DNA from: Oryzias latipes
Lineage: Eukaryota > Chordata > Actinopteri > Beloniformes > Adrianichthyidae
Assembly (NCBI RefSeq): GCF_002234675.1
Contig: NC_019864.2
Span: forward strand, 18,200,082-18,264,081
DNA: 64,000 bases
Direction: 5' to 3'
The notes beneath the pieces were generated by a model. The model was given only the letters and a program-made list of their open reading frames with translations, had not been told where the DNA came from and searched no databases. Positions 1 through 64,000 of this stretch are shown here, piece after piece (position 1 is the first letter of the stretch; each line of letters starts with the position of its first letter). Both the position numbers and the translations under genes were made by a program.

Positions 1-1980
1 TTTAGCTTGACAGATTGTGTCACAAAAAGCGGACTTTCTAAGTCTGTCTTAGTTACAGTGCTGCAACGGTTTTCTGTTCTGTTGTTTTGAAACACTTGAA
101 GGGGCTTTCTACATTTATGTGACTTTAACAGAGCATGTCTTTTTTTTTTTAAGGGAAGGCAGAAAACGCAGAGCTTCACGTTAAGTTTGGCTGTTTAAAA
201 TATTCTGAATGTTATTTCTTATTACATAATTGAAACTTTTTTTTGGCTGCGGAATTCCTGCAAAGGAACAAGAGTCCCCTGTCGAAGCACTTCCTAGTAT
301 CCCTATTTAGAGACTCTAAGAAGACTTGTTACTCTAAACTTATGTTCAGTCTGTTTACCAAAACCATATAAGAAGTCCCTGAAGTGGTGTGGCGTTACTC
401 ATAGAAAAGACTTACTTCAGGCTCTAACAAAATAAAGTCAACATTTCTTGACAATATGAATGCTGTTGGAGCCCGATGTCAGAAAATAGTGATTGGTCCA
501 AATCGGTCTGAGTCATCGTTTCTATGGCAACCACTCTTGCCAATCAGGAGTGAGCTTGTTTCGAAATTCCATACCCCTACCACCTGAAAGCGGGCTACAC
601 AAAATATGTCACCCAAACGTGTAACGTAAGATCACATACTTTACTGAGGCATTTGATTGGTCAATTCCTAATTGGAATAACTTTCAGTACGGAAAAAAAA
701 TATTGTAAAAAAAATAGATCGTCAAATACATGTTAAAAAGGCAGTAGAGCAAGAACGGTGATTCTGACAAATATAGCGACTCAATAGAAGTCTATGGGAT
801 TTTGGCTCCTTGGAGCCAGCGGGTACTTCCTGTTTTGAACATAAAGGGAGGAGGGGACACTTAATGTGGTTCTCATACAGAAAGTGGTTGTGACATACAG
901 GCATCTGCCTAAGTCAATCGACACCGGCCTCTTATGCTCTGAGTGTCTTTGTTCTCAGCCCGGTTGGGTTTTGTAGGAACAGACCTAACTCTAACTCTAA
1001 CTCTAACCAAGGGCTCTCTTGGAAGGCCCAACCTCAGACTAACTCCGGGGTGGGGCACTGGTGATGTCAGTCCTGGCGGACAGGGTTTTAAGGGGTGTTA
1101 GAACCATATCCAGTCTGGATCGTCACCTAGTTCCTGTCCTCCATGAGGGACCCTGCCAGAATCATTTGTCCCAGGCAGCATCACACAACAATAAGGTGGC
1201 AGTTTGGACCAAAGCATTGTTGAAGCTGGTTTTCTTGCCAAAAGATTAGTCACAACATTGGTGAAATAAGTATAAAATCTTCACCAAGGGATGTTCTTAT
1301 GTAGGGCAGTTACAGTAGTGCAGTGAGTCAGCTGCTTGGTCGGATGATTCCAATAATTGTTGTGAAGAAGTTAGCACAAATGGCTCTTTGTTGTCAACTA
1401 ATGATGAATGCAAGATGGTTTTTTTTTTGGTTTTTTTTATGGCCTGACAAGTCTTTGAACTCTCAGGTCGACCATAAGGTGGCTGAGAAAGTAACTAGGT
1501 CAGACCTCAGTGTGATATGATTCGTATTTGTCTGACACATGTGTGGCTCTCTAGCTCTGTCATCACAGCCTGTTAAGCTTCTGCTGTTGCCACGAGCACA
1601 TTGACATCTGTAATAATAAGTGTGGCTCAATAGCCTGAAGCCGGTTCATTGTAACAAACTCCTAGCTGATCATTATTTTCTTTTTTTGTTCTAAAAAAAA
1701 ACCTTTTCATGTTTAAGTGAATTTATGAACCATCTGCAAACCTTCCAGTGCTGCCTGGCTGTCTTCTTGAGGCAATCTGGGTCAGGCTCTGTCAGTCCTG
1801 ATTAAAAAGGGGATTTTTTTTTATTTGTCATCCATCGAGGGAGGAGCATGTGCATAAGAGGTGGGAGGAAACATATCATAACTAAATAGCGCAAGCAAGC
1901 TGTTGCCACAGAAACAAACTGTTGTTAGGCTGTTCCTTCCTGTGGCATAACTGTCATGGATGCATCTGCTCTTCTGTCCA

Positions 1981-2003
1981 CCCCCCCCCCCCCCCCCCCC
2001 CCC
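1981..2003. repeat. Poly-C run
   Basis: 23 consecutive cytosines within the slco3a1 intron. The glycine-rich antisense reading of this run is not a gene. Confidence 0.95.
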
Positions 2004-2387
2004 GGCCACTCCCCCAATCTTTAAAGATATAGATACAGAGTTTAGAAATATTACAGTTTAAAAATAACACAAGTAGTGCTGCTCCAGAGTGTCTGTTCCT
2101 CTGAACTGCTCATTTGAAAAAGTGTGCGGCAAATCCCGACCTTGAACCGGGACTTAGGGAGAGCAGATTTAGACAGCACTATTTACAACAAATCCCAAGA
2201 TTCATTGATTGAGTGGTGAGCAAGAGGTTGCTCTGTGGGGCCTGAGGCTTATTTAAGCTGATCCCCATATCAGTGATGGCAGAGTGTGGATGAGCGCAGG
2301 GACTAATTAAATAGATTTGGATCAATAGGTGGGGAATAAATGTGAAATAGCCAAGCCACCTTTGATAAAAGGCACAGTCTCTAAAGT

Positions 2388-2722
2388 AGGCCTGCACAAT
2401 ATATCACAATTTTATCGTTATCGCGACATCAAGCTGTGCAATATGCATATCGCAAAAGATGGCAAAAATTGCAATAAAAGGTTAGCTTAAATGTGCTAAA
2501 ACAATCTCATGAAGTATTTAACAAATCAAATAAATCCTTTGATGCATTTGACCAATCAGATCGAACCCTTCACGTTGTTGACTAATCGGATGAAGCCCTT
2601 TTATGTTAGATGCTCACCTCTTATGTAGATGATGGTCATTTGGAGAACATTTGTTCATATACCGCAAGTTATATCGTCATCGCAATATTGATCACTAATA
2701 TCGCATATCCCGATATCGTTAA
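2388..2722. mobile_element. Putative non-autonomous DNA transposon (tgcacaatatatc type)
   Basis: The segment opens 'cctgcacaatatatcacaat' and closes 'atcgcatatcccgatatcgt'. Its ends are rich in the same CG-containing words (atcg, atatcg, tatcgc) in inverted orientation, while the middle is plain AT-rich sequence. This is typical of decayed fish DNA elements. No target duplication was identified. Confidence 0.4.
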
Positions 2723-2749
2723 CTTCTACATCACAGAAAGCTTTTTTAC

Positions 2750-2893
2750 ACTGCATTTTTCCGTCTGCTCCCTATTCACAATATCTTGAACAAAGAAAGA
2801 CTCGGAAATGCTATTTTAACTTCAGAAAAATGCCACATAAACATGTTAAAAACACAAAAAAAAAAAAAAAAAATCAGAGTGGGTCTTTAAAAT
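2750..2893. mobile_element. Family X, copy A (right end)
   Basis: Contains 'ccgtctgctccctattcaca', 'cagaaaaatgccacataaac', an A17 run, and the terminus 'agagtgggtctttaaa' (2876-2892), the reverse complement of the left terminus seen at 10105 and 22759. Lies in the slco3a1 intron. Confidence 0.6.
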
Positions 2894-4444
2894 GTTTGTA
2901 CATCCTTAATAAAGTTCTCACTAAGTTGGATAAATTAGTGAGATTTACATAATTCGAACTTAGAAGTAAATGTTTAAATTTAAAAAGTACATTTATATTT
3001 TGTGTATAGAGCTTGATGTGTATTTTGATGTGTGGTTAAAAAGAAATTGGTTCAAAATGATGATGATGATGATAATCTGATTTAATTTGATTGCAGCCTC
3101 TGTTTTTATCCTTCCTCTTTCCGTATTCACTTTATCCGTCCTGAGCTAGTCTTTTAATCAGTGCCAGACATAATGCTGTGCAATTATTTGTCTAAAATGT
3201 TCCGGTTCTTTCCTTGTACTTGTAGAGAAGATGGAAAACAGGCCACTGGCATCCACATTCTGATAATTAGCCAAGACCACCTGCAGAAGGAGCCGTTAGC
3301 AGCCACTCTCAAACTGTTCCAAACCTCTCCTATGGCTCCTCGTCTTCAATGGGACAGCTGCAGCTCTTTAGCGGAAAGTGCCTCTGCACTTGTGTTTTGC
3401 CCCTCGCCTTTACCCTTTCCCAAACCCTGCCAAACACTGGTGGCTGTGTGCAGCTTTCCCTCAGCCTCAGCATCACAGGCTGGTTACAGACAGCGCTCTG
3501 TGCAGCCAGGCCCTGCTGCATGAACTCCCACACGCCGTTTTATCCGCCGTTGTCTCTGTCCTTTGTGTCTCTCGCGATCTGCCCTTCAAAGTTTGCTGTC
3601 TGGCCAAGACTCCCAGCATAACAGCAGCCCCTCGTTTGGAAACATGCCTGATATGTTTGTGTAATCTTCCAGAACGGAGCGACCGTCATTATTGTTACAT
3701 CACTAGCAGAAGTTTGCCTTACAGTATCATTGTGGACGTCACCACCCATGCAGAGGGAAAAAGAGCTGGCAGAAGACGTGAAATGTAATCGGAAGCCATT
3801 ACGATGACATGTACAGCTCGGTGTCTGCTAATCAGCAAAGATGCTTTCTGCATCCAGAGTGGATTCAAATCCAAGCCGTATGCAGTTCAGTCTGTGCCAT
3901 CTTGTACTGGTTCCATTTAGGTTAATGAGAGCTCTTACTGCTTCTTCCTGGAAGACTTTAATGACATGAGGCTAATTGGACTCGGAGATTATGTAACTGC
4001 AGAACAGGTTAAAGCAGCCAAAAGTCACTGGCTGTTAAGGAAAGTGATTATAAGCGACTGTGTACATTTAATCTCCCAGAATTCTTCCGTTTGGATCATA
4101 TCTCATGTAACGGAAAACCTTATTTTAAAGAAATTCTAAAAAAAAAAAGGCAGCCAAATAATGATGTAAAGATTTTACATCATCTAATGTTTTTCATCTG
4201 ATTAAATAGAAGCTTTTAGTCCTTTTTTTTTTTGTCGCTATGGTTAATTTCACACCCATGACAGGTTTGATTCTTGTCACTTCCTGTGTAAAAATAACTG
4301 TTCAGTGTCATGGTGCGTGAGAAAACACTCAAGCTGGGCAGAACGTGGGCTGTTGAACCACACGGCAAATCTAAGAGATGGCCCTCTTTGTGGTTTGATA
4401 AGAATTCATTGGTGAACTTTTCTCCTCACGTTCCAAACACAAAG

Positions 4445-4530
4445 TTTATTTATTTAACCTTTATTTTAACAGGAAGTCCCTTGAGATAAAATCTGTTTTT
4501 CGAGACAGACCTGGCTAAGAGGCATTGACA
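4445..4530. repeat. Interspersed repeat fragment (ttaacctttattttaacagg type)
   Basis: The string 'aacctttattttaacaggaa' followed by 'gtcccttgagataaaatctg' and 'gagacagacctggctaag' is a common dispersed repeat tail in fish genomes. It is followed directly by a (CACCCA)n/(CA)n run at 4528-4564. Confidence 0.5.
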
Positions 4531-7500
4531 CCCACACCCACACCCACCCACACACACGCACACAAAAATAAACATAAAAACATGTAAAATTAAAAACAAG
4601 TACTGACTGGTTCCAAAAAGCCAAAATCCCACAGGCTTCTATTGATGTCATTAGAGTTGTCAGAATCAGCATTTCATCTTTACTACCTTTTTTTTCAACA
4701 TGTTCTTGCTAATCCTTTTTTTATATGAAACCTTTTGCTGTAATGCAAGTTATTAAAGTAATAAACTGTCCAATCAGATGCTTTAATAAAAGTAAATGGT
4801 TGAAAAGGCATCTGAATTTCATTCAAAGGAAGTCATTTTCTGTGGGTGACGTCACACTCACTAGGGCCAGCCCTCATATGCAGTCAATGGGCTTGACCTT
4901 AAAAGGCATTTATCATTTAAAATGAAACCTCTTAATGCAGAAAAGCTCTCATGTTATAAGGATGCTCAGCATATCCAAAGTACAATATGGCAACTTATTT
5001 TTATGTAAGATTTTACGCAATGTGGAAATTTTAGATTGGGAATATTACTATGACTCTTTTCTTTTTTGTCCTATAGGTCACTTTTCTTAACCTCCCTGTT
5101 CTTCCTGCTCTACAGTTAATGTAGTTGCGTGTTTTTAGCCATAGCTTGGAGCAGATATCTACTGGACATGGAGGCCCTCGTTTTAACTCAAAATAGCCGG
5201 AATACACCTACAGTCTGTCTGTAGGAGGGCACTTTTTGTTGTTGTTCCTCTGACCCGTATTCAAAGTAACACAATGCTCTGATCTGTCGGACACTTGGCG
5301 TTAACACCCGTGATGCGTTTCACAATGAACCTCAGAAGATGATTGACCATGCAGGCTCATTTTAAACAGTCATCTCTTATCAGCTGTCTAGTAGACTCAT
5401 ACAGTCAGATAAAATAGGTAACAGATTAGAGGTAGTGGAACGGTCAACCCAAACTGACGTCAACTGGACCCGCCCCCCCCCTTTTATTTTTTTCTGGCCA
5501 CATCCTCTGTGGGTTTAAATGGAGCCAGAGTTCAGCTGGACATGACTGGGTGTTGAAGGACAGCGAGGCGCTGTGTCAGCCAGAAGCTGGTTGGAAGCTG
5601 TTCTGTAGTAACCTCGCTTCTTATCCAGAGGGTCAAAAGGCTAATAGCATTAAACGCGTCCTCAGGCTGTAGTTTCTCCACTCAACCACATGGCTCCAGG
5701 GAAAACATTGAAACCTATGTCTGCCCCCGCTCAGATGACATCTGCGGGGAAACGTTGCTGTTGGAACGTCGACGGCCGCTTTGATTTATGTGATTTGACG
5801 TACACAGGAGTTAAAGCAGGATCATCCAGACGTAATGGCATTTGAACCAGAGTCAAGAGACTGCTTTAAGCTTTACCTTATTTAGGTCAGGACTGTCACA
5901 AGGGACAGTGGGATCGAACTAAGTTCAGCTTTACTTTTATTATTATTATTAGGTTTCTTTTAAGGATATTCATATTTAGCAAGTTAAAAGGGTTTTCCCA
6001 TTTTTCTGGATATTTTGCAATAAATTTATAATAGTTTAGTCCTAAAGTTGGCTTAAAATGACTGTAGTGACAAATGATTAAACTTTGACTTTGTGTTTTA
6101 AAACCTCAAACACATTGAAGGTTTTACAGTTTAAATTTTTAGAATTTAATCTAAAATTTTCCAAAATGTGAATGAATCAATAAGAATTTTGCAGAAACTT
6201 CAGTTTTTATATGAAATGATCATTCATTCATTTATAGGCGTAAACACCACAAAGCAGATTTAGTAAATAACTGCTATTGAATATAAGTGGAGGTTTAATT
6301 GAATCCATACATTGATTTCTCAGTTTCTTTTATTCAGAAAGATTATCATAACACACAACATCTAGAAGTATTTTCAATGTCAGGTAAAGCAGGATGTGGA
6401 TATGAACCCTCACATGTGCCAAAGATAAATGAAAGACAGGAGTCATGCATGGAACTGTTTTAGGCACTGCTAAGTTTGCATACATTTTAATAAAATGTGT
6501 AATATTTCATACGTAAAATGAGCTTTGAAGATGAAATGTTTTGTTTCCAAACTGACTAAAGAAGTGACGTCTCCAGATGTGATGTAGCCAGACGGATGTG
6601 CGTTTCCCCTTAAGCCCTCTAAATTTACACTTCACACTTATGTTGTTTTCCTATTTAAAGATCTTTGAGTCAGACAGTGTTGAATGTATTTCACTTGTTC
6701 CTTGTTGTCAGTAGCCACGAGGAAACCAGTTATTGAAAACACTCTTAATATCTTTTTGGAGCATTTGAAAAAGAACAATTGTTGGCATTTTTCTGTATAG
6801 AACCTGTCTGCAGACATGTAAAACATCACTTATCTGTTCCAACAAGTTGTGTTGTGTCTGCAAAGCAATCAGATTGTGCTTCTTTTTGAGTATTGGCTAT
6901 TGCAGAAAAGAATGCAGCGATCACCAGAGGTTAACCTGTGGCTGTCTCCTGTTGTCTGGACACATCGTATGGAACATTGAAATGAAAGGAAATGCTAAAG
7001 AATTAAACTTGGCTTGAAGTTTTAAAAAAAAAATCATTTTGTGAACACCTCTGATTGCGGTAGCTTCTACCTAGAACCAGGCTGTATTTTGTGCTTTAGA
7101 CAGAAAATGTCCTTTTTTCTGAGCAAAAAATACAAATTGAAAACTTTGGAAATGTATAAATTCGTGAATGAGAAGCATAATGGGACTGAGCATGGACAAT
7201 CATGACTTTGTGATATTGTTTTAAAGGTTTTTTTTATTCTTTTACGGATATGTGAATGATGATTATGTTCAATTTATAAAATTGTATGCATAAGAGTAAA
7301 ATTAGGGGTGGGAATTTTATAAGATTTCTGTTCTATCCACTTTTTTTGTGTGTGCACTTTATCACTTTCTGTTTATTATGTTTATGCAACCATTTTGTTT
7401 TGTGTTGTTTGAAAACAAGAGGAAATCAATGAATCAATCAAGTTCCTTAACTGCTAATTGGATTTATGCCGTTGTAAAAAATCAATACGTCGGTTTTGCG

Positions 7501-10104
7501 TAGTAGAAGAAGCTGAGGACTATTGTTGTCTTTGATAGCTGCTTTCCATCCTCTGAAATGGAGTAGGTGGTGGTGCCAAAGGCAATTTAAATCTCACCAT
7601 TCTTGAACTTTTTAGTCTCTACAAATGTAACCAGTACATTCTGATTAATGATTTTTGGGCTTCATTGGTTCACTGAATGTTAAGTTATAGTCAGGGCCCC
7701 AAAGTTGACTTCTGAGGTGCTTGCTTTTACTTTGCCCCCCTGTGAAAGTGGCGAAGGGTTTGTTGTCCGGCCATTCCACACTCTGCTCTTATTGAGATGG
7801 CAGGATTACCAAGACAAGACTAAGGAGGAAAAGGAATTCACTGTTATCTGTGCAGTGAGAGCAGGAAACCAACGGAGTATTATGCAGCGTTCCTGTGCAG
7901 GCTTATCACTTTAGTCCTTTAGATTGGATACAGAAACCAAAGTGTGAGTTCAAATGGCTCTTTCAATGAATGGTCTGATTTCATATTGTACAGCTCACCC
8001 CTCCTGAAACATCCTCCCTCCAGTGTCTTTTTGCCTGTTAAAATGACAAAAACTGTAAGGTGCTTCAACACGACTGGAATTATGACAGGATGTCCACGTG
8101 TGAAGAACTTGGCTATAATGAATCACAGTGTTGTTTACATGGCCTAGTATTGATTTCATTTGGTTGGGCCCTGCTTTGTAGCTGGTGTTTTAATGCATAT
8201 GTTGAGAAGTAGAAGCCTCGCCGAGCCTGTTGATGCATTTGTATTGGTTCCACACAAGATCCAATATTTATCACTCAATTATCTGACTTCCTCTGCAGGA
8301 GAGCATCATTGACAGTATGCTAAAAGCTTTGCAGGAAGTCATTTGCTTGTGTTGTACTTATCTGGCTACACCACCGCTTAAAAGGCAGGGGGATTTGGAG
8401 GTCGGCTGGAAAAGTGGTTACAAAGATTACACCCAACTCTTGTTGTGTACTCTTTCCTAAATAAGATTTAATGTGCTTACGCTTGATTCTTTTTCCTGAC
8501 CTGCTTAGCCATGTCCTGAAAATGGGGAACTGTACCCTTTGGCAGCCGTTTAGCAGCATGGTTTTCATATGTTTGACCTCAGGGTCGCAGGAGGGCAGAG
8601 GACTGGCAGGTTGAAGCAGATGCCCAGCAGTGTTTTGCCCCACTCTTGTTATCCATACATCTGAGCAAGAATCTCAATGGCTCCAATAGAGCTGCTCAGT
8701 AGCCACATTAGTGTGAGATTATATAACGAAAAGACAAAAATGTAGGAATTTTAACTATGTACTGATATCAAATTAACTTTTTTGTGCCTAAACGACTTAA
8801 AAACTTCTATTTTTTGAAAAGGGAAGAAACTGGAAAAGGGGAGCTTTTCCTTTTTTAATCAAAATTGGCAGATTGATCCACTCCACACGTGACGCTCGTG
8901 TTGTTATCATCAAGGAGGCAGCGTGTCTAAAAGCAGCCAGGGGCAGAAACGGATCTGTGTGGAAACATTTATCCTCTCAGCGGTTCCAGACTCGCTGGCT
9001 GGCTGGGCCAACATCTCGTGGAAGGTGGTTTCACTAACTGAGTTTCCTCTGCAAGGTTTCCTGTGGTGAATGCAATTGCGTTTGTTGTTGCCATGAGCAG
9101 TGTCAAGAGGAAATGCCACGCACAGACCACATTTGCAACACCGCAGGAAAGAGTGACTGCAGTTCTTTTTTCTTTCTTTTTCTTAATCTTTTAATGAAAG
9201 GACAGTTGGCCTCTTTAGTTACCTCAACAACTCCATCCTGTGCTACGATTGTTTCTTGGACCGGAGGGTAAATGCATTTCTTTTTTTATTTAAATGAGGG
9301 TTAAAAGAGGGGAAAAGGTTTTAGGTTTCGTATCTCATCTCATCTCAGAAGTGCAACTCATTTCTGTTGTGGTTTAACTACTAATGTGGTTCACTTTTAA
9401 GTCAAATTCAGTAAAAAAATAAAATAAAATAATTCCCGTCCCCACATTCTAAGTTTGACCATCTCTGCGGCCTGCTTGTAACCCGTTTAAAGGTGCGGAG
9501 CCCCCTCCTCACACGTCTTTGACTCATTTCCTTCGTGTGAACAATAAGTGAGCCAGCTTAGATTTAGATTTATGTGACTGCGCCGCCTCCCTTCCGATGT
9601 AAGTGGTGGGAGCAGGAAGCAGGCGCTCAGATCTTGGTAACGGATTCCATGCTTCATTAGGTAGCAGCTCCTGGCATCTGAAAAATCTAAGAGGAGATGC
9701 CGGTGTTGGTTGTAAGTTAGGAGGCATTTCTAATGTAACAGAAGAGATTACAGCAAAACACTGCAATGTTGCTCCCTATCCAGTTTGATATTATTGCAGC
9801 TAATTATGGTTGGAGAACTTTGCATCCCAATCTAAATCGTGGTCCTCTTTATCTGCTGCAGTTTGACTCACGGCGCCCAATTCGAGCTCTAATTTGATCA
9901 AACTCCACATTTTATCTTTTTTGTTTGGCACAAGTTTGAGGGGAATATTCCATGCAGGGCCAAACCAGCCACGACACTGGCTGTGCAGCTGGTCTAATCT
10001 GCCCTGACAGCCATGATGCTTTCTGTTCACTGTCATGATCCGGGCTGCACCTTCTGGAAGCCTAGAATACATGTGGAACGAACATGACATTTCCTGCCTT
10101 TCAG

Positions 10105-10200
10105 TTTAAAGATCCACTTTAATGAAAAATGTGTTTTTGGGTGTGTTTTAACATGTTCTTGTGACATTTTTCTGATGATGGAGGACACACAGGACGAAAA
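10105..10200. mobile_element. Family X, copy B (left end)
   Basis: Begins 'tttaaagatccactttaatg' and continues with 'taacatgttcttgtgacatt' and 'tctgatgatggaggac'. This is the same vocabulary in inverse orientation to the right ends of the other copies. Lies 230 bp before the slco3a1 exon at 10429. Confidence 0.5.
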
Positions 10201-10428
10201 TTTTGCTTAAAATTTTCTTTATTCAAATTGTTGTAAATCAGGAGGGGACAAAAAATGGTGTTTGGAAAAGAGCTTGTCGTCTGTAAAAGCAGTTGGATAT
10301 TAGAGGCCAGGTTTTCTAAGGAAATGATCCGTCGTCCTTCATTTTTTTTTAAATCTGCTCATCCTGACAACACTGAAGCCCCTAACATCTGAGTTTGTCT
10401 TTCTCACCACTTTATTCTGTGTCTGCAG

Positions 10429-13400
10429 GAATCCTCTTCTCCACGCTGGTGTTCGGACCCGCCTGCGGCTTCATCCTCGGCTCCGTTTGCACTAAGTTCT
10501 ATGTGGATGCCATCTTCATTGACACCAGTGAGTTCTGCTGCCCCCCCCCTTGTGTCAACATTTGTCTTTATGTATATTTGCTGACTCGTCTCGCCTCCCT
10601 CCAGAAAAGCTGGGCATCACTCCTGAAGACCCGCGGTGGATCGGGGCCTGGTGGGCGGGCTTCCTCCTTTGTGGTGCCTTACTGTTTTTTTCGGCCGTCC
10701 TGATGTTCGGCTTCCCGCAGTCTCTGCCCAAGATGGAGAAAGAAGAAGGAGCAGAGAGTGAGCAGGTTATGCTGCCTAACTCTCTCAGCTCCGACTCTGA
10801 GACTCCAAAGCCCAGTAATGGACTGATGCTCAACAATGAGCCTGACAACAGCCCCACCTGCTGTCAGCAGCTGAGAGGTGACACGTGTGACATGAATTCT
10901 TTGTTCTGTTCTTTAGATTTCAAAACCATGTTGCTGTTTGTGGGATGGTGTTGTTCACCCTCTTTCCTTTTTCATTGTCAGTGATTCCAAAGGTGACCAA
11001 GCACCTGCTCTCCAACCCGGTGTTCACGTGCATCGTCCTGGCGGCCTGCATGGAGATCGCAGTCGTGGCTGGGTTTGCAGCTTTTCTGGGGAAGTACCTG
11101 GAGCAGCAGTTCAACCTCACCACCTCCTCTGCCAACCAGCTGTTAGGTAAAATGTCCTTCATGGATTCTTCCAGGCCACAGCATGCATCTGTGCAAAAAC
11201 CTGGTTCTGATTTTCTTCTACGGTGAAGGTATGACAGCGATTCCCTGTGCGTGTTTGGGGATCTTCATGGGGGGCCTGCTGGTGAAAAAGCTGAACCTCT
11301 CCGCTCTTGGGGCCATCCGCATGGCCATGATAGTCAACCTGATCTCCACCGCCTGCTACGTCTCCTTCCTGTTCCTCGGCTGCGACACGGGTCCCGTGGC
11401 AGGAGTCACGGTTACCTACGGCAATGAGTAAGCCCTTCTTATTTTGTGTTGTTCTCGTAAAGTTCCTTTTTCCTGTTGAACGTTTTCCATCACTGCTGTC
11501 GATGCTGGATTTTCCAGTTAGAAAAAAAGGACAAACTTTGTCTGTAATCTCAAACTAATAGGGGTCAAGAAATACATCCCTGTTTATTTGTTTTAGGTGA
11601 ACTGCTTCTAGTCTAAATGGAAGACACACACATTTTAACCACATTCATATTCATTTCGTCACACAACTGCAAATTCTTCTCTTTTTTTGTGTCACGTCTG
11701 CTAAGGTAATTAAACAGATTACAGAAATAAAATGTAGAAAAATATTATAAAACTGATGTAAAATACAGATTTTTTATGAAAGACTTCACAGAGCCACTTA
11801 GAAATTCCCAAATCAAAGCTAAAATGTAAAACAGAAGATCATTTTATTCCATAAGAACCCATTTTTCCTGAGAAATTAAAAAATGTAGAATACACCACAA
11901 ACCAAGTGGAACACTCAACACATTTCTGATATTTTTCTGTTACACTGATCTCACCATGGGTTCTTCCTGGTTAAAAACAAAACCTTTTTCACCTTTTCCA
12001 CATTAATGTTTGTTTTTGACTCTGATCACTAAAGATGTTGGCAAACAAGCAACAACAAGAACAAATAATAAGCTAAATGAAAAACCGCTTAATCAGTAAG
12101 CCCAAATCATTTAAATATGCTTCATTTGTTTCTGTATTATAATAGATTAGTTCTTTCTGATTTCACCACTTAAGATTATTAAACTTTTAAAGTTAGATTT
12201 TGTAGTTTGAAGCTCAATTTAAAAGAAAATTTATTGTAATCACAAAAAACTGTAACAACGTTCAGTTAAATAACTATTCATTCACTGGGTGATCAAAGAC
12301 TTATACATTTTATCCCAACTTGCCATCAGTTACACATGAGGATAGAAATGTATTACCAAAACATCCTGAACGTGTGATTCTTTTCTTAGAATAAGTTACA
12401 TTGGAAAACTCAATTAAGGACAAAATAGATCGTTTTCTAACCCAAAAACGAAATAGATCAGAAAATATTTCATGTTCACTTTTTAATATCTTAGCAAAAA
12501 CCTAAATGTTTAAGATCTTTAAAGACCCCGGGAGGCAGGTTGTAAAAGGGAACATTTCTCCATTGACTCCTATGTTAAAGAGCTCGACTTTACACCAATA
12601 AAACAAAACATAGCAGCTGGTTTTAAGGGTCTTTGAAATCTCTATTGGTTTATTGCCAATTTGTCAGTAGTTTTATTTTTATTAGGGCACAAATCTGCAC
12701 AGTTTTTGAGGGGGAATTTGATTGACAGGTGGGTGGACCTAAAAGAGCTTCAAACTTTTTGCGTTGTTGGCACGGACTGACCAAACTATGGTCAATCTGC
12801 ACATCCCACTTCAGGCAGAATCCAACGGGTGGCGGCAGAGATCCAGTTATGTCAATAGAAGTGCCGCGTTTGTGGTTTAAGGTTCGCTTTCCTGAAGTTA
12901 AAGAGGAACTTAAAGGTACTGCTGTTGCTTTGGGTAAAACAAAAGAGTTTAGAAATCATCAAAAGTCAAATACATTATTGATTAATGAAGTGTTTAATCA
13001 TTGGTAGATTGGTCTGCAAGCTTTTTTTTTCATATATCGAGATGCAACCTTCGGTCTCGTTGTCCTGAGCCTTGATAATCTGAAATCTTTCAGTGTGTGT
13101 TGCAGTTTTTATTGAGATTTCTTGTTGCGTTTCGGTTCAGGAGGCTGCAGGTGGGAGAGAAACCGGAGGCTGAGTGCATCAGTCACTGCAACTGCTTCAC
13201 GTCCTACATCAGCCCCGTGTGCGGCTCCGACAGAGTCACCTACCTGTCCGCCTGCTTCGCCGGCTGCGCCCGCAAAGGCTTCTCTCAGAGTCAGTCCAAC
13301 ATTTCTCAGGTAATCAGCAGGTGCAGTCGCATGTGTGAAAATGGAAATGAGCTGACGGCCCACCTGCTGCAGCCAGATGTGGACAGTCACCATCCTGATG

Positions 13401-14406
13401 AGATGCTGCTTTCAACTTCTAAGGATTTCATGGTCATGCCCCCAGCAGCCATGTGTCAGAAGCTCCGATTTCTGCCGCTAAAGACATCTGCACCGCTGTT
13501 CTCCCTGTGATCTGACAACATGAAGAAAACAGTTTTATGGTAGCTTCACATGTCTTTGTGTTGGCAGAACCTGACGGGATGTGCTTGCGTATCTGCTGGA
13601 AGCGAGCCCGCCTCCGTGGTTCCGGGAAAATGTCCCGTGCCGGGCTGCCAGGAGGCTTTCCTCATCTTCCTGTGTGTGATCTGTGTTTGCAGCCTGGTGG
13701 GAGCCATGGCACAGACTCCCTCTGTCATCGTTCTCATCAGGTAACACTTTGTTTTTTTTTGTTTAGTTTGCTTACCCATAAACTTTATTGACTAAAAAGC
13801 AAATTCTTCTGCTTCTCATGAAGAACGGTGAGTCCTGAACTGAAATCGTACGCTCTGGGAGTGCTGTTCCTTTTGCTGCGACTACTCGGTAAGAATGAGC
13901 TGGATGAGATAAATGGATCTTTCTGTCTCCGGCTATGTTTTCATGGTTTTGGTCAAACTGTTGAATGCTTTTTTTTTTTTTTTTTGTTGCTCTGATAGTA
14001 TTCAAAGTCATTTTCGTGGTTCTTTTGGTCACCCGACACCTCCGTTTTTGCAGGTTTTATCCCGCCTCCTCTGATCTTTGGTGCTGGGATCGACTCTACT
14101 TGCCTTTTCTGGAGCTCGGACTGCGGGGAGAGGGGGGCCTGCCTGCTATACGACAACGTGACCTACAGGCACCTCTACGTAAGCCTCGCCATCGTTCTCA
14201 AGAGCGTGGCCTTCCTCCTCTACTCTACCACTTGGTACTGCTTACGCAGGAACTACAAGAAATACATCAAAGGCCACGAGGGCCACTTATCAGCGACGGA
14301 GTTCTACCCGTCTCTGAGCGAGGGCCCCAATGTAGCAGACAGGACAAAGTTCATAAATAACCTGGAGAACCAAGAGCTTTGTGAAAACATGGAGTCTGTT
14401 TTATAA
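10429..14406 (+). CDS. slco3a1: Solute carrier organic anion transporter 3A1 (OATP3A1), C-terminal ~498 residues
   Basis: Sodium-independent organic anion transporter (prostaglandins, thyroid hormone) of the plasma membrane. Coding exons seen: 10429-10527, 10605-10877, 10982-11146, 11229-11427, 13141-13309, 13568-13740, 13824-13888, 14054-14406; all phases join. The first two exons of the family lie outside the window; human SLCO3A1 has 710 aa and 10 exons, so these are probably exons 3-10. Recognisable pieces, in order: GILFSTLVFGPACGFILG (membrane helix), the OATP signature region DPRWIGAWWAGFL, VIPKVTKHLLSNPVF, GMTAIPCACLGIF, an extracellular Kazal-like cysteine cluster (CISHCNC...SPVCGSDRVTYLSACFAGC...GCAC) in the exons at 13141 and 13568, MAQTPSVIVLIR, then the last helix and a tail ending ENMESVL, a possible PDZ ligand. 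Compared with human, about nine extra residues lie between FAGC and NLTGC. TAA at 14404-14406. Confidence 0.97.
11428..13140 (+). other. slco3a1 intron between the exons at 11229 and 13141
   Basis: A 1.7-kb intron with donor GTAAGC and acceptor ttcggttcag. It is AT-rich up to 12500. From about 12525 to 12880 it becomes more GC-rich and resembles a degenerate fish interspersed repeat: a segment with 'ccattgactcctatgttaaa' has a similar counterpart near 40760-40800. No conserved coding sequence was found in it. Confidence 0.7.
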
Positions 14407-15440
14407 GGAATGTTTTTGTTCTTGTTCCTCAAAAGAATAAAGACTTCTTTAGGCCGCAGAAGACATTCTCCACGTCTTTTTCCAAAGTGGAGATGCCCTT
14501 CAGAGGTCGAAGTAGTAACAAACAGCTGCAGCCCCCGTCCCGCTCGGCTCTAGCGGACGCTGCTCCAACTGGAGCTGCCACGTGTGTCATGAGTGTTTCC
14601 GCCGCCACCGTGTGACGTAAAGACGCTTTATTGATCGACGTCCTCGGTCGTTTCTTCAGTTTGTTTAAAAGTTGCCAAGTGTTTTAAAAACTAGTCGTCC
14701 ATCACTGCATTTTACATGGAGGCAGGAAGCAGCCAATCTGCATTCTTATAGTGGCCTGTTAGACGTTTCACTTTCCTGTTCTTTTGCTGGATCTTAGGTT
14801 TCGTTTTTGATACTTGCTTAGGCGCAAATGTGCAATCCTCCATCTGGATTATTATCTGTTTATTCCTTTTTTTGGAGCGTTTTTTGGAGCGTTTTTTTTC
14901 ACTGTAGCAGTTTGCGATTTTCATGTTTACGTCTGCAGAATGTATTCAGCCTAACGTCTTAATAAGGGATTAATTCAACATAATAGATAATTATATTTTA
15001 TTGTGGCTTCTGCTCCAAGTGGAGAAGCAAAGAAGAGAATCAAAACATCCTCCTCTTTATGTTCATAAAATTAGCAATGGTATGTTTGGTTCCTTCAAGG
15101 AGGTTCTATTAGATTGTTCTTGAAAAAAAGAGTTTAAATTATTAAGAATTTTATCTCTGCCGGGTTTGTGTTTGCGTGTCGATTGTGGAAGAATGTTGGT
15201 GTATTTGTTGTGTTGAGACTAATTTGATGCATTTATTTGCGCAGAATGAAAACCAGTCCTATATGCAGGTCTGTATTATTTAACTGAAGCTCCCAGTAAC
15301 AACACAGAAGGAAAAGAAATTGCACCGACTGCACATTACCCCACTGATCTCTCTGCTACAGTTATGACTGTCTCTTTTCTTACTCTTTTTGTATGTCAGC
15401 ATATCATTTATTTTATTCTGGAAATAAATTATTTTTCAGA
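14407..15440 (+). other. slco3a1 3' UTR (extent uncertain)
   Basis: Directly after the stop codon there is an AATAAA at 14436-14441, only 30 nt downstream, and a second AATAAA at 15423-15428 with a T-rich stretch after it. The second would give a 1-kb UTR, more typical of this gene. Which is used cannot be decided from sequence alone. Confidence 0.5.
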
Positions 15441-17676
15441 AAATTGACTCTGCTTTGAAAGTTTGTTTTTTGAGTAAATTAGCATAGTAAAATATTTTTC
15501 TGACATTTTAAAATTGACCAAAATTAGATTCTGATGAGACCATCAAAAATAGGGGAAGAAAAATCATTTTTTAGAGACTGGTTGATTGCACTCTCTTTAT
15601 TATGTTGAGGTTCAGAGCTGTTTATCTTTTGCAGTAAATCCTGCAAGGCTGGACAAAAATAAGAGCATTAAAAAAGTAAAAATTGTGACATTTCAAATTG
15701 GTAAAGTGAATAAACCAACCAAAGAAGTCTGCTTGTTCATCTTTTTAAATGTAATGATGGTAAAAGGAAAAAGAAAGTTCTCCAAGATTTCCTTGAGAAC
15801 TGAGAACTACACAAAGTATTTTATTTTGAAAAATCAGAGCCCACAATTTTGAGAGACCTGGAAATTTCCTGGAGTTCTTTATAGCATTTTTTAAACTTTT
15901 TTTTTTTTAACATTGGCAAAAATGTCCTAATATTTACAGTAATAGTTGGTTTATTGATAATGTACAAAATATTGGATGTTGGCAGTTGGAAAAAAATTAA
16001 GTAAAAATTGAACACATTTTAAACTGCTACAAAGATTTTTTTCTGTTATCTTGAAGATTATCCAACACTTCTTTTTCCCCCCCCTTATATTTGTGCGCAA
16101 AAAACCATAAAATCACATCAGATATTTTGAATCTGGAAACAGTTGGACAACTATAAATGCTCCATTCCTTCTGAAACAAAGCCGACATGGATTTTGAGGA
16201 AAAACGTTCAGGTTGGAAGATCCTGCAACACTCTGTCCACACCTCACTCAAAGCAGCTGTTTTACATTTTCTGCTTGGATTTCCCAGAATTCTTAAATGT
16301 TTTTATTGTCAAAAAAGTGAACTGGTGGATGTTCGTGATGATGTTGAGCTGCGAGGATGCTGTTGGCGTGTTTCTCCATGTCACTCCCCAGGCGGATCCA
16401 TGCCGAGAGAACGAGGTGAGGTTTGGTTGGCATCACGCTGCTTTACGTGCAGGGAATCCAAAGGCTTTTCAGAGAACCTCGTGCTTGAATTTTTCAGATG
16501 GCTACCACGCAGAGTTCATGTCTGACTGTGAGTTTAGCTGGCGGTTTATTTTCTGTTTCACTGCAGCACAAACACAGATGAAAGGGGACATTTCTGCCTC
16601 CCTTCAATCTTTTTTAAAAAAATCAGCAAAACTCAGAAGCTAGACATTTATAACTAAGTCATTGCAGCTTATTAATCTATGAAAACTGTGTTTGCACAAA
16701 AGTAGCCACAGGAGTTTTTCATAAACTCTCATTTCATTGCATTACAGATTGCACACATGCCTAAAAATGGAAATCGGCATTTGGGTGTGTTTGTGTCGTC
16801 CTCAGGTGGCAGCAAAGCCTAATAATAGCAGAATGATGCTAATCATGAAGACTGTGCATGACAGCAAGATCGCTGGAACAGTCGGATTCTCACTGTTGAT
16901 GCACGACACAGATAAAGACACGCAGAAAGCAGCTGAACAGGAAGGTGTCCTTGTTGAAAGTCAAACATCCATCCATCAATCCACACAGAAGCAGCTGCAC
17001 GCTGCTGTTTCCTTTTGGAGCTGTCAACTAAGAATGCTTTAGCGAGATGAACCCGAGCTGAGGTGCAAAAGGGATAAGTCTTCACTGCAGAGCTTTGACT
17101 TCTTTACCTTTTACCGTCTGACTGATCATCTTTTTGCAAGCATTTAAACTATCCCAAACGGACTAAATATGTATAACAAACTTCATGTTACCTGAACAAT
17201 TTTCCCTTTTAGTCAAAGCACCAAGAGCTCCTTTACAGTTTATAGGGCTTAGACCCTTATCTGTGTCTTTAAAATGAAACAATCCATATTATACACAGAG
17301 GATTTTTTCAAAAAGCTGGTAGTCTGGGTGTAGGTTTGTTTTGCCCACAAAATATGCCACTTTTCCCCAAAAAACACATGAGATAGGCTGAATGGCACTT
17401 TAGATGAGGGATTAAATATCATCACATTACATTGGAATCTTTAGATTTAACTAAAGATAAGCTATGAAGGTGCAGATGCAGAGTAGAAGATTAGTTTTGT
17501 AAATGCAAAATGTTAAATTAAGTTAATTAATGGGATTTCTCTTCTCAGTGATTATTGAAATGATATTAATGTCAAATAATAATCATTTCAAGACAAAATA
17601 ATTCAATATTTCAATCCTTTTTACTTGGTGTTATTTGTCTCCAATAACGTTATTATCTCTTGTTAAGATAATAACG

Positions 17677-17681
17677 TATAC

Positions 17682-17761
<80 letters not shown>

Positions 17762-17785
17762 GTATATATATATATTTGGTATATG
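17677..17785. repeat. (AT)n microsatellite with palindromic ends
   Basis: An almost pure AT dinucleotide run from about 17685 to 17758, about 36 units. Both ends carry the same hexamer in inverted orientation: 'gtataccaaatat' on the left and 'atatttggtatat' on the right, with a second 'tatttggtatat' just after. The whole block is therefore self-complementary and could extrude as a hairpin. Confidence 0.95.
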
Positions 17786-18399
17786 GCTGGCCAATTGGAA
17801 GGGTGTCTTTCCTCAAATTGTTATCTGATTTACTTAAGGATTTACAAATAGGAACACTATATAATGAGGCTCGATCAATTAATGTTAGTGCCAGATGCAT
17901 ATTAAATAAAGTATTATTATGTTGTTAATGCCTGTAATGCACTGAGTAGCATTAAATGAAAGACCCTTGTTGTACAATGTGACCAAACAAGACAACCTAA
18001 ATTCATTTACCCATGTGCATTTGAAAATGTTGATCCACACAGACACATTTCACTCTCAGAACCAGGTTTTATGTACATCTGCTATTAGGGGGTCATGTTT
18101 TTCAGGAATTTTCTACAATTTCTTCCATTTTAAGCTGCATCAGCAACTTGAATGTTCAGAACTTTGTAGAAGGACGTTTTTATTATTCTGAGACATGATG
18201 ACATTCTTCTCCATAGACCTTCATAGATACATTAACAGGCTACAGGGACAAAGTTGGGGAGAAGTGGCGTGTTTGGGTTTTGCATGAATTGCTTGGTTTT
18301 ATGACAGAATTCCATACAGATAATCATCCAAAAGTGAGGATTCTCGCTTGAATCCAGGTTCCTCATGAAACCCAAACGCCCTCAGGTAATATGCTAATG

Positions 18400-18401
18400 C
18401 C

Positions 18402-18432
<31 letters not shown>

Positions 18433-18546
18433 CTGAGCTGCTGGTCCCCAGTGCATCCTCCAAAAAGGAGGGGGGGGGGGTGTTATCCATCCCTCGGATG
18501 GGAGGATGTGTTGGAGGAGGTGTGTGTGTGTGGGGGGGGGGGGGGG
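18400..18546. repeat. C-run/(AC)n and (TG)n/G-run inverted repeat
   Basis: Left arm 18400-18432: 19 cytosines followed by seven AC units. Right arm 18521-18546: six TG units followed by 15 guanines. The arms are reverse complements over about 27 bp with an 88-nt spacer that holds another G run (18469-18480). It lies about 300 bp upstream of the st8sia2 ATG. Confidence 0.9.
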
Positions 18547-18549
18547 TCA

Positions 18550-18848
18550 CCTCCTGTCTGCGCCTTTAAGACTCGTCGTGTGCTCCACGTCTTGCAGCTC
18601 CACGTCCAGCTCCGTGGATGCGCGCCCTCAAAGTTTGACCGCAGCGCTGCCGCGAGACAGAAACACTTTCAAGAGGAGGAGGGGGGGGGGGAGTCGACTG
18701 GACTGGAGTGGAGTGGGAGGGGTAGGGGGTTGTCCGGCGATGAGAACAAAGACGATGACCGATCCGCTTCTCGGGGTGTGAATGGAAACGGGGGGCAGAA
18801 TGTAGGAGAAAGAAGAGACTCCCACCCTCCCTCCCCCACCTCCACACC
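18550..18848 (+). promoter_or_regulatory. st8sia2 promoter / 5' UTR region
   Basis: GC- and CpG-rich 300 bp (for example ggatgcgcgccctc near 18617 and gctgccgcgagac near 18645) just before the st8sia2 start codon, in contrast to the AT-rich intergenic sequence to its left. The exact transcription start is not visible. Confidence 0.5.
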
Positions 18849-21800
18849 ATGCCGCTGGTGCTCCGTTCTGTTCTGTTCGGGTCCGTAACGCTGCTGGTGC
18901 TGCTTCTGATCATTGACGATATTGCAGAAGTGGAAAAAGAAGCTGCGTAAGTACAGCCTTCATTATTTATCCCGTCTGCGCTTCCTTTTTGTTTGCAGCC
19001 CAGCAGGTTATCCTGCCTAATGATCTGATCTGATCCTATACTATCTGATCTGATCTGATCTGATCTGATCTGATCCGATCTGACCCGATCTGATGGAGGA
19101 AGAATGGATGAGTTTCTGAAGCATAGAAAGAGAAGCTTTCATCTGTTCATATCTCCCAGCACTTGCACACAGTAGCAGCTGTTCCCCCAGCAGCCTGGCT
19201 CTCCAAGGACCAGTCCTTTTTTTGTTTTTTGCAGCAGCTTGCATGCGGGACAGGATACATTTCCACCCTGTGAGTATGCCTGAAAGAGAAGGACAGGTGA
19301 AGGAAGAAGCAGCTCTCCCACACTTTGAGACTTTGCAATGCTGAGGAGGGCAGCAGGAATGAAAGTCACCCACATCCTGCCCCAAATCCTCCCTAAATTT
19401 AGCTCAATAAGGTGCAGAACAGAAAGACTGTTTGTTTTTTCCTTCTTCTATATGGTAACTGTGACTAGGTTTGTTGCCCTGAAAGAAAAGAAACTATTTT
19501 TATCCCCCTCCATGGCTGCTGGGTTCTCATATTTCACTATCAGCAAGAGCATTTTGTTTTAAATGCAATTACGCTGCTGTGGCTGACAGTTATAATGAGG
19601 TCACACTGGTGTGTGATTTACCATGGGAGAGCAACCCGATCCAATTCCGTGTCTGCATTAATGCCGCCAAATAAAAGTCTATTTTGAAGGCGACTTGAAG
19701 CCGCTAACACCTCCACACCATGCCGTTGTGGCTCCGGTTTTCCAATCATTTGTGTCATAATTCTCAGATGTTGCCAAGGTCAAGTTTGCAAAATCCTCTC
19801 CAAATATCAAATCTGTAGCATCTCTACAGTGAATGCATGCACGGCGGATGTGCTCGGCACGCTGAAACAGGGGTTGCACTCTTCCTCCCTCAAAGCAGAG
19901 CTGGAAGGTTTCATTAAGGACACATTTCTGGTCATTACATCACCAAATGGGCTCACGGTGTGGTTTTCCCGAAAATATGTGCTGATATGTGCTTCCTGTA
20001 CTTTCACTCCATCATCTCCACTCTTTAAACGCATCAAATGCAACAAGCCTGGCCCGCTGAGTGATCTCTAATTCAATCTCTTTTCTGCAGAGATCTTGGA
20101 CGGAAGAAGATAAACTTACAGCAACTCATCCCCAAACCCCACAGGTCTGACATTCTGTCCTCTCGCCCCCCTCCCCTCCCCCAACCATTTTATCAGTCAG
20201 AAACGATGTGGTGTCGCTGTGCGTTCCTTTTTCATTGAAAGCACAATGAGTCACTCAGTGAGGGTTCCATAACTTTTAGAAGAAAGTCTGCACACTGCAA
20301 ACACGAAATCTGTAGAAAGATCTGAAGAAAAACGTCCTATTTTCTGTTCCTGCAAGAAAAATAATCTTATCAAGAAATAATCTTAGTTTAGGAAAACGTG
20401 TCTGGGTGAATAGAATTAGTTACATCATTTTTTTCTAAAGGGCCTCCGGCTTTTCTTAACCCGTCGGTTAGCACCCCCACCTTGCAGTGAGAAGGCCCTG
20501 GTTTGAATCCCGGCCGGGACCTTCCTGTGTGGAGTTTGCATGTTCTCCCCTTGGGTTTTCTCCAGGCACTCTGGTTTCCAAAAATATGCTTCATAGGTTA
20601 ATTGGTGACTCGAAATTGTCCCTAGGTATGTGTGTGTGAGTGCTAGTGTGCCTTGGTGACTGGCAGCCTTTCCAGGGTGTACCCCTCCTTTGCCCAACAG
20701 TAGTCAGGATAGGCTCCAGCAACCCTGTGACCCCCAGAAGGAAAATAGTGGGTTAACAAAATGGATGAAGGGGTCCTTCGTCGAAAACAACATGGCACAA
20801 TTTGGGAAAAATATTTGAAAGCCCCACTCTAATCATCTATTCATCTATTCTAAAATCATTCCCAGTGGTCTTTTAATTATGATGATGATGTTTGGCAAAA
20901 TCAAAAAACCTGTGTCATTTTCTTGGACATAGTTTCTGCAGAGCGGCAGGAGTTCATTAGAAATTCACTTCTGACTGATGGCGTGGAGTAAGCCCACCCC
21001 TTTCCCATCACTCATCTCTTTACACCCTCTCCCGCTAGCTTACAGCTCCTCACAACCCCACACCTAGCATCACCGGTGCAACAAAAATGGCGAGCAACAT
21101 CAGGGCGATCCACAGCTCCAAGCTTTTTCCAGTTGTATTTCTCCGTCTGCTCTTGATTGACAATTTTCTGTAAATATGTCCTTTGTCATCAGAAAAATGC
21201 CACAAAAACATGTTATAAACATCATTTTCATCTGAGTAAATTTTGAATAATTTAACATTATGGGGATTGAGTTTTTGTAAAAGTTGAAAGGATTTCTGCT
21301 AGGGGTAAAACTCACTTCTGATTCAAAATCTAAGAGGCAGTTTCATTTCTTTTCTGAGATCTTTTATGAGAAAGGAAAGCCCCACACTGTGAATGGAAAG
21401 AAAAACACGGCCTCCGTCTTGTATTGATCCAGACTTTAAAGGTCAGCGCTTTATTGTAAATACCAGCTATTGTCGTTCAGGAAAGCCGCAGCTCATCCGG
21501 ATCCGACCTCTGTGATAAAAACACTGAAGGATCCTATTGGTCTGAGTTACAATAACCACTCATTAAAAACCTGGACCTTCAATAAGACCCTCTCCAACCT
21601 CATCAGGTATTCTCCTCACTCCAATGATCATCTGATCCGCTGAGAAGTTGTTGTTTTTTTTCTTACGTGCTTTGTCTCTTAATTGCAGGAAAAACATCCT
21701 GCAATTTCTTGACCCAGAAAGAGACATATCTATTTTAAAGGGCACGCTGAAGCCGGGAGACATCATCCACTATGTGTTTGATCGCCACAGCACCACTAAC

Positions 21801-24800
21801 ATCTCCGAAAATCTCTACCGCCTGCTGCCGACCGTGTCGCCGATGAAAAACCAGCACCACAGACGCTGCGCCATCGTGGGAAACTCTGGGATTCTGCTGA
21901 ACAGCAGCTGTGGATCCGAGATCGACGCTCATGATTTTGTGATCAGGTGGGGTTTTTGTTTTTATATGTTCCTTTTAAAGGACGTTGCATTGATACAAGT
22001 CTCCCCGGTGAAAGAAATCCTGAAAGACGCCAGCCTCAAGGCTGCTGCTGAGACTCATTTGCACATCAGTCTGATTTTTTTGTTTTTTTGTTGAGAATTT
22101 GCATAAATCACATTAGAATAATAACATCTCTAACATTTTTGATGTGCTCTAACTGGAAATACAGGAGCTGTACATTAGAAAAAATGTTTACAGTCAGGTA
22201 AAATTTGAAATCCAGCAACTAGACTGAGGGCAATTAAATGCACGATTGTACACAAAATTGACATTTTGAAGCGTTTTAGGCATGCACAGGAGGAGAAACA
22301 TCGGCGCTCTCCTGATTTCATTTACAAACATGAGGCGGCTCTGTTTGTGCGAGCGTGCAAACTGATGAGCCAGTCTGATTGTGGTTTATGCACCACACTT
22401 CAACCAGTCTTTTAAAGGCGAAAAAAATGAGTTTTTTTTACAGCTCTGTTGTTGAAACTGATGGATGTGAAGTGGTGAGGTTGGTTGAAATCTAACAAAG
22501 AGATGGACTGTCTGCAATCCGTGTAAGAAGCAGCACTTGCAATCAGTGATTTTAACACTGGTGAATGTGTAGGAAAGCGTGCAGCAGCACCCGATTGAGC
22601 TGGAAAAACTCTTGATGCCACTCTTTTGGTGTCACATCCTCTCTTTGTAGAGGCGCCCGTCCTGATGAGGGGAGGTTTCAGCTCCTCTTGAATTCCCATA
22701 GGCTAAAGGAAGAAGTTGTATTTAAGTAATAAGATATACTATTAGCTCAGTGGTTTTACTTTAAAGTTCCACTGTGATGATCTTTCGACCTTTTCGTAAA
22801 GTGTGTCCAGTGGTCTTTTAGTCGTGATTATGCTGTTTTTAGCCAAAATCTACAAACCTTTTCCAGAACAAAGTTTCTGCAGAGCAGTGGCGGTTTTTGA
22901 TATGGGCAATGTGGGCGGTCGCCCAGGGCGGCACTTCATAGGGGGCGGCATTTGCCGTGCCCGATGTGGTACATACTATATTCAAAGAGGTAGCTTAAAG
23001 CTTTTAAGTTGAAATTGCTTCAGTAGCCGACACTTAATGCTTTAATTTTGAAACATCAGACTCTTAATAATGTCTTCCTCCTATTTCCTCTTCACACTCA
23101 TGGTGCAAAAAAAAAAAAAAAAAAAAAAAAAGAATAATTCAGAGTGAAACATCGTAAAACAGGCACATGAAAAGGATTTAGGCAGAAAAAACATCCGTGC
23201 TCAACCCAATTTCGACAAAAGCAGGCAATGGGGGTTATTTCCCACAATTCTTTGCTCAGACACAGCAGACCCAATGCGCACGTGACCACCGCCCTCTGCT
23301 GCAAGACGCTTGCGGCCGCACCTCTTTGCGGTAGTCTTTGGAACATTAGTAAAAAAAACTCGAGAGGGGAGTGCAATTCTCCGGTGGCTAGGTGAATCAC
23401 ACTAACAGGGGATTGGGAGTCTTTTTCTATCTGACAATCAACTCTGAGCCGCAGCTGCGCCTCCCGTCATAGAGACGGAGCCGCGTGTGTGAGAGGGAGG
23501 GGGAGGGGTGGTGAGCGCAGAACATTTTTTATGTATTGAGGTTTTTTGGAGGATTTCTGCTGTTGGTGTTGCACAAATTTAAGGAAATGCCAAATATTTT
23601 TGGAGTAATCCCACTGATGAGTTCAAAGATTTAGTCTTTAATGTTTTATAAGACCTAAACATATTAATCACAATAAGTTTTATTTTTTAGATCTAATCCC
23701 TCTGATATGTTTCACAAAGACACACACAGGACGTCACACATTAAGAAATTATTGCTAAAAATGAAGCAGGAGTCCAGCTCTAAAAAAAAATGCTCTAAAG
23801 AATGATGAAAGAGCAAAAAAAATGGAATTATTTGATATGTAATTTCTTATTAATATTTCCAGGTTTTCTTTGTTTTGTCCTGCAGCATGTTCATATTTGT
23901 ATAATTTTGACAGAATATATTTCTATGGAGAGCAAAATATTACAAGTTATTTAGGGTTTAACTTGAGTTATTCTGGATTAATGTTCCTGTTTTTATTCAT
24001 ATTTATGTTCAAAAAGTTCAGTTTAAAAGGTTTAAAAGTTTAGCTTTAGTGTGTTCAGTAAATGTTTATCTTCTTCGGCCCAAAACCTTAAGCGTTTTTT
24101 TAACTTAGGCCCCTGTGTGACTGAGTTTGACCCCCCTGTAATATGAGTCTAGAAAATTCATGCATTTTTTGAGTAAAATGGCTAAATAGAAGATAGGGAA
24201 CACAGCAGGATGTTGTCAAATTTTGTATGTGTGCGGGGGGGGGGGGGGGGGCGCGGGTGGGGTTACTCGCCCAGGGAGTAAGTTAGTGTAGAACCGCCAC
24301 TGCTGCAGAGTGCCAGGAGTCCTTTAGAAATTCACTTCTGAGTTGTGGCAGCGTAAGCCCGCCCGCACTTGCCATCATCCATCTCATTTATCAGGATAGG
24401 TCTTCAACAGAGTCTTCTTGCCAGCAGAAATGCAAAGTAGATTGAAAGGATTCATCAGTATAGATCACAAGGATTATTAAAAAGATGGATATGTATTTAA
24501 GTAAAAACAACTTTACGTTTTAGCAATAACACTAAATTCTAAAAAACAAAACGTTCCTAAAATAACAGAACACAATTTATAAAAATGAAACAAAAGAAGT
24601 AACTGGAAAATGTAGGTAATATGGGACGTCACTGATTGGAAGATGATCTTCATTCACTTTTTCAATCAGAAGTTATTAGCCGTAAAGCAATATCCTCTGA
24701 GAAACAATTTTTCTCTAACCTTCTGACTGCAGCCGCTGCAAAAGTTTGGTGATTTCTCAATGAACTCTTCACCACAGTTTAAAGCGATACATCCCTCCGC

Positions 24801-27800
24801 TTTCCCTCTTCTTCATAACTCAAACATAATCATCCAGGGCGGCAGTGGCTCAGGCGGTTGAGCAGGTCGTCCAAAGATCGAAGGGTCAGCGGTTCGATCC
24901 CCGCTCCCCCCAGCCAACTGTCGTTGTGTCCTTGGGCAAGACACTTCACCCTCCGTGCCTCCAGTGTGGCTCCACTGGTGTGTGAATGCATATGAATGTC
25001 CTAGTGATGGTCAGAGGGACCGTAGGCACAAACTGGCAGTAGTTTCCATCACCAAGTATGAATGAGGAGTGAATGAATAATGGACACACTGTAAGTGCTT
25101 TGAAAGTCTGGAAAAGCACAGATAAATCTAATCCATTATTATTATTATCCAGTCAGCCATGTCCCATAATACCTACTTTTTTCAGTTTCTTGTTTTTATT
25201 TTAAATTTTGTTTAATTCTTTAACATTTCATTTAATTTCTGGAATTTACTCTTGTTTTTCAAAAAATGTTTTAACGTTTTGGTTTCTGGAATTTTGTTTT
25301 GATTTCTAAAATGTAACGTTGATTTTTATTATTTGTTCCTATTTAATTGTTGTGATAAATATATATTTTGCATTGAGGGATTTGTTGATTTGCACTTACG
25401 GACTACTGTAGATTTCCCAGTTATTGTGGTGTTAGCCGCTGGTCCCCTGTTTTTTTTAGAACTGCACCGTTACATTTTCTTCTTCTTTCACAGCTGGCAC
25501 TTGAAGGGTTTTGCACCACAGCTTGTTGCTGCCGGTGGAAAAAATGCATCAGTTCGCTCCAGTGCATCCCGTCACAATACGACGTGTTGTTGTTAAGACA
25601 AACAGCTTTTGGTGTTGGCAGAATGTTCGGCCTTTGCTCTTATTCTCTATCATCTGGATTATCGAAGCGTTAACAGCCTCAGTTGTTACTTTTTCAATGC
25701 CAGCCTTGCAGCAACACATGTTTCTGGGTTTGCTCAGAGGTTTAGGAAAGCTTCAAACGCAAAATGATCAGGAGAGAAGTGAAAACTATGATCAAATATT
25801 AAAACACTGAGAAAAAAATGATCACCCAGATCATAAAAAAAATGTATTTATCTATCTACTATAAAGAAAAACAAGTATTTGGTCCCTCAAGTGGTCCCTG
25901 CAGTACTTAATGCAGATATACCTTGTTTTTCATATACTTGTACAAACTTTTGTTGGATTAAATATCTGCAGGGGTGACCAAAGCCAGAGTATAGGAAGAA
26001 GTATGTTTATGTTCACACTTTTTCTGAAAAACTCACTACGATCATCTCTTGATCCATTCCAGTGGAGCAGAGCAGGGAGCTTGAGGCCTTCCTATTGTAG
26101 TTTCTGTGTGATAAATATGATCTTTTTAAACTGCCTTTTTTCGTCTGCTCCTGATTCACAATTTGAACGAAGAAATCATAAATGCCGTTTTTATGCTTAA
26201 TTGTATTTATGCACGTCCTCCATTATCAGAAAAAGGCCACAAAAATGTGTTAAAAAACAACTAGAACACAATTTTGATTGGAGTGGGTCTTTACAGTTTC
26301 GAATAGCAATCTAATAAATAGTGCTCGTTTACAATGTTAGATTTCTTCCTTGAATCGAATAGACAGTTGCAATAAGTTAAACAGCACATAACTGGATTCT
26401 GTGACTCATTCATGTCCTTTTTTAGAAGATCTACCTCCATTCTCTACAGAGCTCGCTTCCATCTGTTGAGCGTCACTTAGTTAGGTAATTACCAACAGGC
26501 CAGTGCACAAAGAGGCGCTGCAGGGTGTATTTTATTCAGCGACATGACTTTTCCGTGTCCTTGTCTCGCTCTTCAGGTGTGCTCGGTTATCGTAAAGGCT
26601 GTTCCCGATAGACATGTGATCCTTAAACCTGAATCAACTTTGTGTTAAGGTGTAACCTGGCACCGGTGGACGAATACTCCCAGGATGTGGGACGGCAGAC
26701 GAACTTGGTGACCATGAACCCGTCTGTGGTTCAGCGGGCTTTCCAGGACCTGGTCAGTGAGGAGTGGAAGCAGCGCTTCCTGCAGCGCCTCCAGAGCCTC
26801 GGGGGCAGCGTGCTGTGGATCCCGGCCTTCATGGCCAAGGGGGGCGAGGAGCGCGTCGAGTGGGCCCTTCGCCTCATTCTGCGTCACACCGTGGACGTGC
26901 GCACCGCCTTCCCGTCGCTGCGACTTCTCCACGCTGTCAGGGGGTAAGCTGGTGAGAACACCTGTGAGCAGCATAATCAAAAGGCAAACTGCTCATCTGC
27001 TCCCCAGCCGGCTATTTTTAAACAGAGCGCCACAGGCAAGGAACGGGGAGAAAGTCACTCAGGCTTCCAACCACCGAATTTAGGTCTAAAACATGTTTTC
27101 ATGAAGACATGAATCCTTTTTATCTCTGACTTGTTCAGGTTCTTTTCAAAAACCTACCTGACATTCAGGAGAAATGTGTTTACTTGATATCCTGCTGAGG
27201 AAATTCCCTCTGCATTTGTGGATCATAAAGTTAATGTGACAGCCTGTCGAAATGATCAAAGCTGTCCTTCTTAAACTCATCAAGATTTTTTATATATTTG
27301 TCATTCATTCTTTATAAGCATCTTTTTGATGCATTCTACTCAGATGCCTATTTTTTTTAAAGTACTGTACAGAGGCAAAGTCGTGACTTTTTGCCAAACG
27401 GAATATTTTAGTCCTTGGCTTTATTATTATTATTTTTTTTATCCTTGGCTTTATTTAATTCGAAATAAATAAACTGTTGGCATTTAAAAAAGAAACTATA
27501 AAAGCCCCCTCCTACAGCCAGTGCTTTGTTTCTGCACAAAATCAACAGACCATATGTCTCCACCATATTACCATGAATTAACATGGCACATAAATTATAA
27601 TTGACTCAGGTGGGAATCTTTTTTCTTTTTTTTTGTAATCCCTTTTGTGTCACAGCACAAAATACCAGGCAAATTCAATCTTGCGTGAATTTCACAACGT
27701 CAGCTCAAATCAACTGGCAGATATCAAGCGCCGCTGCAGAAAAGTCAGACGGTAAATCAACTGTGGAGAGTGGGATCGCTCTGTTTATCCTGGTGAGAAA

Positions 27801-29126
27801 CAGCGGGATGCAGTCACCGTGACATTGCCAGGCAACCAGAAGAGATGTTGGATAAAAGAGCTACACTGACAGACCTCAATGTGTCTGCAGTGTTTTCTGC
27901 AAGGACACATGAAACAGTCACTTTAATAGTCCAAAGTCTGACTATTACTTTCATTCTTGTTGTGATGTTTGATTCACTGCAAAAAAAAAACTTAAGAAAG
28001 TAAAAAAAAAAAACCTTGTTTCAAGATAAATTATCTTATTTTCTGTCTTCAAGAAAAATAATCTTAAGAAAGTTTTTTATTAGCAAAACAACCTTTGTTT
28101 GACATTTTTTAGTGGCTTGAATTTTTTCCTTGAAATAAACGTTTTTGATGAGACCATTTTTCTTAGGCTAGTCTAAGGATGCTGCATTTTCCTATTTGCA
28201 CACAAAGGTTTCTTGAATCATCATCGCACAATTTAGCTGTGATGAGCCCTGCATCATTTTGCTAGTATTTTTTGTCATGTCTAAAAACCGAAAAATCCAA
28301 AAGCTTGGCTTGAGTCTCTTCTTTTTAAATGTATGATTACAAAATGATTATTATTCATTGTGCTTGTCTTGTTTACATGTCTGCATTTGTGAGTCAGCTT
28401 GAAACAAAAAACCTGAAAATGAATATTCTGTTTTTATTGTATTGTCGTTTGATGTTTTGAACAAAGGTCAAGGGAAAGCGAGGAATCAGAAGGTGGTTTG
28501 GTTTATAAAGCAGAAAAAGCAGAGAGGCTGGAACTGGAGAACACTTGTTGTTTTTTTTAATGACCATGAATAAAAAAAAAAAGGTTCTTCTGCACCTGAA
28601 TCCTATGATTTTTGATGAAACTGAAGTTGTTCAGCTTGCTGGTATCAGCAGCAGCTGTCTGCATTTGCACATGTGTCTGGGTCAGCATCAAACTCCTGTG
28701 GGAGAGAGGCCACACAGAAGCAGATGTGTTGTTTAGTCATTTCAGCTGCAGGGGCCTTCCTTGGTGGCTCCTTTTGTCTCACATAAAAACAGCTAATTTA
28801 CCACCGTTTTTATTCCTGTCAACAGATACTGGCTGACCAATAACGTCCACATCAAACGTCCGACCACAGGCCTCCTCATGTACACCATGGCGACCCGCTT
28901 CTGCGAGGAGATCCATCTGTACGGCTTCTGGCCATTTCCAGTGGACTCGCATGGCAAAGCAGTTAAATACCACTACTACGACTCCCTGAAGTACGAGTAC
29001 ACCTCCAGCTCCAGTCCTCACACCATGCCCTTGGAGTTCAGGACGTTGAGCACGCTGCACAGACAGGGGGCGCTCCGGCTCCACACAGGGAGCTGTGAGA
29101 TGGAGAACAGCCGGAACCAGGTTTAA
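18849..29126 (+). CDS. st8sia2: Alpha-2,8-sialyltransferase 8B (polysialyltransferase STX)
   Basis: Golgi type II membrane enzyme that adds alpha-2,8-linked sialic acid chains to NCAM. Six coding exons: 18849-18946, 20091-20144, 21481-21606, 21689-21946, 26650-26943, 28826-29126; 1131 nt, 376 aa (human 375). Start at 18849 gives a short cytoplasmic N-terminus and one signal-anchor helix (about residues 6-23). Two N-glycosylation sequons lie in exon 3 (NHS, NKT). Sialylmotif L starts at Cys153 ([13 protein letters not shown]) and runs into exon 5 (CNLAPVDEY). The polysialyltransferase domain spans the exon 5/6 junction ([26 protein letters not shown]). Motif S is [16 protein letters not shown] and motif VS contains HTMPLEF with its histidine. 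In the PSTD, human TNK is TNN here. Intron 4 (4.7 kb) carries transposons. AATAAA at 29215-29220, 89 nt after the TAA. Confidence 0.98.
19021..19094. repeat. (TGATC)n-type tandem repeat in st8sia2 intron 1
   Basis: Pentamer tandem array of about 14 units with a few point changes (gatcc, gaccc), just 75 bp downstream of exon 1. GATC recurs every five bases. Confidence 0.9.
20290..20400. repeat. Interspersed repeat fragment, copy 1 (cactgcaaa... type)
   Basis: Segment starting 'cacactgcaaacacgaaat' and containing 'tattttctgttcctgcaag' and 'aaaaataatctta'. A related segment lies at 27970-28080, also in a st8sia2 intron, with the same order of words. Probably a degenerate non-autonomous element; the class is not clear. 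Confidence 0.5.
20440..20772 (+). mobile_element. tRNA-derived SINE, full-length-like
   Basis: Begins with a tRNA-like head: an A-box-like segment near 20465 (ggttagcacc) and a B box at 20500-20510 (ggtttgaatcc). It continues with the body typical of teleost SINEs: 'gtgtggagtttgcatgttct', 'gttaattggtgactc', 'ccagggtgtacccc', 'ggataggctccagc', ending 'aaaatggatgaag'. Lies in st8sia2 intron 2. It is a retroposon and not a functional tRNA gene because the sequence after the B box does not fold back to an acceptor stem. Confidence 0.85.
20814..21250. mobile_element. TIR-type non-autonomous element, family X, copy C
   Basis: Starts 'tttgaaagccccactctaatcat' and shares long stretches with the flanks of the hAT insertion at 22759-22884/24303-24385 ('ccagtggtcttttaat', 'gtttctgcagag', 'ttagaaattcacttctga', 'gtaagcccaccc'). 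Its right part shares 'tcagaaaaatgccacaaaaacatgtt' words with copies at 2750 and 26140. Other copies end with agtgggtctttaaa, the reverse complement of the tttaaag.cccact head. No coding capacity. Confidence 0.7.
22759..24385. mobile_element. Family X copy D, split by a hAT insertion
   Basis: Left part 22759-22884 begins 'tttaaagttccactgtgat'; right part resumes at 24303 with 'ctgcagagtgccaggagtcc' and runs to about 24385. Removing 22885-24310 restores a continuous match with copy C (20814-21010), so the hAT entered an existing repeat. Confidence 0.75.
22885..24302. mobile_element. Non-autonomous hAT transposon with 8-bp target duplication
   Basis: Terminal inverted repeats CAGTGGCGGTT (22885) and AACCGCCACTG (ends 24302). 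A perfect 8-bp direct repeat CTGCAGAG flanks the element (22877-22884 and 24303-24310), the hallmark of hAT insertion. Length 1418 bp. Subterminal 'cgcccaggg' motifs occur near both ends (22920, 24269). It holds a poly(A) run (23106-23130) and a G run (24235-24251) but no transposase ORF, so it depends on a transposase elsewhere. Lies in st8sia2 intron 4. Confidence 0.9.
24837..25149 (+). mobile_element. tRNA-derived SINE, second family
   Basis: Head 'gggcggcagtggctcaggcg' with a B box at 24891-24901 (ggttcgatccc), body 'gtccttgggcaagacacttc', 'gtgtgaatgcatatgaatg', 'aagtgctttgaaagtc', and a (TTA)n tail at about 25135-25149. This is the common teleost SINE type with a tRNA-like head and trinucleotide tail. 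Lies in st8sia2 intron 4. Confidence 0.85.
26100..26295. mobile_element. Family X, copy E (right end)
   Basis: Contains 'cgtctgctcctgattcacaa', 'tcagaaaaaggccacaaaaa' and ends 'ttggagtgggtctttac', matching the right ends of the copies at 2750-2893 and 20814-21250. The left limit is unclear. Confidence 0.6.
27970..28080. repeat. Interspersed repeat fragment, copy 2 (cactgcaaa... type)
   Basis: Starts 'cactgcaaaaaaaaaactta' and contains 'ttatcttattttctgtcttc' and 'aagaaaaataatctta', parallel to 20290-20400. Lies in st8sia2 intron 5. Confidence 0.5.
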
Positions 29127-32100
29127 GGCAGTGCAACATTTCCCTGTCACTGCTTGTCTTGTTAGGACTTTGTATTACTACTTCCTGGATTGGTTCCGGA
29201 ATATTTTAACTTTAAATAAATTCATGGCCCACTTTTTTGAGTGTGCCAAGATTAAAAGATAAATAAATGCCACAGATCACAATTCGATTTTTCAAGTATT
29301 TGTACTATGAGGCATTAAGTGCAGATACAAGTACAAGCGAATAAGTGCAAGTAGGCTGTGCAAAAACTAAAAATACACGCTGAATGTATGTAGTTTACAA
29401 GATCTGAAGCTTTCGTTAAATGCAGACGCTGGATTGGAACCCAGAGGGTTAACAAAACAAGAGCTCTTCAAGAGTTTGATGTGAATTCTGCCGCCTCGAG
29501 CTGTCCACTTTGAGTGAGTTGCTGGGCAAACCACCAGAGGGGGCCCTAAGAATCTGAGGAAATGATGTACAGTACAAAAAAAATCAGCTCTTACAACAGA
29601 TTGGTGTCATTTTTTTCTAGCCTACAATTCTGATAATATTTCTTTTGTATGTTTTGTGCTTTTGTACCATCTTTATAAAAGTATCAGTAAGTGTTAAAAG
29701 GTATTTATTTCTAAAATAATAGCTAAGGATAAAGTTAGGATGCCTTAAAAAGAAAGGATCAGCTGTGATTTTATTTGAATGTTGATAACAGTTAATCTGA
29801 AGAGCTCCTTAAAGCGCACAATATCAGTTTATGCACTAGAAATGACAGCAATGAAGTTAGATAGTACTGCAATGTCATCAAAAATAGTAACACCTGAATG
29901 CATAGGAGATTTCCTTTCCATATTTTTGGCGGTAGTTTATTGCACCGATGAAGATTAGCTGAAAAACACCATTGCCTCCTCATTACCTTGGATAACGATA
30001 CTTGTGTAGGGTCTCGGGATCAGTATTACTATACGAGATAAAGTTGGATTCCCCAGAGGCTGCTCTTTTGAGCCCGTAATCAAAACATTCCAGCGTTTTA
30101 AAAGTGCCCTCCTCACATGCTCAGAAAAAAAGGGATGATCACATTTATTATGAATGGAGCAGATCTAGGAAAAAAAAAAAAAAACAGATCCTCAACTGTC
30201 TTCACATTGGTTCTCATTACTTGATCAAATCTGTCCAGTCAAAACAGAAAATGAGGGCAAAAAGGTGCCAGGTTTGTTTTTCCATCTATTTTTAGGCCAA
30301 AGCATTGAATGTACCAAGATCATTTTTATTTCCTCATTTTGCCAGTCAGGTATCTTAATCCTAATGGCCTCTGTTTGTGAAAATCAGTCGCATTTGAAGT
30401 ACTTCAGCACTGGTGCAGCAAAAAACAAGTTGCATCTCATGCGCTCCCATGTGATTTTTTTTGCTTCTTTTTAATCCATGGAAGTGTTGTTTTGCCAGGA
30501 TGCATCTGTTGACTTGCATGTTGAGCTTATTACACTGTCAATTAGGAAAAGACATGAAAGTTGCGCAAATGACGTGAGCAGTCTGAAGCTATGAAAGGTT
30601 TTATTTGTGGCCGTCTGCCTGAGCTCGGCAAAAATAGAAACGCTCTGTGGTCGGCACTATTAGGTCGGTTAACCCCGAATCTTTAGTTTGCCACAGTGCA
30701 GAGGATTTTGTCAGCATGCAGAGTTCCTGCTGTGAAATGAGGATTGTATTTTTTAAAAGAAAAACCTACTTTATGCATGTTTGTTTTGTCATTATGGGTA
30801 CAACTTGAACAACTTTATACCTTTGTAAAATATTTAGTATGTACTTTTAAAGTGTGCAGTTATGACGGTTTCACCAGAATGGGGATGTTTTTTGTTTGTT
30901 TTTTTCAAGCCTCTCCCTTTAAAAGAACTTCAAAAGCAGCTTTAGTTTAGCGATGCTGTAAAGACATGGAAACTGAGACACCACTAGTGGGTCCACATCT
31001 GTTGGTTTTTACGGTTCAACAGCCACAATTTGGAAATATTTTACTAGCTTTCTGTAGAAAATGACAATAAAAGACAATAAATAAGCTACATTTAGCATGT
31101 TGACATGAGGTGATTTTTTCCACAGCTTTAGCAGCCTTTAACATCACAAAAATAGCTGCTGTCAGGGACAAACTGAGAACAGACGAAACAAGGAAGAGAT
31201 CTGCTAGATCCTTTAAAACAACATTTTAGTACAAATTTTATTAGTTTTTTTCTATTCATTTTTATGCTTAAAGATGTGGTTTCATCATCTACTGATTTCT
31301 GTCAATAGATATCATGCAAACTGTTAAATAGAAGCAAATCTGTTAAACTTGTACTACCAATGCATACAAAAATACTTTTGACTTACAAAAAAAAGTGGCT
31401 TTTTTCAGCCGTTCATACACATATTCTGTATGTTAAAAGACAATAAACACATTTAGTCATCTGAAAATGTTTACGTCTGTGATTTATAGTATAGGGAAAA
31501 ATGTTGGTTGTTTTAATCCTGAGCAGAAATACGCGTTTTAACACAGCAGGTTCTGTTTTTCACGCTTGGCTGAGGATGAAGGTCATCCGCTGCACCCGTG
31601 GAGCATGTATCAAGTAACATGAAGGTGACCTAAAAATACATATGCAAAAATCTAACTTGCATCTATTTTGTTACTTTTTCTAGACAGAAATGGATAAAAG
31701 AGATAAAAAAAAAAGAATCTATTTAATAGTAGTTAAATCATTCATCCTCGGATAGCCTCTGCTGCTGATCCTTTTTAAGGCTCCAACTACATGATAGTAC
31801 ATGTAACACAGTTACCCATAAACAAGGGGGACTTTATATTGCCAGGATTACATTACACAAGATATACATAAAATTGTAGAACATTAACGGAGAAATGTGA
31901 CTCTGTTTTGCTCCAAAAACCAAAACACGGGTTCGTGCGGTTCTAGTTAAACCGGTGCAGATGTTTGGGCTGCAGCTGCTGCTGCTGTTGATGATATAGT
32001 TCAGTAGTAGGATAGAATTGAAATTTAATTCTCTCAAATTCGCCACGCCTGATAACAGAAGACAGCATTCACATTCAGGGCGCACACTAAATCCGCGCCA

Positions 32101-32711
32101 TAAATACATCCTGATTGGTTCTGAGATCTAAGTTCAACTCCAGAAGAAAGGTCAGCGAAGATAGCAGCAAAATAAGACTCAATCTGAACATATGATTACA
32201 AAAATATACATACTAACTGTATAAATGCATTAAATATGCACGGCAACATGATTAAAAAGAAAGGGGTTTTTTGTTTTGGTAAAAACAAATTAGTACATTT
32301 CTGCAGAATTTTTGTTGCTCAACAATTTCTTCAACTCTTCCTTGTGCGTTAATAAACTCTTTCTGATAATAAAAGCATACTGGCAGGCTTTGGCTGCTAA
32401 TTCAATGCTCTTAGCTGTAAAAAAATATATTTTTTGGTATGAATCCTTTAGATCTAGACATACATAACAGTTTGTTGACTGTCGTCACCGAGTCTCCAGT
32501 TTAAACACACAAAAATATAACCATGCAGGTTTGATCACATGATAGGGGTTTCCTAGAATGGCAGACAATGGCATCTGAACGGCGCCGTCCATTTTTCTGA
32601 AGCCACGCACAAGCAGCATGGCTCATTGGTAGGACTTGGATGGCGACACAACGACACAGGAAACCTTTTGAGATGGCGAACCGAGCAGAAGTTGCCAAAA
32701 TGTCGAGGAAT
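29127..32711. other. st8sia2-fam174b tail-to-tail intergenic region and fam174b 3' UTR
   Basis: The left end holds the st8sia2 3' UTR with AATAAA at 29215-29220 and 29262-29267. The right part, down from 32711, is the fam174b 3' UTR read on the minus strand. A minus-strand AATAAA (plus-strand TTTATT at 31237-31242) would give a 1.5-kb UTR, but this end is a guess. The middle holds no ORF of note. A CTCF-like motif is at 29531-29544. Confidence 0.55.
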
Positions 32712-34123
32712 TCACCTGCAAATCAAAGGGGGAGAAGTCAGTTAGTCTATAGGGGCTTAATCTGTTTGCAAGTGACCACATGGCGAGGAGGAAGTGCGTT
32801 CCTCTGCGGACACTCCTGTCAGACCTGAAGTCAGCTATGCCAGGTAAACAGGACGGCATATTTTCCTTTGAGGAAGTGCTCGTGAGTCAAAGAACAATTG
32901 AAAGCACGGAAGGGTGACACCCAATGTAAACTAAAGGTTTGGAGTACAACCGTTTCCTTAAAGCGAAAAGGTTTCCTGACCCACTAGTGTTAAAGGCTAC
33001 TATATGGTTTGCCATGTTGGTTAACTCTGAAGATTTTCTGTTCTGGACAGGAAGTGGAGGTCATTATAAATGGAAAAAAAAATAAGAGCTGGGGCTGCTT
33101 TAGGACGTCTGGGAAGTTATCTGTGAAGTTTCAATGTCAAAACGGCTTTTCAAGCTGCTTTGCATTCAAGCAAATGTGGATCAAGATGAGAGGTGAGATA
33201 AAATGTTACACATTTACTCCAGTGAACTCCAGTGCTTTCTGTAACCCTCACAACTTCCTCATTCTCTCTCAAAAATCCAGAATATTCTCAAATGGATCTA
33301 GATCACTGCAAGGAATTGAACTCAAGGGAAAAAGTTGTTAATTGTCCTGCAATGAAAGGACAAACCTGTATTTAACATCAAACAGGGTTGAATCATCTTC
33401 CTCATCATTCTCCTCATTGAGGGGGGCCATCTCCACGCGCTCAGCGGGGGTTGTTATAATGTCGTATTTTCGTGTTTTCCTGATTCGCCTGCCAGATCTG
33501 TGGGAAGGAGAAGAAGGGAGAGGATTTTTTTCCTTCTTTTCTCTGAACAACAGGGTGACTATAGTAGCAACAGATGGTTAGACAATTGTGAGGGCTGGAC
33601 GGCTCCATTAAGTTTGAAATAAAATCTTTATTTCAATCAAATCTTCATTTCTGATTCTTAAAAATGGGATTACAGTGTTTTAAGCTTTCAGAATCAATGA
33701 ATTCAACATTTTAACACCTAAAATAAAAAACTTTTGATAGTTCATATTTAAGCACATATTTTTTAGATTTTCTTTTTTTTTTTAAGAGCTGTTTATTACT
33801 TAGCGGCGTCGTCATAGCTGCTTATTATGAACCTACCTGACGATTTTGATGACCAGGCATGTGATGAGAGCAGCTGTTAGCACGCAGATGAAAATGACAA
33901 TATTTTTCAGAGTTGGAAGATGCTCCATCAGAGGCGAAAGCCGGGACCCCGTGGCAGCAGCATCCGTGGAGTTCTTCCTCGGGTCCTCCAGGCTGTCGGT
34001 GGATGACAGTGAGGATGAGGATGTTGAGTTTAGCTGCGTCGCAGATGAAGGGGTCAGCGGTTCGCCATTGACCCTCCAGAGAGCCGCGGCGAGAAGAGTC
34101 AATCCCAGGTTGAAAGACACCAT
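32712..34123 (-). CDS. fam174b: FAM174B family type I membrane protein
   Basis: Small single-pass membrane protein; the human protein has been linked to Golgi organisation, but its biochemical role is not settled. Minus-strand coding exons: 34123-33837, 33497-33366, 32715-32712; 423 nt, 140 aa (human 159). The start at 34123 gives a signal peptide ([20 protein letters not shown]); an in-frame ATG at 34234 would hide it. Next comes a Ser/Thr-rich luminal part with NST sequons at residues 32 and 51, then a membrane helix (about 74-93, [20 protein letters not shown]). The short basic and acidic tail is strongly conserved in the family: [20 protein letters not shown] and STLFDVKYR at the end. The third exon supplies one base of the final Arg codon and TGA, after a good acceptor (tttgatttgcag). 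Convergent with st8sia2, head-to-head with the lncRNA at 37.5 kb. Confidence 0.95.
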
Positions 34124-34500
34124 CGTGGTGCTGAAATGATGCGAACGTGAGAGGAGAGAGACGGAAAGAAAGAAAACAGAAGGGGCTTCTAAGGGTTTTC
34201 TCCCAGTTTGATGAAACGCAACAACAGCTGTCACACAAAAAAGTGTCAGTCAGATTCTGCGTATTTACGAGGCAAAGACAGCACGCAAATATCCATTTCC
34301 CTGCTCGTTCGAGCTGCTCTCTAACTCGTTCCTTGCATAAATGTGTTTTCCTGAGGGTGAGCTGTACCAATCCCTTCCCGACTGCGCGCAGGCTCGGGGA
34401 TTATCCGCCTCCGGAAGAGCTCTGCAGGCTGGCCCCCTGTTCCTGGTGCTGAAGGGAGACTTGAAGGACTCCTGCTGCATTCAAGTACGGCACGGACATC
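34124..34500 (-). promoter_or_regulatory. fam174b promoter / 5' UTR region
   Basis: Upstream of the fam174b ATG (read leftward), this 380-bp stretch is GC- and CpG-richer than its surroundings, for example 'gactgcgcgcaggctcgggg' at 34380-34399. The transcription start was not located. Confidence 0.45.
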
Positions 34501-36115
34501 CCAAAACCACACAGGTACTACCACTAACAACAGAATGATGGCGGCACGTGTTCACTTGATGGCGCTTCTATATTATGTTGAACATAAAAATTACTTAAGA
34601 AAAATGACAAAACTCTTAAAAATGCTAGAGTTTATAAATCTCTAAAGTATTTGCAATTGAGAATAAAAAAGGAGGAAGATCACTACTTGTGCTAAGTTTA
34701 TTTGGGGTGTTTTAAGAAGAACTATTTTAATTGTCTTTTTTTTTTTAATTATTTCTAGAGGAAACAGTACAATTACCAAACAAAAACATTGTAAGTTGAA
34801 TCTTTATTTTATTTAGTTTTTAGCTTGTTTTAAAAACAACTGTAATAATGATTAAAAACATTAACTCCAGAAAAATGAATTAGGAATAGAATTGAATTAA
34901 TTTAATGACCGTGGGATAACGTTGTAGTAGGTATAACTGCAAGGGGAGTTGAATGTGTCAGTCAGTTAAAATACACTATATGTTGTACGTTCGATATTTC
35001 AGACTTTATTTTTTTTTGACAAAAACTTTAGTCCCACCCTGCACATAATAAAATCTCCACCATAAGCTGTTCTTATGGAGATAAACTTATTTGTCTTGGT
35101 TTTAGCTATGGTAAACAAGTGTAATGCATTTGAGTTATGTTTGAATGTGCAAACAAATATTTCGTTTTGTTCTTTATTGTGTGTGAATGACATATTTACT
35201 ATTGCAACTAAAGGAAAAAACAAATAATGTATAATTACTGTAGATTTTAAGTATTTGTATTTTACAAAACACGTGTATTTCAAAATGCACCATAAATAAT
35301 GGAGTAGTGCAAAAATGAATATTTGTTCTTAAGATAAACTATTGCAACTTAAAAGCTCTTTTTTTTTTGCTTTGAGGAAACAATAAAACAGCCAAACTAT
35401 AAAATAAACACAAAACTCCTTCCTTTACATCAGCTTTAAATATCAAGGCCATTTTGTTCACTCAACCATAATAATAAAAACAATCAAATATGTAAAAACA
35501 TCTTATATTTTGTACCATTACCTGTCCATGACTTTTTTTGTAACTAAATTTGGAAATTAACAAAGGCTTAAATTATACAAGCCTACACAAAACTCCCTGT
35601 AGCCAGATAAAAGTAGTTGTTAAAAAAAAACAGTTAACTGGACTCGGTTTTATTATAGAGTAGCTTTTTCAAACGTGTCCAGTTAAATGCTTTTTTGCCT
35701 TCTACTTTGACTGAATCTACCTAAATGAATCAGAATCTAAACAGATTGCAGCAAGATAAGAAAAAGATTTTTTTTACATTCAGCATCTTTTTGTTCTTTC
35801 ATTACAAATGTTTAGGAGTGTTTTCCTTAAGTATTTTGCATAATAGTGTCTACTTCTTGTAAATAAACACCAACGTCTTCATCCCTGACTAAATTTGCTC
35901 ACAAAAAGTTTAATTTTAACCTGACTAGTGATGATAAAATTGTACATTTATTACCTGATTAAAAATGTTCATAACAAACAGGCACTGGTGTCGGTAGATA
36001 CATTCGATTTTCTTTTTCTTACCTGCTGTAATTGCTTCAGAACACCTGTGTAATCTGACAGCAGCTTTAATCTCTCACTTAAAAAGAAAAAGTGTGGATT
36101 TAATTTGAACTACAG

Positions 36116-36129
36116 CCACCAGATGGCAG
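36116..36129 (+). promoter_or_regulatory. CTCF-like motif, forward
   Basis: CCACCAGATGGCAG fits the CTCF core consensus CCASYAGRKGGCRS at all 14 positions. It lies 1.5 kb before the lncRNA promoter. Occupancy is inferred from sequence only. Confidence 0.5.
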
Positions 36130-36899
36130 CACACCATAAAAGTGGATCAAATGTATTTTCTTTCTTTGTAACAAACTTTCTCAGCAGATTCTAAGAAATC
36201 TGGAGCTGCTTTGTATGAAAAGCTATATCTATATACACAGATAAAGCAGTATATTATTAGACTATCTTGTATTTCTTTTATATCATATATTAGATTATAA
36301 ACTGAAAGGATATTCAGTTATAATAAAGAAAAAAGATCATACAAAACCATGCACCAAATATACTATACCTTTGTGTTCTGTAAGTATTTTTTAGTAGAGA
36401 ACTTAAATATAAAAAAAATAAAAAAAACATAGGGCACTCATTTGTAAAAAGTAACTGCAAACAGTTCTAGTTTTCAAACGTCAGTCATCCTCTTTGAACA
36501 TTAGTTGAAGACACAGAGAAGAAACCAACCTGTGGTAATGTAACGGAAGAAAATAGAAGATTTGGTATGATAATCTGCCGTTGAAAATATTCTGTTTTTT
36601 AAAAAGAAGACCCACAACAGCAAATGTTTTATGCATAAGCAACATCTCAAATCAAGGTTCCTACACCTGTGTTAATTTTTCTCTTTTTATTCAAATATTA
36701 TAAGGAGTCAAAAATGGAAACAAATGCTTAAGGGTGCAGTTTTATCGCCGGGTTCCTTTTGTTGCATTGCTAGACTAGAAAACATCATCCAAACTGATGA
36801 CACTTCAACCCATAAAATGTCTTCATGCTGTTCTTAGCCTCTACACGCACATTTCTATGTAGGTCTGCTGTTGCTGGGGTCTGGTTCTTTTTAAAGAAA

Positions 36900-36980
36900 T
36901 CTTCCACTCCAATGCGCAAGCGCACTGATGTGTAAGAAACTGATTGGTTGGTGACGAGGAGGAGGGCGTGGACTCCACGA
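36900..36980. promoter_or_regulatory. Promoter-like cluster: NRF1 palindrome, CCAAT boxes, GC box
   Basis: TGCGCAAGCGCA at 36913-36924 is one base from the perfect NRF1 palindrome. 'tgattggttgg' (reverse CCAAT) follows within 15 bp, and 'gaggagggcgtgg' (GC/KLF box) follows that. The cluster lies in otherwise AT-rich DNA 600 bp upstream of the CpG-rich lncRNA first exon, and could be an upstream or alternative promoter. Confidence 0.45.
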
Positions 36981-37499
36981 GCTCCATAGATGGTCTCAAA
37001 GAGGCCTTGTTTTTCAATCGCGTTAATCCCATTTTTAGTGAGAAAAATAGTCTAAAATTTTAGAATTATCATACTAAAATTATATATTTACAAAATATAT
37101 ATGTCTTTGAATTATTTTTAAAGATATTGATAAATGCAACCTACATTACGTAGTTTTTACGTGTAAAAATAAACTAGTAGTTTGATAAAACAACAAAAGA
37201 AAGATAAGAACATCATTTATGTGATGTTCCACTATGTAGCATTAGTGAGTGACATTGTGCTCGTTTATCATAGAATCAATGGCATTTTTATATGCTTACT
37301 GCTCAGTAATTGGGTTTGTTTTGTGCAAATTTACAACATACTAGACACAAATTTATCTGTCTTTGCTCCAACTTCAGTAACTGGCTGCATTTCATTGGCA
37401 TTATTTGAAAAGAAATAGTGAGTTCCTGAATGTGCGCCGTGCAAACATAGACCAACATGTCGGGTTTTGCCATTTTGAAAACGGGGCCATAGAGGAAAT

Positions 37500-37722
37500 G
37501 GAGCTTGTGTTACGTTGAGAGGGAGGCGGGCAGAGCCGCAAAGCATTACCCCAGACAGAGGCGGGGAGTGAACACAAGCACAAGAGGAGCAACCCAGGGA
37601 GAGCGAAGAGACAGGCGGCCGCCGCGATGAGGCTGAAAAACCCGCTAAAACGAACGAAATTGGCTGAAAACATGATGCGCTCCATTGCCGACGACGGGGG
37701 ATAGATACGTCGAAAAGAATGG
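37500..37722 (+). promoter_or_regulatory. CpG-rich promoter and first exon of the CHASERR-like RNA
   Basis: GC-rich island (gaggcgggcagagccgc, gaggcggggag, caggcggccgccgcgatg) in AT-rich DNA, followed by a donor at 37723 (gtaaga). A 25-codon ORF (37627-37704) lies wholly in this exon; nothing shows that it is translated. Confidence 0.6.
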
Positions 37723-39481
37723 GTAAGATTTAGCAAGTAATCAGACATTTTGGCCGAAAAATACGGATCAGTGGCGCTTGGCAATATGGTGGAAAGGACG
37801 ACAGTTAGGCGCAGCGTTGTAAAAATGGCCATGGTGTTGTCAGCGACGAATATAAGGAAAAAACTATCTCCTGCTTTAAAATGACTTAAAAATGGGGTTT
37901 ATTTAAAGGAATTGGCATTGTTTGTGTTTCTGTTTTGAGTTAACCTAGTTAAATTGTGGTCATACCAATTTATTCTCGAAGTATTCGTTGTTATTTCAAC
38001 CTACGCATTTAAAATTTCCTTTGTCCTTGAAAGGGCAAATGCTCAAGTCTAAATTTATTCGACAAAAAACGCTGAAACAATGTAATGGCTCATATTTTAC
38101 CCACAATAACGATGCTGGTTGGTATAAACAGTACACTTAAGTACAATTTTGTTAATTTTCAGTTTATTAGATTTTTAAGGTTTTTAATCGGTTCCTGCAA
38201 CGAAATAAAAGCATTAAATAGCAGATTTTGGGCACAACGTTTTTCTTGAGTGGGTAAACCCAGTTTGTAACAAGATTTATGAACGTAATATAAGTCTTAA
38301 TACCCACTTTTTTATTATTATTAGAACAAATCGTGAGAAGTTGTAAAAACGATCTAAACATGATTTAAAGGTATAATTCTTAAACTGTGGACACCAGACT
38401 TCAACTACATTTTACTTTATTGGCAATTAGGTATTCTGTATGATATAAAAGCTCAGATATACTTCGAAATACAAAATAGGGTGTTGGCTTTTAACCCTTT
38501 AAGGTTCTGAATTCTGAAACATTATTAATAAAAATACATTTTCTCTTTTCAAGTTGCATTACTCCTTCAGGAAACTTAAAACCATATTCAGGGTTAAGAT
38601 CTTTACCATACGTAATGTGGTCTTCAAAAGAAAACACACTAGTACTATTTAAAAAAAATAAGAAATAAAATGTAATTAAATTAGTTGGACTTCTGGATCA
38701 AAGTTGTGGCATAGCCACAAATTAAATTGAGTGTTTCAGGCAATTAAAATACACTTTGTTTTGTATGTTGTGTTATATATTTAGGTTTCAAACTATATTT
38801 TTTTAAGTCAAAAGGATTAGTACCACCCTGCACCTAACAAAATGTCCACCGTAAGCTATTCTTGCGTAGATGTCAATGTTTAAAACATATTTATCTTTGT
38901 TACAATTGAGTCAAACTAATATAAACGAAACATTTGTTTTTGTTTTTTTAAATGTGCAAATACGTATTTAGTCTTTTCATTGTTTGTACATTAGATATTT
39001 GCCATTGCATAGTATTTCTTTGTTGGGTTAGGGTGTTTGCCAGCATAGGTTTGGTAAATTTTTAAACTACATAAATGTTCATAATTATGCTTTAATTTTG
39101 CAGACATCCTTCCAGAATAAGTCGGGTCTACGAAGAACAGCGTATTTCACCAAATCGAAATGGTACGTTTTTACTGATGTTGGACCACCTTTTATTTTAT
39201 TATTTGACACAGGAGCTGTGTCGTCTTCTGTTATACTATTGTAGCCACTAGGGTGTGCTGTTGTCTCGACAATTTTCTAATTGATCATTTTTTTATGTTA
39301 AAGGGCTGATGTTAAGCCACGAAAAACTGAAGAACTATGACGTTTGCGCTGACATAAATTGATTGTAAGTATGACTTTTAGGACTTGTAAGAATTGTATT
39401 GACGATTTCTTGCCTATATTTTCTTTGTGTTTAATCAGACTGCCTAGCTATAATGTCCATCTTGCAGGAGGATAGCCAGCA

Positions 39482-39495
39482 CTGCCCTCTAGTGT
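39482..39495 (-). promoter_or_regulatory. CTCF-like motif, reverse
   Basis: On the minus strand ACACTAGAGGGCAG matches CCASYAGRKGGCRS at 13 of 14 positions. It faces the forward motif at 36116, so the two are convergent around the lncRNA promoter. Confidence 0.4.
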
Positions 39496-42400
39496 AGCAT
39501 AATACAATGAAGTTGAATGTGATCAACAAATATTGTAGTTATCCGATTGCTAGCAACGATTTACGGATCGCTTGGCTCAATTTGAACAAACCTTTCTTGG
39601 CTGAAACTAGTGTATACGCTACTGTATTTGAGTACGTAAACTTAAAATGCCTAAAGTAATAATTGAAACATTTAGTGTACTATGTAAGGTCAAAATGCAA
39701 AAAAAAAAACTTTTAGGAAAGCGCTTAAAATTTATCGATGATGCTTATTTTTATCGTAGGTTCAGATTTGCACAATTATTGTAAAATAAAAAGCATTGGT
39801 TGTAATTAATTTTGACCTAGCTAGGGAACCTCGGAACATTTATTGTGAGGTTTAACTGATAAAGTTTTACGTTTACAACACTACCCTGCTAAAAATTACA
39901 TGGACAGTGTGGCCTGTTTAAATGCACACCAAATGTCCTAACATCTATCTGATTTCTCCAGTTATCCGATTTCTAGAGACCATGCAAACAGGATAATCCG
40001 ATGGCCTTTTTTAAATAAGAACAATTATCTCAAAGCGAGTTATTAGATTAGTGGGTGTAGATTTCTCCCAAAAAGTCCCACAGATTCCAATACTCAACAT
40101 TTTTCAATGCTTATCGGATTTGTCTTGGAGGTTTACATTTGGCCATAAGCTAATGAAACCCACAACAGGGAAATCACGCTATCAAGCTGTGGGACAATGG
40201 TTACGTTGGCGACATGTTTACCAAGAAGACATCCAAGAAACGTTTTGAAAAGTAATGGGAAGTTTGAAATTTAACTATTACAGACATTCTTAACAAAAAC
40301 ACATAGAATACAATTATTTGATTATTCAATGTCCAAGGTCAATTGCAAACATCTAATTCCTATAAGAACTTAAAATGAAATCCTCTTTAGCATTTGTTGC
40401 ACAGAATGCAAATGCAACAAATAATTGCTAAAGTTTAGTCACGGTTTGTCTAGTTTATGTTATTTTATAACACTCACCAAAATCCGTTTTACGTTCCATG
40501 CTTGTGGTACTTTTTTTTTTTTTACAAGAGTGATGGAAATTTTTTTATGAAAGATTCCCAAGGCAGTAAATACTTTGCGTAGTTGTAGGTCAGAACATAA
40601 AATTGCGTCATGCCCAATTTGAATGTTCTCCCTTTGGGTTGTTGAGGCAAAATGGATGCACCAAACCCCCTCAGTCCATTCCGAAACTCAAAGCTAACCC
40701 AATAGTTCTAAGTGATGCAGTTTTTTAAGTGACCACTGAAGGCAGATTTTTTTTGTGGGAACAATTTCCTGTGTTCTCCTACGTTAAAAAGTCCAGCGTT
40801 ACACAAAAACGAACTTATGTACTCTGGAAGGGCCTGATACCATTCCAAGTATCAAATTTCAAAGCCTTTTAAGTCACACGATGACACGGTTACTTGACAA
40901 TAACTAGCTGGCATAATATGCCAATAAAAAGGAGACATTTCATTTATTCAAATTTGGAATTTATGGTACTTTAGGAATGGATTTAGTTATAGCCGTCAAG
41001 AGTTCTAATAGAAAAATAACAAATTGATAGATGACCTATGACGTAGATAATACCATTATTCAAGGATCGGATCGCGTGATACTTAACAATTTACCTAACA
41101 GTTTGTTTTAAGGAATGTTAACATGATTTCCGCTAGGGTTCATTGTTTCAAATAGTTCACTTTTTTACCACCACTGTCCAAGGTTTTTAAGCTTCATCAT
41201 TACTTTATTATTGTCTCGTGGTAGTAAGAAAAATATCCTAAATGTCGAGGAAGAGAACAATCAGCTTCCCGTCTATATGTTGATTTGTGGACTCCACCTG
41301 CTAATCCTGTCATCAACACATCATGGGCTAAATTTTATTGGTTGATGCGACACAAATTCTTTGCCAATGTTCAAATATTTGAACTTCTGTGGTGAATATT
41401 TACCACTCCCCAAAACACAATTTTGCTAGAGCTCCTATGTGCCTGTACATTGACTTAACATTGAAACTGGCCGCCCCTGAACAAATCGAGCTCTGTGTGA
41501 ACGTAACATTATGAAGCAAGGATGCCTATTTACTTTGGGGTAATGGCGGAAGTTAAGTATAAGTGAACAATGTAAAGTTGTGTGCAATACTAACCAAAAT
41601 AAATCCCTTAGAGTGCAAAACTGAAGAATCCAGTCTCAAAAAAAGTAGGCAAACATCTGACATCTGACCTAAAGAAAACGTGGTGGTTAGAGAGGTAAAA
41701 ATACTTAGTGACTATCAGAGTTATTTTGACTACAAAGTGTTACTCTTGTAGTTTTTCCCTTTCTCGATCGGGCAATAATTTCCAATGATTAAAGGAAAAC
41801 TGAAAGAAAGTGTAAAAATTGTTACGATTCTCTGCTATTCAAATCAAGTCTTAAGAACCATTGTGTGAAAGTAGCACTAGGCATCATGCATCTCATTAAA
41901 CCAAAATGAGTATCCAATTTAGAATATTATTTTGGGGTGCATAAACATTTTTTAGGGGGGATATTCGTGGGGATATTCCAACATATTTTCAGCTTTCTCT
42001 TTAGTTTAACTTACATGTTGTGTTGTTATATCCATGGTATGAGGTAGCAATATAAGGAACTGAAACTAATTATCTTTAAAGTTAGGATACTTGGAAACTG
42101 AATGTTCATGCTCACATACTGTGTTCTTATCATTTTTCTTGCATTTCTTCCACAGTGAAAACATGAGACCAAGGATTGGACTTTCAAATTGGAAAGAAAA
42201 AGAAGACACCTCTGTAAGTTTGGTCTTTTTGATCTAAATATTTTCATCGTCTTGTTTATTGATACAACTCCAACAATAAAGTTCAGACACATTGTTTAGT
42301 AAAAACGCATCTTTGCCCAACCTTTTCTTATAATACATTACATAGATACATTTCCCTGGTAAGTCAATTTCATAGATAAAAGATTTAATATACATTAGTG

Positions 42401-42559
42401 TTCGCAGGAACACTAATGTAATATATGGGAATATATTTTAATGGAGAAAAAAAGAGAGTTGGATGGTGTGTTACAATATTCAGGGCTGGGGGATATTTAA
42501 CAGTCATGGTTTTTTGTGAGTTCTCCCACTTATAAAGAGGGAAGGTCTAATGTTTTTCA

Positions 42560-43300
42560 TAGATGCACTTTAATTGTAATTTTTTTTAATGAATGTATAT
42601 GTACAATGATGCAAAAAAATATATATTTGGTCAACAACAAAGGCTCGCCCTCATACTTTGTAATGGAACCATGATTACCAATAACAGAGGCCAAAGATTT
42701 TCTGTAGGTCTTCACTCTGGCCCATTCTTCCATGCAGATGTGTGAAGTTTTGAGACTGTTGCTGACAGACTTTTAAAAACCTCTTCGGCTTCTCTATTGT
42801 GTTGAGGTCCAAAAACTGCCCAAGTCACTCCAGAACATGGAAGTGCCTTTTACAAAACCACTTCTTTGTTGCCTTGATGAATCATTGTCATACTAGAGGA
42901 TTGAGCCATGTTTCATCACTCAATGCTCTTAATTATGGAAGGTTTTTGCCCAAAATCTCACCATACATGGCCCTGTCATTTTTTTCCCCCTTAATATGGA
43001 TCAGCCATCCTGTCGCTTTTGCAGAAAACCAGCCCTTAAGCGTGATGTTTTCATTCCCATCCTTCACAGTGGGTATGGTGTTCTTGGGGTGCAACTCTGC
43101 ATTCTTCCTCCTCCAAACACTGCAAGTGGCAGTTATTCCAAAGAGTTCCATTTTGGTCTCATCTGACCACATGACATTCTCCCAGTTGTACTTCGTATCA
43201 TCCAGATGGTCTCTGGCAATCTCTAGACGAGCCTGAACATGTTCTGGCTTAGGCATTAGGACCTTTGAACCACTACAAGATTTCAATCCAATACTATGTA
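42560..43300 (-). pseudogene. Degenerate Tc1/mariner transposase fragment
   Basis: Minus-strand reading of 43286-42933 shows the Tc1 transposase core: ARLEIARDHLDDTKYNWENV, MWSDETKMELFG (catalytic-region DE context), WRRKNAELHPKNTIPTVK, and AMYGEILGKNL. The N-terminal DNA-binding half is missing. Downstream of 42933 the match continues, interrupted by frameshifts and stops, to about 42650. Not functional. Sits in the last intron of the CHASERR-like RNA, antisense to it. Confidence 0.85.
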
Positions 43301-43909
43301 GTGTGTTACCACACTGGTGCCATACAATACTGGTAACAAGTGGAGGATAGAAGAGCTTCTTAAAGGAGTAACAGGTCAGAAGGCTGGTTTTGTTGCTTGT
43401 ATGTAGGAGCTACATAGGCCTATGAATTTTCTGCATCATTATACATCATACAATGTTGTGAACATTACAGACCCCTCTTATCTTTAAAAAAGGAACAACT
43501 CTAAATAATCTGTGACTGTCAGTTACTTTTTTATCCAGTAAAGCTGGTATAAGGTGGCCAACGTAAAAACTAGGGCCAAGATGCACATCAAGTCAATGTT
43601 GACAAGGACATCAGTAGTCTTTTAATAAATAAAATCTTACCTGCTCCATTTGCAATAAGTGGTGACAACCTGATTAGAAAAAAACAAAGTATTTAACACC
43701 ATAAACATAAGAGATGATTCTTAAAAAGATGAATATATTTTAAAAAAAAGAGATGTTTTACAAATCGGATGAGGACCTGCATACATTTAAGCATCACTAA
43801 CCTGTAATTTCTGATGATTATATTGTGCATGATGAGCGCCAGATTCTATCAATGTTAATGCATTTCTCATCTTAAAATTTCATTTTGTTAACCTTAGGTT
43901 AGTGAGTTA

Positions 43910-43985
43910 CACAATTCAATTCAAGTTTATGTATGTAGCCCAATACTACAACAATAGTCGTCTCAAAGGGCTTCATGCCGGAAAT
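43910..43985. repeat. Dispersed repeat fragment (ttcaattcaagtttatgtat type)
   Basis: 'acaattcaattcaagtttat' followed by 'gtagcccaatactacaacaa' and 'gtctcaaagggctt' resembles a very common teleost repeat tail (..tttatatagcgccaaatca..caaggcgctt..). Only about 75 bp remain. Confidence 0.55.
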
Positions 43986-44788
43986 TATACGTTAAATTGT
44001 AAGTTAAAATCAATCCCTCAATAACTATTGTGCAGTCTAGTCAGTTTTACAGTGAAATCACTTCTTTCCACAATACCTGGAGGTACATTTTGTTTGACCG
44101 ACTATCTCCATTAAATTAAAATTTTACCATTACCGGACAAAAGACCGGTTAATAGGTTTTCTTGATGGATCTTTTATTTTTTTTTATAAACAAAAAACAG
44201 GGACTCAAATTATTTTTATCTTACTTAAGACTTAAAACATTTTAATGTAAATTGCAAGAAGCCTAAATTAATTCAAAGTAGCTTATAATGATAAGTAATT
44301 TGGTTTAGTGTTCCCTCCTGTTGTATCTTTGGGCAATAAGTCAACAATTTCCGCCAACTCTTTCTCACTGTTACCAAATTCTTGTATTTTTTTTTTTATC
44401 ATATCAAATTAAAAAATAAACAACAATAATTAAACATTAATTAACTTTTAGTTTTGTTAGACAATGCCAAAAAGCTATTTGCATACCTAACTGTTGTGCT
44501 CTACGATGTCAGTGTAGTGTAATTAAGACTGCCCGAATGTCTCCTTAATTTAATTTCTATAATTATATACCCCTGGTGGTCACTTGGTGAATTTTTCGTA
44601 AACCTTTGGTTTACTTTTCCAGAAGAGTTCAGTAGGGATTCAGTAAATATTTTTATAAACGGAAGTATTGTTAACACATTGGCAGGTCTGACTGGTAAAG
44701 TGCAACTTAGTTCATCACTTCTCTTTTTGTAATGTCTTACTAACAATTGCGTAGAATGATAATGTTTTTATTTTATTTGTGATATTAC

Positions 44789-46072
44789 CAGTGATGAAAG
44801 TCTTCCGGGAATTCCCGGAAATCCGGGTTTTTGAGCAAACCGAACGTACTTTCCGGGAAATAAAGACCTGATCTCTACGGACAAATCGCTTTCCGGATTA
44901 AAAAATGGTCTGAAATCAGCTACTTTTAGCTTTATTTTCTATATTTCTCCGCAGATCGCTTCCTCTATGGTCGTGGCCATCTCTCGTCTTCCCGGCCTAA
45001 TTGACCAATGACGGGACGTTTTAGTTGCTTTCGGATGCGTCGACGGGTCTGATTGGCTCTGTCTGCACCACGTGGTCAGCGTGACTTGATTCCCTAGAGA
45101 CCAAAACTGGCGGACCCACGCTAAACTTTCACAAACACATCTGAAGAGTTTGCGATCAAATTTGTGTTAAAATAATGGCAGGCATCGTCATTATTGAGCG
45201 TGGTCACGACCTCAGTTGTGAGAAGACGATAAAAAACAAATTGAAGTGGTCTTGGCTGGAAAAAAAAGATTTTTAAGGTAGTGTAGGTCAAATACTTTTT
45301 TGTGTAAAATAATCTCAAAACCACATTTTGAAATAATTTCAATTTTAGTTTTGAGTTTCAGTTTTTATTTTGAATACATTTCTTTATCTAATTTATTTGT
45401 ATTTCCTAATTACCATGATTTAGTTCAGTATAGTTGACATTAATTATAAGTATTTGATGGTTTGGACCCGCACTCCCTTAAAAAATAATGTTTACAATGT
45501 TTAGTTTAGTTTGTATGTTTGTTTTGATATTTCCCAGATTACTTAGTATTGGTGTTAAAGAATTGATGTATTATGTTATAGAATTATAGTTTAAAGCAGA
45601 TCCCATATTTTGATGTAATTATATTTTGAGAAAACAGTGCAAGTGGATGTTGTACATCAGTCATTTCTAAAGCAGAAATAATGTATAAATAACTGAGGTA
45701 TTTTCATAGAATATCATAGTTACTGGTGTTCTTTTTGCCATTTGGGGCTTTGATGTTACTATATTTTAGCAATTGTATGTTTTGCAGCTTTAAGGAAAAG
45801 CGTAGATTGTAGGATTGTGTTACTTTGAGCAATTTTCCAAATTCTTTTTTAGGACCAGCAAGTCCTTAATGGAGAGTCAAACTAGGGGTTTGAATGACAA
45901 ATCATGATGCTCCAATTAGTCTTAGTTTCTTGATAAAGAAGTGAATAACTAGTTGCCAGAATGCACCAGAATGCATCTAAGACCACGTATTTTTCCAAAA
46001 TTTCGCTCTGTGCCCGCCATATCGCTCAAAGAAAAGTTCAGGGATTTTTTCCTTGCCTGACTTTCATCACTG
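44789..46072. mobile_element. Non-autonomous DNA transposon with 14-bp TIRs
   Basis: Termini CAGTGATGAAAGTC (44789) and GACTTTCATCACTG (ends 46072) are perfect inverted repeats. The flanking hexamer TATTAC is directly repeated (44783-44788 and 46073-46078), suggesting a 6-bp target duplication. Length 1284 bp; no transposase ORF. The left third is GC-richer and includes 'ttgaccaatgacgggacg' and 'caccacgtggtcagcgtgac'. It ends 363 bp before the last exon of the CHASERR-like RNA. Confidence 0.8.
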
Positions 46073-46745
46073 TATTACGCTTATATCTTGGTAAGATTTC
46101 ATTGTCTTAAGTTTCTGACTAAAATGTTTGTCTACATTTTATTCCTGATCTTAATCAGAATTCACATTGGTTCGATGTTAGCGCAATTATTTGGCATAGG
46201 ACTTTTTTGTGAGAAAAAAAGTTTTTTGTTTTATACTTAGTTTTCAGAAATGTAAATCGAAAATGCTTGGTCTTCTGTGTTTGCTAATGAAACTTGAGGT
46301 TTTCTCAAATTGAATTTTTTGTTTTAGTACATTAGATTTGCTTTTCTTAATTGATTGTAAGTCATGTGTTTTTCCCAATTTCGGATACACTGTGGGCTTA
46401 CTACTTTTCCTTCTTTTTTTTTTTATCCTATCAAGAACCCATTCAACTGGATATTACGGAAGTGGACACAGCATTGTTTAAATGGAAGATGGTCACCAAT
46501 TTGGCGATTGGCCAAATTTTAACAAGATGGAACTTTACTTTTCGGGCTTGGACATAAATGTTTAAAATTGTTTTTATTTTATTTATTTTTTGGATCCTTT
46601 TTCTTGACCACCACATGGACTTTGGGATCATGCTTACTGTTGGATGTGCTGACATTTTAATTTCTGTTTTTGGGAAACTCAAAATCAGTGTTTGTACATT
46701 TGAAATCCAGATGTTATCTTAAATAAAGTGTATGTTCTTCATTGT

Positions 46746-48224
46746 TTTTTCCCCCGCTGGCTTTGTTTCAAAGAGATCGGTTTGCAAATCAAGCCAATTG
46801 TTTTCGCATGAATGTTGGTTCTGTATCGAATGATGATCAAAATGTATCAGAGGTCGATTATTCAGTTGATTGCGTTTTTATTGTTTTCAGAAGAAAACAA
46901 AGAATAAATTATGAAATGGTAAATAATTTGAATTTTTCTATTGAAATTTTTAACTTCAGATTTCACTAGCTTTAAATAAATCTGTGATGGTGTCAAAGAA
47001 ACAAGGAACACAATAATCCATGAGGTTATGGTTTCCATCTGAAATGGTTACCAGTACCTAGCTTGGAAGGCTTTCTAAGATGGCCACTATTTTGTCCGTC
47101 TTCCTGTCTGAAAAGGAAGTGATGCAATTGGTTGCAAAATTTATTCTTTTACTCTATCTTTTTTTATTAAGTGAGAGAAAGCTCTTGTTTTGGTCATTTA
47201 CCTTAAGGCATAAAATAAATGTAAGTTTCTATAAAAGTATTTTTTTAAACCTTATAAAAGGGGAGGGACTTGGACATCACCTGAGAGTGGGGTAAATGAA
47301 AATAACGTCAATCAAAAGCAAAGCTTTCAGAGCAGGGAAGGAGCTCTAGATGGCGGTTGAGCCTTGGGAAAGGTGCCAGTTTTTCGGACCGTTTTTTGCT
47401 CGATAGCGTTTGATACTCGATTGATTTAGTAAGCGGATGTTATTCGATGACATTTTCTACGGATTTCTATGCGTTTTAGGTGGTTTTTGTGCTGTTTTCC
47501 GTGAGCTGAAAGAGCCGTCTGCTGGCGGAGTGCTTGTCGTTGTTTTCCATTCTGGGCTCTGGCAGCCATGGCGCGCCTCCATTTTTAGTGATCTCTGCTC
47601 GCCTCTGTCGGTGCAGACAGTGTTAGCCGATGCAGACTGTAAAGGCCTACATGCTTTTTTTGGGAAACAAAATAATTATTTTTTTTTTTTTTACAAATGA
47701 CTAACCTCTTACTTACACGGCGTATTTGTATTTTTGTCACGTATGTTTAGATTTCCACGAAGAAAACGGGAATCTAATCGTTTGTTTTTCACGCGAGCGA
47801 TTTTCTTTGTATACAATTGTAATATTTACATTACGGCATTTATCATTATGTTTTTTCTGTCCGTAAATATAGTTTTTCGAAAGCTTCTTGTGATGACGCA
47901 GTTAAAATTTACGACAAGCGGCTTGATCCATGGACTATTTTGAAAGTGACCGAACATTGAACAGACCACCAGAGCCACAGCACCTGTTTTTGTTCTAGGC
48001 TTTATTCAAGTGAGCGATTAGTAGTTTTAGGTAAATAAGTCGATTTGAGGCCATTTTCTTAAGTCCGGTCGCAAACGCCTGTTTTTTTTTTAACCTGCTA
48101 AAGCACCCGAGCTAAAGCAGTCCAATGGGACTTGTATGATAGTTGAAGCTTCCTCTTAACTTTTTGACAGCAAATACCAGGACACAAAACGCCACCACTG
48201 TATCAGCTTTTTGAGACGGCAACG
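46746..48224 (+). promoter_or_regulatory. chd2 promoter and 5' UTR region
   Basis: Between the lncRNA poly(A) signal and the chd2 ATG. The sequence becomes richer in CpG and G/C words from 47080, with two YY1-like motifs (aagatggccac at 47077, agatggcgg at 47348) and 'gcagccatggcgcgcc' near 47560. A donor-like gtaagc at 47429 and an acceptor cttttttgacag-like site ending 48171 suggest a noncoding exon 1 spliced to the exon with the start codon. The exact structure is uncertain. Confidence 0.5.
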
Positions 48225-61908
<13,684 letters not shown>

Positions 61909-63165
61909 TCTGCTGGGACTCGCCGCTGAGAAGGGAACGCGGTCTCTTTACAAGCATCACCAAACTCGTGACCTCTTTTCTCTCGCCACTTTGCCACTCT
62001 GTCTGTCTGTCAGGATGGAAACGCACAAAAAGGTGCATCATAATGTAAACAAACTGGCTGCTCAGTCGGTGGCGGTGCATCTGGAGCGCTAGTCCCATGG
62101 ACTACTGTAAGGAGAATTTAGGATATTTGAATGAAGGACTTTCAATCCTAAAAGTGCCTAAAGGTGTTGGCCTCTGGAGCCGTGAAGGTGAAGGGATTCT
62201 TCCTTAAAGAACCAAGACATCTTTTTTTTTTTTTTTAAGTAGCTTCATCGCAAATGAGGACAGATTTGTTATCATTTGCACCTTAAGACCTTTCGATCAT
62301 GGAGCTGAACTGACTGATAAAGGTTTCTCCGTGCTGGATGGGGGCGGGATTCTTCCTCCTCTGGCTTTTTGGTTTTAAAACAAACTCCCGGCTCTCCTGC
62401 TCACGGTGGAGTCCCTCTGTAATGGTGTTGATCACTGCGATCCTTTAGCTGCTGTCACTTTAACCACGAGAAGGCTGTCAGAGCAGCATTTATTACAGCC
62501 CCGCTACAACACTACAGATTAAAGCTACTCTCTTCAGTATTAGGATTCCAAATTCATCTATTTGAGGCTTTTCAATTATTCAATCCGCCTTAAATCTGTC
62601 AATTCAGTTTATTTAGGTTTGACTTTTTCCATCATCCACCCTTAAAGTAGCAGATTTTAAAGGTCATTAGAAAGGCTTTTGTCTAATAGGTATTTTTTTT
62701 CCCCGTGCCAAATCTCCTGTCGCCATGTTTTTGTTTGTTTGTTTGTTTGTTTTTGTGCCTTAATGTTTTGTCACTGTGCTGAGGGCTGGAAGTGTTGGAG
62801 GAAAACTGGACACATCAGTTCAAACCTGAAGAAGGGACCATAAACGCTGGTAATCCTTGAGGTTTCTGTGATTTCTAGAAGAGCTGCTGAAATTATGGAA
62901 ATATGAAGAAAGACGATGTTTTCGAGAAGCTAAAAAAAAAAAAACTCCCAGTCTTTTGTCCTGGGCACTCCGCTGAGCTTTTACAGTGAAAAAACAACCT
63001 GCTCTTCTTTTTCTCCCACTTCAAGCAAACGCCGTCTGTACCGTTTGTTCTGCGAATGGAAGAATGAAAATAATTTATATTTGTGACCAAAACAGAACCA
63101 CTCCGTGAGATTATGTGGTGTACATATGTTGAGGCATATGGAATAAATTTTGTTACACAAGAAAA
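61909..63165 (+). other. chd2 3' UTR
   Basis: Follows TAG at 61906-61908. AATAAA at 63142-63147 in the context 'gaggcatatggaataaattt' is the likely poly(A) signal, giving a UTR of about 1.25 kb. It contains T-rich and (GTTT)n stretches (62730-62752). Confidence 0.65.
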
Positions 63166-64000
63166 GGAGCATCGCCTGACTGAAAGGCGAGCAGCAGCAG
63201 CAGGTGACACTAAATCCACTATGGAAGATTAAAAGCTTGCTATGAGCTTTTTTGTATTGATTGGGATCTCTGGTTTTAAATGGATTTTTGTCTATGCTCA
63301 CATTTATCTTTGATTCATTTCATTGTTTCAGTTTTTTCCCTAAATTACAAACCAGTACCCCCCCCCCCCCCCCTTTTTTTTTTATCCAAACCTTCATCTT
63401 CTTTTGCAAAAAAATGCAAAACTGTTGTTTTCAGTTATGGAGTGACTGATCAGCTGCATTTATTCACTGTAATGGAGCCACATCACCTTTGTTTATCAGA
63501 TCTGATTTTAGACCATCTGCACAAAATCTCTATAATTCACCGCGTATCCTCACCCAGACTTTCCCGTCATTCTGATTGTCGAACAGAAATGTAGTTTGTT
63601 GCTCCAAGGTCTTTTTCTGTCCAGTACTTGATATTGAAGACGTGAGGCTCTCAAATCCTGAAAAAAATCCTTTTTTTTTTTTGCTGTGTATTCTGTGTGA
63701 CCTTTAAGGCCCGGTGACCTTTACACACCTGAGGAGTGAATATTTTTTTTCTTAAGCTGACCTGCTATTTTTCAAACCATATGGAGTATTCATAAGACAC
63801 TTGATCGCACTGAACAGTCATGTTATCAGGAGGATTTGTATTCAGTGTTTCATACTGTGTACATTTGGAGGTGCTTGTATGTACTTGTGGAAACAGTTCA
63901 GAAATACTAAAAAAAGTATCAGGTTGCTTAGAACCATCTGAATTCTGTTTATGTGAGGCCAAAAGCCACCATGACAGTTTCCACAAACTATCAGACCCAG
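63166..64000. other. Region downstream of chd2
   Basis: No gene seen. A poly-C run of about 15 at 63359-63373 is followed by poly-T. The next gene expected from vertebrate synteny (rgma, opposite strand in human) is not reached. Confidence 0.6.

Follow-up and report, generated by a model that had tools for sequence, protein, structure and literature searches.

The locus directly upstream of chd2 in the 64,000-nt stretch of DNA that we analysed (the window) is very probably the CHASERR ortholog of medaka, or of a near-medaka Oryzias, giving rise to a spliced and polyadenylated long non-coding RNA (lncRNA) that is transcribed towards chd2 from its own CpG-rich promoter. Orthology is well supported because of the tandem place, the conserved CpG promoter and exon 1, the 711 nt length of the spliced model and the motifs of the last exon, whereas the exact exons of the original prediction are unproven. 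A teleost CHASERR had been put forward there as an inference, but it is already in print (PMC6841665, PMC7798263); the main claim, a fish CHASERR, is known from reports of 2019–2021, and medaka either adds a fish to those reports or is among the ones they list. Chaserr was described as a polyadenylated lncRNA of five exons, encoded on the Chd2 strand ahead of that gene; its tandem layout, its exon structure and some of its sequence were reported to be conserved across vertebrates, as was the finding of a homolog in every vertebrate examined, with zebrafish RNA-seq shown (Rom 2019, PMC6841665). Fish CHASERR also appears in Ross 2021 (PMC7798263), whose main text mentions medaka once, for Cyrano. 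The features of the medaka locus are:

37334–37748, + strand: promoter, exon 1 and start of intron 1, conserved with the P0122 contig by tblastn; inside or beside the CpG-rich stretch 37351–37850
37500–37722, + strand: candidate exon 1; start approximate; donor ATGG/GTAAGA, rank 4 of 594
39104–39162, + strand: candidate exon 2, 59 nt; acceptor rank 8 of 517, donor rank 5 of 594; not above chance
39304–39364, + strand: candidate exon 3, 61 nt; acceptor rank 36 of 517, donor rank 22 of 594; weakest of 31 short-exon candidates
42156–42213, + strand: candidate exon 4, 58 nt; acceptor rank 6 of 517, donor rank 39 of 594; not above chance
46436–46745, + strand: candidate last exon; mediocre acceptor, rank 78 of 517; AATAAA at 46722
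46480–46492, + strand: AAATGGA (46480) overlapping AAGATGG (46486), CHASERR motif 2 and motif 1
46524–46530, + strand: second AAGATGG, from the motif scan
47077–47083, + strand: third AAGATGG (AAGATGGCC), beyond the first poly(A) signal
48225–61908, + strand: chd2 coding region, script-predicted, some exons mis-spliced

A simple splice-and-codon script predicted 39 exons for chd2 on the + strand, from an ATG at 48225 to a stop at 61908. Among the best 120 of the 1315 proteins with E < 0.001 (7962 scored), the top match of the predicted product was Oryzias latipes CHD2 (88% over the whole length), with O. melastigma next (84%). The alignment with O. latipes CHD2 contained 55 mismatches in 1891 columns and the remaining difference consisted of gaps, which we put down to mis-spliced exons of the script model. 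Pfam domains in the region were chromo, SNF2, helicase-C and CHD1-like C-terminal. By comparison with solved structures, the chd2 piece was closest to CHD1, and CHD2 and CHD1 were not separated; it was the protein search that told them apart, and we therefore read the downstream gene as CHD2 rather than CHD1. No relatives of a chd2 exon were confirmed in bacterial/archaeal or viral contigs (81 and 8 pattern matches, respectively). Upstream, the + strand carries OATP-like and sialyltransferase-like exons and the − strand a FAM174-like exon, whose match of 23.3 bits is below the Pfam cut-off of 27.7. We take the human gene order at 15q26 to be SLCO3A1, ST8SIA2, FAM174B, CHASERR, CHD2, and read the order in the window as the same. 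In agreement with the original prediction of an end about 1.5 kb before a same-strand chd2 ATG, the model stops at 46745, 1.48 kb before that ATG. This end is directly upstream of chd2, less than 2 kb from its presumed start; the gap to that start (47348, AGATGGCGG) is about 0.6 kb. Around it (47.3–47.7 kb), CpG o/e is near 1 and G+C is too low for the region to pass as CpG-rich.

The CpG richness of the proposed promoter proved real. When the whole window was scanned for stretches with GC ≥ 0.5 and CpG o/e ≥ 0.75, 37351–37850 had the highest CpG o/e (1.22) of the 16 that passed, and no other stretch from 34.3 to 54 kb passed. When the frame antisense to exons 1–4 was used as a protein query, two matches at E ≤ 10 were obtained among 127 candidates: P0121 is the frame of the window itself, and P0122 is 138 aa long and comes from a 4871-nt contig. 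Aligned to the window by tblastn, P0122 gave three collinear blocks in three different frames, at 37748–37473 (78% of 92 aa), 37476–37441 (10/12) and 37402–37334 (12/23). As the match crosses three frames, we read it as DNA conservation of the promoter, exon 1 and the start of the intron, the conserved block with the donor measuring 415 bp. Judged from sequence, the candidate lncRNA thus appears to have its own G+C- and CpG-rich predicted promoter at 37351–37850, and a conserved one. Over the exon-1 donor, ten residues are identical between P0122 and the window frame and, by the genetic code, the donor GT should be fixed in P0122 because a conserved Thr codon lies there; this donor is the only proposed splice site with comparative support. 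Both P0121 and P0122 follow unspliced DNA, and neither implies splicing.

Antisense to exon 1, a 165-aa open frame occupies 37401–37898 on the − strand, with P0122 as its one database relative. Protein coding on this strand was considered, given the open frame and its relative, and rejected, since the match changes through three frames. The frame, for which a single relative is known, most likely reflects conservation of the DNA, and a short peptide may come from it.

The last exon provides the motif evidence. Published CHASERR carries motif 1 (AAGATG) and, in many cases, motif 2 (AAATGGA) in its last exon (PMC7798263), and the predicted medaka last exon, on which this comparison depends, contains two AAGATG, each followed by G, and one AAATGGA. 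The AAGATGG pair was found where the original prediction had placed it, at 46486 and 46524, 38 bp apart, as was the AATAAA at 46722. Two AAGATGG in the last exon are rare by shuffling (P 0.00025) and by a Poisson estimate at that place (P about 7e-4), as is AAGATG twice (shuffle P 0.0016); looser forms are less striking (AARATGR, 0.017; ARATGR, 0.022; ATGG, 0.20). If any place in the 64 kb and either strand is allowed, the P for two copies within 38 nt is about 0.075, and we rejected the pair as a window-wide signal. Therefore, it is the position that carries the weight of the motif evidence. The AATAAA at 46722 is followed by T/GT-rich sequence; alone it means little, because 14 AATAAA occur on the + strand of 37400–47000. 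Beyond the predicted end, further AATAAA are present on the + strand at 46903, 46975 and 47214, and the third AAGATGG (47077) would be transcribed as part of the lncRNA only in a longer isoform reaching the one at 47214. The protein search found no database relative of the antisense frame of the last exon, and the predicted fold of this exon is ordinary (z −0.13, with 41 of 100 shuffles at least as stable).

AAGATGG is similar to the YY1/TISU core. The AAGATGG copies might thus be YY1-type DNA sites between the end of the lncRNA and the chd2 promoter, and not (only) RNA motifs, a reading that is compatible with CHASERR orthology and that we consider unlikely. It would fit two + strand sites, AAGATGGCC at 47077 ahead of the presumed chd2 start and AGATGGCGG at 47348 on it, as well as the YY1 ChIP reported for the promoter of human LINC01578 (PMC7718957), but both AAGATGG of the last exon lack the C after ATGG, and strict sites (A.ATGGC[GC]) are common, 19 of them being present when both strands of the 64 kb are counted. 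Furthermore, oligos directed at the last-exon RNA motifs, two of three singly or in a mixture, raised Chd2 in mouse cells (PMC7798263). At the lncRNA promoter, an ATGGC does exist at 37469, but its core is absent from P0122, and YY1 was rejected there. Dual use of the array from 46486, 46524 and 47077 to AGATGGCGG at 47348, as an RNA element and a YY1-like DNA element, has slim odds in our view; the P for three AAGATGG within 591 nt, at any place in the window, is about 0.04.

Returning to the CHASERR model, we scored its splice sites with a splice-site matrix and ranked them among the 594 GTs and 517 AGs of 37.4–47.3 kb. All four GT and all four AG were present as given, and the lengths of exons 2–4 (59, 61 and 58 nt) were exact. 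The sites had been called good, and this stood for the dinucleotides and several high ranks (donors 4, 5, 22 and 39; acceptors 8, 36, 6 and 78), but not for a structure above chance, since shuffled sequence matched it. The real + strand contained 31 short-exon candidates (40–150 nt, score ≥ 7.4) and the − strand 20, whereas 200 dinucleotide shuffles gave 35.0 ± 8.9 (P 0.68); the best of the real candidates, exon 2 (score 10.34), was equalled or exceeded in 95.5% of the shuffles. Splice sites as proof of the five-exon model were ruled out, as candidates are no commoner than in shuffles; for this reason the chain is a fair guess and not a measurement, its exact exons unproven. The longest ATG-started frame on the + strand of the 711-nt spliced model is 54 aa, and by frame length the candidate transcript would be non-coding.

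With the four proposed junctions predicted only, and no better than chance, the CpG block, which lies on the chd2 strand, could instead serve chd2 as an alternative promoter further upstream; exon 1 would then join the chd2 ATG exon (acceptor near 48171), and what the model takes as its last exon would be intronic. We regard this as quite improbable, since the motif 1 and motif 2 pair and the AATAAA sit where the last exon of CHASERR is expected and start, poly(A) and RNA-seq data mark the mouse transcript as independent of Chd2 (PMC6841665). A lineage-specific lncRNA unrelated to CHASERR, or a CpG block that is silent, with motifs present by coincidence, would agree with the chance-level splice sites and the P of about 0.075 for an AAGATGG pair within 38 nt anywhere, but it is very improbable given that place, strand, conserved promoter, motif 1 and motif 2 all coincide and that homologs are published for every vertebrate examined (PMC6841665). 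The points that count against CHASERR orthology are the shuffle-level splice chain, the pair P of 0.075, a last exon with no relative and the sub-cut-off FAM174 match.

No Rfam family reached its gathering score in the window, and six weaker matches in 36.5–48.5 kb were taken as chance. Within 37.4–47.0 kb, no repeats were found that explain the candidate exons. Two transposon-related features lie in the long last intron of the model: a DNA-transposon-like insert of 1284 bp (44789–46072), which ends in perfect 14-bp inverted repeats (CAGTGATGAAAGTC) and shows a 6-bp target-site duplication (TATTAC), and a Tc1/mariner-type transposase remnant (42936–43409, − strand; Pfam HTH_Tnp_Tc3_2, E 2.6e-5, below the curated cut-off).

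The medaka locus resembles CHASERR (LINC01578, 1810026B05Rik) in its tandem position on the CHD2 strand, its own promoter, five proposed exons and a poly(A) signal, and in a last exon with AAGATG twice and AAATGGA; it ends before CHD2, and its 711 nt fall within the published range of 579–1313 nt (PMC7798263). In contrast, the gap to the presumed chd2 start is about 0.6 kb in medaka and about 2.2 kb in mouse, and the two starts are about 10 kb apart compared with about 17 kb, the medaka transcript and its exons being predicted. In mouse, Chd2 rises when the promoter or the body of Chaserr is lost or its RNA is knocked down, and a feedback via transcriptional interference across the short gap was proposed, with a role for the RNA also supported (PMC6841665). 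DHX36 was validated as Chaserr-bound (PMC7798263). The yeast SRG1-SER3 pair, raised in the Discussion of Rom 2019 (PMC6841665), is similar in that same-strand upstream non-coding transcription represses the next gene; however, the SRG1 3′ end overlaps the SER3 promoter, with starts about 500 bp apart, whereas the predicted medaka RNA stops before chd2.

By analogy with mouse, transcription of the lncRNA across the short gap would hold chd2 down in cis, and the gap of about 0.6 kb suits transcriptional interference. The AARAUGR elements of the last exon may help in this repression, which would act as a feedback that senses CHD2 protein. For medaka itself we infer transcription and splicing of the locus, the exact exons, a motif-binding protein and repression of chd2. 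Repression of CHD2 in cis by CHASERR comes from mouse and human cells (PMC6841665), and a search by titles and the openings of abstracts in the zebrafish, teleost and medaka literature found no functional study of CHASERR in fish; a cis control of chd2 common to bony vertebrates thus extrapolates from those cells. The dosage of CHD2 is important in human epilepsy, and CHASERR has been discussed as a drug target (PMC6841665). Medaka is a genetic model fish, and a CHASERR copy there would make this cis control testable outside mammals.
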